DNA of 63,170 nucleotides from a virus. Position numbers and translations under genes: made by a program. The DNA lies in the IMG/VR virus record IMGVR_UViG_3300035701_000027, positions 1 through 63,170 of that record. The stretch is one strand, 5' to 3'. The notes beneath the pieces were generated by a model. The model made no database searches and had not been told where the DNA came from. It saw only the letters and a program-made list of their open reading frames with translations. Of this stretch, positions 1-63,170 are shown piece by piece (the first letter of the stretch is position 1; every line of letters starts with the position of its first letter).

Positions 1-127
1 GTCGGGAAAAATGAAAATATCAACGTCGTCAAAGTGGGGGCCGAACACGTCATCGACGACTTCGAGCCCCTCGATGCCGACGCCGATGAAGGCGCTGTTC
101 ATTTTCGGGAAACCGGACACCCACGGA
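1..127. repeat. Terminal direct repeat, left copy (assembly overlap)
   Basis: The first 127 bases are identical to bases 63044-63170. An exact 127-base end overlap is what a de Bruijn assembler with k=127 leaves on a circular or circularly permuted molecule. A minus-strand gene reads uninterrupted across the joined ends, which supports a true junction rather than a chance duplication. A natural short terminal repeat cannot be excluded from sequence alone, but 127 is a common maximum k. Confidence 0.9.
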
Positions 128-228
128 CAATGATAATAGACTTTACCGTAGGTTTGGGCCAGTTTCGAGGCCAGATCAACGAACAGACCACAATCAACAA
201 CAAGTGCCGTGATGTTACCAAGATTCAT
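1..228 (-). CDS. ATP-grasp (PurD-like) ligase, N-terminal part; continues at 62012-63170
   Basis: This is the start of an approximately 419-residue protein split by the linearisation point. Translation begins at ATG 228-226 (MNLGNITALVVDCG) behind a GGGAGGGG ribosome site. It reads through base 1 and joins in frame the long open frame at the other end. The ATG overlaps the TGA of the HNH gene (ATGA), so the two are translationally coupled. The first ~45 residues look like a nucleotide-binding N-terminal fold. See 62012-63170 for the catalytic part. Confidence 0.75.
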   Translation of the reverse strand, partial: MNLGNITALVVDCGLFVDLASKLAQTYGKVYYHCPWVSGFPKMNSAFIGVGIEGLEVVDDVFGPHFDDVDIFIFPD

Positions 229-914
229 GTGCTACCCCTCCCGGCGGCATGTCTTATAGCATGACATTTTTTGCACAATGTAATACCATTGGATTTATCC
301 CAAAATTCGGCACAAGCGATTGCTTGATCTAATTCTTTTATTCCATATTTTTTAATTAAAACATTAAAAGATATCAAATGGTGCGCATTGAGAACTCCTC
401 CCCTACGGCCACAATCATAACAGACAAAATTATCCCTACGAAAAATATCATCTCTCCAATTACCGTAAAAAGAACATCCTCTTATTCTAATCGAAAGAGA
501 ACTGGAACCATTATTATAATTTGGTCTTATTTTCGCAGCTTCTTTTTGAGCCCTTGACTGATGTATCAAATAATTTGATCCATAAACTATTCCGGAATCC
601 CATGCTTCTCTTGTTTTTCTACTTATTTTATTCCTCACAAATATCGAATGATGCCTTCCATACATGGGGTGATTTTTTCCTGAAAATTGGGGACGTTTTT
701 TGCCATCCCACGGACGGGATTTGGGGAGAGTTTTCTTTCTGATCCCAAGACGATACAGCTCCCTAAACATAATCCCCATACATTTTTTTGAACAGCACAC
801 ACTCTTACTGCTTTGTTTGGGGTGGAATATTTTTTCACAAACAATACAAGTCCTCTTTCCCGTATAATATAGAATCGGTTTTCCCTTATCAATCCATTCC
901 TTCAACAGTTTCAT
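225..914 (-). CDS. HNH homing endonuclease
   Basis: This is a free-standing 229-residue HNH nuclease. An N-terminal CxxC / CxxxC zinc site is followed by a NUMOD3-like DNA-binding stretch (GKNHPMYG, near residues 79-86). A C-terminal HNH domain carries CYDCG, NAHHL and NGITLCKKCHAIRH. Such enzymes cut a target near their own insertion site and spread between phages. The ribosome site AGAGG precedes ATG 914. The gene is clearly more AT-rich than its neighbours, which suggests recent arrival. Its TGA overlaps the ATG of the ATP-grasp gene, so the insertion is neatly fitted into the late operon. Confidence 0.85.
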   Translation of the reverse strand: MKLLKEWIDKGKPILYYTGKRTCIVCEKIFHPKQSSKSVCCSKKCMGIMFRELYRLGIRKKTLPKSRPWDGKKRPQFSGKNHPMYGRHHSIFVRNKISRKTREAWDSGIVYGSNYLIHQSRAQKEAAKIRPNYNNGSSSLSIRIRGCSFYGNWRDDIFRRDNFVCYDCGRRGGVLNAHHLISFNVLIKKYGIKELDQAIACAEFWDKSNGITLCKKCHAIRHAAGRGST

Positions 915-924
915 AGTGCCTCTG

Positions 925-3900
925 CTACTTGGATATGGTGAGCTTGATACCTTTTTCCTTCATCTGCGCTTCCCACTTCTTCAGGACGCCCGTTATTTTT
1001 TCGTTGTAAAGTTTTGCCTGCTCCATGTCTCCGGCGTCCCTCGCCTCCTTCACCTTTTTGCTGTAAAAAGAAAGGGTTTCCCTGTTGAACATACTGATGT
1101 GGTAGGCGCTAATCTCGTTTTTGTGCTCCCCCCTGAATTTGACGGCCGCGTCATGATCTTTTTTGAGCAGATCGTCGTATTCCGCTTTGACAGACGCCAG
1201 ATTCTCTTCGAGGGTCTCGTAAAAAAGCCTTTTCCCGCCGGACTCCAGCGGCTTCCCGCGCATCCTGCGCCAGAAAGGTATCTCTCTCGGCTCAAAAGGC
1301 TCCGGCTCCTTGACTCTTTCGGGGGAAATCTTGTGCGCGATGACCTGTCCGCCCTTTCCGACGACGGAAAACGTATGCAGGAGGAAGTCTCCGGTGCCGC
1401 CCGTGAAGTTTTTTACCATATAGTCCATCATCTCGGGGCTTATGTCAACGTATCCGCTCTTGAATTGATTGCCGCCGGAGACTTCGTTCATGGCGTTGGC
1501 GACGCCCTTGCTGATGGCCGATACGCCTGGAAAGTAAAGCTGGCTTTCCGGCATATATTCTTTTCCCATCGGCTTCTCCGGCTTTATCGGGTTCCCCGCA
1601 AAGTCTTTATTTAAGCTCATGTCGTAAAACGGGCGCGCCGCCGTCGGCATGAGCGTCTGGAGCCACGTTCCTTCTCCGAGGGGATTGAAGGAATTGAATA
1701 TCGTGCTCACCATTTTTCCGGCCGCATCCAATGGTTTTATAAGGCCGCGCTTCCAGGAATCCGCGATGACACCGACCGCGTAAAAAGCTCCAAAGTTGTA
1801 GGGTATGGGGATCTTATAATACGTTCCGTCGGGGCGCATGATGATCCAGTTTCTCATCCGTGTGAACATGGGGATCTTTTCATACGCCTCGTCTCCCGCC
1901 GTCGTTCTCGCCACTTCGGCGGACAGCAGGCCGGCGCCTGCGAGGAGGGCAAGAGCGGCCTTCCCTTTCGGTGTTCTCAATACCTGGACAGCACGGCGTC
2001 CGCCCTGGAGAGAGGCGTTCGAGAACAGCCACAGGCTGTTGAAAACCCTGCCGTACTCCCCTTTTCTGTTGAAGTTTACGGTGAGATTTTTCGCCCTTTG
2101 CGCCGAACGCTCCGGCGTAAACCCGTTTTTCCTCAACGTGATGTAATATGAAAGCCTTGTCGCGTTCTCCACGGCGGAGTTGGTGGACTCAACAAAGTCA
2201 CGAACGCCCCTTAAAAAATTCGCCGCGTTCCGCATCTTATTGTTTCCCATGGAATCGATGTCTCCCATGAGCCTCCTCTGCGTCTCCTCCACGTTTCGGT
2301 AGTCGAGGAATTCAACGGTTCCTCCGGAGCGTTGATACTCGTCCGCCCACTTCTGCGTCTCCATGGAGATCGCCTTCCCGCGCTCCTGCCTGAACATGGC
2401 ACGCATGGTGAGGGGAACACGGGCCGCCGTTTCTGCGGCGAGCTTGATGCTGTCTTCGGAGCTGATGTTGATCATGGCTTCCTGAATATCGCGCAGGAAG
2501 TTGGAGTACACAAATTCGGGGGAATACCGCGTTATAACCGATGAGAAAAACCTGTTGAGCGTGCCGAAAGCTCGGATGATTTTATTACTGCTTTCCGCGC
2601 CCATGTTTTTCATCGCCCTGCCGAGCCCTTCGTCGTGCATATAGATGACGACCTGCTTTCCGTTTTCGGTAACAGTCATCACGTTGTCGCTATCGAGATA
2701 CGTCGGATCGATTCTCATTGGGCGAACATCGGATCTCGGGTCGTACCCTTCCCGCAACGGCGGATCCTTGACGATCTCCCATACCTCGGGGTTCGGGTTC
2801 TCCCTGACCATCTTGAGGAACGTGCGGCCGACATCGTTCTTTCCTCCCCTCACAATGTCCATCTCAACGTCCGTGAGCAGGTTCGATATGATTTCGTCGG
2901 CATTGGCGAGGGTAGTACGGCCCCTGGCCCGTTTCGGCTTGAACGCGACGCTGAATCCCTTTGTCCCGCCGCCGGCGTAGAAGCTCTCCTGGAGGATTTT
3001 GATTTCCTGCGGAGTCATCCCCATGGCTTCGAGACCCTCTTCTTGGAATCCTTTGAGTGGCACATAGCTGTCGTACACGGAATTCCACCGATCGATCATG
3101 GCGTTATCGACAAGGCCATGGCGGAGAAGGAGGAGCTGATGATAATTGTTAATTCGCTTGATGTGCGCCTCGATCTCCATCAGCTTCGGGGTCATGCCTC
3201 TGTCCTCGAAATATTTTACGATGTCACGGGCGAGACTGTCCGGCATACCGGAGCCTGGATTCTTCTGCCGGACGCCGCCGAAGTCGATGTCTTCGTTGAA
3301 TTTCGGGTTCTCCTTCGCCTTCTGCGCGTTGCGCTCGGGCGCATGGCGGGCATACAGCCACAGCCCGATCTCCCTCATGTTCAGGCCGGACTTGAAAATG
3401 GCGGCCTTCAGGGGCTTGTAATACTTATCCTCAAACTGCGTCTGGACGTATTTCGTCTTTCCCTGGAACAACTCGACCTTTAAATAGGTGTCGAGGGAAC
3501 CCAGGAGCCCCTTCTTACCCTTCTTGATGGCTTCCTGGATCTTGGCGAGAGGCGCGAATTCGTCAACCCAATGACGATTCAGCCTGTCGCGAGTGGTCTC
3601 GGATGGGGTATCGAAAGATTTAAATAGTCCCTCTGCGCGCGTCTGTTCCTGGTAGATGGCGGGAACCTTCGAGGTTTCCGTAAGCGTATTCGACGGCGGC
3701 TCCACGGGCGGATCTTCCGGAGGCTTCATCGAGTACGCCGAGGCGATTTTCTCTTCTACCATCGCCTCTTTCCTCATGCGCTTCGTGGCGGCGCGGTAGG
3801 CTTCGTCGATGACGAATTGGCGGTCTCTCTCGGAAAGCCCGAGCTTCTGCGCCCATCGCTTGAGGAAGGCTTTGACGAGGCCGACGACCTTCGTGTTGGT

Positions 3901-6900
3901 TTTGTCGAACCTCCTGGCGTCGTAGCGTTCGCCGTTCTTGGCGATCCACTCGTCCATCAGCTTGAGATCCGCGACCTCCTTGCCGTGGTTCCTTACGTTC
4001 TCCTCGTAGCTGTCGAGATACGTCCAGAAAGGCTCCACCCGCTCGACGTATGCGTTCCATTCAGGGGTGTTGCGGTAGTCCGCGCCATACTTCTGTTGCA
4101 TATCGCGGATTACTCTGCCCACGGGGTTGTCGGCGAAGAACGCCCTGTCCTTCTCGAATTCAGCCTTCAGGATGCGGAAGATGTTGGCGTCCGTCCTTAT
4201 GGCGGAGGAAAGGCCGAAGTGATCGATTTCGTGGACGACAATGGCGCGGAGACGCTCTGCTCTGGCGGAGGGGTTTATCAAGATGTCGGCGGATCCGTCG
4301 TTGTACCCGACTATCTGCGCCTCTTCGTCCGGCTTCCAGGCTTCGCCTCGGTTCTTCGTCCGGCTTACTTTTACGTCGAGGCTTTTCGGATGGTTGTCGC
4401 CGAAGTAATCGTCGAAGACTTCCCGCGTGACCTGGGCCACGGACTCGGGGGCCTTTCCGGCCGTGCGCGAGACTTCCTTGCCGGCAGGCCTCGCCATCTC
4501 ACGGGCGATGCGGGAATAAACATTATACAGTTTCGAGGGGCCGTAGCCTGCTTTTCGGAGAACCTCGTTCATCTCCGCCGCAGAAACATACTCTTCGGAT
4601 TCCCTGTCCTTTTTCGCCTTCGCCCTGCGCTTAGCCGCTTTTGCTTGGCGAGCCCGAAGATCCATGGCGGCTTCATCCGTCGCAAGATCGGTGGAGACCC
4701 CATCGGCTTCCATGGCTTTCTTGGTCTCGGCGGCAAGCTCCTCCTCGGCGTAGATGGCGCCGGAATCCTTTGCCTCCGTTATCATTCTGTCCCGCTCGGC
4801 GGCTCGTTCCTTTTTGTCTTTTATGCCAGCGAGAGCTCTTTTGTTTTCGGGGGTTTCCGTATATTCCTTCTGACTGATCTTGCCCATTGAGCGGAGAAAT
4901 TCTCTTGCCTTTTTTTCGTATTTCAATCTGGCGGCATCGCCCGAACGGGTTTTCTTCCCGCTTGCCGTATATCCGTCCTCATGCAACCGATCGACGATTT
5001 CCTTGTTCCGGCGGACGACATCATAATCGTCAACCTTGAAGACTGTTACATCTTCTCCTTTTGCATTTTTGGCTACCGTAGTCCAGCCTTCGTTGTATGC
5101 CTTTACGGCCTCTGCGAGCTGTTCCGGTTCCCAATCGTCCAGGTGGTCGTGGGCCTCCTCGATCACGTTGGCGATTTTGTTCAGGTTTTGCGCCTCGGCC
5201 TCGGTGGTAATCCGCATCTCCGTCATGGTCTCGCCAGGGGTACGCTTCCGGTAGCCCAATTCCTTCGCCCTTTGGAAGTTGGCTTCGAGCTTCGGATCTA
5301 CTGTTTTGACCTTGCGGAAGACGCCCTTCCTGGCCGTGCGTTCCTGGACGGACGCCTCATGCTTTTCTGGTGTTTCAATTTCTAACACGGGCGGCGGGGC
5401 TTCGGCAACCGGAGGGGCCGGAGGTTCTACTGGCGGAGGCGCCTCCTCGGGGGGTGCGGCCGCCTCTTCCCGTACCTCTGGCGCGCGAGGCGGCACGGCC
5501 TCCACGGGGGGAGCGGGGGGTTCTGCCGGTCTTTCCTCAACCGGAGGCCGCTCCTCGATTCTACGGGCCTCTGGCGCGGCCGGCACCACCGGCGGCGGGG
5601 GCGCTTCGGGCGGCTTTGCAGGCTCTCGCTTTACCCTGTCAAATTCGGCTTCTATCGCGGCCTGATCTTCTGCTGTAAGCTCATCAAAATTAACGGGTTC
5701 GCCCTTTTCCTCCCGCATCCTTCTGACATACTCTTCTGCTGTAAGTCCTTGTTCTTCAAGGGTTTTGCGTGCAGGAGCGACAACGGGACGTGGCGCCTCG
5801 ATTGCCCGAGGCTCGACTTCGAGATCCCTGGCAATCTGCGCCCGTGTGCGAGCCACGGGCCGGATTTCCGCCTCAATGGCCCTTCTGGCGACCGCGCGCG
5901 CGCCTGCCGCCGCGCCTGCTTTTAACGCGGCCGGAGCCGTGAACACGGCCATGGTCGGAAGCATCTGGACAAAAGCGTTCCTGGTTCTGGCTACGACCTT
6001 GCTCAAACCGAGCTTCACGTCATCGGCCGTATCGAGGCCCTGGATATAATTGCCGACCTCTTCGGCCACGGCGTTGTTGGCCTCCATGGCGGCCCCGAGA
6101 GCCGACGCCTCGACCGTGTGTTTTCCCCACCGTAATGCGTTTTGGGCGAGCTTGTTTGAGACGACCTTAACGATGGCGTTCTTTGCCGCATCCGGAAGAA
6201 ATCTGTTTATCTGCGCGCCGGCAAGCATCCCGTATGGAACCGAGGCCAGTTTGGAGATGAGATCGGCCCTGTTCGGATCCAGGCCTTGAGCGACAAGCTC
6301 GGGGTATATTGTACCTTCTCCCTGCTGTCGCCAATATTCCCTGATGCCCACGCCGGCACCTATTCCCATAGCGACGCCCGTGATGGGTATGTCTCCAGGG
6401 CCCGTCACCGCTCCAACTGCGGCCGCAGGCACCCCCGCCGCCGCCGCGCCCGTGGCCGCATAGGTAGCCATCCCGAGAAGGTGCGGAGCGAAACCCCCGA
6501 CCGATGTGAATATGAAGTCAATCACGCCTTCGGATTCCGGCCTGATCTTTTCCGCTTCCTCCATATACTTCTGCCTGACCTTCTCGATTTCCTCGACCGA
6601 CGCGCCCTGCGTCTTCATCCTGTTCACGATGAGGGGGATGGCGGCCTCTTTGTTGCCGGCCCTGAAGGCTTCGATGGCTTTCGTTATGAAGGTTTCGTTG
6701 AGCTTTCTTTTGCGCTCTTCTTCCGCCGCACGATCCGCTTCGAGCTGTTCCTTGGTTTTGGTTTCAAGGGCCGCTACCCCCTCTTCTTTCGGCGCTCGCG
6801 GTTCTTCAAGGAGGGCCTTTTCCTCGGCAACGGGCTCTCGCATAGTTTCAAGCGTTTGGGCGGGAAGCTCCGCCGCTGTCCTTGTTATGCCTGGAGCCGG

Positions 6901-7329
6901 ATAGGTTTTCGCGGCAGGCACGCCCCAGGCGACGGCACCTTCTGGAACTTTCCACTCTTCGGGAGGAGGCGGGGCGCCTGCAAATTCCGGCGTGGGCAGA
7001 GCTTTAGCCGCCGGAAGGTCTCTCCACGTTTTTTCACGAACCGGAGGTTTCAAATCGGGCGGGGGAAGGGCGGCGAGCTTCTCTATCGCCGCAGGCGGGA
7101 TCGCGGATCCAGGAACGGTAAAAGGCTCGGGTTCCGGCTCGGGCTTCGGCTCCTCGATGCCGAGCACCCCTTCCTTCAGGAATTTCTGTTCCTCTTCCGG
7201 AAGATCGTAGTAGGGCTTTTTGATCTGGAGCTGGCCCAGGAAGTCGTCGAACGCCTCCTGCGTCGGAGGCCCATCGATTTTGACGGGATATATTACTCCG
7301 GAATCCGGATCCTTGATCTTGTAGATCAT
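925..7329 (-). CDS. Giant polyvalent internal virion protein with zincin domain
   Basis: This 2134-residue protein matches no single catalogue function but has recognisable parts. A short N-terminal KxxDPDSG-type segment is followed by a hydrophobic Gly/Ala region at about residues 265-345, possibly membrane-active. A Pro/Ala/Glu linker spans about 560-660. A metallopeptidase-like zone near 950-1200 has HEIDH (H1033, E1034, H1037), a zincin HExxH signature. The C-terminal ~800 residues resemble the large polyvalent protein-associated (LPD38-type) domain found in podovirus ejection proteins. It sits at the end of the virion operon, as internal or ejection proteins often do. Likely role: packaged with DNA and ejected into the host. 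Peptidase activity is an inference. Confidence 0.7.
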   Translation of the reverse strand: MIYKIKDPDSGVIYPVKIDGPPTQEAFDDFLGQLQIKKPYYDLPEEEQKFLKEGVLGIEEPKPEPEPEPFTVPGSAIPPAAIEKLAALPPPDLKPPVREKTWRDLPAAKALPTPEFAGAPPPPEEWKVPEGAVAWGVPAAKTYPAPGITRTAAELPAQTLETMREPVAEEKALLEEPRAPKEEGVAALETKTKEQLEADRAAEEERKRKLNETFITKAIEAFRAGNKEAAIPLIVNRMKTQGASVEEIEKVRQKYMEEAEKIRPESEGVIDFIFTSVGGFAPHLLGMATYAATGAAAAGVPAAAVGAVTGPGDIPITGVAMGIGAGVGIREYWRQQGEGTIYPELVAQGLDPNRADLISKLASVPYGMLAGAQINRFLPDAAKNAIVKVVSNKLAQNALRWGKHTVEASALGAAMEANNAVAEEVGNYIQGLDTADDVKLGLSKVVARTRNAFVQMLPTMAVFTAPAALKAGAAAGARAVARRAIEAEIRPVARTRAQIARDLEVEPRAIEAPRPVVAPARKTLEEQGLTAEEYVRRMREEKGEPVNFDELTAEDQAAIEAEFDRVKREPAKPPEAPPPPVVPAAPEARRIEERPPVEERPAEPPAPPVEAVPPRAPEVREEAAAPPEEAPPPVEPPAPPVAEAPPPVLEIETPEKHEASVQERTARKGVFRKVKTVDPKLEANFQRAKELGYRKRTPGETMTEMRITTEAEAQNLNKIANVIEEAHDHLDDWEPEQLAEAVKAYNEGWTTVAKNAKGEDVTVFKVDDYDVVRRNKEIVDRLHEDGYTASGKKTRSGDAARLKYEKKAREFLRSMGKISQKEYTETPENKRALAGIKDKKERAAERDRMITEAKDSGAIYAEEELAAETKKAMEADGVSTDLATDEAAMDLRARQAKAAKRRAKAKKDRESEEYVSAAEMNEVLRKAGYGPSKLYNVYSRIAREMARPAGKEVSRTAGKAPESVAQVTREVFDDYFGDNHPKSLDVKVSRTKNRGEAWKPDEEAQIVGYNDGSADILINPSARAERLRAIVVHEIDHFGLSSAIRTDANIFRILKAEFEKDRAFFADNPVGRVIRDMQQKYGADYRNTPEWNAYVERVEPFWTYLDSYEENVRNHGKEVADLKLMDEWIAKNGERYDARRFDKTNTKVVGLVKAFLKRWAQKLGLSERDRQFVIDEAYRAATKRMRKEAMVEEKIASAYSMKPPEDPPVEPPSNTLTETSKVPAIYQEQTRAEGLFKSFDTPSETTRDRLNRHWVDEFAPLAKIQEAIKKGKKGLLGSLDTYLKVELFQGKTKYVQTQFEDKYYKPLKAAIFKSGLNMREIGLWLYARHAPERNAQKAKENPKFNEDIDFGGVRQKNPGSGMPDSLARDIVKYFEDRGMTPKLMEIEAHIKRINNYHQLLLLRHGLVDNAMIDRWNSVYDSYVPLKGFQEEGLEAMGMTPQEIKILQESFYAGGGTKGFSVAFKPKRARGRTTLANADEIISNLLTDVEMDIVRGGKNDVGRTFLKMVRENPNPEVWEIVKDPPLREGYDPRSDVRPMRIDPTYLDSDNVMTVTENGKQVVIYMHDEGLGRAMKNMGAESSNKIIRAFGTLNRFFSSVITRYSPEFVYSNFLRDIQEAMINISSEDSIKLAAETAARVPLTMRAMFRQERGKAISMETQKWADEYQRSGGTVEFLDYRNVEETQRRLMGDIDSMGNNKMRNAANFLRGVRDFVESTNSAVENATRLSYYITLRKNGFTPERSAQRAKNLTVNFNRKGEYGRVFNSLWLFSNASLQGGRRAVQVLRTPKGKAALALLAGAGLLSAEVARTTAGDEAYEKIPMFTRMRNWIIMRPDGTYYKIPIPYNFGAFYAVGVIADSWKRGLIKPLDAAGKMVSTIFNSFNPLGEGTWLQTLMPTAARPFYDMSLNKDFAGNPIKPEKPMGKEYMPESQLYFPGVSAISKGVANAMNEVSGGNQFKSGYVDISPEMMDYMVKNFTGGTGDFLLHTFSVVGKGGQVIAHKISPERVKEPEPFEPREIPFWRRMRGKPLESGGKRLFYETLEENLASVKAEYDDLLKKDHDAAVKFRGEHKNEISAYHISMFNRETLSFYSKKVKEARDAGDMEQAKLYNEKITGVLKKWEAQMKEKGIKLTISK

Positions 7330-7332
7330 TCG

Positions 7333-8430
7333 TTACCCTGATATTTTTTCGTAATATCCTTCAGGGTTCCATTGGTATCCCGGCGGAATGGCGCCAGGGG
7401 GTTGCGTCACAGCCCCTCCGGGAGCCGGAGCAGGTGCGGGAGCAGGAGCAGGGCCGGCGCCAGGGGCCGGCGGCGTAATAACCTTGCTCCTTACGTCCAT
7501 GTACGCCCCGAGATCAGACGCGAGATCCTGGAGCACGCCTGCGTTTTCCGCCGAATAATTGAAGGCGTCCATCATGGCGTCGGCGGCTTCCGCTTTTTTC
7601 TCCGCCGCATCCGCCATGCCTTTCTCCTCCAGAACCTTTGCCTCCGCATCGAGGTCGGAAGCCTTGGCGCGAAGAATCTGCCTTGCGTTCTGCACGCTGT
7701 TGTTGGCTACGGCGGTTCTGAACAGGGTGTTGAATTCCTGGAACGTGGTGTCCTTCTTCAGCTTTTCTCCGACCTGCCTCAAACGCTGTCGGGCGACACT
7801 TAACTGCGCTTTTGAAATGGCGAGCCTTTCAGATGTCGCTTCCGGCGTCGCCAGTTTCTCGGCCATGCCTGCGCCCGTCGTGCCGAGTTTCTCGGGGGAA
7901 ACCTGCGACCCCTGATACAGCTCTTCCCGCGTCGGATCGCGCCCGAGCTTCGCTTTAAGCTCCTGAAATGTCTTCTGCATACCGGAGAATTGCTCCTGGG
8001 AGGCCTTCGCCGTTTCCGCTCCGCCGGCAATTTTCTCCCAATTCGTGACGAGGGCCTTGAACGCGGTGGGGCTCGCCATGAAGACGGCCTGCTCGAACTG
8101 CTCCTTGTCCGGCGGCGTCGCGCCGGCCTGCTTGACCTGACCATAAAGGATTGTTCCCTGGTGGAGCTGTGCGAGGCCTTTGCCGAGATCCTCAAGGCTG
8201 ATGTCGGCGCGGACGACCTTTTTCATGTGGGGCCTCTCGTTGTAGAGCTCGTTGAGGGCCTCGACACGCATCCGCTCTTTGTCCTTCGTCCTCTCGAAAA
8301 CGGCGAAATCCTCGAACATCTTGCCGAGGGCCTGCCCCGTTTTGCCCATGGTTTCGGCGACTCTGCCGTAAGCGGAAGAATAATCAAGCGGCGCGACGGC
8401 TTCTGTTGGAATTGCAGGAAGATCAGCCAT
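7333..8430 (-). CDS. Predicted virion protein, helical (unknown)
   Basis: I do not recognise this 365-residue protein by family. It is rich in Ala, Glu, Lys and Gln and mostly helical by composition, with a Pro/Ala-rich linker near residues 315-345 before a short C-terminal tail. It lies directly upstream of the giant polyvalent protein and downstream of another helical protein in the virion operon, with 2-3 base gaps. An internal core or ejection-complex protein is the likeliest role by position. ATG 8430 follows a GGAGGTAAAA ribosome site. Confidence 0.6.
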   Translation of the reverse strand: MADLPAIPTEAVAPLDYSSAYGRVAETMGKTGQALGKMFEDFAVFERTKDKERMRVEALNELYNERPHMKKVVRADISLEDLGKGLAQLHQGTILYGQVKQAGATPPDKEQFEQAVFMASPTAFKALVTNWEKIAGGAETAKASQEQFSGMQKTFQELKAKLGRDPTREELYQGSQVSPEKLGTTGAGMAEKLATPEATSERLAISKAQLSVARQRLRQVGEKLKKDTTFQEFNTLFRTAVANNSVQNARQILRAKASDLDAEAKVLEEKGMADAAEKKAEAADAMMDAFNYSAENAGVLQDLASDLGAYMDVRSKVITPPAPGAGPAPAPAPAPAPGGAVTQPPGAIPPGYQWNPEGYYEKISG

Positions 8431-8432
8431 TT

Positions 8433-9170
8433 TTACCTCCGATAGAGTTGAGCCGTCTGTGCCCTGGATTGCGGTGTGCTCATCATGCTCACCATGTTAT
8501 TCATCAGCATCAGCCACCTGTCCCACTGTTGCTGTTCTTTCTTCGCGGCGAGCTCCTCCTCGGAAATTTTTTCCGCGAAGGCCTCTTTTCTTGTGGCGAG
8601 ACCGGCCTCGGTCATAAACTGCCTCTGCTGTCTCTGCGCCTCGGCTTCCTTGAATCCGGTCTCGATGTCGTACCGCCGCTTGCTCTCGGTCATCTGTTCC
8701 TGATACATCTGCTGTGCCTGTTCGCGTGCCTTTCGGTTCTCCCTCATCTGCTGATCTGCGGCCCACCAATTCATGATCAGCGAACCCACAGCCCCTACGC
8801 CGCCCAAGACCGCGCCGACGGCGGTAAGATTAGTTGCTAATTGCCCCGCCATCCGGATTGGAGAGGGTGACGGGGTGGGGGCCCCTGCTACGCTCTGGCC
8901 TGTAATGACGGCTTCGGGAGACGGAACGGCGGAAAGTTGGTATCCACTTTGGACTCCACCAGCAAACTCCCCGCGCGCCGCCTCCTGCCCCTCGTACCAA
9001 TAAGGATCAGAATAAAGAGGAGAAGGAGAGGTACCTTGTCCAAGATTCGTCTGCAACATCGCAGGGCCGGTCGGTGCGCCCCATTGTTCTTGCTGATAAG
9101 GACTGTTGGTAAGCGCGAAATTGGGAGAACCCCCAACCTGCAATCCTGTCGGCGCCAATACTTTTGTCAT
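8433..9170 (-). CDS. Predicted internal virion protein with hydrophobic segment and coiled coil
   Basis: This is a 245-residue protein. After a Gly/Pro/Gln-rich N-terminus, a hydrophobic stretch (LTAVGAVLGGVGAVG, about residues 114-135) is followed by a long charged helix of about 90 residues dominated by Gln, Arg, Glu and Met. A membrane-inserting segment next to a coiled coil, beside a polyvalent ejection protein, fits the small internal virion proteins of podoviruses (compare T7 gp14 in role, not in sequence). ATG 9170 has a GGGAGAG ribosome site. Confidence 0.55.
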   Translation of the reverse strand: MTKVLAPTGLQVGGSPNFALTNSPYQQEQWGAPTGPAMLQTNLGQGTSPSPLYSDPYWYEGQEAARGEFAGGVQSGYQLSAVPSPEAVITGQSVAGAPTPSPSPIRMAGQLATNLTAVGAVLGGVGAVGSLIMNWWAADQQMRENRKAREQAQQMYQEQMTESKRRYDIETGFKEAEAQRQQRQFMTEAGLATRKEAFAEKISEEELAAKKEQQQWDRWLMLMNNMVSMMSTPQSRAQTAQLYRR

Positions 9171-9180
9171 GTTCTCTCCC

Positions 9181-12072
9181 TTATTTCCAATCCGACTGAC
9201 GATGATAGCCCTGCACGGTATCCGAAGAAATTTCCACGGGCCCGTTGTCCCACTTATAATATTTGGTTATACTGCGCCCCCACGGATCTGTGAACGTAGC
9301 GGATCTTACGCCAAAATTCTCTCCCCCATGGGCATGCTTTGAATATTTGGCGGATTGGGTCACGGTAATCTTATAGGGAATTCCGCCCTGCGTCATTACA
9401 GCGCTCGTGTAAATCCCCGCCCATCCCGTATTTTTAAGATTCGAGTTAAATTGGGTCGAGGTAGGCATGGTTGATACGAGCTGTGTCAACTGCGGACTTC
9501 CGGCAGGAAGTTTCTTGGCGTAGGTGAAGTCGCCGCGAGCGGTCAGGCTCGTCGCAAAGTTTAGGGCGTTCGTGCTTCCCGCGTTTAAAAATGCCGTGAC
9601 GACATCGGGATCGCCCGTTCCGGTTCCCACGGTGCTCTTATAGGTTGCGAACACGGCTTCCCTGTCCGAACCCTTGCTCATTTCCGTGAGAATGGATTTG
9701 TACTGCGCATCCCCGAGCTTTGCCTTGTCAGCAACAAGGGTGTCCACGTCATAGGTTCGGTATTGCCCGTCGTTACCGAGAATGAAATAATTGCCTGCCT
9801 GATCTCGTCCGATGTTGCCTTCGGTTCCTGCGGCTACGAATGTTGTTTTCCCCTGCGCTCCAAGGGAATTCGGTACGACTTCTCCGTTGAACGTCATCTC
9901 GTCTCCGACTTTCATAGCGGTCGAAGTCACGGTCGGCATCCCGTTCGCCAGGGTGTCGTAGTCAACCTTGACGACTTCGCCCGTGGCGGATCCGAGATGG
10001 TACAACCCCTTGTCGTCCTTATAGACCTTTTGGCTCGACGCCGGATCGACAACTTCCTGGTCTCCGAATTTCACCACTCCGCCGGTTCCGGCGGATTCGG
10101 CGAGCGGGGCGGAGCTGATGCTCAACGTGCCGTCGGTATTGTGCGTGACCTTGTACGCCTTGTTGTCCTTGATGACAACATCAGGATTGTACGGAGACGC
10201 CGTGTAGTCGGACGGAATAGTAGTGCCGATGTTCTGCGACGTTACCGCCGCGCCGAAGAAGCGCGAGAGCACGGGGTTGTCGTAATCGATTTTGAAGGTC
10301 TTGGATCCGTCCGCCGCCGTGACCATCTCCACGCCGCCCTTGTAAACGATCTGCGGAATATAGGCGCGGAAAGCATCGATCCCCTTCTTACCTTCATATT
10401 CAAAGCTCGCAAGACTGTCAGGATCGCTCGGATCATTGTTCCCGCCAAACCAATTCGAGAGAATGTTCTCGTCGGAAAGGCTGTGGCTGTACTGCCACAC
10501 GGGATCGAGGGTATTCTTGACGCCCTCGAATTGCTTTGCCGCCCAATCCGCAGGCATCGGGCCCTGGCCGCCGCTGTTCTTCCACATACGCCCGAGATAA
10601 TCCTGCATCTTCGGATCGTCCATCGTGGTCGCGGGATTGATAGCAAGATCCTGGGAAATAGCGGATCTGGCGTCATTAAACTGTTTGTCCGTGTACGCCT
10701 GCTGGAAGGCGGTGGTATCGACATCGACGCCGTAGAGGGACTTGTAGATGTCTCGGTACTGATCGAAATTGCCGGTCTGGAGCGCCGTTGCGAGCGCGGT
10801 CGTCTTCTGCTGTACGTCGAAACTGCGCTCGGTCTGCCCCGCCGTAAGCAACTGGCCTGCGGCCGTCTGTGCCTGTTCCATCCCTGCTTTCGTGAGACCG
10901 ATTTCGGCCTCCGTGCGACCGAGTCTGGAATTCCGATCAAAAGATTCCATGGCTGCATCTGCGGCTGGGCCCGTAATGCCCTGCGCGTTCAGGCGCATCT
11001 GAAGCTCGGACTTTCCGGCGGCCGTGTTCATCCCGTGCTTCCGGAGCGTCTCGTTGATCATGTTGGCGAGAACGGGGTTTTTGCCTTCTGCGATGCTTCG
11101 CAGGAAATCCGTCCCGTATTCGATGTCGCGTTGGCCCGAAATAGGCAGAGGTGCGACAGCGGGCGGAGCAGGAGCGGGCGCGGGAACCGGAGCAGGCGCA
11201 GGACGAGGCCGAATTGAGGCGTTTTCCCTTTCCAGATCTCCAGACGTATAGGTCGAAACAACCCCCTCGTCTCCGGTATCGGGAGAAGATACGTCGTCTC
11301 CGGTCTGGCGCGCGAAGCCACTCAGGTGTGGTGTTCCGGTCCCGGTTGCGGGCCCAGAAATAGGAAGGGGGGCGCCAGGAGCATTTGCCCGCGATGTCAA
11401 ATCGCTCGAAATGGGCGCCACGTTTTTTGCAATATTTTTTCCGATATCAGCCAAGCCACCGAATTGAAAGCTCGGTCTGATATTGCTTCGAGGGATCGTA
11501 TTCTTTCCCTCGTCCGCCTGCGATACGATGGGAAGCAGGGGGCGAATTTGCTGCTGTCCGGCCTCCGCCGTTGCGATGCGTCTTTTGGCCTCTTCCATGA
11601 TGAGATTTTCAACCGCATCGGGGCCGCCAAGGACGCCGACCATGGGCGCATTGACGTAGTATTCGCCTTTATGATCCTCGAAGGTCTTAACGTCGTTTAC
11701 TTCGTCAGCGACGATTTCCTCGCCGTTATCGCCCGTGTATCCTCCGACTTCGTATCCCGGTTTCCGCCTGTGGCCGGCCTTGATGGATCCCTCGTACCCG
11801 AGAGAGCTCATGGCGATTGGAAACGCGGATTCTGCGGGGATGCCCCTCCCTTTCAATTTCTCGGCAAGACGCTTGAATTTCTCGGTATGAGGGCTTCCAC
11901 CCTTAGCCATGCCGAGAGGCTCGGGGGCCTGCGAGGGCGCCAGGGAGCTCGTATCGGGTACGGGGCTCATAATGGCCTGTCTGCGGCTACGCTGAAATTT
12001 GCTCTGCGGCCCCCCCTTGAGGGCGTCCGGAAGAAGCTCGAGCCACAGGGGTTGGGATGATGTGTTCTGCAT
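9181..12072 (-). CDS. Large predicted virion protein (unknown)
   Basis: This is a 963-residue protein of unknown family. The N-terminal ~120 residues contain RKPGYEVGGYTGDNGEEIV, a GG-containing motif style also seen in the neighbouring structural proteins. Residues about 290-310 form a Pro/Ala linker. The central ~200 residues are helical, and the C-terminal half is rich in Gly, Thr and Asp and probably beta. It lies between the fibre genes and the internal virion proteins, so a tail or internal head role is likely. No catalytic motif is visible. Confidence 0.55.
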   Translation of the reverse strand: MQNTSSQPLWLELLPDALKGGPQSKFQRSRRQAIMSPVPDTSSLAPSQAPEPLGMAKGGSPHTEKFKRLAEKLKGRGIPAESAFPIAMSSLGYEGSIKAGHRRKPGYEVGGYTGDNGEEIVADEVNDVKTFEDHKGEYYVNAPMVGVLGGPDAVENLIMEEAKRRIATAEAGQQQIRPLLPIVSQADEGKNTIPRSNIRPSFQFGGLADIGKNIAKNVAPISSDLTSRANAPGAPLPISGPATGTGTPHLSGFARQTGDDVSSPDTGDEGVVSTYTSGDLERENASIRPRPAPAPVPAPAPAPPAVAPLPISGQRDIEYGTDFLRSIAEGKNPVLANMINETLRKHGMNTAAGKSELQMRLNAQGITGPAADAAMESFDRNSRLGRTEAEIGLTKAGMEQAQTAAGQLLTAGQTERSFDVQQKTTALATALQTGNFDQYRDIYKSLYGVDVDTTAFQQAYTDKQFNDARSAISQDLAINPATTMDDPKMQDYLGRMWKNSGGQGPMPADWAAKQFEGVKNTLDPVWQYSHSLSDENILSNWFGGNNDPSDPDSLASFEYEGKKGIDAFRAYIPQIVYKGGVEMVTAADGSKTFKIDYDNPVLSRFFGAAVTSQNIGTTIPSDYTASPYNPDVVIKDNKAYKVTHNTDGTLSISSAPLAESAGTGGVVKFGDQEVVDPASSQKVYKDDKGLYHLGSATGEVVKVDYDTLANGMPTVTSTAMKVGDEMTFNGEVVPNSLGAQGKTTFVAAGTEGNIGRDQAGNYFILGNDGQYRTYDVDTLVADKAKLGDAQYKSILTEMSKGSDREAVFATYKSTVGTGTGDPDVVTAFLNAGSTNALNFATSLTARGDFTYAKKLPAGSPQLTQLVSTMPTSTQFNSNLKNTGWAGIYTSAVMTQGGIPYKITVTQSAKYSKHAHGGENFGVRSATFTDPWGRSITKYYKWDNGPVEISSDTVQGYHRQSDWK

Positions 12073-12079
12073 ATTGCCC

Positions 12080-12259
12080 TCACTTCAATTGCGCGTTAAG
12101 GCGCGCACGAATATCATTAAGAGTTTTCCAGATAATTTGAAAATTCTGATCGACGATCAGCATGGCCCTGTTGGTATCAAACAACTCCGTATTTTTGTTT
12201 ATCTGTGGCATACTGATTAATTTGCTTTGCAATCCCGCCGATTGATAACTATCCGCCAT
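12080..12259 (-). CDS. Small virion-operon protein (unknown)
   Basis: This is a 59-residue helical protein (MADSYQSAGL start). I chose the second ATG because the upstream ATG sits directly against the AAGGAG ribosome site, which leaves no spacer, while ATG 12259 is properly spaced. The upstream gene's TGA lies in the same stretch, so translation is coupled. No family is recognised. Confidence 0.5.
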   Translation of the reverse strand: MADSYQSAGLQSKLISMPQINKNTELFDTNRAMLIVDQNFQIIWKTLNDIRARLNAQLK

Positions 12260-12261
12260 TT

Positions 12262-12735
12262 TCATCTCCTTGGCATGAAGGCATCGCCATTGTTCTCCGT
12301 CAAATCGTCGATGTAGTAGTCTGTGGCTTCCTTCGTCACGTTTTTGTTTATCACCCGAAGATCAAATAAATGTCCATCCCGCCCGTCCATGATAGTCACC
12401 TGTCCGCCATAATTCCTATGAACGATCGGGATCGGCGAGAGCTCCGTCTTGTCGCATTGGATGATGAGGTTGGAGCCCACACGCTTTATTTTTATAATGG
12501 CCCAGCCGATTCCCGCCGCCTGCTCCGCAGAGAAAGGGAGCTGTTGGCGTATGTCATTGATGCCATCCTGGAAGACAAGGAACGCTTCATCACCAACGAT
12601 CTCGATGTTGATAAGCAGATCGCCGACATCAAATTTGATGATGGCAGACCCCGTGGGAACGGGGGCGAAGGATCCCCATCCCTGGGTAACGACAAGGGGG
12701 CCAGCGAGGCCCCCCGTGACGATAAAATTCGACAC
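12262..12735 (-). CDS. Predicted tail or head decoration protein, beta-rich
   Basis: This is a 157-residue protein opening with SNFIVTGGLAGPLVVTQGWG, a pattern seen at the start of small phage structural proteins. The middle resembles a jelly-roll or LamG-like sheet (alternating IIKIKRVGSNLIIQC). It lies between a long fibre gene and small virion genes. A surface or fibre-associated role is plausible; the fold assignment is an inference. Confidence 0.5.
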   Translation of the reverse strand: MSNFIVTGGLAGPLVVTQGWGSFAPVPTGSAIIKFDVGDLLINIEIVGDEAFLVFQDGINDIRQQLPFSAEQAAGIGWAIIKIKRVGSNLIIQCDKTELSPIPIVHRNYGGQVTIMDGRDGHLFDLRVINKNVTKEATDYYIDDLTENNGDAFMPRR

Positions 12736-12747
12736 GAAGAACCTCGC

Positions 12748-15700
12748 TTAAATCAGGTTTTTTCCGCGAATCGACGGCGTTCCGGTTCCGGCCAGATCGT
12801 CGATGGCGCCGCCGCCAAATTTTTCCACCTTGAATTTCGCAATCTTGTCGGTGCTGTTGTCGTCATATACGACCAAGTACCAATCTGGCGTATCGAAGAC
12901 AAATTCCATCCTGTTGTGCGACATCTTCTGTAAGAATGTTACGTTGTCAGCCGTCGCCTGTACCGTGACCTCTTTCGCTACCGTGGCGTTCTTCGCGCCT
13001 GCCGCGAATCCTGCGACAACTGTGACCTCCTTCGCGCCTGCCGCGAATCCTGCGTCCATTTCCGCCTTGGTCGGGCCGTCATAATCGGCAAGCGCCAAAT
13101 CGACCTGTGTGTTGACTTCCGCCGGTGAAATATCATTGAGGGCGGCAATGTTTGTTATTACCGTATCGACCTTCCCCTCAACGATCGCCGTTCCTCCGAT
13201 TGTTGCGAGGCCGGCCTGAATCTCATTAACGGCGTCAGTAGCCAAGGCGGCCGCCGTCAGAACATCATCATTCATGCCTTCCACTTGTGCGGAAATTCTA
13301 TCAGAATCGGTATTGATGGCATCGGACAAAGATTGGGCCTTGTCACCAATTTCTTTAATTTCCTCGACATCGGCTTTAATATTTCCAGCCTCCGTCAAGG
13401 TTATTGGTAAACGATTTAAAATATCTTCGGTGTCGGCCTTAATCCCATCAAGCCTGGGAGCGAGAACAGCGTCAATCGAAGACAGGGCCCCTGCGGTGAT
13501 GGCATTGACCGTCACGCTTGAGACTGTCGCATCCCAGGCGCCGGCTCCATGAACAGCCGAGAGATAAGAATCAATGGAGGCCAGCGAGTCAATACTGATT
13601 GAATCAACGGATACTCCGCTAATCAATAGGTTTAATTTTGTTAGAACATCATCAATGCGGGCAAGGTAGGCGAAGGCTGAATCATATACTGGATATTCCG
13701 CTATTAACGTATTGAGCGCGTTCCATGCTTGCGTTTTTATCGAAGCCTGTGCGTCAGCTTTTATTACTCCTACCGTGACGCCATTAAGTAGAGTATCAAT
13801 ATCTGAAGCCGCCGCGCTCAAAGTAGCCTCTTTTGCCACTGTCGCGTCAAGAGCCATATCAGCAAGAACAGAAGCAATAGACGCTTGCAATTCTACGACA
13901 TCAGCACCTATCGTTGCGAGACCGTCAAAGTTAAGCAACTGCGCCGCGTTGAAATCTCCAGTGCTTTCATCCTGCTGGATATCTCCATCAGAATTGTTAG
14001 TACCTACGCGATAAGTTTTTGAACCGGGAATATCTTTAAGGACAACCGTCGCCCCCGCCGATTCGTCAATCAATTCTCCATCAAGACCATAAATAGTAAT
14101 AGTCCCGGCGGTGCAAGAAGAATCAATTGTAATTTTTCCGGTAAAACCATTTATTACGATATTTCCAGTTGCTCCCAAGCTACCTAAGATAATCGTCCCT
14201 TGGCATTTACTCAAAAATACGACACCATCAAGAACGGATAGGCCAAAAATTGAGGTATTGAAAAAACAATTTTTAAAAATATTGTTGCTTCCGCTACCCG
14301 CCGCGAAACCTATTAATTGCGCCCCGGCACCTCCCGCCCAATGGCAAGAATCGGCGACAATACCAGACAAATTTGAAATATTGTTGTTTTGGAATCTACA
14401 AAATTTAAAAGCAACCCCCCCAATAGAACCCGATGAATATTCAATTCCAATTCTTTCAAATTGGCAGTAAGAAACATTGGCCGCTATACCAAGCGGATTT
14501 ACGTGGATGCCTCTCCCGAGAACATTCATATTTGTAAGAGCAACAGAAAGAGTTATTCCCGTTGACCTGACGGACAACTTGTAGAGTTTATTGTTATTCG
14601 CTATCGCGATGGCGTCCGCCATGTTGGAGGATGGCTTTTTTGCCGTTCCTATCGGAAAAGTCGTTCCGGCAAATCCACCACTATTATCAACATAAACTGT
14701 CCCGTCCTCAAAGGAGCCGACCTTGTTATATCCAGTTCCATCGTAATCGTCTTCAAAATTTCCAACTGGAATAGTTGTTCCGTTAATTCTCAATACGTCA
14801 GACTTCATCAAGTTAATTGTTTCGTCAATTGCCGCTGACAGGGCCGTGACCTTTGCGGAATTAGCATTGATAGAAACAAGATTGGCATCAAGGATAGGAA
14901 TTGACTCTACGTTCACTTCTTCAACGCTCGCCTTGACATTCCCGCCTTCTGTAAAGTCGAGTTGGTCTGTTATTGCTTCTATGTTGTCAAGGTGATCGTC
15001 AACAGAACCACTGGTAGGAACTCCGCCAGAAGGAGCAAGTTTCATTGCATCCCTGACTTGCTGTGCGGTCAATCCGCTACTTTCGGCATCGGCAATTGCT
15101 TCCAATGAATCAGTGGACTTGGCAAAGGTCTGCGAACCGTTCTTGTTCATTATCTTGTCAATATTGGAATCAATGGCGGGAGTCGGAGCCGTCCCTACTT
15201 TGCTTATATGATCAAGGTCGATGTCTGAAAGAGCCGTATCGACTTGCGTTTTCACTTGTGCGGCAGACAGATTATTAAGGGCTGCCACTGTGGCCTCTTT
15301 TGCCCCGGCTGTGAAGCCCGCATCAACGACGGTTTTCAGATTGGAATTTCCGTATGTTCCGTTGTTGACGATTGCGTAAGCATCCCCGGTCTGCTTCGTG
15401 TTCCCTGTATAGGTGTCGATTGTTCCGACAACCCAATCCTTTATTTTCGCGCCGATAGATAACGCCGTTCTCGCAACGGATAGCAATTCATCCCATATTG
15501 CAGACGCAAGATTTGTCTTAAGAGTGGCGTTCAGGGAAGCCGTAGAAGCCCAGACCTTATCCGCCGCCGCCTGTGCGAATTCGCTTGAACCTATCGCATC
15601 GGCGGCAATCTTCGCCGCAGTAATGGCATCATCCGCGATGGCTCCGACTGCGATTGTGGCCGCAATGGTTTGTCCCGCTGTCAGATCAACGGTCTGGTTC

Positions 15701-16377
15701 ACCTTCGTTCCATTTGTTGTCGGTAAACCGCCATTCGCCCCCGCAACCGCATCGGGCAAACTATTAATCGTTCCGGTGGGAGTCGCCTTATCAAAGAATT
15801 TTGTAAATGCCGCCGAAATCTGTGCGGCTGTTCCGGTAATGACAGAGGCCAAAATCTGTACGAGGTTTGATTTGACGACACCGGAAGTAAAATCAAGCTG
15901 TCCTGCTCCAGAACCGGAAGAAAGAAGAACGCTCGCGCCTATGTCTCTGGCCGTTTGTGCTGTTCCTCCTATCTGAATGACGTTGACGGCAATGTTCTCA
16001 CACTGTAATTCAAAATCAGCCTGTGCGAGTCCCGTTACTCCACTGATGGAAATGACAAGCGCCGTTGACGTAAAGCGTGCGTCCGCGAATTGCAGTTCAT
16101 AAATGCCGGGATGATTCGTTGCGTCAACCTCCTTGAAACGGCATTTGTTAGCAGAGGGAGCGGCATAGGTTCCGAGAGTGGCAATGGTTTCCACATTTGA
16201 ACCGGCCACAGTATAAACCGTTGCGCTTGCCTCATTCAATCGAATTGTGGAAATAATAAGTCCCGTTGAAGCGTTGGTCAGCCCCGTTTTTCCTGCGCCT
16301 GTCGTCACCGTAGAGTCCATGAGTTTGACTCGTAGGACGACACTTGTAGGACTTGCGCCCCTGATTAATTTTGCCAT
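12748..16377 (-). CDS. Long tail fibre with beta-helix centre
   Basis: This is a 1209-residue protein with a fibre architecture. A beta-rich N-terminal ~150 residues would be the likely attachment domain. Long helical repeats follow, with returning phrases such as AQVKTQVDTALSDID and AEVNTQVDLALADYD. A Gly/Ser/Asn-rich right-handed beta-helix-like section (about residues 570-790) is followed by more helical repeats and a compact C-terminal tip. Trimeric fibres use such heptad and beta-helix alternation to present a receptor-binding end. The central DNA is markedly more AT-rich than the capsid genes, consistent with an exchanged host-range module. A 25-bp direct repeat (12991-13015 and 13030-13054) encodes the duplicated phrase AGFAAGAK. 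Confidence 0.7.
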   Translation of the reverse strand: MAKLIRGASPTSVVLRVKLMDSTVTTGAGKTGLTNASTGLIISTIRLNEASATVYTVAGSNVETIATLGTYAAPSANKCRFKEVDATNHPGIYELQFADARFTSTALVISISGVTGLAQADFELQCENIAVNVIQIGGTAQTARDIGASVLLSSGSGAGQLDFTSGVVKSNLVQILASVITGTAAQISAAFTKFFDKATPTGTINSLPDAVAGANGGLPTTNGTKVNQTVDLTAGQTIAATIAVGAIADDAITAAKIAADAIGSSEFAQAAADKVWASTASLNATLKTNLASAIWDELLSVARTALSIGAKIKDWVVGTIDTYTGNTKQTGDAYAIVNNGTYGNSNLKTVVDAGFTAGAKEATVAALNNLSAAQVKTQVDTALSDIDLDHISKVGTAPTPAIDSNIDKIMNKNGSQTFAKSTDSLEAIADAESSGLTAQQVRDAMKLAPSGGVPTSGSVDDHLDNIEAITDQLDFTEGGNVKASVEEVNVESIPILDANLVSINANSAKVTALSAAIDETINLMKSDVLRINGTTIPVGNFEDDYDGTGYNKVGSFEDGTVYVDNSGGFAGTTFPIGTAKKPSSNMADAIAIANNNKLYKLSVRSTGITLSVALTNMNVLGRGIHVNPLGIAANVSYCQFERIGIEYSSGSIGGVAFKFCRFQNNNISNLSGIVADSCHWAGGAGAQLIGFAAGSGSNNIFKNCFFNTSIFGLSVLDGVVFLSKCQGTIILGSLGATGNIVINGFTGKITIDSSCTAGTITIYGLDGELIDESAGATVVLKDIPGSKTYRVGTNNSDGDIQQDESTGDFNAAQLLNFDGLATIGADVVELQASIASVLADMALDATVAKEATLSAAASDIDTLLNGVTVGVIKADAQASIKTQAWNALNTLIAEYPVYDSAFAYLARIDDVLTKLNLLISGVSVDSISIDSLASIDSYLSAVHGAGAWDATVSSVTVNAITAGALSSIDAVLAPRLDGIKADTEDILNRLPITLTEAGNIKADVEEIKEIGDKAQSLSDAINTDSDRISAQVEGMNDDVLTAAALATDAVNEIQAGLATIGGTAIVEGKVDTVITNIAALNDISPAEVNTQVDLALADYDGPTKAEMDAGFAAGAKEVTVVAGFAAGAKNATVAKEVTVQATADNVTFLQKMSHNRMEFVFDTPDWYLVVYDDNSTDKIAKFKVEKFGGGAIDDLAGTGTPSIRGKNLI
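12991..13054. repeat. 25-bp direct repeat inside the fibre gene, 39-bp period
   Basis: Two identical 25-base copies start at 12991 and 13030 and encode a repeated AGFAAGAK phrase near the fibre's C-terminus. The 39-base (13-codon) period keeps the frame, so slippage here would change fibre length without breaking the gene. Confidence 0.8.
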
Positions 16378-16386
16378 TTGTATCTC

Positions 16387-17379
16387 CTATGCGTTTGAAT
16401 ACATCGTATTGTATGCCATCTGATTTTTCATCTGTAGCAATGGCCAATTCCCCGCCGCCGCAACATATTCGCTCGCTCCAATGTCCCAGGCGGCTCCTTG
16501 CGGCCTTGACGTTCCAATAATGTCTGTTGAAAAGCCCAAGGCCGATAAATCAGTACCCGCATTGATGGCATCGGCTCCGGCCTTTAACTGTAAATCTTCC
16601 GCACCGCTTGTCAGGGAAACAAATTGATTGGAAGATGTTTTATTTATCAGGGAATGTGCTCCAGGTGCTGTCGCATCGGAGGACATATTATAGTCACTGC
16701 CAGCATACGTCCCCGAAAAGCAAGTGGTACATCCCATTACGATATTATTGTTATGATAAGAAGCGTTTGTGCCGCCCAGAGCGATTCCGGTCGTACAATT
16801 GTAAACCGTATTGTTGTTTATATATAGTCTGTAAATGTTTAATCCGGTGGCGAACTTGTAAGAACCTTCCCCATAAACAATATTATTGTAAAATTGGTTG
16901 TCGTTTGTTACGTTGCTCGCCCACCAATCTACTGCTTTCCCGGTATTGCTCCCCGCTGTCCGTATAAGAATATTATCAAAAACTCTTCTTCCATATCCAC
17001 CAGAAGCAACCGAAAATATATTTAAATCGGATGTTGACGCTTGGTCAAATATCAATCCACTCACTCGCGTGTAATCATCATCCGGCCAAATCATTTCAAC
17101 GGATGTCGTCTTTATGCAAGCTCCGGTATAAACTCCTGCGACTTTTGCCTTGCCTATATGCTTTGCGGCGCTGTTGGCGCGAAGCCAAATATACCGAGTA
17201 GCATCTACGGTATGTCCCGAAATATCTATCGTTGCCGTGATTGTATAAGTCTCGTTATACAATTCCCCAATATGCCTTTGGTTTGCAGAAACCAAATCGG
17301 CGGGAATGGACGCTAACCATGCCGCGATAGTGGTATAATCGCCGCCGGAAGCCTTAATTGATTTTATGACATCGGCCAT
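16387..17379 (-). CDS. Right-handed beta-helix spike protein
   Basis: This is a 330-residue protein with a pectin-lyase-like beta-helix. Successive ~20-residue coils carry Asn ladders (DNQFYNNIVYG, NIYRLYINNNTVYNC, NASYHNNNIVMGC). The end IIGTSRPQGAAWDIGASEYV is typical of choice-of-anchor parallel beta-helix proteins, followed by a short unrelated tail. Such proteins bind or cleave surface polysaccharide. It is adjacent to the long fibre and tail-tube genes, so a tail spike or adhesin is likely. Enzymatic activity cannot be judged from the sequence. Confidence 0.7.
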   Translation of the reverse strand: MADVIKSIKASGGDYTTIAAWLASIPADLVSANQRHIGELYNETYTITATIDISGHTVDATRYIWLRANSAAKHIGKAKVAGVYTGACIKTTSVEMIWPDDDYTRVSGLIFDQASTSDLNIFSVASGGYGRRVFDNILIRTAGSNTGKAVDWWASNVTNDNQFYNNIVYGEGSYKFATGLNIYRLYINNNTVYNCTTGIALGGTNASYHNNNIVMGCTTCFSGTYAGSDYNMSSDATAPGAHSLINKTSSNQFVSLTSGAEDLQLKAGADAINAGTDLSALGFSTDIIGTSRPQGAAWDIGASEYVAAAGNWPLLQMKNQMAYNTMYSNA

Positions 17380-17730
17380 TTATTCAACCACCATTATATT
17401 ATCTAAAAATTCATCGTTTGACAATATTAAAATCCCATCATTATCAATCGCCGAATCAACTATGCTCTCTGGAAAAGTGTAGTCCCTGCAATGGGTTTTT
17501 ATCAGGCGTCCCGTTGTTTCATCAGTCCCTTGAAATCTTGGCATGATATATTCAGTGCCTATTTCAACGCCCGGTACCTTTACGACAACGAAAAGAGGCA
17601 GACCTTCATCAGCACCCCAAGTAAAATTGTCTGGCACTATAACTACGGGATATCCTTTTTTAAAACAGGATACCTTGTCAATGTCGGGATCGGAATGGGA
17701 ATCATTAACTGCCTTGACGAGAATTTCCAT
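17380..17730 (-). CDS. Small tail-region protein (unknown)
   Basis: This is a 116-residue protein with beta-rich character (YPVVIVPDNFTWG, LPLFVVVKVPG), immediately upstream of the beta-helix spike with no gap. The family is not recognised. By position it could be a fibre partner or chaperone. Confidence 0.5.
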   Translation of the reverse strand: MEILVKAVNDSHSDPDIDKVSCFKKGYPVVIVPDNFTWGADEGLPLFVVVKVPGVEIGTEYIMPRFQGTDETTGRLIKTHCRDYTFPESIVDSAIDNDGILILSNDEFLDNIMVVE

Positions 17731-17942
17731 TATTGCAGGTTCCTCATAATGGTTCCGATATTGTTAATGTCTTTTTCCATATTTTCCCGACGTTCCTTGC
17801 AGAGCGGCTCAGAAACCATACCTTTCAGCATTTCTTTCATATCACAGATCTCGTTCTTTAGCCCATTCACAAGAAGACCAACAAGACCGACGAGACCGCA
17901 TCCGACGAGAAAGGCGACAAGATCAAAAACGTATTTCTCCAT
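17730..17942 (-). CDS. Small single-span membrane protein, possible holin or spanin-like
   Basis: This is a 70-residue protein with one strong N-terminal transmembrane helix (VAFLVGCGLVGLVGLLV, about residues 8-26) and a charged helical C-terminus. The size and topology suit a holin-type or other lysis or membrane protein, but nothing proves it. It overlaps the next gene by one base (TAATG-type junction). Confidence 0.5.
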   Translation of the reverse strand: MEKYVFDLVAFLVGCGLVGLVGLLVNGLKNEICDMKEMLKGMVSEPLCKERRENMEKDINNIGTIMRNLQ

Positions 17943-17943
17943 G

Positions 17944-18147
17944 TTACTCCCTGAATCCGAACTGGATTGTGAAGTCCCCGTCCAACTCCCCGTGAAGCAT
18001 GAGGCCCAAATTTTTCAGAGCGTCGAAGGACAGGGCGGAATCCGCCTGACCGTCGGGCCCCGTCGTCCTTCCCGCGTAGCCCCCCGTGGCGACCTCACCA
18101 GTATCACGGTTCAGCTTCGGCTTCCTTCCCCTTGATAGCCAGATCAT
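17944..18147 (-). CDS. Small tail-region protein (unknown)
   Basis: This is a 67-residue protein (MIWLSRGRKPKLNRDTGEVA). It overlaps the end of the upstream tail gene by ATGA, so it is translationally coupled to it. The family is not recognised and there is no catalytic motif. Confidence 0.45.
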   Translation of the reverse strand: MIWLSRGRKPKLNRDTGEVATGGYAGRTTGPDGQADSALSFDALKNLGLMLHGELDGDFTIQFGFRE

Positions 18148-21100
18148 TGCGAGCTGTACTCCTGCTGATGGTTGCTTTCAGAGGTCGGCCGCTTGTCCAT
18201 GGCGGTCGCGCCGGCCGTATCCCTGGTCACGTACATGGTCTCGATCTCGCAGAGGATGACCGCGCTGGCACTGAATTCATACTCGTTCTGAATCTGCGGA
18301 TCATTGATTTTGCGGTCGTAAACGATGTCTCCGTCAACCGGCGTGTCCACGGTCTTCGCGGAATACACGGTTCCGTTGGCGACATAAATTTTCGTGGTTA
18401 CGATAAACCCCGTCCTAAAGCTCGCGCCCGGACGGATGGGTAGGATCTGAGCGTGGCTCTCCATGTGTTCGAGCATGACCTGAAAGCGCGAGCCCTGGTG
18501 AGCCGGCCCCTTGCAGGAGTTGACGATTTCCGTGTTGTCCTTATCCACGAAACTCTCTTCGAGATCGGATCCAGCGGGGCCGTTATAGGTGCTGATCTGA
18601 TACCATCTGCCCGTGCGTTCGTCGAGCATGATCTGGATAGGCATATCATGGGTATCGTCGATATTGAGGCCGCCCGTGTTCGGCATGGGCGAAACCATCT
18701 TTTCGCCGCCGAATTGCGTCCACTGGCTCCCCTGATGCGGAAGCACGGCAAAACGGAAACAGGCGCCCTCGGTCATATTGACGTAGTTTCTGGCGTCGCT
18801 GGACACGTTCGGGGATCCAAAAATCATGTATCCGCCGTTGCCGTCATAACTCGACATGACGCGGGTATGCCACAGCCGCAGGGTCTTCCAGATTTTGTTT
18901 TCGGCGAGATTAGCATCGCTGTATTGCCGGCCATCGAAAAGACGAGCGCCTGCGTCGTTGTTTAGCATGATGCTCTGGCCGATGGCGATGTCCTGGAGGC
19001 TGTCGATATGCGTCAGCCCCTTGCTGTCGATGATGGTGAACGCCGGTACGAGAAAAATCTCTTCGCCTATGTCCGGCGTTTTCAGGGCCGTAAACGCCGT
19101 GTAATTCGTGCCCCAGGTGGACGTGCGTCCGAAGGCTACCATGCGATCGGGATAATCCTTCAGCCTCGTCACGACATCCCTGATCCCCGTATCCACCTGC
19201 CATGCGGGGTGATGGAAGCCGACGATGTGCTTCCGCGTCGCAGGCGCTTCGGAATAGACGATCTTGCCGGTTCCAGGTTCGCAGACGAACATGAAATTGC
19301 TCCCGAGAGCGCCGATGTGGGACGACGGGAGGGGCCTGAAGAAACGTGTCTGGAGGACGAAGGAGGGATCGTCTGCGCGGCTGTCGAGATCCTCGTCCGT
19401 TATGAAATCATTATAAAAACGCGCAGGAACATAATCGGTGATTATTCCATACATGGACGAATGGGGCAACCCGAACGCGATTTCGTCTGGGGTCGAGTTT
19501 CCGTCCGCGAAGACAGCCATGTTCTTGTTGAAATAATCAATGGTGAGGGTGAGGCTTTCGGGCCCACACAGTCGCCCGTCCATGAACACCATCATTTTCT
19601 TGCCGTTATCGGACGGATCGAATTCATCACCCCCGACGCGGTAAAGTGTTCCGCTACCGTAGCTCTGCACCTTGTCGAAAATGACGAGCTTCGTATTGTT
19701 GGTTCCGGACGCTAATCTCCTTATCGGATCCCAGGCCACGGCAAGCCAGATGCCCGTTGCCGGATCCATGGGATCGGTCGGCCTCTGCCCGAATTCGATA
19801 TCCTCCTGAACCGTGCATTGGTTATCGGCATTAACGCGGAGAATATGTCGAACGCTTCCGTCTTCAACGAAAAGGATTCTGCCGGCATCTTCTTGCGAAA
19901 ATTTGTTCCAGGAATTTTGATACGCCGGATCAAGACCGTCAAGCACGACGGTATCCCCGACTTGGTATGCCCTGGATATTTTTTTCGCCCCTATCGCGCA
20001 TGGCACGGACGCCCTTCCGGATGGAACGATTGGATCGATCGGAAGATAATAGCTTGAGGCGAGAAATCCCCTTTCGTTATAGGACGGTAGGGCCGGGTCT
20101 TTTTCGTCCAGGAGGTTCGTTATCTTGAACACATCGCGGGTGTCTCCGGCGACAAGGTAGGAACCCTCATCGTCCCTGAACAAATATTTATTGTCGCCGT
20201 CCACGGATATGACGGGATTCGTATCGTCGGAAATCGTCGCCGTGAACGCCTTTATTATGGGAATGTCGCGTTGCCAAATCAGCAGATCGGGAAGTTTGTT
20301 CTCTGCGATGCCTGCCGTACCTGCGTTTTCGGATCCCCACATACCATAATGCGTGCTCTTGTTGTCCGGCGTGTTGAGATCGTAAACCATCTGCGGCGCG
20401 TCCACGCTGACGAGTTGGAGCACGCCGATGGGAGTCGTCCCGCCGCCCATCTGGAGAAGACCCGTAATCGGAGTGGGCGTCCCAGGAAGAACAGGCTCTT
20501 CGACGTAGCCCACGACCGTCCCATCCAGCTTCCCGCCATTTATTACGAGTTGCGGATTCCCGTCCACGATCCTGAAATAACATTCGCATCCGGGAAAATA
20601 GACCCTCATGTGGCGTTGCATTTCTGCGGCAACGTCATCCATCGTTTTTGCATCGGTAAAGTCGCCTGCGAAATCAAAGGATCCGATTTCGTTGATATTA
20701 ATGCGCCACGAACCGAATCCGTAGAGATTCCATATCGCTATGTCTATGACGAGGCCGGATCCGCTTGAAAGCTCCCAGTATTTCGCCATCCCGCTTCCAA
20801 GGGGAAGATCGGCGTAAGCAATGCTCGCGTCCTTATGGTTGGCATCCGGAAGCACGGGCGCCGTCTCCGCCTGGATGACGCACTCCGCCGTCCTTCTGTC
20901 TCCGTACAGGCATCCTGGCCCGATTATTCTGGCGAGAGTATAAATGCGGTTTCTTCCGTTGGCCTTCACTTCCTGGAAGGTGTTTTCATAGATCCTGACG
21001 GTCGGCTGTCCGCCGTTTATCTTGAAATAATAGCCGCTGTTTTCGTCAAAGATGATCCTGAAAATACCATTGGTATTATAGGCGATGACCTCATCCTCGT

Positions 21101-21755
21101 CGAAGTCGAAATTCGTCCTCGATTCGGCGAGAATGTCTCCTCCGGCGGCACCTGCGGGATAAATCTCCTTGTATTCCTGGAAGGTGTTGTCGGTGAAATA
21201 AAGTTTCGTCCCGAGCTGGATGATGATGTTGCCGGTCTCCTCGCTGTATCCCGCGCCCCAAACCTTATGCTGTTGTTCGACGTGCGAATCATAGTCCCGC
21301 TCTTCGCTCGTCGCGGAAGTAAAAAATGGAGCGGACGGGTCGGACACGTCTATGTGTGTTATCTGATCGCGCGTCCCGTCGCTCCAAACAATGTAGTTTC
21401 CTTCGACAAGATAGGTGTAAAGGCGTCCGTCAGGAGTGGATCCGGCGCCATACAGATACACCTTGTTTCCGGACTTCGAGGCGCTGAAGAACCTATTGAT
21501 CGCAGGCACCAAAGGCACGTATTCCCGAAAGTCATAACACGGGACTTGCAGGGTTCTCATGGGTCTGCATCCCGTCCTACCTTTCGTGTATTTCGGATAG
21601 CAGATTTGATTGAAGACCGCCGCGAGCTCGTCCGCGCCCAACTCGGTCGCTGGTTCGTCCGAATTCATCCCGCCGCCAAAACTCGACTGTGTTTTGGTAA
21701 TGAGCTCCTGGTTCTGGAGCATCGTACCGGGATATGCGAGACGGCGTTGCGCCAT
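18144..21755 (-). CDS. Tail tubular / stabilisation protein (T7 gp12 or P22 gp10-like role)
   Basis: This is a 1203-residue protein. The opening TQSSFGGGMNSDEPATELG followed by a KGRTGCRP phrase is the usual start of podovirus tail-tube or nozzle proteins. The rest is long, beta-rich and propeller-like with many Tyr, Asp and Gly. It follows the predicted tail adaptor directly, the conserved order adaptor-tube. Function: builds the short tail tube and nozzle below the portal. The length is larger than T7 gp12 (about 800), so extra domains are likely. Confidence 0.7.
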   Translation of the reverse strand: MAQRRLAYPGTMLQNQELITKTQSSFGGGMNSDEPATELGADELAAVFNQICYPKYTKGRTGCRPMRTLQVPCYDFREYVPLVPAINRFFSASKSGNKVYLYGAGSTPDGRLYTYLVEGNYIVWSDGTRDQITHIDVSDPSAPFFTSATSEERDYDSHVEQQHKVWGAGYSEETGNIIIQLGTKLYFTDNTFQEYKEIYPAGAAGGDILAESRTNFDFDEDEVIAYNTNGIFRIIFDENSGYYFKINGGQPTVRIYENTFQEVKANGRNRIYTLARIIGPGCLYGDRRTAECVIQAETAPVLPDANHKDASIAYADLPLGSGMAKYWELSSGSGLVIDIAIWNLYGFGSWRININEIGSFDFAGDFTDAKTMDDVAAEMQRHMRVYFPGCECYFRIVDGNPQLVINGGKLDGTVVGYVEEPVLPGTPTPITGLLQMGGGTTPIGVLQLVSVDAPQMVYDLNTPDNKSTHYGMWGSENAGTAGIAENKLPDLLIWQRDIPIIKAFTATISDDTNPVISVDGDNKYLFRDDEGSYLVAGDTRDVFKITNLLDEKDPALPSYNERGFLASSYYLPIDPIVPSGRASVPCAIGAKKISRAYQVGDTVVLDGLDPAYQNSWNKFSQEDAGRILFVEDGSVRHILRVNADNQCTVQEDIEFGQRPTDPMDPATGIWLAVAWDPIRRLASGTNNTKLVIFDKVQSYGSGTLYRVGGDEFDPSDNGKKMMVFMDGRLCGPESLTLTIDYFNKNMAVFADGNSTPDEIAFGLPHSSMYGIITDYVPARFYNDFITDEDLDSRADDPSFVLQTRFFRPLPSSHIGALGSNFMFVCEPGTGKIVYSEAPATRKHIVGFHHPAWQVDTGIRDVVTRLKDYPDRMVAFGRTSTWGTNYTAFTALKTPDIGEEIFLVPAFTIIDSKGLTHIDSLQDIAIGQSIMLNNDAGARLFDGRQYSDANLAENKIWKTLRLWHTRVMSSYDGNGGYMIFGSPNVSSDARNYVNMTEGACFRFAVLPHQGSQWTQFGGEKMVSPMPNTGGLNIDDTHDMPIQIMLDERTGRWYQISTYNGPAGSDLEESFVDKDNTEIVNSCKGPAHQGSRFQVMLEHMESHAQILPIRPGASFRTGFIVTTKIYVANGTVYSAKTVDTPVDGDIVYDRKINDPQIQNEYEFSASAVILCEIETMYVTRDTAGATAMDKRPTSESNHQQEYSSQ

Positions 21756-22445
21756 TTAGAATTTCCTTCTCAACGTCCCCGATGGTTGCCGTGGCGTGTA
21801 AATCCCCCTGTACTTCGCCCAAAATTCGGGAGCGAGCTGTCTCTCGAATTTATCCATCCGGTCGCTCCTGCCGTAATCAAAATATTCGATGTAGCCGAGC
21901 GCGCCCTCGATGAGCATCTCCTCGTCGTCCTGCGGCACCATGAGGGGGATGGAATCGGAAGTGAGCTGGAGTGGCTCGATGACGGCGCGCATCTTGTACC
22001 TTTCGGGATACGTGCCTGGATCGAACGGGAATATCACCCGCGCGCGCTTATCCTGGAGCGCGGGCTTCGGGGTGAACTTCCAGTTGACCTTCGTGCCCTC
22101 GATTTCTTTGATATACCGACTGATGGCGGTCATCGCGCCGTAATCGTTAAGAATGATGTTTTCGCTGAAGATTTCAAAGATGTTCGAGATTCGGATCGGC
22201 ACGGGGCCCACGTCCGGATCGACCTCGATGTTCACGTCAGGTATTTCGTAATCCCGCGTGGGCGTCGCAGTTGCAAGGAAGGGGTAATCCCCAGTAGCCG
22301 GGTCGATATAGGTACTGATGGTTGTCGGCTTCTTAAAAGCGAAATTTTGGGCACGGTTGAGCATGGCAAGGATTGAGCGGCTGCCATCTCTGCTCCAATT
22401 CGGGGCCTTGAGTTTGATCTCATCAACCACCGTATAAGTTGACAC
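21756..22445 (-). CDS. Head-to-tail adaptor (tail tubular protein A-like)
   Basis: This is a 229-residue protein. Helical N- and C-terminal segments (RSILAMLNRAQNF; DDEEMLIEGALGYIEYFDYG) bracket a beta domain, the pattern of portal-bound adaptors such as T7 gp11 or P22 gp4. It lies immediately upstream of the tail-tube gene and downstream of the capsid block. It would form the ring joining portal and tail tube. Confidence 0.65.
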   Translation of the reverse strand: MSTYTVVDEIKLKAPNWSRDGSRSILAMLNRAQNFAFKKPTTISTYIDPATGDYPFLATATPTRDYEIPDVNIEVDPDVGPVPIRISNIFEIFSENIILNDYGAMTAISRYIKEIEGTKVNWKFTPKPALQDKRARVIFPFDPGTYPERYKMRAVIEPLQLTSDSIPLMVPQDDEEMLIEGALGYIEYFDYGRSDRMDKFERQLAPEFWAKYRGIYTPRQPSGTLRRKF

Positions 22446-22460
22446 AATCCCCCCTTTCGA

Positions 22461-23324
22461 CTACTTCGGAGAATCAGGCGGCGACTCGGCCTGCGGTTCG
22501 CTCACCGGCTCGGCCTCTTCCGCAACGGGCGCGGGAGCGATCTGCTCCACGATTCCGTTGGCGTCGTACAGCCTGATGATTTCCTTCCTGATTTCCGGCA
22601 CTATGATGTCCCTGTAATATTGGTTCTTCTTCCAATGCCGGCCGCTGTCGAGCTGGAGCTTGTCGATCAACGGTTTGTATCTGGAATAGATCGTTTCTTC
22701 CGCCTGCTTGTCGCACTCCAGCCTGGAGAGCTTCGGCAGGGTCGCGGGATCCGGCGCCTTCGGCATCTTTTCCGCCTGCTTTTCGGCGCTACCGAAAACG
22801 CTTTTCCCCGGATCGGGAGTCACGGGAGGGGCCTCCTCCTTCTTAGGTTCCGAGACCGGCAGGGAGTTTCCGTAAACACCGACGATTCTTGTCCGGACGG
22901 GCTCTTTAACGCCGAGTTCCGTCGCCATCTTCTTGATCTCCGCCTGGATCACTTCTCGGTTCACGGTGCCCGTTGGCGTGATCATGCCGGCGATGGCGTA
23001 GTGCGCGCTGTAAAAAGAGAGGGCCAGAATGCGTCTGTTGTACGGGGTGTCGGCGCAATATGCCGTGGGCACGTTGTTCTCGTCAGGCTCAAAGAAGAGT
23101 TCGCCACGTTCAATCGTCGGCACATAGGATGTCTCCATGAGACGGGGGTTGCGTTTCGCCACAAACCCCAGGATTTCAAAGCCAAAATACGAGGTTCGGA
23201 ATTCGTTTTCCTTTTTCCACCGCAGGATGAAGACATTGACGTTGTTTTCCAGCATCAGGTTAATCTTCTTCTCGGGCGTCATGCCGGCTCGGGCGCCGGT
23301 ATTGATTGCTTGCTGAAGGGCCAT
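22461..23324 (-). CDS. Predicted head-completion or virion protein (unknown)
   Basis: This is a 287-residue protein. The N-terminal ~150 residues are globular, followed by a Pro/Lys/Glu linker (about 155-195), a helical region with a conserved-looking RLECDKQAEETIYSRYK segment, and an acidic Pro-rich tail. It is the first gene after the capsid terminator. ATG 23324 has an AAAGGAAG ribosome site. By position it should be a head or head-tail joining protein; the family is not recognised. Confidence 0.55.
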   Translation of the reverse strand: MALQQAINTGARAGMTPEKKINLMLENNVNVFILRWKKENEFRTSYFGFEILGFVAKRNPRLMETSYVPTIERGELFFEPDENNVPTAYCADTPYNRRILALSFYSAHYAIAGMITPTGTVNREVIQAEIKKMATELGVKEPVRTRIVGVYGNSLPVSEPKKEEAPPVTPDPGKSVFGSAEKQAEKMPKAPDPATLPKLSRLECDKQAEETIYSRYKPLIDKLQLDSGRHWKKNQYYRDIIVPEIRKEIIRLYDANGIVEQIAPAPVAEEAEPVSEPQAESPPDSPK

Positions 23325-23366
23325 TTTTCTTCCTTTTGTTGAATTGCTACTTTTTTGCTACTTTTT

Positions 23367-23398
23367 AAAAATTGGCAGACTACTTCCGCCGTCTGCCA
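23367..23398 (-). terminator. Rho-independent terminator after the capsid gene
   Basis: On the minus strand, TGGCAGAC (23398-23391) pairs perfectly with GTCTGCCA (23380-23373) around a 10-base loop and is followed by ATTTTT. It lies 22 bases after the capsid stop. Partial termination here would raise capsid mRNA relative to tail mRNA, as in many phages. Confidence 0.8.
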
Positions 23399-23419
23399 GG
23401 GCAGGTTCTTGCTGCTCCC

Positions 23420-24802
23420 TTACGGAGTCACCGTCACCAGGGTCGGCTTGGACATGATAACAAGGCAGGTGCCCCGGTTATACTGTGTCGCAACCTGATC
23501 GGTCTGCGGAGACGTTGGATCCACGTTGTACTGCGCGAGCATGATACCGGCACAGGTGTACGCGCCCTTGCCCTTGACCATTTCGTAGTCGTAGGCCTCG
23601 GTAGCGTACTTGAGCTGTGACACGATCCACTCGACAATACCGCCTTTCGCATACACACAGCCCACGTCAAAGACGAGGTTGCTGGAGCTGTTGAAAGGAG
23701 CGTGGTTTCTGCCGTCCGTGTTACCGGGGCAGAGGAAGCCAGGGGTAAGCGTCCAGGCCGGTGTCGTCCCGTCGCCGGCCACGGTGAGCGTGGCGTAGCG
23801 GGTGTCTTCGACCAGGAGCAGATGGCGAACCCGACAGTAGGCGCCGGGGATCATCTGCTCGATCTTCTGGAGCGCCATGACTTCCTTCCAGATGTAGCCG
23901 ATGTTGGTCTGCGAACCCGTGGGATTCAACAGCTTGATCATCTGCGTGGAAGGCAGGGCGAAGACGAGCGTGGCCTGTCCGCCGATCATGATCGGCTCCA
24001 GCTTCAGGTTCTCGACGCAATGATAGTCGAGCGCGAGCAGGCTCTCGATGGAGAGCTGGGCGTACTCGGGGTGCGTCCAGTTGCTCGTCGCGGCCTTCAG
24101 CGTGGTGCAAATGTTCGCCACGTATGAGCCGGAACCGTCGGCAATGGAATCGTACTTGAATGGCAGGGCGGCGTCCGCGCCGGGATAGTTGGCGCCGACG
24201 GTATCGACCTCATCACGGGTGTCGAAGACCGGCATCCCGCCCAACGCGGTGTTGGGTACGAAGATGTTGTCGTTGAACCTGTGCTTGAGGAAGATGGGAT
24301 CTTCGGTCAGCTCGGCGGCGACCGTCAGCATGGAGGCCTCGCGGATGCGCTTCCCGCGCAATTCCGAGAAGTAGTCAACCATGAGAGGGCCGATCTGGCC
24401 GTAGAGATCGTAGGCGCTCACGTCGTTGGCGTTCACGCCGTAGGTCTCTGTTGCGACCGCTTTTCTGATCAGGTTGTAATAGACCGTCAGGTGACGAAGC
24501 CGGAGGGTCTCTTCCTTGCCGATCAGGGTTGCGGGGCCATGGGACGGCGCACCGCGCAGGCGCATGAGCAGGGGGAAGGTTGTGGAGTGGGCGCCTGTGA
24601 CCTGCTTTTCCATCTTCAGGAAGATGGCGTCAGGCACGTTCGCACCCTTTTCAGAATAGTCCACGATCGCGGACAGTTTCTCGAACACATCGTTGATGAT
24701 CGATTCCGTCCGCAGTTTCGTGTTGTACGCCTTGATCTGAAGGGCGAGAGCGCCCATCCCGGAAAGCGTAACCGGAGTGACTGGAGCTACTTGTGAAGTC
24801 AT
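23420..24802 (-). CDS. Major capsid protein (N4 gp56-like)
   Basis: This is a 460-residue protein with the segments expected of the N4-gp56 family of HK97-fold capsid proteins. These include an N-terminal helical arm, LRHLTVYYNLIRKAVATET and a long helix DLYGQIGPLMVDYFSELRGK (about residues 110-155). It lies between a scaffold-like gene and the adaptor and is followed by a strong terminator, the usual setting for the most abundant virion protein. The ribosome site is GAGG upstream of ATG 24802. Confidence 0.85.
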   Translation of the reverse strand: MTSQVAPVTPVTLSGMGALALQIKAYNTKLRTESIINDVFEKLSAIVDYSEKGANVPDAIFLKMEKQVTGAHSTTFPLLMRLRGAPSHGPATLIGKEETLRLRHLTVYYNLIRKAVATETYGVNANDVSAYDLYGQIGPLMVDYFSELRGKRIREASMLTVAAELTEDPIFLKHRFNDNIFVPNTALGGMPVFDTRDEVDTVGANYPGADAALPFKYDSIADGSGSYVANICTTLKAATSNWTHPEYAQLSIESLLALDYHCVENLKLEPIMIGGQATLVFALPSTQMIKLLNPTGSQTNIGYIWKEVMALQKIEQMIPGAYCRVRHLLLVEDTRYATLTVAGDGTTPAWTLTPGFLCPGNTDGRNHAPFNSSSNLVFDVGCVYAKGGIVEWIVSQLKYATEAYDYEMVKGKGAYTCAGIMLAQYNVDPTSPQTDQVATQYNRGTCLVIMSKPTLVTVTP

Positions 24803-24829
24803 GAGAAAATTTACCTCGTTTTAATGGTT

Positions 24830-26257
24830 TTAGACACCATCAAGGCGAGGAGCCACCAGCCCGACCTTCTTGAAAGCGGCCTGCCATATCTGGCGCCTGA
24901 CCGGATCCCGCAGAAGCTCCGCCTTTTCCGCCGCATTACGCGGCATGTCGAGGAGGTTTCCTAATTGGGATTCAGTCAGACTATCGACATTAGCCGAGGA
25001 GGCGCCTGTCGGTAAATCGGTTGCAAATCGCTTTTTTTGTTCCTCCGCCGCCAGGAGAGCTTGCGCCCTCGGGTCGGCAGGGGAAGAAGGACTTGGCTGT
25101 TGCGGAGGGGCCTCCGGAGCCGAAGGGCTCGCGGATTCCCCGCCCATCGCCGTCAGGTATCTGTATGTTTCTTCCAGGGTGAACGGAACCTCTTTGCCAG
25201 AGACCGGATCGTTCCGCTTGAGGCGTCTTTTTTCTGCGATAAGATTCAACAGTTTGAAGTAACGGTCGAGATTTTCCGGAGAGCGCAGTCCGATTTTTTC
25301 AGCTTCCGCTCGGAGTAGTTTCCCTTTCTCGCTCATTTGATTGAGAAAGATATCCATGACGGCGAGATTCTGTCTCGGATCCCCGTTGGTTCCGGCCAGT
25401 TGACCGAGATCGTCGAGAAACTCTCGATATTCCCCGTCAAAGACCTCCACGGGCTTTCCGATGTTGAAATCCTCCTTGCCACGGATGAAGGATTCGGCCT
25501 CCCCATACTCGGACTTGACGGATTCCTCCCGCTTCCTACGGGCCTCATCCACCTCAGTCCTTTTCTTGCTGTCGGCTTTTTCCTTCTCCCATTCCTCCCC
25601 GCGCTTTTTGTCGGATTCCTTCAAGCGCTCGATCTCCCGTTCCTGCGCCTGAAGTTTCTCGGAGAGTTTCTTCAGGTACTCGGGGTCGTAGGGGTCGAGA
25701 ACCTCCGCCGCCTTGTCGGCATCGGTGAACTTCGGGTTCTCTGCGGGTTTCGGTTGCGCTACCGGCGCCGGTGCCGGAGCCTCCGAAGGCTTCACAGCCT
25801 TTAAGGCTTCGAGATCGGCGCGCATCTGCGTCTCGCGCTCCCGCATCTCGTTGATGATGCCTTTCTGCCTGCGGATCATCAGCTCTTTTTCCTTCAATCC
25901 CTTCAGGGCCTCCCCCTTGGTCTTGTAGGCCTGCCTGGATCCGTCATCGAATGTTACTTCAAATTTGCCATCGTCGGTCTGACTGACGGCCTGGTGCTTC
26001 TTGTCATCGGCCACGGGGGTCTGTGGCGCGGGTGCAGGGGCCTCCGCCTTCGCAGGCGGATTCTCGGCCTCTGGCGCCGGCGCATCCGGTTCCGTCTTGA
26101 CCTCCTCAAACTTTAGACGACCATCAAGATAGTCGGTCGCGAATTTCGGATCGGACTCGATCCTCTTCACGATCTCCGCCTCGGTCATTTCCATGACTTG
26201 CGGCTCGGCTACCAGCGTCGCCGGTTGCCCTTCGTTATCGGGCTTCAGGTCTTCCAT
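24830..26257 (-). CDS. Capsid scaffolding protein
   Basis: This is a 475-residue, highly charged, helical protein. The acidic Pro/Ala-rich N-terminus (about 50-90) is followed by a long coiled coil (about 115-245, Lys/Glu/Arg rich). Later come a helical domain and a C-terminal basic segment ending VGLVAPRLDGV. Scaffold proteins of P22- and N4-like phages have this composition and lie just before the major capsid gene, as here. It would guide procapsid assembly and leave or be cleaved. Confidence 0.75.
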   Translation of the reverse strand: MEDLKPDNEGQPATLVAEPQVMEMTEAEIVKRIESDPKFATDYLDGRLKFEEVKTEPDAPAPEAENPPAKAEAPAPAPQTPVADDKKHQAVSQTDDGKFEVTFDDGSRQAYKTKGEALKGLKEKELMIRRQKGIINEMRERETQMRADLEALKAVKPSEAPAPAPVAQPKPAENPKFTDADKAAEVLDPYDPEYLKKLSEKLQAQEREIERLKESDKKRGEEWEKEKADSKKRTEVDEARRKREESVKSEYGEAESFIRGKEDFNIGKPVEVFDGEYREFLDDLGQLAGTNGDPRQNLAVMDIFLNQMSEKGKLLRAEAEKIGLRSPENLDRYFKLLNLIAEKRRLKRNDPVSGKEVPFTLEETYRYLTAMGGESASPSAPEAPPQQPSPSSPADPRAQALLAAEEQKKRFATDLPTGASSANVDSLTESQLGNLLDMPRNAAEKAELLRDPVRRQIWQAAFKKVGLVAPRLDGV

Positions 26258-26344
26258 TCTTTGCTCCTTGTTTCCTTCGCGGGGGTGTCTCCGCTTACGG
26301 GTTTATACGTTTGCGCTCGGAAAGGGGTTTCCGCTCCGCGCGCG

Positions 26345-28084
26345 CTATGCCTTTTCTTCGACTGCGGTTTCTCCGCCACGGAAACGACGGCCGCCCATTC
26401 CGGGCCTGGACGCCTCCATCTCTGGGCTTTCAGTCTCCGAGACTATATTCTCGAAAGCCGCGACAAGATCCCTGGCGTCTGCCGCCATTTCCTTCAGGCG
26501 CGCGGCCAGAACGCTGTCGTTCATCGCGTCCTTACGGGCGTTGTCGATGTCCGATGCAAACTGCTTGAGCTCATCGAGATACCGCTCCGCCTCCATCTTT
26601 TCTCCGGAGGAGACTGCGGATTCGAGTTTTCCGAAGAGCTCATCGCCCCGAGAGACGAGTTGCGGGTCGATGCCTTCGGTTCCGGAGTATGAATCAAACG
26701 GGCCTTTCATATCGCCCTCTTTTCCTTTGTCCGGCGGTGTTTCCGCCGGGGTTTCCACGGGGCCGCCTGCCTGGAACCCCGCCCCGGAAGCCACTCCGAC
26801 CTCCGGTTTCGCATTGTACTGAAGCGCGGCCTCGTTTCTCTTGTAGCCGACGCCGACAGCGGTTGTTTCTGTATCCATCTGCGAGACGACCTTGCTGAAT
26901 CGTTTGGTCTCGGCGTCATCGGGCGTTGCGGTCTTGAGTTTGCCTTCCTCAATGACGCAATCATAGACCGTCGCCACGTCTCCAGGCTTTTTGACGCCGA
27001 ATTCTTTTTCGATCTGCGCGCCGGTCATCTTCCGATCCGACACGGGGCCGCCCTTGGCGAAACTCATGTCGGGTTTCTTCTCTGGGAAGTCCTCTTTTTT
27101 GTCGCCCATCGCCTGCTGTTCCGGTTTCGCGGACGGATCCTTTTTCTGCTCGGGACTCTTGGCCGGCAACACGCCGCCCTCGTAATCGCCCTCCACGGGG
27201 CCTCCGTGGAATTTCTTTTCCACGCCTTCCGATTTCCTGGAAGGGTTCATAAAGGGCGCCCTTCCTACCCTGAACCTTCTGCCGAGAGCATTGTTCATGG
27301 CCTCCCTCCGGCGCTGTTCGTCCGCGCTGATCGGAAGATTCCCCGCCGTTGGGGCGGCGGCTTGCGCAAGGGGCCCCTGCGCCGTCGGGGCAACAGGCGT
27401 GGCCGGCGCCGAAATAGGGGTAGGCGAAGTAGGAGCGGCGGGAGCTGACGGCGTGGCCATAGCGCCAGGGGCCGCAAGCGTCGGAGGCGTGGCTTTGCCG
27501 GCCATGCCGGAGACCTGCGAGACCGCCGCCGCCTCCTTGGTCTGGAGAGGATTGACTTCTCCGCCTGCCTGAAATTCAGGCACTTCCTCGCCTGCGACTT
27601 CCTTCTCTTTCGTCACCTTGATCTTCTTCAGGGGCTTGATGTCGATCGGTTTGAATTTCGGTTCGTATTCGGCCGCCTTCCTTATCTCGGTTTCGGGCTC
27701 CTTCCATTCTCCGGCGAGGAGCTGTTTTCCGGTATCGGGATCGATTATGGTTCCATCCCACCTGCCATTCTCATCGATCACCACTTTGATCTTTTTGTCC
27801 TGGAGATTCTTCTCCAGGAGAAGTTTCCATAGGTCACGCCAAGTCTCACCTGTGCCGTATCTCCCCATGTATTCGGCGAATTTCCTTCCGGTCGTGATAT
27901 TCTCTCCGGATTTTAGCTTGCCGGATCCTTCTGCGCCGGATCCAGGAAGCTCGGGCTCGGAAACATCCGTCGCCGTAACATCGGCTGGGGTTTCGGCGGT
28001 ATCGATGTCGATCTCCCGCTTGACCTTGTACTTTTTCTTGGCGAGCGGAGAAGTGATTTCGGTTTCGGGCATACGAATAGCCAT
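26345..28084 (-). CDS. Virion-operon protein with repeated GGPV motifs (unknown)
   Basis: This 579-residue protein is encoded between portal and scaffold. It is mostly low-complexity: charged N-terminus, Pro/Ala-rich middle (about 200-260), helical C-terminus. The motif [F/Y]xxGG[P/E]V recurs (FQAGGEV, FHGGPV, FAKGGPV, FQAGGPV) and also occurs at the end of the portal. This suggests a shared interaction or processing site. No family is recognised. It could be a second scaffold or an internal head protein. Confidence 0.5.
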   Translation of the reverse strand: MAIRMPETEITSPLAKKKYKVKREIDIDTAETPADVTATDVSEPELPGSGAEGSGKLKSGENITTGRKFAEYMGRYGTGETWRDLWKLLLEKNLQDKKIKVVIDENGRWDGTIIDPDTGKQLLAGEWKEPETEIRKAAEYEPKFKPIDIKPLKKIKVTKEKEVAGEEVPEFQAGGEVNPLQTKEAAAVSQVSGMAGKATPPTLAAPGAMATPSAPAAPTSPTPISAPATPVAPTAQGPLAQAAAPTAGNLPISADEQRRREAMNNALGRRFRVGRAPFMNPSRKSEGVEKKFHGGPVEGDYEGGVLPAKSPEQKKDPSAKPEQQAMGDKKEDFPEKKPDMSFAKGGPVSDRKMTGAQIEKEFGVKKPGDVATVYDCVIEEGKLKTATPDDAETKRFSKVVSQMDTETTAVGVGYKRNEAALQYNAKPEVGVASGAGFQAGGPVETPAETPPDKGKEGDMKGPFDSYSGTEGIDPQLVSRGDELFGKLESAVSSGEKMEAERYLDELKQFASDIDNARKDAMNDSVLAARLKEMAADARDLVAAFENIVSETESPEMEASRPGMGGRRFRGGETAVEEKA

Positions 28085-28087
28085 GAC

Positions 28088-30475
28088 TTACTCCTTTGGG
28101 GGTGGTTTCGATTTAAAGCTGATGGACACGCTTCCGCCCGTGGCCTGCGCGACCTGATCCACCATCTCCGCAGGAGACGGAGGCGCCTGTTCTGGCGCGG
28201 GAGCAGGCGCGGCGGCGGCGGGAGCGGTGGGAACGGGTGCGGAAGGTTCCGTCGCTGGCGCTTCCATTGGCCCCGCAACGGGGCCTCCGCCTTGATATCC
28301 CTGACTTTTTTCCGGCGGTACGGGGCCGCCTTCCATGCTACCAATGTTTCCGCCAACGCCCTGTGTCTCGATCGACGGCGCGGCGGCGGCCACTTCTCCG
28401 CCCATCGGGGCCGGAGAGGAAGGAACGGGCGCGGGTGATCCAGGAGCGGCAGGAGGAACGGTGGATGCCGTGGCTTTCGCGGCGGCCGCCTGTTTCTGCA
28501 TGTCGTCGTATTTCTGCGAAATGCCAAGGCTCTGCATTTTCAGGTTGAGAAAGTTAATCTTCAGGGTCTCCAGGACGATACCCTCCTCGATCTCCCTGAA
28601 CTTCATCAGCTTTTCCTTGTCCTTCGGGTTGAAGGTATCGAGGCTTTCGACGAGGGCCGAAGTGAAGACCTGACGTGTGCCCATGGCATCGGGCGGGATC
28701 ACGCGGAGGAGCTCGGTCGCCAGGGCTCGCGTGACCATCCGGTTCGTGGTGGACACCGGCGATTCGCTGATAACAACCTTGTGGCGCGGAAGCTGTGAGA
28801 AATCGTTAAGGGTTTCTCCGGTTTCGTCGTTTTTCACGTTGATGCCGATACTCATGGTGCTGATGCCGTCCGTGTACTTGAACCATCGCTCGACGCCGGC
28901 GATTGTGTACTGGATCTTGGCCTGCTCCATGTAGGCCTCGGCCTTTTCCTGCTCATAGCGCTTCAGGCTCTCGAAGAGGGTGTAGGATTGCTGCTCGGCA
29001 ACCCTGGCCTTCTGCGCGAACAGGTATCCTGATTCTCCGGACTTCTCGCTCCTGGCGTCGAAGACGGCAGGGGCCTTACTGATCCGGTCTGCGTAATCCC
29101 ACATTCGCGTGAGCTGATCCCTGGCGTCCTGCGGGAACTGCGCCTTCGCCACGGGACGGGGATCGAGATTCCGTTGCATGGCGCCGGGGGCTGTCCAGAT
29201 GATTTTGTTGGGCTGGTTGTGGAATTTCTCGAAGTCGAACATCTTGTCTTCGTCGTCCCCGAAAAGCATGGGATCGACGAGTTTCGCCCCGCAAGCCTCG
29301 GTCTCGATGATGTTGGTGATGAGCTCTTCGCGGTAGTTGATCTTGTACTGGATGTCCGCGAGAATGTCAACGATGCCCCTGGCCTTGCCGTTGATGTTGT
29401 CGGCAGACCACGGGAACAACGGCAGGCGTCCGATTTGGATCTCGCATGGCTTCTTTTCCAGAGGATCATTGGTGTCGAGCTGCCGGCAAACCGTTGTGAC
29501 CATGCACACGCGCCTTTTCTCCATGCGCTTGCCGATGCTGTCGGGTTCCCACGACGGATTATTCTTGTTCAGGAATGCGAGCTTCTTGGCGTAATCACCG
29601 CCGGCAGGAAGCGTGAGGCCGGTCGATTTGTCGTATTCGACCTCAACATCCTCCGTGACCATCTCGAATTTCCGGATGATGCGGTAGTAGTTGAAACCCG
29701 TGCCGAAGTCATCGGCCTCGAACATCGGGGTCACGGTGGTATCGTTGATGGAATCAAATTGTTCGCCCTGGCTCTTGATACGTTCGAGATCGCGCTGGAC
29801 GAAGTTGAGGGTATTGACTTTTTCCGGCCATAGCTCCGCGACCTGTGAGCCGGTGAGGAAACTGACCACCCAGCACATCTGCTGATCTCTGCCGGATCCG
29901 CTCTTCCACCTCGGGTCTTTGACGACGTATCCGGGAAGATGCGTGCGGAAAGCGATGTTTCCGAGCGGGTGGTACTTCCGGTCGATAAACATCTCCTCCC
30001 AGGCCTGATAGATGAGGCCGCCCTTGACAAGCGAGGAATAGCTGCCGTCCCAATCCATCATGTTCTTGTCGGAAAGATACATCTGCTTCAGGATTTGAGT
30101 GAGCTTCCCCTCGTCGCCTTCGACAGGAATGTAGTCGGCGTCGAAACGGTTTTTCAGGACGTAGCCGCCGAGGGAATCGATTTTCTGCGTGGTGATGTTG
30201 AAGGTCGCAAGGTCTCGGCCTTCGAGGAGAGCCTGCTGCTGATCGGAGACGGTGTACTGTCCGAGGTCGAGGCCGGCGTAGAGGTTCCAGTTTCTCTGGC
30301 AACGGGCTCGGTCGAGGTTATCCCAATCCCGCGCGCGCTCGAACTCCTGCTCTACGCGGAGAACGTCGGAGAGGATTCCCGTGGTAGAGGCGTCCGTGGG
30401 CACGCCCTGGGAGACGTTGTTGGCGAGGTTGAATTCCTTGTCCAACGGGGTCTGTGCCTGAATCTGCTCTCCCAT
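28088..30475 (-). CDS. Portal protein (P22-type)
   Basis: This is a 795-residue protein. Its N-terminal part (ERARDWDNLDRARCQRNWN, then LATFNITTQKIDSLGGYV) matches the P22 portal pattern of a helical start followed by the crown/wing core. The last ~130 residues are a Pro/Ala-rich tail with two GGPV motifs. Twelve copies form the DNA gate at one capsid vertex, binding terminase and then the adaptor. It follows the small zinc ribbon by one base and leads the virion operon. The length is within the 700-800 range of P22-type portals. Confidence 0.85.
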   Translation of the reverse strand: MGEQIQAQTPLDKEFNLANNVSQGVPTDASTTGILSDVLRVEQEFERARDWDNLDRARCQRNWNLYAGLDLGQYTVSDQQQALLEGRDLATFNITTQKIDSLGGYVLKNRFDADYIPVEGDEGKLTQILKQMYLSDKNMMDWDGSYSSLVKGGLIYQAWEEMFIDRKYHPLGNIAFRTHLPGYVVKDPRWKSGSGRDQQMCWVVSFLTGSQVAELWPEKVNTLNFVQRDLERIKSQGEQFDSINDTTVTPMFEADDFGTGFNYYRIIRKFEMVTEDVEVEYDKSTGLTLPAGGDYAKKLAFLNKNNPSWEPDSIGKRMEKRRVCMVTTVCRQLDTNDPLEKKPCEIQIGRLPLFPWSADNINGKARGIVDILADIQYKINYREELITNIIETEACGAKLVDPMLFGDDEDKMFDFEKFHNQPNKIIWTAPGAMQRNLDPRPVAKAQFPQDARDQLTRMWDYADRISKAPAVFDARSEKSGESGYLFAQKARVAEQQSYTLFESLKRYEQEKAEAYMEQAKIQYTIAGVERWFKYTDGISTMSIGINVKNDETGETLNDFSQLPRHKVVISESPVSTTNRMVTRALATELLRVIPPDAMGTRQVFTSALVESLDTFNPKDKEKLMKFREIEEGIVLETLKINFLNLKMQSLGISQKYDDMQKQAAAAKATASTVPPAAPGSPAPVPSSPAPMGGEVAAAAPSIETQGVGGNIGSMEGGPVPPEKSQGYQGGGPVAGPMEAPATEPSAPVPTAPAAAAPAPAPEQAPPSPAEMVDQVAQATGGSVSISFKSKPPPKE

Positions 30476-30476
30476 G

Positions 30477-30749
30477 CTATCCCCTCGGTTTCTCGGGCGC
30501 CTTCTTGCCCCATGAGATTTCCAGAACAGGATCCAACTTGGAATCGACGAGCTGATCCATCTTCGACATCTCGATCGTGATTTCGTCGCTACCGTGGAAA
30601 ATCCGCCATACGGTTCCGCAGATCGAACAACGGAGCCCGACCAAGCAATGATGGGCGACAGCGATTTTCAGAAGGAAATGATTACAGCGTCCATGCCCTT
30701 TCGGAGACGGACAATAGACAGGCAGGTATAATTCGCGGGTCTTCCCCAT
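30477..30749 (-). CDS. Small zinc-ribbon protein heading the virion operon
   Basis: This 90-residue protein has two Cys pairs (YCPSPKGHGRC near residues 12-22; CSICG near 41-45), so it is a likely zinc ribbon. I chose ATG 30749. The upstream alternative TTG lies inside the promoter -10 region and cannot be in the promoter's transcript. No Shine-Dalgarno site precedes this ATG, and the predicted transcript begins only about 4 bases before it. The ATG also lies in one arm of an inverted repeat. It could regulate late transcription or assist packaging; the function is unknown. Confidence 0.6.
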   Translation of the reverse strand: MGKTRELYLPVYCPSPKGHGRCNHFLLKIAVAHHCLVGLRCSICGTVWRIFHGSDEITIEMSKMDQLVDSKLDPVLEISWGKKAPEKPRG

Positions 30750-30792
30750 CTTGCTTTTTAATATACCACACAATTTTTAAAAAAGCAAGATG
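30748..30792. repeat. Inverted repeat enclosing the late promoter and start codon
   Basis: CATCTTGCTTTTT at 30748-30760 is matched by its exact complement at 30780-30792, 13 bp arms about 19 bases apart. On minus-strand read-through RNA the downstream arm contains the ATG of the zinc-ribbon gene, so a hairpin would bury the start codon. RNA started at the local promoter lacks the upstream arm. Confidence 0.8.
30760..30788 (-). promoter_or_regulatory. Sigma70-type promoter for the virion operon
   Basis: The minus strand carries TTGCTT (30788-30783), a 17-base spacer and TATATT (30765-30760). The predicted start is about 30753, only some 4 bases before the ATG at 30749. This would be the main promoter for zinc ribbon, portal and everything downstream. 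The -35 is identical to that at 36533-36538. Confidence 0.65.
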
Positions 30793-30842
30793 TTTTTTAT
30801 ATTATTTTTGCTTTATATCATTTTCTCATTTTTGACATAATA

Positions 30843-31298
30843 TTATATATCCGCCGCAAATGCGGCGGGCTCCGCGACTTTTCCTGATTTCTGCATTTTT
30901 CTCCTTACCCATTCCGGCCAGTTGTCGGGATCCTGCATCCACTCGTACTTGGCGCCGGCGGGGCATGTGCAGGGGGTCATGTAATGGTCGGGCTCTCCCT
31001 GGCTCGGATCTCCGACGACGAAGACGAGGCCTGGATTTCCGTGGCACTTGTCGCATCCCCATTCCAGGCGTTCTTTCCCTTCCCTGCCGTGGTGCCTGAT
31101 GGCGCTGGCGAGGTTCCGTGGGAATTCCTCGAATTCCTTGACGGCCTCGCATCCCCTGATGAAGTTTTCGGTGAGCATGCCCAAGGTGTCCTGAACGCAT
31201 TGGTCGATCCACTCCGGACGGTACGGCCGGTTGAATCTGGCGAAAATAGCCTTGATCATGTCCTTGCGCTCGAGCTCCGCCACAGATGGCATAGGCAT
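30843..31298 (-). CDS. Zinc-binding replication-associated protein
   Basis: This is a 151-residue protein overlapping the replication initiator's stop codon (ATG/TAA junction at 31298). The N-terminal ~90 residues are helical. The second half has CDKC and CTC pairs separated by a YMTP stretch, a zinc-finger arrangement. Genes paired directly after O/DnaD-like initiators often load or contact the helicase, which is the best guess here. No ATPase motif is present. The end of the gene encodes a perfect GC stem (CCGCCGCA/TGCGGCGG) just before the stop, followed by an AT-rich stretch. Confidence 0.55.
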   Translation of the reverse strand: MPMPSVAELERKDMIKAIFARFNRPYRPEWIDQCVQDTLGMLTENFIRGCEAVKEFEEFPRNLASAIRHHGREGKERLEWGCDKCHGNPGLVFVVGDPSQGEPDHYMTPCTCPAGAKYEWMQDPDNWPEWVRRKMQKSGKVAEPAAFAADI

Positions 31299-32140
31299 TA
31301 TTTACCTCCCTCGGCCGCGCGCAAACGGTCTGCGGCCTCGTTGAATGTTGGGGACGACGAAGAGGGGCCAGAAGAGAGGCGCCCAAAGCCACCCCCGTCA
31401 TCGCGCTCCCAGGTACGCACAGCGGCCTGCCAATCCTTCATCTTGTTCTTCCCAACCATCCACCCCTTGCTCGTGTAAAAGCTGTGCCAGATTTCAGGGT
31501 TGACACCGTTTTTCCGGATCAGGCAATAGGCCTTAACCTGTTCGATGGTCGGTGGTACAAAAATCTTGGCCGGCCTTACCCCCACAAACTCTTCATGCAA
31601 GGGAACGTCGGCGGCAGGAAGTGGAGGTTCCAGAGATCCCGATATTTCAGGATTCGGCTGCCCGATCTTATATTTCTTCTTTTTAATTTTTTTAATAGAA
31701 TCTTCAGACAAAACAGAGTCAGAAGAAGAAGCAGAAGCAGAAGCAGAAGCAGAGCGTATCCCCTTCGTATCTCTATTGTCTATCCGTTTCTTGAGATTTT
31801 CTCGATATTTCGCCTGTTTTTCTCGGAGGTAATCTGTCTTTGACGAGGCCCTGTATTTTTCGTAGTTGATGATTTTGAAGCCTCCATCGATACGTTCGAT
31901 ACGTCTCCCATCATCATTTTTTGACCTCGAAGTTTCGTCTGGAGACATCAATGTATCTATACATCTTTTGATCTCCGCAACATCCTTTTTTGTGATGGAG
32001 GCGATGAAGGTTTCGGAGACCGGGGAGATGCCGTCTGCCTTGCAGGTTGCGAGCAGTACGATCCAGACGCGAAACACCGCGTCATCTTCTCCCATGATGG
32101 ATGAGTAGATTATTCCTTCGTCGAGTTTCGTGAATCCCAT
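31298..32140 (-). CDS. Replication initiator (lambda O / DnaD-like)
   Basis: This is a 280-residue protein. The N-terminal winged-helix part (residues 1-110) ends GGFKIINYEKYR, as in phage replication organisers. A flexible Ser/Ala and Lys linker (about 128-160) follows. The C-terminal segment FYTSKGWMVGKNKMKDWQA (about 223-241) is the hallmark of phage DnaD-like replication proteins. It should bind the origin and recruit host helicase. The linker DNA holds hexamer repeats beside an AT-rich tract, as in lambda O where the origin is inside the gene. ATG 32140 follows an AACGGGAGAC ribosome site. Confidence 0.75.
   Translation of the reverse strand: MGFTKLDEGIIYSSIMGEDDAVFRVWIVLLATCKADGISPVSETFIASITKKDVAEIKRCIDTLMSPDETSRSKNDDGRRIERIDGGFKIINYEKYRASSKTDYLREKQAKYRENLKKRIDNRDTKGIRSASASASASSSDSVLSEDSIKKIKKKKYKIGQPNPEISGSLEPPLPAADVPLHEEFVGVRPAKIFVPPTIEQVKAYCLIRKNGVNPEIWHSFYTSKGWMVGKNKMKDWQAAVRTWERDDGGGFGRLSSGPSSSSPTFNEAADRLRAAEGGK
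31660..31756. other. Candidate replication origin inside the initiator gene
   Basis: Hexamer repeats (AGAAGC type, about five copies) occupy 31721-31753. They lie directly next to an AT-rich tract (31661-31705, nearly all A/T with runs of T). Lambdoid origins combine iterons and an AT-rich unwinding stretch within gene O. The repeats also encode an alternating Ser-Ala linker, so they may be only a coding low-complexity tract. Confidence 0.35.
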
Positions 32141-32228
32141 TTTGTCTCCCGTTTTTTATTGTTTGAAGAATTTGCATTATCGCTGTTAATAAACACCATC
32201 CATCCCCTACCTCCCTTACTACGCCGTT

Positions 32229-32260
32229 AAAAAAGGCCGCGTATGCCTCCAAGCGCGACC
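32229..32260 (-). terminator. Rho-independent terminator between early genes and initiator
   Basis: On the minus strand GGTCGCG (32260-32254) pairs with CGCGGCC (32241-32235), with one G-U, around a 12-base loop and is followed by TTTTTT. It lies six bases beyond the stop of the 32266-32574 gene. It would separate the small early genes from the replication genes unless antiterminated. Confidence 0.75.
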
Positions 32261-32265
32261 CCGGA

Positions 32266-32574
32266 TCATGGTTTGTCCTTGCCTCTCGCGGCCCGTTCCT
32301 TTGCTGGAACATATTTACCCGTTACCTCGTTGTAAATCAGCACCCTCTTTTTCTTCATATCCCATCGATGAAAATATATGCCGAGAACAGCCGAAGCGCC
32401 AACGGGGATAGGCCCGCCGAATATCCCCGGCGTTCCCTTAACGTCTTTTTTACAATTATAACACCACACCCGATGCTCAAATTCGGACCATTCAAGATGT
32501 CCGCCGCCGCACAGATCGCATTCGATCCCGTAGATGGGGGGTTTTTGGGTATAGTGCCATGTACGCCGTTTCAT
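32266..32574 (-). CDS. Zinc-ribbon early protein (unknown)
   Basis: This is a 102-residue protein starting MKRRTWHYTQKPP. I chose ATG 32574 because it overlaps the preceding TGA (ATGA) and has an AAAGGGAAA ribosome site. It has CDLCGGGHLEW and CYNC, a two-pair zinc ribbon, then a basic C-terminus. The family is not recognised. Confidence 0.6.
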   Translation of the reverse strand: MKRRTWHYTQKPPIYGIECDLCGGGHLEWSEFEHRVWCYNCKKDVKGTPGIFGGPIPVGASAVLGIYFHRWDMKKKRVLIYNEVTGKYVPAKERAARGKDKP

Positions 32575-32891
32575 GGTTTCCCTTTCGCCCGTTCCTTTTC
32601 CGCCGCCGCCTCTTTTATCGGTTTCCACCCCCGCAGCACCCCCCGCTGCGCCATGTATGATTCTGCCCGCGCTACCATGTCAGATTTGATGCTGTCATTA
32701 CGGGAGTAAAGCGCAATCTGCTTATACAGGTCCATGACGATGTTTGCGGCCTCGTAGGATGTCACAAGGTCAGCGTCAAGGCGGGTCTGGGCTATCACGT
32801 TGCCCTCGCGCAGTTCCGCGTATATGCACCACGCGGCCACACACAGCACGATAAGGGCAAGGGCGATAACGTCAAGGGCGGCATCCTTCAT
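32571..32891 (-). CDS. Small membrane protein, paralogue of 56178-56477
   Basis: This is a 106-residue protein with an N-terminal transmembrane helix (ALDVIALALIVLCVAAWCIY), a helical middle and the C-terminal motif AESYMAQRGVLRGWK. The same layout and closing motif occur in the protein at 56178-56477. ATG 32891 overlaps the upstream TGA. It could be a membrane-anchored early protein such as an exclusion or lysis-control factor; the function is unknown. Confidence 0.6.
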   Translation of the reverse strand: MKDAALDVIALALIVLCVAAWCIYAELREGNVIAQTRLDADLVTSYEAANIVMDLYKQIALYSRNDSIKSDMVARAESYMAQRGVLRGWKPIKEAAAEKERAKGKP

Positions 32892-33250
32892 GGATGGCAC
32901 TCCCTTAATGCTTCGAGGTGATTCAGTACAGCCCAACAATCCTCTTTCGTACACGCCCCGAAATGCACCTCTGCCACACCAAGCAATTCTGACAATTGCC
33001 CGTATATCTCGTTCTTCGGCGGATAGTCCATCGCGTCAATCTCGGCATGGCATTGATGCCGCAAGCCCCGCGTTTCCTTATCGCCAGGAATACCAAGCGG
33101 TCGCCCGTCCGGGTGCGCTCCATGCGTCTCCTTACAATCCGGGAAACGGGAACAGCCCCAAAACGGGCGCGGGGTTCCGTCCTTGAACCTGAACTTATCT
33201 GTCTTGCGCAATACCATGGGCGCTCCACACGGACAAATAACAGGTTTCAC
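32888..33250 (-). CDS. DUF3268-like zinc-finger protein
   Basis: This is a 120-residue protein. The N-terminal half, CPCGAPMVLRKT ... FWGCSRFPDC, is a topoisomerase-type zinc finger. The second half, RPLGIPGDKETRGLRHQCHA ... IYGQLSELLG, matches the DUF3268 zinc-finger-containing family of phages. I chose GTG 33250 because a GGGGGGTGGG ribosome site sits before it. Probably a nucleic-acid binder. Confidence 0.65.
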   Translation of the reverse strand: MKPVICPCGAPMVLRKTDKFRFKDGTPRPFWGCSRFPDCKETHGAHPDGRPLGIPGDKETRGLRHQCHAEIDAMDYPPKNEIYGQLSELLGVAEVHFGACTKEDCWAVLNHLEALRECHP

Positions 33251-33278
33251 GCCCACCCCCCGGACGCGGCAAGGGCGG

Positions 33279-33485
33279 TCATGGGGCTACCTTTGATGAG
33301 TTTTGCGCGCCCCGTTCCTGCTCGTATTTTTCAACGGCTTCGTTTAACTCTTTTATAATTGCGTCCTTTCCCTCGATATTGGTTTTGGCGAGACACAGGG
33401 GGCACTCCTCGTTATCCCAAGAATCGTAGACAACAATTGTTGCGCTTCCTTTCTGGTGTTCCATACAAGCGATTATTCTTTCCAT
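33279..33485 (-). CDS. Small CxxC protein (unknown)
   Basis: This is a 68-residue protein with a CPLC pair and one further Cys, followed by a charged helix. A strong AAAAGGAGGAAG ribosome site precedes ATG 33485. It is part of the leftward early series of tiny genes. The function is unknown. Confidence 0.55.
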   Translation of the reverse strand: MERIIACMEHQKGSATIVVYDSWDNEECPLCLAKTNIEGKDAIIKELNEAVEKYEQERGAQNSSKVAP

Positions 33486-33508
33486 CTTCTTCCTCCTTTT
33501 GCCCCGGT

Positions 33509-33667
33509 TTATTTTATCTTACCTTTTTTCGCCCACGCTTCCGACACATGTTCGGCCTTAAATAATCCAACACCACGGCTTAACAAATAGGCTTTCCAGT
33601 AATCCCTGGCACGCTGTTCAATTTTCGAGACAGGTGTGTAACAAGAACAATACGCTTCAGTCGGCAT
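33509..33667 (-). CDS. Small early protein, 52 residues (unknown)
   Basis: It begins MPTEAYCSCYTPVSKIEQRA and ends KKGKIK. ATG 33667 directly follows the TAG of the upstream gene and has an AAAGGAGGG ribosome site within that gene's end, so it is very likely translated. One CxC and a basic helical remainder are visible. The family is not recognised. Confidence 0.55.
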   Translation of the reverse strand: MPTEAYCSCYTPVSKIEQRARDYWKAYLLSRGVGLFKAEHVSEAWAKKGKIK

Positions 33668-33835
33668 CTATTTTCCCTCCTTTGCCTTGGCCGGGACAGG
33701 GACGCGCTTTCCCATAAATTCACATCTGCTATATTTCCCTTCACACATCCATTTCCCGGCGTAAAAATGTTCGCAATCGCACGGTTTAGCGGCATGACAA
33801 AATTTTGCAGGACGGTTACAGACGTACAGCGTCAT
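33668..33835 (-). CDS. Small Cys-rich early protein (unknown)
   Basis: This is a 55-residue protein (MTLYVCNRPAKFCHAAKPCD) with seven Cys and several His, probably binding one or two zinc ions. ATG 33835 overlaps the preceding TGA. It lies in the early micro-gene series. Confidence 0.55.
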   Translation of the reverse strand: MTLYVCNRPAKFCHAAKPCDCEHFYAGKWMCEGKYSRCEFMGKRVPVPAKAKEGK

Positions 33836-34200
33836 TTCCGCCCCCTTGCGCGGGTGAGTGGCCTGTACCAATCAGGGCGCGTTCCCTTGAATCTGCGACA
33901 AGCCAGACAGGATCGGTCGGGATTCCAATCCGGCCCCCTGTCACATCCACGGCACGACTTCGGCCTGTCCACCACGCGCTTGGGCTTGTCATACGCATAA
34001 TCACCGTTGTTGCCGAGGTACTGGAAATTGCGCTTGGGCTTGGCGGCGGGAAGGGGCTTCGCTTTTTTATCCCTTGCCCGTTCCCACCGTAGAATTTTTA
34101 AAAGCTGCCCCTGCTTCAATTTTTCCCACGGCACATCAAGAATAGATACGTCCATATGAATAAGCATTTTTTTAAGCTCTTTAATTGTCGGGTACTTCAT
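33832..34200 (-). CDS. Early protein with C-terminal zinc knuckle
   Basis: This is a 122-residue protein (MKYPTIKELKKMLIHMDV). The helical N-terminus has a SAP-like feel (IKELKKML ... LKQGQLLKIL). The C-terminus carries CRGCDRG and CLACRR, so it is likely a DNA-binding protein. ATG 34200 overlaps the upstream TGA (TGATG) behind GGGGG. Confidence 0.55.
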   Translation of the reverse strand: MKYPTIKELKKMLIHMDVSILDVPWEKLKQGQLLKILRWERARDKKAKPLPAAKPKRNFQYLGNNGDYAYDKPKRVVDRPKSCRGCDRGPDWNPDRSCLACRRFKGTRPDWYRPLTRARGRK

Positions 34201-34376
34201 CACTTACCCCCTTTCACCGGGACACAGGCGGGACACGCCTTACCGTCATAATCACACGGCCCAATATGCTCATGCAAAACCTTGTGATGACAATCGGCCC
34301 ATCCCCCTCCCTGTCCATATGGACAATTTAGTTGCCGCCACTTCGGGCACCGCATCATCACGGCCTTACGCTTCAT
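34200..34376 (-). CDS. Small Cys/His-rich early protein, 58 residues
   Basis: It starts MKRKAVMMRCPKWRQLNCPY and ends CPACVPVKGGK. Six Cys and four His suggest a compact zinc protein. ATG 34376 has a GGAGG site inside the end of the upstream gene, which it overlaps by 11 bases. The function is unknown. Confidence 0.5.
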   Translation of the reverse strand: MKRKAVMMRCPKWRQLNCPYGQGGGWADCHHKVLHEHIGPCDYDGKACPACVPVKGGK

Positions 34377-34536
34377 GGTCGGCCTCCGGGGGGCTTAATA
34401 TTTCTAACGGGTCTGGCTGTACCCATCCACATCCACCACAATCAGGGCGACATACATACGGCCCGCACTGTTGCATCCCTACGCCGTTATCCACAAAATC
34501 CCCTTCACATTCCCTTCCGCAAACAGGGCATTCCAT
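34366..34536 (-). CDS. Small zinc-ribbon early protein, 56 residues
   Basis: It starts MECPVCGRECEGDF. CPVC and CGGCG pairs give a zinc ribbon. The GGAAGGAG ribosome site is formed by the end of the upstream gene. It contains a single exact DnaA-box 9-mer (34487-34495), which I regard as chance. The function is unknown. Confidence 0.5.
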   Translation of the reverse strand: MECPVCGRECEGDFVDNGVGMQQCGPYVCRPDCGGCGWVQPDPLEILSPPEADHEA

Positions 34537-34543
34537 ATTTTAA

Positions 34544-34801
34544 TCACTCCTTCCCGTCCGCCACGCCCCGGCGAGCGAGCACGGCGCGGATAACCTCGAT
34601 ATATTCGGGCAACGGCATCCAGTTGTGCTCACGTACCGCCTCCGCGATCTCCTCGGCCAGTGACAGCCGGGGGGCGGGGGCATCAGATATTTCAACCTTC
34701 ACAGCCTGCTTTTCAAGATTGTCCGCCAACCGTTCAACCGCATCCGTCAAGCGCTCTAAACGCCAAACATCCATTTCACCAAAATAAAACTCGTTACCCA
34801 T
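34544..34801 (-). CDS. Small helical early protein (unknown)
   Basis: This is an 85-residue acidic helical protein (MGNEFYFGEMDVWRLERL). I chose ATG 34801 because a GAAAGGAGGCTGA ribosome site precedes it; the longer frame upstream has none. The predicted coiled coil covers residues 8-35. The family is not recognised. Confidence 0.55.
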   Translation of the reverse strand: MGNEFYFGEMDVWRLERLTDAVERLADNLEKQAVKVEISDAPAPRLSLAEEIAEAVREHNWMPLPEYIEVIRAVLARRGVADGKE

Positions 34802-34829
34802 TGTCAGCCTCCTTTCCCGGCCTGTGCCG

Positions 34830-35018
34830 TTAAATATCTCCATTTACATTATGTTGGATACCCTTCCCCGGCTCCTCCACCCCGGCAGGCGCGGATAGGG
34901 CTTCCTCTATTTCCTCAAAAGCGTGTAGCATATCGTCAGAGGGAAACCGCTCGGGTGTTTCGATCCATTCGTCACGGGCCTTCATTAATGCTTTGCAGGC
35001 CGCTATCAGTTTGTCCAT
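34830..35018 (-). CDS. Small helical early protein (unknown)
   Basis: This is a 62-residue acidic protein (MDKLIAACKALMKARDEWIE). ATG 35018 overlaps the upstream TGA (TGATG) with AAAGGAGG before it. It resembles short phage proteins of the form LIAACKALLxAxxxW that occur in many early regions without known function. Confidence 0.55.
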   Translation of the reverse strand: MDKLIAACKALMKARDEWIETPERFPSDDMLHAFEEIEEALSAPAGVEEPGKGIQHNVNGDI

Positions 35019-35641
35019 CACGCGCCTCCTTTATTCGTCCCCGGCGCTTGGCCGGAACCGTTGCGTTTAGGACAATTGGGATAGTGACCGCCCTCAAAGC
35101 CACACGTATCACACATGTCCCCGCCAAACTCCTGTTCCTTGCACGGCTCCACGGCAGGCGCGGGGGCAATCTTCCCTTTGCACCGGCATTGCCCTACCAC
35201 TACGACATGCACCCCGTCCGTATCCTCAAAATAATGAGGACATACCCCGACAGACACAACGGGCGCGGGCTGCGCGAGGGCCGCGGCAAGTTTCTTTTCG
35301 GCAATCTCGCCCTGCTTGATTCTTGTTGCGGCCCATTCCAGCTCTGCCCTTACGAGTTGTTGTAGTGAACACGGTTCGCCGCTGGAATAATGATAATGAT
35401 CGCCGCTTTGTTCAGCACGTTCAAAGTCCATTCGCGCCTCCTTGTTTTTTTCTCGGAGTTCTTTTAAATATTTTGCAAGAAGCGGCTCCGTGTCGTTATA
35501 GAGAGAGTATATTCCCTTGTCCTCGAAAACTTTACCATACGGGAACATAAGATCTCGCCCGATGGCTCTTTTGATCTCTCTATAATAGCGCGCAGTCCAT
35601 CTGCTTTCGCGCCACCGCCGAAACCAATCAAGCAACATCAT
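35018..35641 (-). CDS. Early protein with C-terminal zinc ribbon
   Basis: This 207-residue protein has a basic N-terminus, a long charged helix (residues 45-120) and Cys-rich C-terminal modules (VCPHYF, CRCKG, CDTCGFEGGHYPNC). It overlaps the upstream gene by 14 bases; ATG 35638 is an equally good start. It is probably nucleic-acid binding; the function is unknown. Confidence 0.55.
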   Translation of the reverse strand: MMLLDWFRRWRESRWTARYYREIKRAIGRDLMFPYGKVFEDKGIYSLYNDTEPLLAKYLKELREKNKEARMDFERAEQSGDHYHYSSGEPCSLQQLVRAELEWAATRIKQGEIAEKKLAAALAQPAPVVSVGVCPHYFEDTDGVHVVVVGQCRCKGKIAPAPAVEPCKEQEFGGDMCDTCGFEGGHYPNCPKRNGSGQAPGTNKGGA

Positions 35642-36017
35642 CCTTGCTCCCGCCGCAATATTTACGCAGTATGGCGGCTATTTTTTCAAAGACCTCCGCG
35701 TTGAATTCGGCCAGGATTTTTTTCGCTTTGATTCTTAATGCGGCCTCGGCGTCCATTGCGGACTTGACCTTGGCGGCGAATTCGGTTCCGGAGGCCATTG
35801 CGAATTCCGAGATCCGCTCCTTGGCCTCGGTCTCTTTTTGCAGGCGTCTGGCGGGGATATTCAGACGGCCGAAGGTGGTGTTGAGATCGTGCGCGACCTT
35901 ATTTCCTATCCATGGCTTCGGGATCGGCGCCCATAGGTTTGCGGACGGCCTGAACATTTCGTCGCCGTTTTCGAAGATGTCGTCGTCGTCCAAGAGCAGG
36001 TAGCGTGATTTCGTCAT
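35628..36017 (-). CDS. First gene of the leftward early operon (unknown)
   Basis: This is a 129-residue protein: an acidic N-terminus (LLLDDDDIFENGDE), a central PKPWIGNKVAHDLNTTFGRL segment and a helical C-terminus. It follows a strong promoter (36161-36189) and a ~135-base leader. A five-codon mini-frame (ATG GAG GAG GCC AAA TGA) overlaps its start by ATGA, so translation is probably coupled to it. The family is not recognised. Confidence 0.6.
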   Translation of the reverse strand: MTKSRYLLLDDDDIFENGDEMFRPSANLWAPIPKPWIGNKVAHDLNTTFGRLNIPARRLQKETEAKERISEFAMASGTEFAAKVKSAMDAEAALRIKAKKILAEFNAEVFEKIAAILRKYCGGSKDDVA

Positions 36018-36154
36018 TTGGCCTCCTCCATTTGCTACTCCTTTTTAAAGTCTGCCCCGACCACCACCGACCGGCTTGGCACGGGAAAGGGCCGGCATAC
36101 GCAGGAGGTTCCGCGCTCGACAGCCAGGGCAGTTGATTTCAGGGATTCCGTGCC
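36018..36154 (-). promoter_or_regulatory. Structured leader of the leftward early operon
   Basis: The predicted RNA starts at about 36154 exactly with GGCACGG, which pairs with CCGTGCC 64 bases later (36084-36078). CTGCCC and GGGCAG within it can also pair. A mini-frame with an AAAAGGAG site ends at the start of the 129-residue gene. This looks like a folded, possibly regulatory, leader. Confidence 0.45.
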
Positions 36155-36160
36155 GATGAT

Positions 36161-36189
36161 AATATAACTTAATTTTTTGGATTTGTCAA
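36161..36189 (-). promoter_or_regulatory. Strong sigma70 promoter, leftward early operon
   Basis: The minus strand has TTGACA (36189-36184), a 17-base spacer and TATATT (36166-36161): a perfect -35 and a 5/6 -10. It faces the early micro-gene series starting at 36017. Confidence 0.8.
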
Positions 36190-36215
36190 GTAGCACCTAT
36201 TGTATAGATAGGATA

Positions 36216-36503
36216 CTACGGGTTGTGGTTGGCGCAGAGCCATTGGATTTCGAGGGGTTTGGAGTAGTCGTGGTGGTGCATTTCCGCCTTTTTTCCGCAG
36301 ATTTCGCATGGTTGTGGTTTGATGATGCCATGTCGCAGGGCTCGATGGGCGAGGACTCTGGCGATTTTTTTTTGTGGATTTTTGTGGTAGTAGCGTTTAT
36401 CGGCCCCGGTGAGCCGGCGCCAATCCCGCATATATGCGGCATGACAGGTCCGACAATACCTCCCCGGCCCCAGGTGTTCGTTTTTGCACCGCGAACATCT
36501 CAT
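36216..36503 (-). CDS. Small HNH-like zinc protein
   Basis: This is a 95-residue protein. Its N-terminal MRCSRCKNEHLGPGRYCRTC is a zinc ribbon. Its C-terminal CEICGKKAEMHHHDYSKPLE with CANHNP is the short HNH-like module common in phage proteins. It could be a nuclease or only a DNA binder. ATG 36503 lies at the predicted transcription start itself, without a Shine-Dalgarno site, so its mRNA would be leaderless. Confidence 0.65.
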   Translation of the reverse strand: MRCSRCKNEHLGPGRYCRTCHAAYMRDWRRLTGADKRYYHKNPQKKIARVLAHRALRHGIIKPQPCEICGKKAEMHHHDYSKPLEIQWLCANHNP

Positions 36504-36509
36504 GCCTAT

Positions 36510-36538
36510 ATTATACTGTTTCACAGAAACAAAAGCAA
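36510..36538 (-). promoter_or_regulatory. Sigma70 promoter with dyad in the spacer
   Basis: The minus strand has TTGCTT (36538-36533), 17 bases and a perfect TATAAT (36515-36510). The spacer contains TGTTTC-ACA-GAAACA dyad symmetry (36517-36531), a probable operator. The predicted start is about 36503, the first base of the gene's ATG. Confidence 0.75.
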
Positions 36539-36607
36539 GAGAAAAGTGGGAGGAGGGGGGATAATAGGGGGGTGGTGGGTCTTCACTGTCAATTCTCCAA
36601 AAGATAT

Positions 36608-36623
36608 TGTTTCTTGTGAAACA
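36608..36623. promoter_or_regulatory. Second TGTTTC/GAAACA dyad
   Basis: TGTTTC-TTGT-GAAACA lies about 91 bp from the similar dyad in the promoter spacer at 36517-36531 and shares both arms. Paired operators for one repressor are plausible. A protein is not identified, though the winged-helix protein at 56498-56872 is a candidate. Confidence 0.45.
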
Positions 36624-36687
36624 TTCTCAGTCCAAAAAAAAATTGAATCATGGCCTGAGGTTTGGGAATAAAATTCCAATATTAAAA

Positions 36688-36723
36688 TGTGTGCGTATAG
36701 ATACGTGTGTGCGTATAGATACG
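36688..36723. repeat. Two perfect 18-bp tandem repeats with inner dyads
   Basis: TGTGTGCGTATAGATACG is present twice back to back (36688-36705, 36706-36723). Each copy contains CGTAT-AG-ATACG symmetry. It lies in the divergent control region between leftward and rightward genes, so it reads as a tandem operator for a DNA-binding protein. Confidence 0.75.
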
Positions 36724-36892
36724 TGGGGGATGAAAACGGGGGGTGGGGAGGGGGAGGGTGTGGGATGAGGCCTTCGCATCATTCCTGGGCGCGTGTGGGG
36801 TGGCCCCTGATTTCGCTCGACGTGTGCGTGTCATTCCCGCGCGTGCAAGCCGCTGTCGGCAAACAACGTGCGCGTGAATTTAGTCGCGTGCA

Positions 36893-36922
36893 TTGAGCCA
36901 TCGTGCGCGCGACTCTTATATG
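36893..36922 (+). promoter_or_regulatory. Possible rightward early promoter
   Basis: TTGAGC (36893-36898), an 18-base spacer and TATATG (36917-36922) are a 4/6 and 4/6 match. It is the best candidate near the rightward gene at 37061, leaving a ~130-base leader with GCAGG/CCTGC and GCGCTT/AAGCGC hairpins. Confidence 0.35.
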
Positions 36923-37060
36923 CTCTTTTCGGCTTTGCACTCGTAACCCCTTGTCCGGTCACGACTTACGGCAGGCCGCGACCTGCGGCGCTATGTTTTC
37001 GGCGGAAACTTGCGGAGTGCAATCAAGCGCTTCGCAAAGCGCAAGACATAGGAGGGTGAT

Positions 37061-37666
37061 ATGGTGCTCAAGAAGAGTGCCATCACCCCAGAGCTGAAGG
37101 CTTGTCTGGACGCCAAGCGGGCGGAGACGGACATAGTGTTCGCCGTCAGGCTGGCACAAGACAAGCGCATGGCAGAGCTAAGGGCCGAGCTTGACAAGAA
37201 GGTGGACGAAGTTCTCCACGTCAAGGAGATGCGCCAGAACTGGGCGATCGTCCATCGCGGCCAGAAGCCTGACTTCCGGAAGGTAGAGATCCTCTACCGC
37301 AAGCCGGAGGTCGGCGCCAAGGTACGGGTCTATGAGGGGGAAGCGTACCTCTCGGACGATGCGGATCACCTGCGGCGGCTGTCACGTGCTCTGGGTGTGA
37401 AGGCAGGAAGTCTCACTCTGCCCGAGGCTATCAAGTGGGCAGGAGTCGCGGCGAAGGTGACGGACGTGGCTGAAAGGGACGCGAAGAAGAGCTTTATCTT
37501 CGCCGTCCAGACGCCCGTGATGGACGCGACGCCCAAGTGCAAGGTCACGTCGGCACAAGAGACGAAGCCGATCACGCACCAGGAGTTTATACGTCTCTGC
37601 CTGACGCAAGACAAGTATCTACGCAAGCTGGCCGTTTGGTATAAGGCTAATGGCCTTGTCCAGTAA
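37061..37666 (+). CDS. First rightward early protein (unknown)
   Basis: This is a 201-residue, strongly charged protein. The N-terminal ~60 residues form a likely coiled coil (LAQDKRMAELRAELDKKVDE), the middle is beta-like, and the C-terminus is helical. An AGGAGGG site precedes ATG 37061. It stands alone between the control region and a structured RNA with a terminator, so it is a candidate immediate-early regulator or host-takeover protein. No family is recognised and there is no helix-turn-helix that I can see with confidence. Confidence 0.65.
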   Translation: MVLKKSAITPELKACLDAKRAETDIVFAVRLAQDKRMAELRAELDKKVDEVLHVKEMRQNWAIVHRGQKPDFRKVEILYRKPEVGAKVRVYEGEAYLSDDADHLRRLSRALGVKAGSLTLPEAIKWAGVAAKVTDVAERDAKKSFIFAVQTPVMDATPKCKVTSAQETKPITHQEFIRLCLTQDKYLRKLAVWYKANGLVQ

Positions 37667-37678
37667 CGGATTACGTCG

Positions 37679-37813
37679 TGTGTCAAAAGTGACACAGTGA
37701 GCATGGCGTAGGTCAAAAGCCGGAGGTGTGTCAAAAGTGATACACTCCCCTTGGCCCTCGCCATGACCTGTTCTTGTGTCAAAATTGATACAAGGGGTCT
37801 AACTCCTTGTGTC
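37679..37813 (+). ncRNA. Structured RNA element with three 48-nt-spaced hairpins and an alternative stem
   Basis: Three 18-base elements TGTGTCA-AAA[G/T]-TGA[C/T]ACA start at 37679, 37727 and 37775, exactly 48 bases apart. As RNA each forms a 7-bp hairpin; the C-to-T changes turn one G-C into G-U and keep the stem. The 30-base spacers can pair with each other (37702-37708 with 37759-37765; 37711-37716 with 37751-37756) around the middle hairpin. The third element's right arm can instead pair downstream: GATACAAGG 37787-37795 with CCTTGTGTC 37805-37813. A terminator follows at 37840. This looks like an attenuator or cis-regulatory RNA; the alternative is a set of three DNA operators. Confidence 0.5.
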
Positions 37814-37839
37814 TGAAGGCTAAATGGGGCCAGTACCAT

Positions 37840-37867
37840 GCTTCCCGCTCGCAACGGGAGGCTTTTT
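37840..37867 (+). terminator. Rho-independent terminator
   Basis: GCTTCCCG (37840-37847) pairs with CGGGAGGC (37855-37862), one G-U, around CTCGCAA, and is followed by TTTTT. It closes the transcript of the 37061 gene and stands before the micro-gene operon, which would need antitermination or read-through. Confidence 0.85.
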
Positions 37868-37895
37868 GTGTTCCTCAAAACCAAAGGGGGTTGGT

Positions 37896-38069
37896 GTGGA
37901 CTTCGACGACAGGGATTCGAGGGGGGAGACCTTCGCGGATCGGACGGTGGCGGATGAGGGCGCGCCGGACTTGTGCGAGGGGTGCTCGGTCGAGGGGTGC
38001 TCGGGCAGGGGCTATGGGTGCCGGTGGGAGGAGCGGTGGTCGGACGAAATCGAGGTTGCGCTCGTATAG
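37896..38069 (+). CDS. Small Cys-rich protein, 57 residues
   Basis: GTG 37896 follows an AAAGGGGG site with ideal spacing. The protein is acidic with CEGCSVEGCSGRGYGC near its centre, a likely zinc site. It is the first gene after the terminator at 37867. The family is not recognised. Confidence 0.45.
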   Translation: MDFDDRDSRGETFADRTVADEGAPDLCEGCSVEGCSGRGYGCRWEERWSDEIEVALV

Positions 38070-38088
38070 GGTGCAGAAGGGAGAGCAA

Positions 38089-38277
38089 ATGGGAAGCAAG
38101 GAGTACATCGAGGGGCTGGAGCGCGAGTCGGCGAGGTTGGGCGCGCTCGCCAGGGCGTACAGGGCGAAGGGCGACACCAGGATGCACGCCCTCTGCGCGG
38201 ACATGGCGCAGGAGAAGTGGGACCGAGCGCAGAGGGCGTGGGCGATGTCGTGCTCGGCGGCGTCGCTGATGGCGTGA
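38089..38277 (+). CDS. Small helical protein, 62 residues (unknown)
   Basis: It begins MGSKEYIEGLERESARLGAL behind AAGGGAGAG and is helical throughout, with an amphipathic N-terminal coiled coil. A longer in-frame extension upstream lacks a ribosome site and is not chosen. Confidence 0.5.
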   Translation: MGSKEYIEGLERESARLGALARAYRAKGDTRMHALCADMAQEKWDRAQRAWAMSCSAASLMA

Positions 38278-38347
38278 CCAATCACAGGCGGGGGTGCGTG
38301 CACGGAGCACGGCCGCGCCCCTGCCATTTCCATGAGCGGAGGGCAAG

Positions 38348-38446
38348 ATGAGGTGCGGAAACTGCGATCTGTGGGTGGAGTCCCTGCGGTGGTTCAACGT
38401 CTTCCACTTCGGCAACGGCGAGTCCATCCTCTTCAGCAAACGGTAA
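38348..38446 (+). CDS. Micro-protein, 32 residues (unknown)
   Basis: MRCGNCDLWVESLRWFNVFH begins at ATG 38348 behind GGAGGGCAAG. It carries one CxxC and aromatic residues. The good ribosome site and operon setting support translation; the function is unknown. Confidence 0.4.
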   Translation: MRCGNCDLWVESLRWFNVFHFGNGESILFSKR

Positions 38447-38493
38447 CACACGGGGAAAGCCCCCGTATCCATACACTCAAAAAGGAGGTTTCT

Positions 38494-38655
38494 GTGAACG
38501 CGAAACTGGAAGGCAGCATCCTGACCCTGACCATCCCCATTGACGTCACGGGGAGGGAGTCCAAGTCCGGCAAGTCCACCATCCACTTCACCACCGCCGG
38601 ATTCAAGAACGTGGACGGCACCGCCCTGCGTGTCGGCATCAACGTCATCTCGTAG
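38494..38655 (+). CDS. Small beta-rich protein, 53 residues (unknown)
   Basis: GTG 38494 follows a near-perfect AAAAAGGAGGT site. The protein (NAKLEGSILTLTIPIDVTGR) alternates hydrophobic and polar residues and probably forms a small beta sheet. Similar short phage proteins with LTITIPL-type strands exist without known role. Confidence 0.5.
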   Translation: MNAKLEGSILTLTIPIDVTGRESKSGKSTIHFTTAGFKNVDGTALRVGINVIS

Positions 38656-38757
38656 GGGGAATGAATCGGGGGAGGGCGGAGCCCATGCGGGGCCCCCCGC
38701 CCCCACCCTGATCGCCATCTCCAATGGGTGACAAAGGAGATGGAAAAGGGGGGCCAC

Positions 38758-38868
38758 ATGAACAAAACCGTAGCGAAGCCCATCATCGGCATCCTGCCCA
38801 TGTACCTGTGGATCGACAAGCACCTTGTCCTCACGCGGGGATTGGTGCTCCAGGTCTGCAAAAACTGA
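38758..38868 (+). CDS. Micro-protein, 36 residues (unknown)
   Basis: MNKTVAKPIIGILPMYLWID follows AAAAGGGGGGCC. The upstream CCATCTCC/GGAGATGG hairpin (38713-38742) may modulate its translation. Hydrophobic central residues could associate with membrane. Confidence 0.4.
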   Translation: MNKTVAKPIIGILPMYLWIDKHLVLTRGLVLQVCKN

Positions 38869-38880
38869 AAGGGGGAATCC

Positions 38881-38997
38881 ATGAGGTTACAGACCATCAA
38901 GGTCGGCGGCCGCCGGATCAAGGCCATCCATACCGACGAACTCCTGAAGCGGTGGGAGACCGAGCGCATCCACCCCCGCCAGCGAGGGGACAAATGA
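38881..38997 (+). CDS. Micro-protein, 38 residues (unknown)
   Basis: This is a basic peptide MRLQTIKVGGRRIKAIHTDE with a ribosome site AAGGGGGAAT. Its TGA overlaps the next ATG (ATGA), showing coupling in a run of micro-genes. Confidence 0.45.
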   Translation: MRLQTIKVGGRRIKAIHTDELLKRWETERIHPRQRGDK

Positions 38998-39137
38998 ACG
39001 AGGAGAGCAGAAGGGCCGCCGACGCCCTGGAGTGGAGAGAGAGGCGGGAACGACTCGCCTACTACAAGGCCGCGAAAGACCCAGCCGGCTTCCACAAGGC
39101 CGTGATCGAAGCCGCCCTCACCATGTTCCGGAGGTGA
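38994..39137 (+). CDS. Micro-protein, 47 residues (unknown)
   Basis: MNEESRRAADALEWRERRER is a highly charged helical peptide coupled by ATGA to the previous gene, with GAGGGG in that gene as its ribosome site. Confidence 0.45.
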   Translation: MNEESRRAADALEWRERRERLAYYKAAKDPAGFHKAVIEAALTMFRR

Positions 39138-39139
39138 GT

Positions 39140-39364
39140 ATGCCAAGGCGAAACAAACGCATAGACCTCCGCAGGTACCGCGTGCAGGTTTTCTGCGCCG
39201 ACAGCAGGGAAATCACGCTCCGCGTCACCCAGCTCAAGGAAAAGATCGCCCTCCTCCACATGAAGGGGGCGGGCGCCCCCATCCTCTACGACATTCTCCG
39301 CAGGGAGTGGCCGAAGCTCATCGAGGACTGCACCCTGTTCATCAAAGACAAGGTGGTGATGTGA
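39140..39364 (+). CDS. Small basic protein, 74 residues (unknown)
   Basis: MPRRNKRIDLRRYRVQVFCA starts at ATG 39140 behind CCGGAGGTGAGT. A beta-like strand follows the basic start, then a helix. It could bind nucleic acid; the family is not recognised. Confidence 0.5.
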   Translation: MPRRNKRIDLRRYRVQVFCADSREITLRVTQLKEKIALLHMKGAGAPILYDILRREWPKLIEDCTLFIKDKVVM

Positions 39365-39516
39365 GAAAACAAATCCTTCCCGAAATGGGGGCGATGAAAG
39401 CCCTCGACCTCTGCCCGTGGGCGGTGGCGGCCGCGCGCATCTGGCCCTCCGGATGGCTCGTCTTCGAGTCCGCGCAGGAACACCAAGAATACATCGAAAG
39501 AAGGAGGTCGGCATGA
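39361..39516 (+). CDS. Micro-protein, 51 residues (unknown)
   Basis: GTG 39361 overlaps the preceding TGA (GTGA) with AAGGTGGT upstream. MRKQILPEMGAMKALDLCPW contains a Trp-rich middle. The function is unknown. Confidence 0.45.
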   Translation: MRKQILPEMGAMKALDLCPWAVAAARIWPSGWLVFESAQEHQEYIERRRSA

Positions 39517-39677
39517 AAAACAAAAAGGTCAAAAAGCACATCATCCCTGTCTCGTCTCCAGACACCGGCGACGACATCTGCAATCATTGTCGGAAAATAG
39601 GGACGAATAATTGCGCCGGAGTCCCTTCGGGAGACGCGAAATCTGCGGGGTGCTTTGAGGAATGTGACATAAAATGA
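39513..39677 (+). CDS. Small zinc-knuckle protein, 54 residues
   Basis: This is a basic N-terminus (MKNKKVKKHIIPVSSPDTGD) followed by CNHC and two further Cys, a likely zinc knuckle. AGGAGG precedes ATG 39513, and its ATG overlaps the previous TGA. An 11-codon frame bridges it to the next gene. Confidence 0.5.
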   Translation: MKNKKVKKHIIPVSSPDTGDDICNHCRKIGTNNCAGVPSGDAKSAGCFEECDIK

Positions 39678-39705
39678 GCACGGGCCACTACAAACGGAGG
39701 AGCGC

Positions 39706-39846
39706 ATGAAAAACATTCTCGTCCAGGCGAAGAGACTCAATGACAGGCTGTGGAGCGAAAGGGAGCGCCGCTTCCGCGTGGATCTGGCGTGGGACAGGGG
39801 ATACCACTGGCGGCGGTGGGCCGACGGAAGATTGGTGAACCTATGA
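39706..39846 (+). CDS. Micro-protein, 46 residues (unknown)
   Basis: MKNILVQAKRLNDRLWSERE is an Arg/Trp-rich peptide behind CGGAGGAGC. It overlaps the next gene by ATGA. No family is recognised. Confidence 0.45.
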   Translation: MKNILVQAKRLNDRLWSERERRFRVDLAWDRGYHWRRWADGRLVNL

Positions 39847-39968
39847 AGAAAGGTTTTTTCGTCATGGGCCTCCACACTTCGACGGCGTGGTTTCCGACAA
39901 GAAAAGAAGCCGAAAAGCTATGCACGCAGTTGAATTATTACGGGGGAACCCGTTACAGAGTTGAATAA
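39843..39968 (+). CDS. Micro-protein, 41 residues (unknown)
   Basis: MKKGFFVMGLHTSTAWFPTR ends just before the ribosome site of the amidoligase gene. It resembles very small phage proteins with a beta-alpha-beta core. The function is unknown. Confidence 0.45.
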   Translation: MKKGFFVMGLHTSTAWFPTRKEAEKLCTQLNYYGGTRYRVE

Positions 39969-39983
39969 CGGAAAGGAGGTATG

Positions 39984-41666
39984 ATGCCGAATCTTTTTCC
40001 GGCCCGATTGCTTCACGACATGACCATGACGCCGGACGGGGGGCGCGCCGTCTGGACGGCCGACATGCTCAAGCTGGCAGGGTGCATTGTGTGGCTCGAG
40101 CGGGAATCGAGCGAAGTGTTCAGAATCAGGAATTGCGAGTCGTGCAACAACCTATTCGTCAGGCCCGGAGACTTCATCGATCTTCGGTACGAGGAGGATC
40201 CGGTGGGCCAGTACGAGAGGCCGCACCGCAATATTCGTGATGGCCTGCCGTTCCTGGGCAGGGTCGTCGGCAACTGCGTGGACGGCAGGATTCCGGAATC
40301 AATGATTTCGGAGGAATTGGATTCGCTTACCGGCAACCTTGTCGTCCTCAAAAAGTGTGTAGACTGCGATGAATTCTTAATCTCGGAAGGCGCATTCCTC
40401 GGGAGACATCTCAAAAGACGGGCGTTCATCTCCATTGAGAACAGTCCCGATCCCGTGACCGGATTGTACGGCGGCTCGGAAGCCGACGGCGTCTGCGATT
40501 GCGGCCAAGCCATGGTCAGGTGCCGCTCCTGCGGAAGGGCGGGATGCCCAGAGTGTAGTAGCTACAGCGAGATCGGAGGAAACTGGTATTGCTCCCGCTG
40601 TTCCTTCGAGTGCCAGAGCTGCGGCGAGCGGTGCGGCATAGATGGCAGTATCGCCGTCCACGATGGTAGCCGGATCTGCCAAGGCTGTTACGACTCCCAC
40701 TACTTCTCCTGCGCCAGATGCGAAAATGTTTACCACGAAGACGACGCCTGCCACGGGTTCGACGGCAACGGGGAGGACGACGAGAATCAAACGCTCTGCC
40801 CGTCGTGCAGGGAAGCCCTGGAAAGGAGATTGGGTCCGTCGAAGGGAACCATCATGGACTACGGATACAAGCCGGCGCCGAAATTCAAGCGTCAGGACAA
40901 GGAGGACAAGCCGGACGGCTGGAAGGGCTTTGAGCTTGAGGTGGAGAAGGCCGGAAGCGTAACCGACCGACAGGACATGGCGAACAGGATGTACGAAATC
41001 CTGGGCGATGCCGTGTACTACAAGAACGACGGCTCGCTCGATGACGGTTTCGAGATGGTCAGTCATCCGATGTCTGCAAGGTACTGGAACAAGACATTCA
41101 AGCCGAAGCTGAAAAAGGCGCTCTCGGTTCTCATAAAAGAGGGTTACAGGTCTTCCAACACGTCGACCTGCGGCCTTCACTTTCACCTGTCACGGACGTT
41201 CTTCTCCGGCACGATACAGCTCTACAAATTCCTGAAGCTCGTCTATGACTCCTCCAACCGGAGCTTCATCGTCAAGGTGAGCGGCCGCAGGAAAATCAAG
41301 GCCATGACCTATGCGAAACTGTCCGAGCCCCGCACGACGAGCCAGGATACCATCCTCAAGAAAAAGGCGAAGGACAAATTCGGATTCGACAGGTATCAGG
41401 CCGTCAACCTCCAGAACGAAAAGACGGTGGAGGTCAGGTTCTTCAAGGGCACGCTCAATTACTCGACGTTCTGCGCCCGCCTCCAGATGATAAGCTCCAT
41501 GATTGAGTTCTCCTGCGCCGCGTCCATCTCTCACACGCTGAACGATTATCTCGCATTTATCAGGGAAAACAGCCAGAAGTACAAGCGGGTGTACGAGTAT
41601 TTCAAAAATGTCCATCACTTCTACAAGGTAACGGTCGCTAAGGAAGGAGCCGCCCAATGTGCATAA
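39984..41666 (+). CDS. Amidoligase with N-terminal zinc modules
   Basis: This is an approximately 560-residue protein. The first ~300 residues contain at least five CxxC pairs (CESC, CVDC, CDCG, CRSCGRAGC, CSRC, CQSC, CARC, CPSC), a run of zinc-ribbon or treble-clef modules. From about residue 312 the glutamine-synthetase-fold amidoligase domain follows: KGFELEVEKAG, YYKNDGSLDDGFEMVSHPM, STCGLHFHLSR (near 397) and VEVRFFKGTL (near 483). Enzymes of the Amidoligase_2 family are predicted to join amines to carboxylates using ATP. The next gene, a glutamine amidotransferase, could supply ammonia. I chose the second ATG because the first is one base from AGGAGG. The substrate is unknown. Confidence 0.8.
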   Translation: MPNLFPARLLHDMTMTPDGGRAVWTADMLKLAGCIVWLERESSEVFRIRNCESCNNLFVRPGDFIDLRYEEDPVGQYERPHRNIRDGLPFLGRVVGNCVDGRIPESMISEELDSLTGNLVVLKKCVDCDEFLISEGAFLGRHLKRRAFISIENSPDPVTGLYGGSEADGVCDCGQAMVRCRSCGRAGCPECSSYSEIGGNWYCSRCSFECQSCGERCGIDGSIAVHDGSRICQGCYDSHYFSCARCENVYHEDDACHGFDGNGEDDENQTLCPSCREALERRLGPSKGTIMDYGYKPAPKFKRQDKEDKPDGWKGFELEVEKAGSVTDRQDMANRMYEILGDAVYYKNDGSLDDGFEMVSHPMSARYWNKTFKPKLKKALSVLIKEGYRSSNTSTCGLHFHLSRTFFSGTIQLYKFLKLVYDSSNRSFIVKVSGRRKIKAMTYAKLSEPRTTSQDTILKKKAKDKFGFDRYQAVNLQNEKTVEVRFFKGTLNYSTFCARLQMISSMIEFSCAASISHTLNDYLAFIRENSQKYKRVYEYFKNVHHFYKVTVAKEGAAQCA

Positions 41667-42667
41667 TCATCTGCAAGCCGAAGGGACTGAAGCTCAGTGA
41701 CGAGGCGCTGGAGAATTCGTGGTCGAACAACGATGACGGCGCCGGCTTCATGTGGGCCGACAAGGGCAGGATACGGACGATCAAGGTTCTCAAGAGCTAC
41801 GCCAGGTTTAAGAAGGCGTACGACAGGTTCCGGACGAGTGAAGACCTCGACCACAAGGCCGTCGTCCTTCACTTCCGGATAGGGACGAGTGGACACAAAA
41901 GCATCGACAACTGCCATCCCTTCATGGTGAACGACAATGTGGCCCTATGTCATAACGGAATCCTGTCCTGCGTCGATGTCCCGGCGAACAGCAAGGTCAA
42001 CGACACGCGGATTTTCATCAACAAATTCTTCAAGAAGTGGGACAAGAGCGGGACGAAGGATTGGCTCGCCGACGTCGAATGGCTCTCGACAATTGAGAAG
42101 CTCATCGGCGCCTACAACAAATTCGTGCTGATGAACAATCGCGGCGAGGTCGTAATCCTGAACGAATCACAGGGAACCTGGGACAGCAAGTGCTGGTTCA
42201 GCAACAGCGATTACAAGTACAAGCGGTACAGCTTTATGACCGGAGCCGGCTCGTATTGCGACTACGAAAACGACTACTGGGACAAGGCGAAAAGCACTCG
42301 CCGTTACTACGGCGACGATTGGGAGTGGAGCGAAACGGAAAACAAGATGGTCTGGATAGGCCAGGAGAAAGCGAGGGCCGCAGACAACAAGGCCGTGACG
42401 GTACAGACCGCCAACAACCTCGTCCCTTTTTCGGAGCAGAAGCCGACGGAGACAAATCCGTGGCCGGAGGAAACGGAGAAGGCTCCGCCCCTGGACGAGA
42501 TCGACATGCCGCACGACGACCCTCAATACTGTCTCGAATGTCACACAAAGCTATCGGACTATGCCATTCAGCTTGGCTTCGGATGTTGCGAGGGTTGCGT
42601 CAACGAATACTTCGACGAAGACAAAGAGGTGACGACGCTCGAAGCGCAGGGAAAAATGCCATCTTAA
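41657..42667 (+). CDS. Class-II glutamine amidotransferase-like protein
   Basis: This is a 336-residue protein. Met removal would expose Cys2 (MCIIICKPKG), the Ntn-hydrolase nucleophile. HFRIGTSGH (R74) and CHNG (N100, G101) match the glutamine-site Arg and oxyanion residues of class-II GATases. The last ~60 residues add a CLEC ... CCEGC zinc ribbon. It overlaps the amidoligase gene by 10 bases, so the two are co-translated, and they probably form one glutamine-dependent amide-forming system. Confidence 0.8.
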   Translation: MCIIICKPKGLKLSDEALENSWSNNDDGAGFMWADKGRIRTIKVLKSYARFKKAYDRFRTSEDLDHKAVVLHFRIGTSGHKSIDNCHPFMVNDNVALCHNGILSCVDVPANSKVNDTRIFINKFFKKWDKSGTKDWLADVEWLSTIEKLIGAYNKFVLMNNRGEVVILNESQGTWDSKCWFSNSDYKYKRYSFMTGAGSYCDYENDYWDKAKSTRRYYGDDWEWSETENKMVWIGQEKARAADNKAVTVQTANNLVPFSEQKPTETNPWPEETEKAPPLDEIDMPHDDPQYCLECHTKLSDYAIQLGFGCCEGCVNEYFDEDKEVTTLEAQGKMPS

Positions 42668-42679
42668 AAAGGAGGAGCA

Positions 42680-42889
42680 ATGCCGCCCGAAAAAAAGGAG
42701 AAGATTGTCTCGGGAGATCCCGTGCTACCCGAAATCCTCGCCGATCTCAAGGCCCTGAAGCGGCACGACTTCACCAAGGAGGGGTCGATGATCACCAATA
42801 ACCTGCTCTGGAACCGAGTCCTGCTTGAGTGCATCCGTGTCGTGAACGAGCATTACCGGATACCGTTGCCGAATGGGACGGGGGTATAA
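42680..42889 (+). CDS. Small protein after the GATase gene (unknown)
   Basis: This is a 69-residue protein (MPPEKKEKIVSGDPVLPEIL), helical, behind AAAAAGGAGGAG. Its TAA overlaps the next ATG (TAATG). The family is not recognised; it could be an accessory part of the amide-ligase module. Confidence 0.5.
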   Translation: MPPEKKEKIVSGDPVLPEILADLKALKRHDFTKEGSMITNNLLWNRVLLECIRVVNEHYRIPLPNGTGV

Positions 42890-43125
42890 TGGACATCGAA
42901 AAATTCATGGCCGAGAGGAAGTGGATGCGTGGGGCCAACCCATTGTCGTTCCTGGACAACAAGCCTGAGGAACCGTGTTATGTATGCGGAACCGTGACGC
43001 CGCTCCGCGATCTCGCGGCCATACATGGACCCACTAATGAGGCGGGTGCGGATCACTTCGGTCTGTGCAAAAACTGTATCGACAAACTACCCACCGGATA
43101 TTATTATTGCGGGTGCGGAGGATAA
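42889..43125 (+). CDS. Zinc-ribbon protein, 78 residues
   Basis: MDIEKFMAERKWMRGANPLS is followed by CYVCGTVTPLRDLA, CKNCID and a terminal CGCGG. The chosen ATG overlaps the preceding TAA. Likely one zinc ribbon. The function is unknown. Confidence 0.55.
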   Translation: MDIEKFMAERKWMRGANPLSFLDNKPEEPCYVCGTVTPLRDLAAIHGPTNEAGADHFGLCKNCIDKLPTGYYYCGCGG

Positions 43126-43136
43126 GGAGGATGAGT

Positions 43137-43673
43137 ATGTCAACGAAAATCTATTTCAACGGCAAAGGAAAAGAAGTCCGACGCCTGGTGTTGGGAGACA
43201 AGAAGCCTGGGGCTCCCGTGAAACTGGAGGGGCGAGCCAAAGAGCACGGATACATCGAAGGCATCTTCGGCAAGGCCCTGCCCCAAGAGCGGGACCACAT
43301 CAACGGGAAGTTGCGCGGGAAAGACCCCGCCAACCACGTCTCCGCCGTCCATGAATACGTAGGTGAGGAGGACATCTGTTGCGGGGACTGCGGGGCCAGG
43401 GCAAAGCACATCTGCGTCGAGAACGACGGAAGGATATGGTTCCATTGCGGGATCTGCGAGGTAGGACAGGGGGCAGGCATGGGTCGTAAAAAGAAATGGG
43501 GAAAGTGGTCGAGGGCGAAGGCCAAGCCCATTACGGTTCAGGATCTTCTGGAGTTGGAGGCCGACCTGAAGAAGCGCGGCATTATTTACCCCATCGAGAT
43601 GGTAGAAGGCGTGCCGCCGGACGTGGATATGTCAAGGTTTGAAGGAGCACAGGGAGGAAACGATGACGACTGA
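43137..43673 (+). CDS. Zinc-ribbon protein, 178 residues (unknown)
   Basis: Starting MSTKIYFNGKGKEV, the protein has CCGDCG and WFHCGICEVG in the middle (zinc ribbon) and a basic KKKWGKWSRAKAK stretch after it, then an acidic tail. I chose the second ATG (43137) for spacing from AAGGAGG. It is probably a nucleic-acid binder. The family is not recognised. Confidence 0.55.
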   Translation: MSTKIYFNGKGKEVRRLVLGDKKPGAPVKLEGRAKEHGYIEGIFGKALPQERDHINGKLRGKDPANHVSAVHEYVGEEDICCGDCGARAKHICVENDGRIWFHCGICEVGQGAGMGRKKKWGKWSRAKAKPITVQDLLELEADLKKRGIIYPIEMVEGVPPDVDMSRFEGAQGGNDDD

Positions 43674-43830
43674 CGACGACCTGAATTGGTGCGAAAACTG
43701 CTGGTGGAATTCGCATGAAACGGCGCCGGAGAAATGCGAGAACTGCATAGACGGCTCCATGTTCCTCGACTACGCCGCCGGAATGTTTCCCTATGGATCG
43801 GGACAGGTTTCAGAGGGAGGAAATGACTGA
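43663..43830 (+). CDS. Small Cys-rich acidic protein, 55 residues
   Basis: MTTDDDLNWCENCWWNSHET with a second CENC pair gives a compact zinc site. It overlaps the previous gene by 11 bases with GGGAGGAAA upstream. Confidence 0.5.
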   Translation: MTTDDDLNWCENCWWNSHETAPEKCENCIDGSMFLDYAAGMFPYGSGQVSEGGND

Positions 43831-43844
43831 TGAGAGGAGGAAGA

Positions 43845-44117
43845 ATGACGATCAAGACGCTCTTCAAAAAACTGGACAGGGTTTATCACGCCGACGGAAG
43901 CATCCGAATCGAAGAGGGTTACGGAGACGGCGACACCCTGGCGCTATTCATAGCGAACGAAGTAAAAAGTCTGGTTCGCGTTGACCTTCCCATCAGATCG
44001 CAGGAGCTCGGAGAATTGTGCAATGCTTTCGACAGAGCCATGTCAGAGCTCGGGGATGTCACCTGCGAGCTCCACGCCATACACTCCATGCAAGTTGAAA
44101 AGGAGAGGAAGAAATGA
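43845..44117 (+). CDS. Small acidic helical protein, 90 residues
   Basis: MTIKTLFKKLDRVYHADGSI was chosen for its GAGGAGGAAG site. It alternates an amphipathic start with a helical second half. It overlaps the next gene by ATGA. The family is not recognised. Confidence 0.5.
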   Translation: MTIKTLFKKLDRVYHADGSIRIEEGYGDGDTLALFIANEVKSLVRVDLPIRSQELGELCNAFDRAMSELGDVTCELHAIHSMQVEKERKK

Positions 44118-44305
44118 AACGCATCTCAATCCAAATGAACGGAGAGTCGAGGCCGTGGACGGTCGGCGATCTTCTCGAGTCCCTCTCGAATGTCAAGCCG
44201 CACGTCCGCATCAAGCTGTACTCGGACGCGGAGGGGAACGAGATAAGGGACATGCTCTTCCTCGAAGTGGGCAAGGACACCGTATATTTTGTACCCTTTG
44301 ACTAA
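44114..44305 (+). CDS. Small protein, 63 residues (unknown)
   Basis: MKRISIQMNGESRPWTVGDL is beta-rich with an LYSDAEGNEIRDMLFLEV hairpin-like stretch, a type of short phage protein seen beside other small early genes. No function is known. Confidence 0.5.
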   Translation: MKRISIQMNGESRPWTVGDLLESLSNVKPHVRIKLYSDAEGNEIRDMLFLEVGKDTVYFVPFD

Positions 44306-44340
44306 AGAAGGATTGGGAATGAATGGTACGTGGTGCTTTG

Positions 44341-44369
44341 TTGACAAAGGAGCGTCTTAAACCTATATT
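44341..44369 (+). promoter_or_regulatory. Strong sigma70 promoter for 44384-47577
   Basis: TTGACA (44341-44346), a 17-base spacer and TATATT (44364-44369). The predicted start, near 44376, falls within the AAAAGGAGG ribosome site of the next gene, so the leader is about 8 bases. This gives the downstream genes their own early expression. Confidence 0.8.
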
Positions 44370-44383
44370 AAAAAGGAGGTTCA

Positions 44384-44686
44384 ATGAGTTTCATCGATGT
44401 CTTCGGGGGCCCCGTGCTCACGAAGGGAGAGGCAAGGGTGAGGTCGCACTTTGAGAAGCTCGGCATCATGCCGTCGGAGGTGCGCCTGCGGGAGAACGTA
44501 CTCACCTTCAAGGGGTGGATCGAGAAAGGGAGGGTGGTGAAGAAGGGAAGCCACGGGTGCCGGCTCACGGTGTTCAAGGAAAAGCTCGTCCGGCATCAGG
44601 ACGGAACCGAGAAGGCGGAGAAAAGACCGTGGCATTACTTCGTTTTCCACGTCAGTCAGACCACGGAGCGCACGGAAGGGGCTTAG
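44384..44686 (+). CDS. ArdC N-domain-like antirestriction fragment
   Basis: This is a 100-residue protein. The segment FKGWIEKGRVVKKGSHGCRL (about 43-62) resembles the core of the ArdC N-terminal ssDNA-binding domain, which usually precedes a metallopeptidase in antirestriction proteins. Only this part is present. It has a strong promoter directly in front and an AAAAAGGAGG site. Likely a short ssDNA-binding early protein that could protect entering DNA; the assignment is by motif style only. Confidence 0.5.
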   Translation: MSFIDVFGGPVLTKGEARVRSHFEKLGIMPSEVRLRENVLTFKGWIEKGRVVKKGSHGCRLTVFKEKLVRHQDGTEKAEKRPWHYFVFHVSQTTERTEGA

Positions 44687-44824
44687 GTTGCCCAGGCAAG
44701 GGGTTAGTTAAGCGGTTAAGGAGCGCGCCAGGATGAGGATCGGGGGTCGGGCCGTGGTGCGGGGACTACCCCCTCAAAATTACGCAAATTTCGCAGGTCC
44801 TTAAACTTTAACAAAAGGAAGCAG
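44687..44824. other. Intergenic region before the DUF932 gene
   Basis: The region of 138 bases has a GGGGGT/ACCCCC pairing with a long loop (44743-44775), an AT-rich stretch, and an AAAAGGAAG ribosome site for the next gene. I see no clear promoter or T-tract terminator. Confidence 0.4.
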
Positions 44825-45802
44825 ATGGCACACAATCTCACGCAAAGAGAGGACGGGAAGTACGAGTACATGTTCGCTGGTGCTCCTCCGTGGCACGGTC
44901 TCGGCCAGAACGTCGAAGGCTCCGCCACGGCGGAGGAGGCGATCCGCAAGGCCAACCTGGGATGGTCGGTCAGCAAGCGGCAGATGATGACGCTGGACGG
45001 CATCGACTGTCCGGACTTCTTCGCCATTGTCAGGGATGACAACAACAAACCGCTCGGTCAGGTCGGCCGCCAGTACAAGCCGACGCAGATCAACGAAGCC
45101 TTCGCCTTCTTCGATGCCGTGGTCGGCACGGCCAAGGCCAAGTACATCAGCGCCGGAAGCATCGGCGGTGGCGGCCGCATCTTCATCGTCGCGGAGATGG
45201 AAGGCCTGATCCAGATCAAGGGAAACGACACCGTGAGGCGATACCTCACGTTCTGCCACGGCCACGATGGCACTCTCGCCCACCGACTGTTCCCGACGGG
45301 GATCAGGGTGGTATGCCAGAACACGCTCGATGCCGCGCTCGCCAGGGAGAAGGCGGCGAAGGAAGGCTTCTATTCCAGGCACACCGGAGACTTACAGTAC
45401 AGGATCGACGAGGCAGCCAGCATCCTTGGCTTCGCCAACCGGAGCTTCGAGTTGTTCGGAGAGCAGGCCAAGCTGCTCGCCGGCGTCGTGGTCAACGTCC
45501 AGCAGGTCGAGAAATTCCTGCGTACCGTGTTCGAGATCCCGGTCAAGGCGGAAGAGGCAAGCAAGCAGACACAGGAAGCCGTGGACAAGGTGCTCGACAA
45601 CTTCGAGAATCATGCTTTCAATCAGGCTCCCGAGATTAAGGGCACGGCCTGGGCCCTGCTCAATTCCGTGACGCAATTCGCAGACCATCAGGCTCGGTCG
45701 GCGGGGGATGGCGCGGAGCGGAGGTTCAAGTCCATCATGTTCGGCGGCGGAAACTCGCTCAAGGCGACGGCATGGAAGTCGGCGATGGCGCTTGTGAAAT
45801 AG
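44825..45802 (+). CDS. DUF932 phage/plasmid-like protein
   Basis: This is a 325-residue protein with the DUF932 (TIGR03299-type) signature. It starts PPWHGLGQNV, followed by FFAIVRDDNNKPLGQVGRQY, then CHGHDGTLAHRLFPTGIRVVCQNTL and a helical C-terminus. The family is widespread in phages and plasmids, often near replication or defence genes, and its biochemical role is not established. The length is normal for the family. Confidence 0.85.
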   Translation: MAHNLTQREDGKYEYMFAGAPPWHGLGQNVEGSATAEEAIRKANLGWSVSKRQMMTLDGIDCPDFFAIVRDDNNKPLGQVGRQYKPTQINEAFAFFDAVVGTAKAKYISAGSIGGGGRIFIVAEMEGLIQIKGNDTVRRYLTFCHGHDGTLAHRLFPTGIRVVCQNTLDAALAREKAAKEGFYSRHTGDLQYRIDEAASILGFANRSFELFGEQAKLLAGVVVNVQQVEKFLRTVFEIPVKAEEASKQTQEAVDKVLDNFENHAFNQAPEIKGTAWALLNSVTQFADHQARSAGDGAERRFKSIMFGGGNSLKATAWKSAMALVK

Positions 45803-45816
45803 GGGAAGACGACGAA

Positions 45817-45921
45817 ATGGTAGTGGCCGTCGCAGGAGTGACCATGATAGCGCCCTTGGTGTTTGTGGCAGTCTCCGAAGGGTGGAATTCAAAGCCATCA
45901 CATCCTGCGGCCGCCTTTTAA
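45817..45921 (+). CDS. Micro-protein with membrane segment, 34 residues
   Basis: MVVAVAGVTMIAPLVFVAVS is a single hydrophobic span followed by a short polar tail. The ribosome site is modest (GGGGAAG). It may be a small membrane peptide. Translation is plausible but not certain. Confidence 0.4.
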   Translation: MVVAVAGVTMIAPLVFVAVSEGWNSKPSHPAAAF

Positions 45922-45935
45922 AATAAGGAGGAAGC

Positions 45936-46157
45936 ATGCCGGTTACTCACGGAAAAGACGGACGGATGATCATCCGGTGCGACTATTGCGGCAAGGAGAG
46001 GGATGACGGCAAGCAGGCCTTCGTCATCGGCGCCAGCCCTCTCCCGGATTGGGTGATGATGGAAGGCACGGGAAATATGTGCTGCCCTGAATGTTGGGAA
46101 GTGGCGCGCCGCCATTTGGCGAAGGCCATCGACCGCGTCACGGGAAGGAGGAGGTAG
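45936..46157 (+). CDS. Zinc-ribbon protein, 73 residues
   Basis: CDYCGKERDDG and CCPEC frame a classical two-pair zinc ribbon; the C-terminus is basic. An AAGGAGG site precedes ATG 45936. The function is unknown. Confidence 0.6.
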   Translation: MPVTHGKDGRMIIRCDYCGKERDDGKQAFVIGASPLPDWVMMEGTGNMCCPECWEVARRHLAKAIDRVTGRRR

Positions 46158-46158
46158 C

Positions 46159-46440
46159 ATGGAAGTAGTCTGGAAGTATCCGCTCGAAGCCACGTTCCTG
46201 AATGAGATCATGATGCCGAAGGGCTCCAGGATTCTCTGCGTGCAAACGCAGAAGGAGTGCCCTTGCCTTTGGGTTCTCGTTCCCGAAGAAGAGGGAAAGA
46301 AACCCGATGATTTCGAGTGCCGAAAATTCGTTGTCGTCGGAACCGGACACCCCCTCGAATCCCTGTGGAGCTCGACATACATAGGCACCGTCCAGGTAGC
46401 CGGCGGACAACTCGTTTTCCACATCTTCGAAAGGGAATAG
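46159..46440 (+). CDS. DUF7352-like phage protein
   Basis: This is a 93-residue protein. The pattern VWKYPLEAT ... MPKGSRILCVQTQ ... CLWVLV ... VVGTGHPLES ... YIGTVQVAGGQLVFHIFE matches a small beta-rich family common in phage and bacterial accessory DNA, of unknown function. GGAGGAGG precedes ATG 46159. Confidence 0.65.
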   Translation: MEVVWKYPLEATFLNEIMMPKGSRILCVQTQKECPCLWVLVPEEEGKKPDDFECRKFVVVGTGHPLESLWSSTYIGTVQVAGGQLVFHIFERE

Positions 46441-46441
46441 C

Positions 46442-46573
46442 ATGGCTGTCAAAATCGCCCTGTTCATTCTCGCCATATTGCTTTTGGTTCCAATATCCGC
46501 AATCGTTCACAGAGAAAAAAGGAGGAATAATGCTGACAGATCTCGCAATCACCGACCTCACGCGGTTTACTGA
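46442..46573 (+). CDS. Small membrane protein, 43 residues
   Basis: MAVKIALFILAILLLVPISA is a strong single span with an Arg-rich cytoplasmic-type tail. The ribosome site is AAGGGAAT. It overlaps the next gene by 44 bases in another frame. Membrane function unknown. Confidence 0.45.
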   Translation: MAVKIALFILAILLLVPISAIVHREKRRNNADRSRNHRPHAVY

Positions 46574-46817
46574 ATTCGTTTACTGGCCCGTTCGCAACAT
46601 CGGCGATGATTGCGTCGAGACCGTGAAGGACGGCTCCCATCCAGGAGATTTCTTCTCCGTGTACGGGAAGCATTGGCTTCCTGGGCACAGCACGGAAATC
46701 GAGGAATGGGTCGCCGACTTCACCACGCTCAACGAAGCCGCCGCCTACTGCCTGATGCTCAACCACGCGCTTCAGGGCAGGGTATCGAACATGAAGCAAT
46801 ACGATGGGAAACCATGA
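46530..46817 (+). CDS. Small early protein, 95 residues (unknown)
   Basis: MLTDLAITDLTRFTEFVYWP follows AAAAAGGAGGAAT. Trp-, His- and Asp-rich segments (PGDFFSVYGKHWLPGHSTEI) are visible. No family is recognised. It overlaps the next gene by ATGA. Confidence 0.5.
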   Translation: MLTDLAITDLTRFTEFVYWPVRNIGDDCVETVKDGSHPGDFFSVYGKHWLPGHSTEIEEWVADFTTLNEAAAYCLMLNHALQGRVSNMKQYDGKP

Positions 46818-47125
46818 ACGACAACGAGAGAAACGACAAGATCAACGCGAGGCTTCTTGAGGAAGAGTCGGATCCGACCGTAAAGCTATGGTGGTTGTCG
46901 TTCTGCGATCCGGAACTCCCGAAGGGCCGCTCTTTCCTCGGCGTCATCATCATCGAGGCCATAGGCTACGCCCACGCCATCAAGAAGGCGTGGGATATGA
47001 AGATCAATCCTGGCGGAGAAGTGCTCGGTTTCCTGGTGGGGCCGGTACAGGTTCCCAAGATCCCCAGGGAGTTTTACGACAGACTATTGAGCAAGGAGCA
47101 TCTCGCAAAAGCAGACCTGATTTAA
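46814..47125 (+). CDS. Small early protein, 103 residues (unknown)
   Basis: KLWWLSFCDPELPKGRSFLG begins a conserved-looking alpha/beta core found in several phage proteins of unknown role (short FADx(x)LPxGxQFLGV-type domain). The N-terminus is charged. ATG 46814 overlaps the previous TGA. Confidence 0.55.
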   Translation: MNDNERNDKINARLLEEESDPTVKLWWLSFCDPELPKGRSFLGVIIIEAIGYAHAIKKAWDMKINPGGEVLGFLVGPVQVPKIPREFYDRLLSKEHLAKADLI

Positions 47126-47139
47126 CAAGGGGGAGCAAC

Positions 47140-47244
47140 ATGAAAGCAAAGACCCTGAAAGAAATCGTTTCCTGGATCATCGTAGTCGCGGTGGTGTATC
47201 TTGAATCCGTCGTCGCCGGTATCTGGATCAAATACCATCCGTAA
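47140..47244 (+). CDS. Micro-protein with membrane segment, 34 residues
   Basis: MKAKTLKEIVSWIIVVAVVY has a single span and ends IWIKYHP. The ribosome site AAGGGGGAGC is good. Small membrane peptide of unknown role. Confidence 0.45.
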   Translation: MKAKTLKEIVSWIIVVAVVYLESVVAGIWIKYHP

Positions 47245-47253
47245 GGAGGCGCC

Positions 47254-47577
47254 ATGGAGAATCTATCCAAAAGAGCCGCCGGCGAATTCCTGATGCTGAA
47301 AATCGTGTCGGAATACCTGGGCACGGATCCGGAAATCGCCGATGAATACCTGTACCGCTTCATCAAAACATGGGGAAAGGAGGGGGTAACAGCCGTAAGG
47401 AAATTCATTGAATGGTGCGTCTATCACGACAAGGAGGAAATAATTAAAGACGCCCTGGAGCACGACTTCGCCCTCGAAAAGAAGGAGGGGGTCGCGCCTC
47501 GGGTGTGGGGGTACATGGACTATGAAAGCGACAACGATCCTTCTGCTACTTTACCTGACGATGGGGAGGTCGTATGA
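47254..47577 (+). CDS. Last rightward protein, 107 residues (unknown)
   Basis: This is a helical, acidic protein (MENLSKRAAGEFLMLKIVSE) with GTAAGGAGGC upstream. It ends 19 bases before the convergent terminase gene. The family is not recognised. Confidence 0.55.
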   Translation: MENLSKRAAGEFLMLKIVSEYLGTDPEIADEYLYRFIKTWGKEGVTAVRKFIEWCVYHDKEEIIKDALEHDFALEKKEGVAPRVWGYMDYESDNDPSATLPDDGEVV

Positions 47578-47596
47578 CCATAAATATTGGGACGAG

Positions 47597-49816
47597 TTAA
47601 TGGACAGGGGGCGCCCCTTTTGGCTCTCCTGCTGGACGAGACACGCCTATGCGCTTCTCGATGCTCCTCGGAATCAGGTACCTGATCCTGCTCTTGTGGC
47701 CCTCGGCAAAAATCTTCTCGGCTCTGTTTAAAAAGTCTTCCTTTTTCCCGCCGAATTCAATCGCGCCATTCGCGTTTATCCTGACCCCGTAAGGAACCAA
47801 CGCCTTTGGCTTCCTGTTCAACCGCTTCGATTGAACCATCATCGAGATGATATTGCATAGGGCAAGGCAAAGACTGTGCCCTTCATTGTCCGGACGGTCA
47901 TTGTCGATTACCCAGGTTTCGAGTTGTAACTTAATCATACCCATGTCTTTCAGGATAACGATCCGGTTCTCTTCGAACATCTTGTTGAGCTGAAGGATGG
48001 CGCCGTTCAGGTCAAAAAAGAAATTCGGCTGTATGGCAATCATGTGTTTATTTTGCCATGCCAGATAGGGGCCGTCCTTGATGTTGTTGAATTCGAGTGC
48101 GGCGTCCGTCAATCCGAACATCGCCCTGTTGCCGAACCATGTGAATTGTCGGGGCTTTATCTCGGTATGGTACTGCCGGTTATACATCGTACAGATGGAG
48201 GTGATGGCGGCAACGATCTCGTCGGGGCCCTCCATCCTGGTGACGCCCTCGTAAAAGAGGGTAAGGCGTCCATCTTCCTTGTCCCAAAGGGCGGAGAGGC
48301 AGGATTGCTTCATGTCCCTTTCGTGCCATATACTCCCGTAAAATTCTGCGCGTTTGTAATTCCGGTAATCAAACCGGACGGGGGCATCGACGAAAACATT
48401 GTCCCGCATCTGGATTAGCTTCGGAAGTATCTTCGCCTTTTCCTGGCTGTTGGCGCAACACAGCACGACGGAATCGGCGCGATCGGGGCTCCTGTGCACG
48501 CGCTTTTTGAAGTCGTCCTTCGACTCTGCCCTCTGTCGGCTTCTGTTGTCGAGGCTTGGATTCCAATTACGTCCGCTTAACTCTTCGAGAAGGAGATCGT
48601 CCCTTGGTAATTCGAGCTTCCCGATCATGCTTTTCAATTCGGCCCACATCACGGACGCGGAGTTTGTGTAATGTTCGTTCCCCGCCTCTCCGAACAGGCA
48701 ACGAACCACCTCTATCCCGTCCGTCCGATTACGCAAGAGCTGATCGCTCACGCCGCCGCCCATCGTGGAATCGTCGATCTTTATCCTGATCGCTCTGGAA
48801 AACTTATGCGTCCTGCGGATTTCGCGGACGAGGACGATGATGAGATCGTGTACCTGCACGGTGTCCATTTTCTTATATACTTTACAGGGAAACACCTTGT
48901 ATCCATAACGATAGGTAAGCACGGTAGAGTCGTCTCCGAAACGGGCGATGTCCGCGCCTATCTCAATGTCGCCTTCTTCTGCGGCCGTCCTGTTCATGGC
49001 GTCCCATACCTCTGAGTACGAGAGAATCGCCTGCGGGTTGCCGGAGGGGAATTCTCCGAACACACTGACCCTGGTGATATCGTGATCTATGCCATGGATG
49101 GCAATGGTTCTTTGCGCTCCGGAATCGTTCTTGATCTCTTCGGCGGTCGGTTTGAAATGAAGCCGGCGCCAGTATTTCCCCCACTCCGCGAGCATCTGCG
49201 TCTTGTGGAAATATCCCGTTACCTTCGTCGGGTTGCTGATCAGGATGGTCTTGATTTCCTTTTTGTTGACGTTGTTCACCTGTGTCTGCTCGATTGTCTC
49301 CAGGATTTCATCGGGGATACCGGAGGCCTCTTCGCCAATCATCATCTGATAGTTTTCGTGGTAGCCGGAGACGTTCTCCTTTGTCTTCGCTGTACGCGCC
49401 ACGGCGAACCATGTATCGGGAAAATAAGCGTTCTCAACCTTTTCCTTGCTCCAGATCAGGAGTTCGCGGAGAGGGCTGAATTGAAGCCACTTGTTGATCT
49501 CCGACCATAAAACGTCATGGAGCAGATCGATTTTCGGGGCCGTGGCTATGACCCTGGACATGGGCCTTGTTGCCAGATACCAGGGCACCAGGAGGGCGAC
49601 ACCGGCCGTCTTCCCCCTGCCCCTGCCGGAACGCACGCTTATCCATTCGCTTTCGGCGACTGCTTGAAACAGGTCTTTTTCGTGTCGGTTAAGGGTGGGT
49701 CTCGGGGAGATCGGGTAATATCTGAATATCAAATCCTCGACGAATTCGATGGGATGATCGATATAGGGCGCCAGAAGCCTCGGATCAATGGGAGGATTCT
49801 GTTGCTGAATCGGCAC
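47597..49816 (-). CDS. terL: Terminase large subunit with long C-terminal extension
   Basis: This is the 739-residue packaging motor. The ATPase has Walker A GRGRGKT (64-70), Walker B MMIGEEA (158-164) and the coupling motif ILISNPT (191-197). The nuclease has GADIARFGDD (D289), IKIDDS (D348) and HRSPDRADS (D445/D448), in order. Typical proteins of this class are 450-550 residues. Here about 280 more follow (roughly 461-739), with RLTLFYEGVTRMEGPDEIV and a final GHSLCLALCNIISMM that recall a degenerate second RNase H-like nuclease domain. It overlaps the small-subunit gene by 32 bases. Confidence 0.9.
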   Translation of the reverse strand: MPIQQQNPPIDPRLLAPYIDHPIEFVEDLIFRYYPISPRPTLNRHEKDLFQAVAESEWISVRSGRGRGKTAGVALLVPWYLATRPMSRVIATAPKIDLLHDVLWSEINKWLQFSPLRELLIWSKEKVENAYFPDTWFAVARTAKTKENVSGYHENYQMMIGEEASGIPDEILETIEQTQVNNVNKKEIKTILISNPTKVTGYFHKTQMLAEWGKYWRRLHFKPTAEEIKNDSGAQRTIAIHGIDHDITRVSVFGEFPSGNPQAILSYSEVWDAMNRTAAEEGDIEIGADIARFGDDSTVLTYRYGYKVFPCKVYKKMDTVQVHDLIIVLVREIRRTHKFSRAIRIKIDDSTMGGGVSDQLLRNRTDGIEVVRCLFGEAGNEHYTNSASVMWAELKSMIGKLELPRDDLLLEELSGRNWNPSLDNRSRQRAESKDDFKKRVHRSPDRADSVVLCCANSQEKAKILPKLIQMRDNVFVDAPVRFDYRNYKRAEFYGSIWHERDMKQSCLSALWDKEDGRLTLFYEGVTRMEGPDEIVAAITSICTMYNRQYHTEIKPRQFTWFGNRAMFGLTDAALEFNNIKDGPYLAWQNKHMIAIQPNFFFDLNGAILQLNKMFEENRIVILKDMGMIKLQLETWVIDNDRPDNEGHSLCLALCNIISMMVQSKRLNRKPKALVPYGVRINANGAIEFGGKKEDFLNRAEKIFAEGHKSRIRYLIPRSIEKRIGVSRPAGEPKGAPPVH
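47606..47621 (+). terminator. Possible rightward terminator at the convergent junction
   Basis: AGGGG-GCG-CCCCT followed by TTT lies inside the end of the terminase gene, 29 bases after the last rightward stop. The stem is short, so this is tentative. Confidence 0.4.
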
Positions 49817-50471
49817 TTCTTCCTCCCCTTTGTGTTCCCTCGACCTCTATCATCCCATCGGTCAGGAGCGGGAGCGCTTTTCTTTCTTCGTGGGCGCGAT
49901 GCAGGGCTTCGAGAAGGCTCGTCCCTGCTCCCTCTTCCGGATTGCCCTCCCCAGGATCGACATCGATGGCGCTCCTCGCGCGCCTCACCATGCCGAGCCC
50001 CTGCATCATCAGGCGGATTCCTTCAACCTTGTCGTGCAGGATGAGCTTCACTCCGGCCTTCGTCTTCTCGATTCCCTTGATGGCCTTCGAGCTCTTCAGA
50101 TCTTTGGATGCGGTCAGCGTAATCCTGTTTCCCTTCGTCCACTTTACGAAGTCCCTGATGTCGGAGCACATCACGGATTTCAACTCTTCAAGGGTCGTTT
50201 TTACGAGGGCCTCATTTTCCTGCCGGCGCCTCTCCAGGTGAGCGTCGATGGCCTTCTGGAAATTTTCCATCCCCATCCATTTTCGGGCAGTGGAGTAGGA
50301 TGTTCCAGTAATCCTGCACGCACGGCGGGGATTGAAATCGACGAGATATTCCTGGAGAAACTGCTTCTGCTTGTCGTAGATCCCGAATTCGTTTTCGCGC
50401 CTGAAGGTGCCCTGCTCGACGTAGGGCTTCTCGGGGGGCAATTCGTTGGGGTTTGCGGTGTGCTCTTCCAT
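49785..50471 (-). CDS. terS: Terminase small subunit
   Basis: This is a 228-residue protein. QKQFLQEYLVDFNPRRACRI and GTSYSTARKWM form the helix-turn-helix typical of Terminase_2-type small subunits, followed by helical oligomerisation segments and a flexible acidic C-terminus. It recognises the packaging site and activates the large subunit, whose gene follows directly. ATG 50471 overlaps the upstream TGA. Confidence 0.8.
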   Translation of the reverse strand: MEEHTANPNELPPEKPYVEQGTFRRENEFGIYDKQKQFLQEYLVDFNPRRACRITGTSYSTARKWMGMENFQKAIDAHLERRRQENEALVKTTLEELKSVMCSDIRDFVKWTKGNRITLTASKDLKSSKAIKGIEKTKAGVKLILHDKVEGIRLMMQGLGMVRRARSAIDVDPGEGNPEEGAGTSLLEALHRAHEERKALPLLTDGMIEVEGTQRGGRSADSATESSH

Positions 50472-50821
50472 CACCCTCCCTTAATCGTGGGCTTCATCAC
50501 GAATTCCTCGTACACGGCGTCCCATCCAGGAAACGGGGGCCAGCCGCGATCGTCGAGATAAACATCGGCGTATATCTTCGGAACGGCGAAACCCTTTGCG
50601 TCTATGAGGTTGGCGTTCACGGCGTTCGGGTGGAAGTCGTGCTCGTTCAGCCATGAAATCATCGCCACAAGATCGTAATGGCAACGGCACGTCCAGACGA
50701 TGATCTTGTGCCCCTTCTCCTGGAGCGCCCTCATCACCTTGATGGCGTCCTTCTGCTCTTCTCCCATCTTCGGGAAGCGATCGACTACAATCGTCCCGTC
50801 AAAATCAACGGCGAAAATCAT
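50471..50821 (-). CDS. HAD-like phosphatase
   Basis: This is a 116-residue protein. FAVDFDGTIV (D6 and D8 in DxDGT) is HAD motif I, VWTCR motif II (T near 44), and VYLDDRGW motif III-IV. There is no large cap. Small phage HAD proteins of this type may trim nucleotides or sugar phosphates. It lies between the glycosyltransferases and terminase and could serve the glycan cluster. Confidence 0.75.
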   Translation of the reverse strand: MIFAVDFDGTIVVDRFPKMGEEQKDAIKVMRALQEKGHKIIVWTCRCHYDLVAMISWLNEHDFHPNAVNANLIDAKGFAVPKIYADVYLDDRGWPPFPGWDAVYEEFVMKPTIKGG

Positions 50822-50829
50822 ATTTCCCC

Positions 50830-51501
50830 CTAAAAAGGATATTTGTTTTCAGACCGAATCTGGCAATACTTATTTTTTATTTCCGACCACTCCTTCGGGC
50901 GCTTGTTCGTATAATGGTCGAAGCATATCTCGATCCCCCTGTCGTCCTTGATGATGGGAATGTCCTTGTTGTTCGCCCAACTGGAGCGCGCTACGAGGCC
51001 GGTGTCGATCCGGCCAGGGTAGTGCTCCCCCATACGGTATAATCTACAATGTTGGTACTGAAACTGCAAGTCCAGATACATCTTGAACACCCTGTTCCTC
51101 GGCTGGTGTGCGATGTTTCCGTTGACCCTGTGAAGACGCTCGACCACGCGGTAAACATTTTCGGTCAGAGAGGGAAGCGTAAACTTCGGCAACACTTCGT
51201 CGGCGTCGTTTATCCAGAAATATTCACTTGGGGGGACGCGCTCGATGCAGGCGTTACGCTTTTCCATCTCATTGAGCCATCCAAATTTCGCGGCACAAAT
51301 ATAGATGTCGGCGTACTTTTTCGCAACGTCCGCGCACCCGTTTTTTGAATATGATTTATTCAGCGGATACCCTTCGACATTAAGCCATTCCCTGAATGCC
51401 CCGTCCGCGCAGATGATTTTAAATCCGTTGTCCTTGATGGCCCCCAGGGAGGCTTCAAGCAACTCCGGAGGATCATCGTAAAATATCACCGTGGCCCACA
51501 T
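50830..51501 (-). CDS. Glycosyltransferase-like protein 1
   Basis: This is a 223-residue protein. An N-terminal Rossmann-like strand (ATVIFYDDP), WINDADEVLP (D-x-D metal site near 95-99) and a C-terminal basic-aromatic region fit a short GT-A glycosyltransferase. AGGAGG precedes ATG 51501, and it overlaps the upstream transferase by 16 bases. The acceptor and sugar are unknown. Confidence 0.6.
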   Translation of the reverse strand: MWATVIFYDDPPELLEASLGAIKDNGFKIICADGAFREWLNVEGYPLNKSYSKNGCADVAKKYADIYICAAKFGWLNEMEKRNACIERVPPSEYFWINDADEVLPKFTLPSLTENVYRVVERLHRVNGNIAHQPRNRVFKMYLDLQFQYQHCRLYRMGEHYPGRIDTGLVARSSWANNKDIPIIKDDRGIEICFDHYTNKRPKEWSEIKNKYCQIRSENKYPF

Positions 51502-52313
51502 GGCGAGACCTCCTGAGCATACCCCTCCCAGGCTATTACGAGGGGATGGTTTTGCATGGACTCAGGAAGCTCCTCTCTTTTGATGGCCTTGAATTTCCCG
51601 AGGTTTTTTTCATGGCCAACGATCGGGAGAAGGCCCTCCGACCCTGGCAACCTGTTCCATTTTTGCCTTACCCATAATGATAGATCGACGGTTTTCTCAC
51701 GTTCAATTTCGTTGGATCTCCGGAGTTTTGTTATCACATCAGACAAAGATTTCCTTACATAGCACAGGTGATGGAAGTGAACTCCAGGCATCAACCTTCT
51801 TGTTCCCGCCAAATGACATCGGATTCCAGAGTACGGTACGTTCCCTCTGACAAATGCAACAGGTTGGCATTTGTCATACTCAACCGTTTGATACAGAGGG
51901 GATTTGACGTGGGTGTATATGGCGCTTGCGAATGAAAGCGTTTTAACATCGGCAGACAGGTAGGCAAAAGCGTTCTGGATCTGGGTAATATCCCATACTT
52001 CGTCGGTGTCGATCATCATCTTATAGTCGTGGGGTATTCCCCCGCACGCATCCCACGCCAAAAGATACTGCTTGGCCTGATCTCCGGTATCGTCAGGGAT
52101 GTTTATTATCTTATCCAGGGCGTCATTCTTTTTTTTCCATTCAAGTATCAGGGGCTCGACCGTGTTATCCCCGCTCTCTCCGATCCAACTCTTGTTTGAG
52201 TGGATAAAAATCATCTTATACATGAACGGATATATGCTTTCGAGTGAGGCGATGGCGAATTCGTGGCCCCGAAATGTCTTGGTTACGGAGACGACCTTGG
52301 CGCTTATCATCAT
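51486..52313 (-). CDS. Glycosyltransferase-like protein 2
   Basis: This is a 275-residue protein starting MMISAKVVSVTKTFRGHEFA at ATG 52313, which overlaps the radical SAM stop (ATGA); a longer frame lacks a ribosome site. MMIDTDEVWDI supplies the DxD motif. GT-A type fold expected. It resembles transferase 1 in the D-x-DE signature, perhaps a duplicated pair acting in turn. Confidence 0.6.
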   Translation of the reverse strand: MMISAKVVSVTKTFRGHEFAIASLESIYPFMYKMIFIHSNKSWIGESGDNTVEPLILEWKKKNDALDKIINIPDDTGDQAKQYLLAWDACGGIPHDYKMMIDTDEVWDITQIQNAFAYLSADVKTLSFASAIYTHVKSPLYQTVEYDKCQPVAFVRGNVPYSGIRCHLAGTRRLMPGVHFHHLCYVRKSLSDVITKLRRSNEIEREKTVDLSLWVRQKWNRLPGSEGLLPIVGHEKNLGKFKAIKREELPESMQNHPLVIAWEGYAQEVSPCGPR

Positions 52314-53308
52314 ACATGCCCCGCCGTAGCGTTCACGGGGTTTTGATCGTGGAGAAATCCAGGGGTCTGCTCGATCTCTGTTGCGATGGCACATAAATCA
52401 TTCCCGTCAAACCCATTGGTGTAGGTCTGATTGAACCCTCCGCAATGAACAAAGTGCGTACAGTTACAACATGGTTTCCCCTTTATGGCGACGGCCCCGC
52501 CAATTTCGTTGACTGCGGCATTCCACAGTTTTGCATCCTCGTCTCCAGAGTGCCCATAATCCCATTCGTTAGGATCGTAGAGGACATATCGTGCATTCAC
52601 CACGTATTTTCGCAAATAGGGATCGAGATGGCACATAGGATGGTATCGCAACGTGGCGTACCGTCCGGCGGAAACTATCGCTCGCAGACAATACTCCAGG
52701 TTTGGCCGCAGATCCATGGATCGCACAGCGACCTCCTTCAGTCGGTTTCCCCATTCGTAGTGGGGCAGGAACCCAAGGAGAACGATATGGTAGGCGCCCT
52801 TTCGGATGATGTAGTCGATGGTCTCGCAGAGCTGTCCGGCGTTTTCTTTCTGGAGAGTAGTATTTGAACGCCAGGGGAGCTTATTGCTTTCCAGCCAATC
52901 CAACGTCTGTGCCTGCCGTTTTGCCGCCCATTCCTTTTCCGCAATCCGATTCAACGTATCGCCCATCCCATGAACGCTGACATGAAGATGATTGAGGCCG
53001 GCAAGGTACATATCATAATAGGTCTTGATGCCGATGGTGCCGTTCGTAATAATACTTGTCTTTATGTCGATCGTCTTACACTCTTTGATGAAATCGATGG
53101 TGTGGGGCCACAGCGCGGTCTCGCCCCATCCGACAAGAACGGCATGGTCACAGCCACGCCTCTTCGCTTCCGTAACCTCGCGCATAGCGTCGAAGAGGGA
53201 CTTGTCCTCGGGGGTATTAAACCAATCCTTGTGCCGGTAAAAGCAGGTTTTACAGCGCCAGTTACACCGCTTTGTCACATCGATACCGACACGCAAGCAA
53301 CGCTTCAT
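52310..53308 (-). CDS. Radical SAM enzyme with SPASM-like tail
   Basis: This is a 332-residue protein. C15-x3-C19-x2-C22 (CNWRCKTC) binds the [4Fe-4S] cluster that cleaves S-adenosylmethionine. GWGE (60-63) stands for the GGE motif, and strands VLVGWG, SIITNG, HVSVHG follow the barrel order. The C-terminal CCNCTHFVHCGGFNQ resembles an auxiliary-cluster SPASM/twitch region, which in known families goes with peptide or sugar substrates. It is coupled on both sides by ATGA overlaps to FkbM and a glycosyltransferase. The substrate is unknown. Confidence 0.8.
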   Translation of the reverse strand: MKRCLRVGIDVTKRCNWRCKTCFYRHKDWFNTPEDKSLFDAMREVTEAKRRGCDHAVLVGWGETALWPHTIDFIKECKTIDIKTSIITNGTIGIKTYYDMYLAGLNHLHVSVHGMGDTLNRIAEKEWAAKRQAQTLDWLESNKLPWRSNTTLQKENAGQLCETIDYIIRKGAYHIVLLGFLPHYEWGNRLKEVAVRSMDLRPNLEYCLRAIVSAGRYATLRYHPMCHLDPYLRKYVVNARYVLYDPNEWDYGHSGDEDAKLWNAAVNEIGGAVAIKGKPCCNCTHFVHCGGFNQTYTNGFDGNDLCAIATEIEQTPGFLHDQNPVNATAGHV

Positions 53309-53922
53309 TGATGCCTCTTGTAGATGTCGTTTATTCCTACCGAGATTATTTTTTCGTACCCCCTCGACAGCATCAGCTCTCCTATATCATTTTGCCCGTA
53401 ATTGTTTTCTATGTCGAATATTGATATATCAAATCTCCCGAAAGGAAATGCCCTCAAAATCCTATGTTCTGCGCCCTCGACATCAATTGTCATGTAGTCG
53501 ATATGATTTAATCCCGCGATGTCCAGGGCCGCTTCCAGTTTCAAACATTGTACGAGTATCACTTCGATGTCTTCTTTCGCGTGCGCGGATCGGATCCTTT
53601 CAAGATGTTTTTTGTGCATATCCTCCGATAGTCCGCTCCAGCCTGTGACCTTATTGCATATCGTAAAATGTTGAAGTCCGAAATGATCGCTAATTGCCGC
53701 ATTAAAGCACGCACAGTTACGATTCGTTCGGAGCTTTTTAAATTCGCTTGGATTTGGCTCGATACACAGTCCTGTCCACCCGAGCTCTTTCTCAAAAAAA
53801 AGACTGTTGCTTGTCAGGAGTCCGTCGATGGCGCCGAATTCGACGAATACGCCACCGCGCATACCCTTAAAAATGTTCTCATTGAGCCACTTGTCCTGGC
53901 CGTGCTCCGAATTGTACGTCAT
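53305..53922 (-). CDS. FkbM-family methyltransferase
   Basis: This is a 205-residue protein. It has GQDKWL, VFVEFGAIDGLLTSNSLFFE (SAM-binding motif I region), CIEPNP, and YMTIDVEGAEH, the standard FkbM line-up. The family O-methylates sugars or small molecules. It overlaps its neighbours by ATGA, so it belongs to the glycan cluster. Confidence 0.85.
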   Translation of the reverse strand: MTYNSEHGQDKWLNENIFKGMRGGVFVEFGAIDGLLTSNSLFFEKELGWTGLCIEPNPSEFKKLRTNRNCACFNAAISDHFGLQHFTICNKVTGWSGLSEDMHKKHLERIRSAHAKEDIEVILVQCLKLEAALDIAGLNHIDYMTIDVEGAEHRILRAFPFGRFDISIFDIENNYGQNDIGELMLSRGYEKIISVGINDIYKRHQ

Positions 53923-54587
53923 ATCTTTTCCTTATTTTCGTAGGCGGTCTGTTTTCCTATGTGCTCGACATAATCCTCTGCGGTGCATGCCCTTTCGTAC
54001 TTTGACGCATACCTCAATCCGTACATTCTTTCAAAATACGGGGCGATCTCAAATGGCCCCACCTCCCGGATCGCCCCCGTTCTATTGAGGCCCGGATTTA
54101 GGCTGAACGCAGGATGAATCCCTTTTCCGTACACGCAGTATTTAACTATTTGGTATTTTAAAACGCGGGGCGCGCCATCTTCGATGGTATAGTTTTCGAT
54201 CCCTTCGTGCACGTCCCCCTGTGGGCAAAGCAATACCTGTCCTATTCGTTGATTTTCCGACATTATCCTAAGCCCGTCGGTGATGTAAAAACCGTCTTTC
54301 TTGAACCACCAATCATCTTCGCATTGGAAGAAAAAATCAGTCTTGATGTTAGGATAAAGATTATTTAAGTTAAACGAATGTCCCTTTTGGGGGCTTCGAA
54401 AGACATTGAATCCGTACCTCTTCATCTCCCCGATGTCGTCTTCGCCGCTTCCATCATCTCCGCACAACCATTCGGAGACAAGGTTTAGGTCAAGACAATG
54501 GCGCATGAAAGAGGCCATCGTCTGACGGAAATACTGGATCCGGTTACAGGTCGTGATGACAAAAGTGACGGATTGCTCTACGGCCAT
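53919..54587 (-). CDS. Family-2 glycosyltransferase
   Basis: This is a 222-residue protein. TFVITTCNRIQYFRQTMASF is the GT2 N-terminal strand-helix, CGDDGSGEDD follows, and FFFQCEDDWWF gives the DxD-type metal site. The C-terminus is short. A glycosyltransferase of GT-A fold. It overlaps the FkbM gene by four bases. Confidence 0.75.
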   Translation of the reverse strand: MAVEQSVTFVITTCNRIQYFRQTMASFMRHCLDLNLVSEWLCGDDGSGEDDIGEMKRYGFNVFRSPQKGHSFNLNNLYPNIKTDFFFQCEDDWWFKKDGFYITDGLRIMSENQRIGQVLLCPQGDVHEGIENYTIEDGAPRVLKYQIVKYCVYGKGIHPAFSLNPGLNRTGAIREVGPFEIAPYFERMYGLRYASKYERACTAEDYVEHIGKQTAYENKEKI

Positions 54588-55180
54588 TTTATTTTACCGC
54601 TCATCAGGTCGTTGAAAATTGCACTATTCGTATTCCACGCCGCCATCTGCCCTTTTTTTTCATTGAGATGGACGAGTTTAACGGAGTTATTTGTGACGTA
54701 CTTCCCATTCGGATACTTTCGATTGAGGCACTCGCAGAACCAAGTGTCCTCAAAGCCTGACGATACAAACCCCTCGTAGAACCTCGTTCCGTCGTTCCTG
54801 AAGGCCACGCACGCGGTCGGCAACTTCTTGTTCTTGGCCTCGTCGAGCGGTTTTGAAACGTCGAAGCTCTCCCCCATGGTATAGGCAAGTTTCCCGTCAG
54901 GCCTATAGAGTCTCGCGGAGACCATGATGATATCCGGATCGGAGAGCGGCTCAATCAGAAGATCCGCCCAATTTTCATGGAAACCACGCACGTCATCATC
55001 GACCATGATGACGATCTCCGACTTCGCTATGTCGAGGCCGGCGTTCCTATTCTTCGCCGCGCATTGGGGAAGACAGATCGCCAGGACGTTGAATCGACCG
55101 TAGGTATAGCCCTCCATGTCGCACACCATCGGCGCGATCTCAAGAGGACTTTTGCAGGATGGGATGATTATATCTGTCAC
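54578..55180 (-). CDS. Family-2 glycosyltransferase, first of the cluster
   Basis: This is a 200-residue protein starting at GTG 55180, which overlaps the upstream TGA (GTGA) with AAGGCGG before it. VTDIIIPSCKSPLEIA opens a GT2 fold, and EIVIMVDDDVRGFHE is the DxD site. SGFEDTWFCECLNRK may be the acceptor-side segment. Likely a short GT-A transferase. Confidence 0.75.
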   Translation of the reverse strand: MTDIIIPSCKSPLEIAPMVCDMEGYTYGRFNVLAICLPQCAAKNRNAGLDIAKSEIVIMVDDDVRGFHENWADLLIEPLSDPDIIMVSARLYRPDGKLAYTMGESFDVSKPLDEAKNKKLPTACVAFRNDGTRFYEGFVSSGFEDTWFCECLNRKYPNGKYVTNNSVKLVHLNEKKGQMAAWNTNSAIFNDLMSGKIKWP

Positions 55181-55419
55181 GTATCCGCCTTGGCTTTTAT
55201 TCCGTTCTTTTTGCGGCACTCATCCTGATTCGGAGCCACACCCGTAGCATCAGTGCTGATTAAGTGCTTATAGCAGTCCCGGCATTCCATGCCGTTCCTC
55301 GGCTTCTGCCAGATCACGCATTGGATGATTGGTGACTTCATGGCGATCTCATCAGCGGCCTTCTGCCTTTCTTCGATAAGCTCCTCTCTCGTCTTCCGTC
55401 TTTCTGCTACCTGTTCCAC
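55177..55419 (-). CDS. Small Cys-containing protein, 80 residues (unknown)
   Basis: GTG 55419 follows GGGAGGC. The N-terminal half is a charged helix (VEQVAERRKTREELIEERQK). The C-terminal half has IIQCVI, CRDC and a last Cys, a possible zinc site. It leads directly into the glycosyltransferase cluster. No family is recognised. Confidence 0.5.
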   Translation of the reverse strand: MEQVAERRKTREELIEERQKAADEIAMKSPIIQCVIWQKPRNGMECRDCYKHLISTDATGVAPNQDECRKKNGIKAKADT

Positions 55420-55436
55420 AATGCCTCCCTTGCTAC

Positions 55437-55757
55437 TTATTGGACGTGCGTTCCCTCGACTTTTCTCGATTCCCGATCGGCGGTTCTCTTGTGAAGCCAC
55501 ATTAGGGCCTCATCGAGCTTTGTGATCGCCATGGCGTTCTCGCGGCATTTGAATTTCGTCGAATTGTAATATTCGATCCTCTGTTTCGCGGCGGCGATAA
55601 CGGTTTCGACGAAGGCGCCATTAGGATCTTTGCGATCCGCATCGCGACCGAGAGGGCCGTCCTGCCATTCAATTATCATGCCGATACCCGTAACCTTCCC
55701 GCCGGTCGGATTCCCGTTCTTGTCTTGATTGTTCACGGCATCAAATCGATCCAACAT
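55437..55757 (-). CDS. Acb2/Tad1-hairpin-like protein (possible CBASS/Thoeris antagonist)
   Basis: This is a 106-residue protein. GIGMIIEWQDGPLG is followed by NGAFVETVIAAAKQRIEYYN, then CRENAMAITKLDEALMWLHK and RTADRESRKVEGTH. This pattern matches the helical hairpin shared by Acb2 and Tad1 proteins, which sequester the cyclic nucleotide signals of CBASS and Thoeris immunity. The two-helix core with EALMWL is the strongest point. AAAAGGAGGG precedes ATG 55757. The ligand cannot be told from the sequence. Confidence 0.6.
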   Translation of the reverse strand: MLDRFDAVNNQDKNGNPTGGKVTGIGMIIEWQDGPLGRDADRKDPNGAFVETVIAAAKQRIEYYNSTKFKCRENAMAITKLDEALMWLHKRTADRESRKVEGTHVQ

Positions 55758-55770
55758 CTGCCCCTCCTTT

Positions 55771-56166
55771 TTATTTGTTGTGCCAAAATGCGGGGCCGCC
55801 AAAATGGGACACGGCCTCGTAATATGCGTATGCGAGATTTAATCTTCGGCGCAGAAGAAAAGTCTTTGCCGCCCATGTCGTCGTCCGCGCCCGAATCAAA
55901 CGTACAAGGTTATTCAGAAAACTTCTATCTGCGGAATCCTTTTCCTGAATGGTGTGACCATCGGCGTACTGTACGTCATGTATCCGGCAGGCTTCGGACA
56001 CATCACATCCGAGGATGGAGTCAGGAACGAGGTCTATTTTCCATCCCTGGGGGCCACAACCGTTGCTCGCGGCTCCTATGGCTTTCCAGCTTTGATTCCA
56101 GGGCGGAGGACAAAACAGGGCGATGCCGTCTTTTGTATGGATGTAGGTCTGCGTGGGAACCTGCAT
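55771..56166 (-). CDS. Phospholipase A2-like protein
   Basis: This is a 131-residue protein. NGCGPQGWKIDLVPD stands for the calcium-loop region, CRIHDVQYADG (H63, D64) is the PLA2 active-site helix, and DSADRSFLNNL supplies the later Asp. Enough Cys remain for one or two disulfides or a metal site. ATG 56166 has an AAAAGGAGAAAA site. Phage PLA2-like proteins could attack membrane lipid at entry or lysis; here it sits among small early genes. Confidence 0.7.
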   Translation of the reverse strand: MQVPTQTYIHTKDGIALFCPPPWNQSWKAIGAASNGCGPQGWKIDLVPDSILGCDVSEACRIHDVQYADGHTIQEKDSADRSFLNNLVRLIRARTTTWAAKTFLLRRRLNLAYAYYEAVSHFGGPAFWHNK

Positions 56167-56177
56167 TTTTTCTCCTT

Positions 56178-56477
56178 TTAAAAATCCTTGTATTTTTTCC
56201 ATGCCGCAAGCATGCCCTTTGACGCCATGAATCGCTCGGCCTCACCCATGTCCAGCCTTCCCTTATCCTCCCACACCTTAGCCATCTGCCAAGCCTGCGC
56301 CAAATCTTCCCGTATCGCCGGAAGGCGCTTGTTACAGGCCTCACAAACCTCTCTTTGCGCGGCCGCATTGTCTTTTATCGCCTTGGTTATATTTCCAAGC
56401 GCGAACCAAAGACCGACCGAAGCCAGTGCATACACGGCGGAAGAAATAAAAAAAAGATAAAGGCTTTTTCCATTCAT
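56178..56477 (-). CDS. Small membrane protein, paralogue of 32571-32891
   Basis: This is a 99-residue protein. An N-terminal hydrophobic span (LYLFFISSAVYALASVGLWF), a helical middle with two Cys, and the closing motif AERFMASKGMLAAWK parallel the protein at 32571-32891. One membrane helix with a soluble helical tail. The function is unknown. Confidence 0.6.
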   Translation of the reverse strand: MNGKSLYLFFISSAVYALASVGLWFALGNITKAIKDNAAAQREVCEACNKRLPAIREDLAQAWQMAKVWEDKGRLDMGEAERFMASKGMLAAWKKYKDF

Positions 56478-56497
56478 GTTAATAATCTTCCATCATC

Positions 56498-56872
56498 CTA
56501 TCCATCGAATAGGCACCCCTGGCACTCGTCGGCATAGCACTTCCGCATCTGGCTGATGGTGTACGAGAGCGAATCCCTGCGCTCCGTCAGGTGAGCGAGC
56601 GTGCTCGTAAGATCCGCGAAACTTTCCGCCCAAAAATAACCCTCTTCCGTGCTCCCGATGGGATGGCCTTCGCGCCGACAAAATTTGACGAGGGCGCGGA
56701 GGGCGGGGGATTTAATGTCGAGAAATTCGCACAAACCAATATCTAATTTCGCGTTTTTCAATCCCCTGCAATTCGCCTGAATATGCCGGATAAATAAATC
56801 GTACTTTTCCCTGAATAACTTGGACGCCCTAAAGGCATCCTGCTCTTCCGTGAATCTCTCGAAGCCCGTCAT
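56498..56872 (-). CDS. Winged-helix-like DNA-binding protein
   Basis: This is a 124-residue protein. The segment IKSPALRALVKFCRREGHPI followed by GSTEEGYFWAESFADLTS is the recognition-helix-and-wing style of short phage wHTH proteins, followed by a coiled coil. The N-terminus is helical and the C-terminus Cys-containing. It is the clearest candidate for a phage transcription regulator in the window. Confidence 0.6.
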   Translation of the reverse strand: MTGFERFTEEQDAFRASKLFREKYDLFIRHIQANCRGLKNAKLDIGLCEFLDIKSPALRALVKFCRREGHPIGSTEEGYFWAESFADLTSTLAHLTERRDSLSYTISQMRKCYADECQGCLFDG

Positions 56873-57070
56873 TCACCCTCCCATCTTGTCCAGGCCAGAA
56901 GGCCGCACCGGCTCCTCCTGGAACCTGTGAGTATAGATAATGGATCCATCGCCCGAGTCCATCACCGCGTAATTGCCGCTTTGGGCAAACGCGATCGCAT
57001 CCCCCGCGTCGTCCATGGTATCGACGAGGTTCCCTATCGTGCCGTCGTATTCGTAAATCTCATAACGCAT
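56873..57070 (-). CDS. Small protein, 65 residues (unknown)
   Basis: MRYEIYEYDGTIGNLVDTMD is acidic and beta-rich. It overlaps the upstream gene by 11 bases and abuts the winged-helix gene. No family is recognised. Confidence 0.5.
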   Translation of the reverse strand: MRYEIYEYDGTIGNLVDTMDDAGDAIAFAQSGNYAVMDSGDGSIIYTHRFQEEPVRPSGLDKMGG

Positions 57071-57341
57071 CCGGCGCCTCCGGCTCCGAAGGGAATATCG
57101 AAGAAGACGGAGGCGACTTTGCTCCCGTCACGATCTCGGCGATGTCCCTGAATTTGTCGAGGATCTCCCGCCTCTGCTGATCATCGTCCACACACGCGGA
57201 CGCCTGCCTGAATAGGGTGAGACCGATAACGGCAACCTTCGCCGCATGGAGCGTGCTCGCTATGTCCAGAGCATAGGCACCAGGGCCAATCTCGTCGGCA
57301 ATCAGAATAAGTCGGCCTGTTAAATGCGGCTGTTGATTCAA
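57060..57341 (-). CDS. Small helical protein, 93 residues (unknown)
   Basis: GRLILIADEIGPGAYALDIA has a phage-early character (short alpha/beta) followed by a charged helix and a Pro/Ser tail. A GAAGGAGAAAGA-like site precedes ATG 57341. The function is unknown. Confidence 0.5.
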   Translation of the reverse strand: MNQQPHLTGRLILIADEIGPGAYALDIASTLHAAKVAVIGLTLFRQASACVDDDQQRREILDKFRDIAEIVTGAKSPPSSSIFPSEPEAPDAL

Positions 57342-57350
57342 TCTTTCTCC

Positions 57351-57749
57351 TTATGGTTGAATGACAATATACTTCTTCCCGCTTGTCTTGTACTTATCCG
57401 TGACACAGGTGCAGAATCGGATAACCTTCCGCCTGTCTGGAAGCTGGACGACCACGTATCCCTTCTCGTTGCAAGGCTTATGGTTCTTCCTGGGCGGAAA
57501 CTCCGTAAGAAAACGTCCTGGCGGTATGAATTTGTATCCGGCAAGACGCATCTGGACATACCTCTTCTTATCCCAATACCATCGACGAGACTTCGCGTAC
57601 CTGACCATCACCCATATCTTGCACCGCACAAGGAAGTAGGCAATCCACGTCGTAGTTTTTTGCCACAACCACTTCGGCGTGTTGACGGCGACGTTCTTGG
57701 CCTCGGTTGCTGTCATATTCGGCTTCAGGGCGGAAAGGTCGATCTTCAT
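57351..57749 (-). CDS. Basic protein, 132 residues (unknown)
   Basis: MKIDLSALKPNMTATEAKNV starts at ATG 57749, overlapping the TGA of the upstream gene. The middle is rich in Trp, Tyr, Arg and Lys (VRYAKSRRWYWDKKRYVQ), and two C-terminal Cys (FCTC) close it. It may bind nucleic acid or membrane. No family is recognised. Confidence 0.5.
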   Translation of the reverse strand: MKIDLSALKPNMTATEAKNVAVNTPKWLWQKTTTWIAYFLVRCKIWVMVRYAKSRRWYWDKKRYVQMRLAGYKFIPPGRFLTEFPPRKNHKPCNEKGYVVVQLPDRRKVIRFCTCVTDKYKTSGKKYIVIQP

Positions 57750-57919
57750 GCCATTACCTCTTTCGTGGTCTTGATTTCGCGTAGCCTGCACGCGAGCCTG
57801 GAGACAACGAGGCCCCTATGCTGTGCCGGCATCCTATCCCAACACCTCCCGCATTCCCCCCGCGTCACTTCTCCATGCCATTTTCTGCAAAATATAATAT
57901 CCTTATCCTGCGGGTGCAT
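57746..57919 (-). CDS. Small zinc-knuckle protein, 57 residues
   Basis: MHPQDKDIIFCRKWHGEVTR with CGRCW forms a Cys/His zinc site; the second half is basic and helical. It overlaps RusA by 17 bases and the next gene by ATGA. It is too short to be obvious but well embedded in the operon. Confidence 0.5.
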   Translation of the reverse strand: MHPQDKDIIFCRKWHGEVTRGECGRCWDRMPAQHRGLVVSRLACRLREIKTTKEVMA

Positions 57920-58283
57920 CTTCTACCTCGACAATGATTGATACTCTCGGCTTACCCGAATCCTTCATTCTCGATGCCGTAAGGCTTCGGACAAGACCAT
58001 CATCTTTATAGATTACCCCGGTCATGCCGTCCAGCGTAGCCTTAATTCCGTTGTCGATATCTCCGCGCCAAGTCGGATAATAAAACTGAAAATGAACCGC
58101 AACCGGCACCGTTATAATCTCCGTGATTCCGGCGTCCCTGGCCGCGACCTTCATTATGAGTGCGACTGCGTTTTTGTATAACTTTCCCTTGTTAGTTATG
58201 TACCTCCTACCGTCCTTGCGATGGTAATACAGATGATTGACGCTTGCGGGAACGCCTGGAATCTCGCCTCTTATGAATTTCAT
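57903..58283 (-). CDS. rusA: RusA-type Holliday junction resolvase
   Basis: This is a 126-residue protein. GDIDNGIKATLDGMTGVIYKDD carries the RusA acidic set (D75, D77, D85, D94/D95) and the Lys (K81). The N-terminus PGVPASVNHLYYHR fits the family's opening strand. It resolves branched DNA during recombination or before packaging. ATG 58283 overlaps the Dam stop and has a GAGGGTG site. Confidence 0.85.
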   Translation of the reverse strand: MKFIRGEIPGVPASVNHLYYHRKDGRRYITNKGKLYKNAVALIMKVAARDAGITEIITVPVAVHFQFYYPTWRGDIDNGIKATLDGMTGVIYKDDGLVRSLTASRMKDSGKPRVSIIVEVEDAPAG

Positions 58284-58789
58284 TTCACCCTCGGTTGATT
58301 GATGAATTGGACGCGACAATGGTACGGGTAATTGGAATCAAATACGAAGACCGCGTGCGATTGCTGTGCCGCGTCCTTCGTGTCGGAAAACTTCAACCTT
58401 CCCTTGATGAAATAAAGCTCGGTGCAGTATTGGCAGGCCTGAAACCACCAATCCTGATCCGTCTTGCACGGTACAAGAAAAACGATCACTATGTGACGAC
58501 GCTCTTCATACGCCAGTTTTGTGCAACGAACAATGAAATCGGCAAACGAATCAAGGCTCTTTACGTCATAAGGCGGATTGCAGAAAATGGCGCCCTGGCA
58601 ATCAACGATGGCCTCCGGATTCTCGGACTGAAAAGGGCTTTCTTTCGTGCAGTATCGCTTGCAAAGGGCGTTCTCCTTGGAAGCGGCCGCATCGAGATCG
58701 AATTTGTATCGATCATTGAACATATCGAACAACCATTTTGGCGTGCGGTATTCGCTCGTTTTGCTACGCTTCAGAATCATCTTGCTCAT
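58280..58789 (-). CDS. Phage DNA N6-adenine methyltransferase (Dam)
   Basis: This is a 169-residue protein. EYRTPKWLFDMFNDRYKFDL is the opening of the phage N6-adenine methyltransferase family, and NPPY (71-74) is the catalytic DPPY-type motif. It likely methylates phage DNA against host restriction or marks it for replication. It overlaps its neighbours on both sides. Confidence 0.85.
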   Translation of the reverse strand: MSKMILKRSKTSEYRTPKWLFDMFNDRYKFDLDAAASKENALCKRYCTKESPFQSENPEAIVDCQGAIFCNPPYDVKSLDSFADFIVRCTKLAYEERRHIVIVFLVPCKTDQDWWFQACQYCTELYFIKGRLKFSDTKDAAQQSHAVFVFDSNYPYHCRVQFINQPRVK

Positions 58790-59283
58790 ATCGTGTCCGT
58801 TTCCGCCCAGAGCAACTGTCCATGGCAGTAGTCAGGCTTCGGCCAGAAGCCTCCCCATTCAAGGCCCGCCTCCTTGATCAGTGTTCCGGCCTCCAGGTAG
58901 TCTTCGATGTTGTTGCTATTCACGTCGGCCTTCACATCCCATGTAGTCGATCTTCCTTTGACTATGGCGAAGTCAAAAGCACTCGATTTATCGTTCGCCT
59001 TCCTCCCGTCGTCGAGCCGAACCAAGTGCCGGCTCTCCAGCGTCCACGTCACCTGCTTGTTTTGGGACGTTGGAATCGACATCATTCCGGCGATCGCTCG
59101 GTACATATTGACGTTTTCCGTAGTATCTCTTCCCTGTGCAAATAAGGCGAAATGAACCTGCCACACCCTTGCGACGTTGGTGTACGCGAACGGCAGTTTC
59201 GCCATCTTCATCTTTCCTTCCCAAATCAGCGCTTTCCGGAGCAGGTTTGGGCTCATTTCCGCATGTGCTTTTTCAATTTTCAT
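58786..59283 (-). CDS. Endolysin, M15-type L-alanyl-D-glutamate peptidase
   Basis: This is a 165-residue protein. The zinc ligands H86 (ESRHLVRL), D104 (SAFDFAI) and H154 (DYCHGQL), with the catalytic E142 (GLEWGGFW), match peptidase M15 endolysins. WDVKADVNSNNIEDYLEAG is the usual second half. It would cut peptidoglycan stem peptides at lysis. There is no signal peptide, so export needs a holin. ATG 59283 has no Shine-Dalgarno site and sits just after a nested inverted repeat. Confidence 0.85.
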   Translation of the reverse strand: MKIEKAHAEMSPNLLRKALIWEGKMKMAKLPFAYTNVARVWQVHFALFAQGRDTTENVNMYRAIAGMMSIPTSQNKQVTWTLESRHLVRLDDGRKANDKSSAFDFAIVKGRSTTWDVKADVNSNNIEDYLEAGTLIKEAGLEWGGFWPKPDYCHGQLLWAETDTI

Positions 59284-59292
59284 GTGTTTTAG

Positions 59293-59368
59293 AAGGGGCC
59301 GGTTAATGCTCCCGAGAGAATATTTTTGGTGTCCATCCCACCTCGGGATTGGTCATTTCCGGCCCCTT
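59293..59368. repeat. Nested inverted repeat before the endolysin gene
   Basis: Outer arms AAGGGGCCGG (59293-59302) and CCGGCCCCTT (59359-59368) are perfect complements. Inner arms CCCGAG (59311-59316) and CTCGGG (59342-59347) are also complementary. The enclosed minus-strand RNA holds a 17-codon frame (MTNPEVGWTPKIFSREH) with a GGGGCCGG-type site. It lies between the nuclease stop and the endolysin start. Confidence 0.7.
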
Positions 59369-59375
59369 TTCTCCC

Positions 59376-60287
59376 TTACTGTTTTTCGATATTCAACCTC
59401 ATGGCGCCCTTCGCATCAGGTTTCCCCTCGACCATGTACTTGCCGACCATCAATTTGACGGGCTGGCCCTTGGCCGTGGCCTTTATCCTGTCCTTGATCA
59501 GTTCATACACGTCCTTACATTCGAGCTCATTCGGCTTCAACTCGAAGAACCTGTCGAGCCGTTGCTCGAACATCGGGTCGTCCGCGATCTTCAACTCCGC
59601 GCCAAAATTCATTCCTGGCGCGCATGATGTTTTCATGGGGCAATCTCGGCATACCTCCACGTCCTTGATGCGTTCCGGCATGGTGCCGTCCGCGACGTGT
59701 TTGTTGATGGCCTCGCAGACCTTGATGCACTCTTCCGCAAGGGCGTAATCCAGTTTTACCTCGACCGTCTTAATCCTGCCGGTGCTTTTGTTCTTCAGGA
59801 TGAAGATGCCTTTCTCCACGTTTTTTCCGAGAAGATATAACTGGATCTGCGCCAGATACGATCGCGTCCACGGTTTCTTGTGGAAATCTTCGAGAGTGTT
59901 TATGGCGTCATAGATATGGGGCGCCATACTCTTGATCTCGATGGGGATGGCGTTTCCGTCGTCGAGGATCACCCCGTCCAGGTGCCATGTGATGTTGTAC
60001 TTCTCCCACTCCCCACAGCTCTGCTGTTCGTTTACCGTGATTCCGGCATCATCGAGCATCCGGAGTACCGTCCGCTCTTCTCGGTAGCCCTCGTCAAAAA
60101 TCATCTGGAGCCTGATGTCGGGCATCTCCTTCTCCTGCCAATGCGTCCGTTCGAGGACACCCCTGCGGAGACAGCCATTCAGGGACGGGACGAAATACCC
60201 AACGCTCGATGCGCGATTGCTCTTGCAGGGGATCCGCTTAATACGGGCCAATACGGTCTTTTCGACGGCGCCTACGATATCTATCAT
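59376..60287 (-). CDS. PD-(D/E)XK exonuclease, Cas4/RecB-like
   Basis: This is a 303-residue protein. HLDGVILDD (D104), IEIKS (E117-x-K119) and QIQLY (Q147, Y151) form the nuclease core. C213, C216 and C222 (CRDCPMKTSC) with an N-terminal Cys (C21 or C38) suggest the iron-sulfur cluster of Cas4/AddB-type enzymes. ATG 60287 overlaps the previous stop behind TGGAGG. With the preceding annealing-type protein it would form a phage recombination pair. Confidence 0.8.
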   Translation of the reverse strand: MIDIVGAVEKTVLARIKRIPCKSNRASSVGYFVPSLNGCLRRGVLERTHWQEKEMPDIRLQMIFDEGYREERTVLRMLDDAGITVNEQQSCGEWEKYNITWHLDGVILDDGNAIPIEIKSMAPHIYDAINTLEDFHKKPWTRSYLAQIQLYLLGKNVEKGIFILKNKSTGRIKTVEVKLDYALAEECIKVCEAINKHVADGTMPERIKDVEVCRDCPMKTSCAPGMNFGAELKIADDPMFEQRLDRFFELKPNELECKDVYELIKDRIKATAKGQPVKLMVGKYMVEGKPDAKGAMRLNIEKQ

Positions 60288-61144
60288 TGCTGACCTCCAT
60301 TCACGGCCGAATTGAGCTTTTGCCATTCGGAGTACTCCTTCTCAACCCTCGGAACAACGTGTTTCAGCATGGCCTCGCTCACGTCAGAAATTCTCGACTT
60401 TCCAGGCATCTCCTGATCGCCCTTCCTCCATACCGTCACGACGTACAGGTGCTTCGCCGCCGCCGCTGCGTCTCCGCCGGCCATGTCCATGAGCATCTTC
60501 CAGACCCTACTTCTGTCGTCCGCCGCGACCCCAGGATTGGAATCAGTTTTCCCGCCCTTGATTCCCGAGGCATATTTAACGCCTTGACATTTTTCTTTCG
60601 TCACCTTTCCGCCGGATGCGGCGGCAATCTCGTCCCATGTAAAACTTAGTCCAAGAAGAGATTTGATTCCCCTATTAAGCCAATTTGTCATGGCTTTCTT
60701 TTTTATATTATTCAAATCTATTTCCGACAGAGGAAGCCGTTCGCCTCCACGCACACAAAAAAAGCGATCCCTGGTAGAGCTTGTGCCCATCTCCACCATG
60801 GATTGATTTTTCCATCGTACCGTTCCAACACAAGTGAATATTATGTATTCGCCCTCCTCGTCTCGTTCGATTGTTCTTTCAAACTCTGGAGGGTCGTAGC
60901 TTATGCCAAATGCCCTTGCTATTTTGGCGGCACCTGTCCATTCGAGATATGCCTTCCCGTCCTGATCAATCCAATCCTCTACGTTTGTTACGAGAACAGA
61001 AAGTTGCCTCATCTCCGCCTGAAGTTTAATGTATTTTCTTGCCCCTTCAACGCTCTCTTCGAGGGTTAGGTCTTTACCGACATTTGCCAATTCCGCCTCC
61101 TTGATTGTCTCAATTTCCATGCTTTTCATGTCTTTCTGTTCCAT
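60284..61144 (-). CDS. Probable single-strand annealing protein
   Basis: This is a 286-residue protein paired with a PD-(D/E)XK exonuclease. YLEWTGAAKIARAFGISYD and the segment NNIKKKAMTNWLNRGIKSLLG resemble the core of Rad52-superfamily or RecT-like phage annealing proteins (xKKAxTNAxxRxIKxLLGL). The C-terminal third is variable and Gly/Ala rich. The function is judged from motif style and position. AAGGAGGAG precedes ATG 61144. Confidence 0.55.
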   Translation of the reverse strand: MEQKDMKSMEIETIKEAELANVGKDLTLEESVEGARKYIKLQAEMRQLSVLVTNVEDWIDQDGKAYLEWTGAAKIARAFGISYDPPEFERTIERDEEGEYIIFTCVGTVRWKNQSMVEMGTSSTRDRFFCVRGGERLPLSEIDLNNIKKKAMTNWLNRGIKSLLGLSFTWDEIAAASGGKVTKEKCQGVKYASGIKGGKTDSNPGVAADDRSRVWKMLMDMAGGDAAAAAKHLYVVTVWRKGDQEMPGKSRISDVSEAMLKHVVPRVEKEYSEWQKLNSAVNGGQQ

Positions 61145-61155
61145 TTTCTCCTCCT

Positions 61156-61626
61156 TTAAATATGAACCCATTGCTTCTTATTAATAATATTCCCCATTTG
61201 CGCTTTTTTTATCCCAAATAAACCGCAAAGTTCTTTGTTTGTTTTTCCTTCTGTATGTAATTTTCTTATTGATAGCACCTGCTCATTGGTTAATTTGTGA
61301 TTGCTTCCGAATTCCCCTTTCCTAAACGGCATCCTACCCTTCCTTGAACAGTCCTGCATATTGTCTTTTTGCGTCCCGAGAAATAAGTGATACGGATTCA
61401 CGCATCCAGGATTGTCGCACCGATGGAGAACCTTTAACCCCCTGGGAATAAAACCATATTTAAAAAGCCATGCGATCCTATGGGCAGAAAGATACTTCCC
61501 ATCAAATGTTAATCGTCCGTAACCCTTACGCCTAACCCCTATCCACGGCCAACACTCGCCGGGGGCCGACATCTCTGTTTTGGCCATCAACCTATCGTAT
61601 AGGGAAACGCGAGATCCTTTTCTCAT
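61156..61626 (-). CDS. HNH homing endonuclease 2
   Basis: This is a 156-residue protein starting MRKGSRVSLYDRLMAKTEMS. ECWPWIGVRRKGYGRLTFDG, then LKVLHRCDNPGCVNPYHLFL and GTQKDNMQDCSRKGRMPFRK are the HNH_3 signature. The C-terminal NHKLTNEQVLSIRKLHTEGK is a NUMOD-type helix-turn-helix. The gene is AT-rich compared with its neighbours. Its start lies inside the end of a 54-residue zinc-ribbon frame. Confidence 0.85.
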   Translation of the reverse strand: MRKGSRVSLYDRLMAKTEMSAPGECWPWIGVRRKGYGRLTFDGKYLSAHRIAWLFKYGFIPRGLKVLHRCDNPGCVNPYHLFLGTQKDNMQDCSRKGRMPFRKGEFGSNHKLTNEQVLSIRKLHTEGKTNKELCGLFGIKKAQMGNIINKKQWVHI

Positions 61627-61756
61627 AACTCCTTTTGTTCTTACTATCATTCCAGTATGCGGTCTTACATTTCGGACAAAGACGAACATCCGATTTTCTC
61701 GGGATCCATCCATGCCCGCACCTGGAACATTTAAGAATATTTATCTTGATGACCAT
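61592..61756 (-). CDS. Small zinc-ribbon protein, 54 residues
   Basis: MVIKINILKCSRCGHGWIPR has CSRCG and CPKCK pairs, a classical zinc ribbon like those preceding or fused to phage homing nucleases. ATG 61756 lies about 8 bases after the predicted transcription start and has no Shine-Dalgarno site. It overlaps the HNH start in another frame. It may be the DNA-binding half of an HNH unit now split in two frames. Confidence 0.55.
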   Translation of the reverse strand: MVIKINILKCSRCGHGWIPRKSDVRLCPKCKTAYWNDSKNKRSYEKRISRFPIR

Positions 61757-61770
61757 ATAGCGTTACGCAT

Positions 61771-61799
61771 AATATACGCTATAAGTAAGAGAAAGTCAA
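61771..61799 (-). promoter_or_regulatory. Sigma70 promoter with flanking dyad, leftward recombination operon
   Basis: The minus strand has TTGACT (61799-61794), a 17-base spacer and TATATT (61776-61771). A dyad TATAGCGT (61756-61763) / ACGCTATA (61776-61783) straddles the -10, so a repressor could block it. It drives HNH, annealing protein, nuclease, endolysin and onward. Confidence 0.8.
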
Positions 61800-61814
61800 C
61801 AACTATTTTTTGGA

Positions 61815-62012
61815 TTAAACAAAAGGATCGAAGCCGAATCTGTGTTTCGCCAGATTTTTCAGCGCATTAAGGAGGCCGGACAAAATCGGTATCGTGAGTT
61901 CGGGCGGGTAGTCTTTGATATACGGGCAATACAATGCGATGAGCGTGGCGACGGCAACATAGCCCGTGGTATAGCCGGCCTTACGGGTAGTAAGTGCCTT
62001 ATTCAGGGCCAT
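61815..62012 (-). CDS. Small membrane protein, possible holin
   Basis: This is a 65-residue protein. A hydrophobic helix (GYVAVATLIALYCPYI) is followed by an amphipathic second segment (TIPILSGLLNALKNLAK). Two such segments and a basic C-terminus fit a small class II/III holin, but the evidence is composition only. ATG 62012 overlaps the ATP-grasp stop (TGATG). It is the last gene of the virion transcript before the next promoter. Confidence 0.45.
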   Translation of the reverse strand: MALNKALTTRKAGYTTGYVAVATLIALYCPYIKDYPPELTIPILSGLLNALKNLAKHRFGFDPFV

Positions 62013-63170
62013 CACATCATCCCTGGAAAAATTTTATTGATTTTTTTTATGTTCTCTTCGGCTTCGTCGAGCGAATTCTCCGGTATCTCGATGAAGTATC
62101 CTTTGATTTCCTTGGCGATTTCGCGCGCCATGTCTGCGGCTTCTTCCATTGTTGCCCCATAGCCCACAACCGCTCCGATTTCAGGTAATCCGACAGCTTG
62201 CGGAACAACATAATATCGTCCCTTGATTTTAATGGCGTTCCGGAGCTTTATAAAGTCCCTGTACTCCGATGGGAAATCGATGGGTTGCCAGTTCTTGTCC
62301 GCCCATGGACTGTGGATGAGAACCTCCGCCGCCCACGCCGACACGGGCACCGGATCGATCACCCTGCCTTCGGATCCCTCCCAGATGATGTCCGCAAGAT
62401 TCAAATAGAAATCCTGATAGACCTCGTTCGGAGGGGATCCGGCCCTGGCGCACATATCGATCATGTAGCCCACTTTGTCTTTGCCTATGCGCGTCTCTGG
62501 AGAGTAAAAGTTTCTGTACCCGTACTTTTTCAGCACGGGCGCCATGGCCGTATCGAAACGCCTTATTTCCGCAGGCAATTTCGCGTAATCCCCGAATTTT
62601 CCGATGTATCCAAGGTCTTTGATCTCGATTCCGTAGAGGAGTTTCGACGGTAGCTGGCCGTCGATGCAGTAGGTATCAACCGCGTACTCCACCTTGTCCT
62701 TTAGGTTCTCTTCGACGACGAATTTCGTGAGATACTTCAGGGCCCCGAGCTGTCCCTCGATTTCCGTGAGCCTTGGCTCCACCATGTTGTAGTCGGGGGC
62801 GTGAAACGTCTCGAAGTGACCGCGATATTTGTTGATCTTTACCCACACGTCGGGGTTTTGCTTCAAAAAATCACGAAGGGCGTCCATTCCCTCGACCACG
62901 GCGTACTTGCTCACGGGCAGGCCGAGCTTTTTCATCAACTCCTTGGTTCCGTCACGGCAAAGCTCAAGATTCTCGCCCAACCTGGATCCCCACACCCGTT
63001 TTCCGAGTTTAACAAGGTGTTCCTGCAAGGGGCCGAAGTAAACGTCGGGAAAAATGAAAATATCAACGTCGTCAAAGTGGGGGCCGAACACGTCATCGAC
63101 GACTTCGAGCCCCTCGATGCCGACGCCGATGAAGGCGCTGTTCATTTTCGGGAAACCGGACACCCACGGA
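62012..63170 (-). CDS. ATP-grasp (PurD-like) ligase, main part; start lies at 228
   Basis: This is most of a ~419-residue protein whose first 36 codons are at 1-228 across the circular join. The sequence follows ATP-grasp order. An N-terminal fold is followed by GLPVSKYAVVEGMDALRDFL, the ATP-binding DVWVKINKYRGHFETF, YAVDTYCIDGQLPS, and DKVGYMIDMCARAGSPPNEV with acidic/Asn metal positions. PurD-type enzymes make amide or peptide bonds with ATP. Phages have similar genes of unknown purpose. It lies in the late operon after the HNH gene. The GTG near 63163 is internal and not the true start. Confidence 0.75.
   Translation of the reverse strand, partial: PWVSGFPKMNSAFIGVGIEGLEVVDDVFGPHFDDVDIFIFPDVYFGPLQEHLVKLGKRVWGSRLGENLELCRDGTKELMKKLGLPVSKYAVVEGMDALRDFLKQNPDVWVKINKYRGHFETFHAPDYNMVEPRLTEIEGQLGALKYLTKFVVEENLKDKVEYAVDTYCIDGQLPSKLLYGIEIKDLGYIGKFGDYAKLPAEIRRFDTAMAPVLKKYGYRNFYSPETRIGKDKVGYMIDMCARAGSPPNEVYQDFYLNLADIIWEGSEGRVIDPVPVSAWAAEVLIHSPWADKNWQPIDFPSEYRDFIKLRNAIKIKGRYYVVPQAVGLPEIGAVVGYGATMEEAADMAREIAKEIKGYFIEIPENSLDEAEENIKKINKIFPGMM
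63044..63170. repeat. Terminal direct repeat, right copy
   Basis: This is the second copy of the 127-base end repeat (see 1-127). One copy should be removed when the genome is closed, giving about 63,043 bases. It lies inside the ATP-grasp coding region. Confidence 0.9.

Follow-up and report, generated by a model that had tools for sequence, protein, structure and literature searches.

Near-obligate linkage of an amidoligase gene to a predicted class-II glutamine amidotransferase gene in phages and bacterial mobile elements

The 63,170-base virus record analysed here (hereafter, the window) carries on its plus strand two overlapping genes, for an amidoligase and a predicted class-II glutamine amidotransferase (GATase), and the linkage of these genes is near-obligate in related phages and bacterial mobile elements. 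The families of the two proteins, their intact active sites and predicted folds, the linkage, the fixed gene order and the distribution over mobile elements were all computed in this work. As the best explanation, and a probable one, we propose that the two proteins are subunits of a glutamine-dependent amidotransferase that modifies a component of the host. To our knowledge, the substrate of phage amidoligases, which have been annotated since 2009, is not known; given the linkage to a glutaminase across many viral and mobile-element loci, the substrate question becomes a two-protein biochemical problem.

The ligase gene (39981-41666, 561 amino acids) and the GATase gene (41657-42667, 336 amino acids) overlap by 10 nt, and both are clearly coding by codon score, in agreement with the earlier note, which had placed two overlapping genes at 39984-42667. 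The former was assigned to Amidoligase_2, the carboxylate-amine ligases of glutamine synthetase (GS) fold, from Pfam PF12224, phrog_16683, Foldseek and hhalign, and the latter to the class-II (Ntn) GATases from GATase_4, a profile match to GlmS (1xff) and Foldseek matches (3ooj, 1xff). There are two in-frame ATG codons at the beginning of the ligase gene, at 39981 and 39984, and the spacing from the Shine-Dalgarno sequence AGGAGG (39974-39979) is better for the one at 39984. A Shine-Dalgarno-like GGAAGGAG region for the GATase lies inside the ligase gene (approximately 41641-41649), and the overlap itself, ATGTGCATAA (41657-41666), encodes the GATase start M-C-I and holds the ligase stop codon TAA. 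The same 10-nt overlap, with GATase start and ligase stop, was found in 11 other non-redundant pairs, and 48 of 82 pairs have a Shine-Dalgarno-like motif ahead of the GATase. Together, this motif and the overlap of start and stop point to coupled translation.

The ligase matched Amidoligase_2 with an E-value of 7.4e-6 (26.5 bits, above the curated cutoff of 22) and phrog_16683 with an E-value of 3.5e-40; for both proteins the PHROG matches were stronger than those to Pfam, but the PHROG families have no function assigned. Conservation in 96 homologues delineates a catalytic core (40902-41624, plus strand) with G316-x-E318-x-E320, D350-G-S352, E358, H400-x-H402, R436, N476 and E484-x-R486. Each of the residues E318, E320, D350, S352, E358, H400, R436, E484 and R486 is found in at least 95 of the 96 non-redundant ligases, the odd one out probably being a GATase ORF in the ligase set (L092), which was excluded from later counts; H402 is kept in 74 of the 96 and replaced by N in 19. 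The active-site set ExE, DGS, HxH and ExR is present, as in Amidoligase_2 and the GS-fold COOH-NH2 ligases. Furthermore, in an hhalign comparison (probability 87%), the GxHxH and TVExR motifs of the ligase profile aligned with Escherichia coli YbdK. Structures were modelled with AlphaFold2 fed with family alignments, and in the ligase model the confident part spans approximately residues 180-540. The closest solved folds in Foldseek were YbdK, glutamine synthetase, PafA, Dop and gamma-glutamylmethylamide synthetase (GMAS), with modest E-values (4.5e-4 to 5e-3) and modest TM-scores, the top entries all belonging to the GS superfamily; the viral models matched were phage amidoligases, one of them from mycobacteriophage Tesla. 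The predicted fold of the ligase is thus that of the GS superfamily.

The GATase was matched by Pfam GATase_4 just below the cutoff of 23 (20.9 bits, E-value 1.9e-4) and by phrog_25883 with an E-value of 1.4e-12. A phmmer search of the PDB with the window GATase alone returned chance antibody matches only, and a family profile was required. This profile matched the glutaminase domain of GlmS (1xff, E-value 1.1e-9), running in register with it over H72-R74-T77-G79, H87-P88 and H99-N100-G101, and ranked GlmS and PurF over EgtC. Foldseek gave the same ranking for the structure model, most of the core of which (residues 1-190) has a pLDDT above 90: the best solved relatives were GlmS glutaminase structures (3ooj, 1xff), followed by PurF-type enzymes and EgtC. 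The active site, assigned from conservation and, for H72-G101, from the GlmS register, extends over 41660-42004 (plus strand) and comprises the Cys2 nucleophile, H72/R74/T77/G79, H87-P88, N100-G101 and D116. Among 76 non-redundant homologues, C2, H72, R74, H87, P88, N100, G101 and D116 are kept without exception, and the class-II hallmarks, namely a Cys directly after Met, the glutamine-binding Arg, the Asn-Gly oxyanion pair and the Asp, are all found in the window protein. The second gene is thus predicted to encode a class-II glutamine amidotransferase with a GlmS-type glutaminase fold. Possible loss of the GS-fold residues or of the GATase Cys/Arg/Asn set, considered in the earlier note, was examined across both proteins, and all tested positions proved intact and conserved.

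Both subunits carry zinc modules. Nine CxxC motifs lie N-terminal to the ligase core, seven of them in an array at residues 181-291 (40521-40853, plus strand; defined from the CxxC map, pLDDT and a LIM profile match) and two outside it, at residues 52 and 126. The array is predicted to be folded, the pLDDT of residues 180-290 being about 70-95, and its family profile matches LIM modules (1b8t, E-value 2.9e-5). Two further CxxC motifs, at residues 292-314 of the GATase, form a putative C-terminal zinc ribbon (CLEC...CEGC; 42530-42616, plus strand). The two proteins therefore correspond to the zinc-module-rich GS-fold amidoligase and to the N-terminal-Cys GATase ending in a zinc ribbon that had been described from the letters of the window. 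Since LIM modules are protein-interaction modules, their resemblance to the array favours a still unproven docking on protein over docking on nucleic acid; of the two partners that the earlier note had suggested for the run of zinc modules, protein fits the LIM-type likeness, and modules of the nucleic-acid-binding type are less alike. Of 80 pairs, 64 have at least two zinc-type motifs on one subunit or on both, with 12 pairs having them on the GATase alone and 17 on the ligase alone, and at least two CxxC motifs occur in the GATase tail of 45 of the 76 homologues. That every ligase carries zinc modules was considered and rejected, because CxxC is absent from 27 of 96 ligases and 16 of the 80 pairs lack an obvious zinc module on either subunit. 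The zinc modules are a common but dispensable accessory.

To survey the pairing, viral contigs were scanned with family alignments, which were required because the window ligase as a single sequence yielded no matches. The scans recovered at least 597 ligase and 269 GATase relatives; from each set the best 80 were used, so that the pairing figures describe the subfamily and not all Amidoligase_2. With iterated profiles, a class-II GATase gene was found to adjoin the ligase gene in 78 of 80 viral ligase loci, and in the other two (L037 and L078) the contig ends right behind the ligase. Conversely, a ligase adjoins the GATase in 76 of 80 viral GATase loci; one more is cut by a contig edge and three (L127, L146 and L169) are without a ligase. 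The gene order is always ligase then GATase, and the intergenic gap measures between -29 and +50 nt in 139 of 154 viral pairs. In Clostridioides phage AR1086-1 (L006), a ligase is present and no GATase was detected within 5 kb on either side, indicating that some members of the family can make do with free ammonia or an amine. The ligase of this phage adjoins a gene for an RlaP-type RNA-repair nucleotidyltransferase, with an RNA 2'-phosphotransferase annotated upstream.

In bacterial and archaeal genomes, a scan identified 493 relatives, and the best 80 of these (L171-L250) were examined. They come from Oscillospiraceae and other Clostridia, mostly Ruminococcus, often with several per Ruminococcus flavefaciens genome, and the pair is complete in 75 of the 80 seeds. 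Conserved co-occurrence, on which the earlier note had made its reading depend, is therefore found in both viral sets and in the bacterial one. Within 6 kb of the 80 bacterial loci, MobA/VirD2 relaxases were found at 38, serine resolvases at 38 and tyrosine integrases at 20, and ligase relatives are also located on plasmids of C. difficile and mycobacteria; in 55 of the 80, a gene for a 95-amino-acid DUF960 protein immediately precedes that of the ligase. Judging from the relaxase, resolvase and integrase neighbours, the pair is cargo of mobile elements generally. Moreover, its carriage by non-viral elements argues against a role purely in phage replication or 'auxiliary metabolism' and for one in host modification or conflict.

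Phylogenetic trees of the two subunits suggest an exchange of partners. Ligases of gut mobile elements group in a clade with support of 98/88, and the ligase L089 is its sister (100/97). In contrast, the GATases of these elements fall outside the phage-type GATases, to which that of L089 belongs, and cluster with GlmS, PurF and AsnB of E. coli (93/90). One ligase lineage thus apparently swapped its GATase for a member of a different class-II glutaminase subfamily; as the GATase branch (93/90) falls just under the strict support threshold, we treat this switch as supporting and not as decisive. That two class-II subfamilies partner one ligase family suggests that glutaminase activity is what is selected.

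No third gene common to all was found among 102 non-redundant loci, which indicates that the two genes are the functional unit; frequent neighbours included a WhiB regulator (21 loci) and, immediately before the ligase, a gamma-glutamyl cyclotransferase (8 loci). Neither an ATP-grasp enzyme, nor a second ligase, nor a gamma-glutamyl cyclotransferase was recognised among the scanned ORFs around the window pair, and PADLOC defence-system models gave no match at E<=0.1. Elsewhere, larger arrangements occur: cyclotransferase, ligase, GATase and ligase genes follow one another in L033, and StenR_269 (L008) has a cluster of GATases, amidoligase and ATP-grasp that is intermediate between the two-gene pair and a seven-gene cassette.

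The window phage has a syntenic relative (G001, the phage of locus L011), with a capsid protein 73% and a TerL 63% identical. The pair is retained in this relative at about 36% identity, being more diverged than capsid, portal and terminase, and most other small early ORFs are without a counterpart. A DUF932 gene was considered as a component of the system and rejected: it is kept in the syntenic relative and a more distant DUF932-like protein is encoded elsewhere in mycobacteriophage Marvin, and it was not found in the other tested records. At 44384-45802 (plus strand), a small protein resembling the ArdC N-terminal domain (E-value 1.7e-4, just below cutoff) is encoded directly upstream of the DUF932 gene; both genes are kept in the relative and possibly form an anti-restriction unit. 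A minus-strand cluster at 51486-55219, absent from the relative, encodes a radical SAM enzyme, an FkbM-type methyltransferase and two family-2 glycosyltransferase-like proteins and is suggestive of a glycan or surface modification cassette. Finally, an M15-type D-Ala-D-Ala carboxypeptidase-like endolysin is encoded at 58786-59283 (minus strand).

In the mechanism we propose, the GATase subunit, its Cys2 made N-terminal by removal of Met, would hydrolyse glutamine and supply ammonia; the GS-fold ligase would use ATP to activate a carboxylate, an acyl-phosphate being the probable intermediate, and attack by the ammonia would yield an amide. The zinc modules of both subunits may anchor the complex to a macromolecular target or the subunits to each other. 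In this mechanism, the assembly of a complex, the transfer of ammonia, the chemistry with ATP, the target and the benefit are inferred. The module would be an early or accessory function of phages and other mobile elements, through which a host component is modified and the resident element benefits. The most plausible such component would be the peptidoglycan stem peptide (lipid-II precursor) or a host protein. Peptidoglycan is our tentative first choice, and its stem peptide has been proposed as the target of larger cassettes (PMC5498523, PMC10580990); a protein, equally compatible with the LIM-like array and the relationship to PafA/Dop, is a possible target, a small molecule a rather doubtful one and a nucleic acid an improbable one. 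In its broadest form, the pair might be the minimal core of a widespread, mobile-element-borne host-modification system performing zinc-module-targeted, glutamine-dependent amidation of one host macromolecule, from which the resident element gains superinfection exclusion, host takeover or counter-defence; its users would be lytic phages, mobilizable elements of the gut and possibly plasmids. We offer this as a speculative extension, possible but not likely.

Other readings of the pair place the chemistry or the target differently. After the pattern of EgtA-EgtC or PuuA-PuuD, the ligase might join the gamma-carboxylate of glutamate to an amine or a protein, the Ntn enzyme later cleaving the gamma-glutamyl amide without feeding ammonia to the ligase. 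EgtC, a gamma-glutamyl amidohydrolase, indeed matches the GATase model in Foldseek (E-value 2.3e-4), but sequence profile and fold both place GlmS/PurF above it. The weak Pfam match of the GATase is to GATase_4, a family that we take to include EgtC/YafJ-like proteins, and the nearest fold to that of the ligase is YbdK, an enzyme resembling gamma-glutamate-cysteine ligases; however, the gut-element GATases cluster with the ammonia-supplying GlmS, PurF and AsnB, and a specialised gamma-glutamyl hydrolase as partner would make the exchange harder to account for. In 8 of 102 loci the ligase is immediately preceded by an AIG2/gamma-glutamylamine cyclotransferase, which would suit such a cycle, whereas most loci lack this enzyme and none was recognised beside the window pair. 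We consider this cycle of addition and removal unlikely.

A logic like that of PafA/Dop, in which a host protein, recruited by the LIM-like array, is then amidated or conjugated at a side-chain or C-terminal carboxylate, shares its chemistry with our preferred explanation and differs in naming protein as the target. No conserved tag or peptide gene was found adjoining the pair in the 102 non-redundant loci, and the fold matches to PafA and Dop, although these are among the neighbours of the ligase, are weak (E-values about 3e-3). The zinc array is predicted to be folded and LIM-like, and 64 of 80 pairs have zinc modules on one or both subunits, but 16 have none; we judge this reading rather unlikely as a whole. 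Less likely still is a step in the synthesis of a modified nucleobase or a small secondary metabolite. GATases take part generally in the synthesis of nucleotides and metabolites, the window protein is related to GlmS and PurF, and a secondary-metabolite role was suggested for Marvin in work cited in PMC10580990. Yet base-modification or biosynthetic genes are not conserved as neighbours in the 102 loci, and because they do not recur beside the pair, the DNA-base-modification reading was set aside.

A gene pair of this composition has several counterparts. Pairs of amidoligase (PF12224) and GATase have been reported in the OM43 phages MEP401/402 and in more than 30 related metagenomic genomes (PMC10580990). 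An adjacent pair is also annotated in Marvin (gp105-gp106). In both cases the families, adjacency and order are as in the window; MEP401/402 share an overlap of identical length (10 nt), and Marvin a zinc-rich ligase N-terminus and a zinc-bearing GATase tail. However, the ligases are 22-28% and the GATases 28-33% identical to those of the window, the phage backgrounds are unrelated, and the window ligase has more CxxC motifs (nine) than those of MEP401/402. A predicted peptidoglycan modification cassette is described for RIO1-, phiEco32- and LUZ24-like podoviruses in PMC5498523 and PMC3890496, which cite Iyer et al. 2009 and Hardies et al. 2013. Like the window, it has among its early genes one for an Amidoligase_2 ligase and one for a glutamine amidotransferase, but it comprises about seven genes, including a second ligase, an ATP-grasp enzyme and a gamma-glutamyl cyclotransferase, whereas the window has the two-gene core only.

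More distant parallels are found in cellular enzymes. MurT has a Mur-ligase fold and GatD is a class-I (triad) GATase. The GS and class-II Ntn folds of the window proteins are both unlike these, so that the two systems are analogous, not homologous. MurT-GatD is likewise a two-subunit ligase and glutaminase, and it amidates a peptide carboxylate, the D-Glu of peptidoglycan (PMC3267633). The pupylation enzymes PafA and Dop share the GS-superfamily fold with the window ligase; unlike in their case, no Pup-like gene was recognised near the window pair, and zinc modules are added. In EgtA-EgtC (ergothioneine synthesis) and PuuA-PuuD, a GS-fold ligase is coupled to a GATase-fold enzyme that removes a gamma-glutamyl group. 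EgtC is a fold neighbour of the window GATase, whose nearest sequence relatives are GlmS and PurF. The Pfam text for PF12224 mentions neighbouring amidotransferase and cyclotransferase genes. Thus, this kind of pair is already known from the OM43 phages, the Marvin annotation and the LUZ24-like and RIO1-like cassettes; new here are the quantified near-obligate linkage, the apparent partner switch, the distribution over mobilizable elements and the survey of zinc modules.
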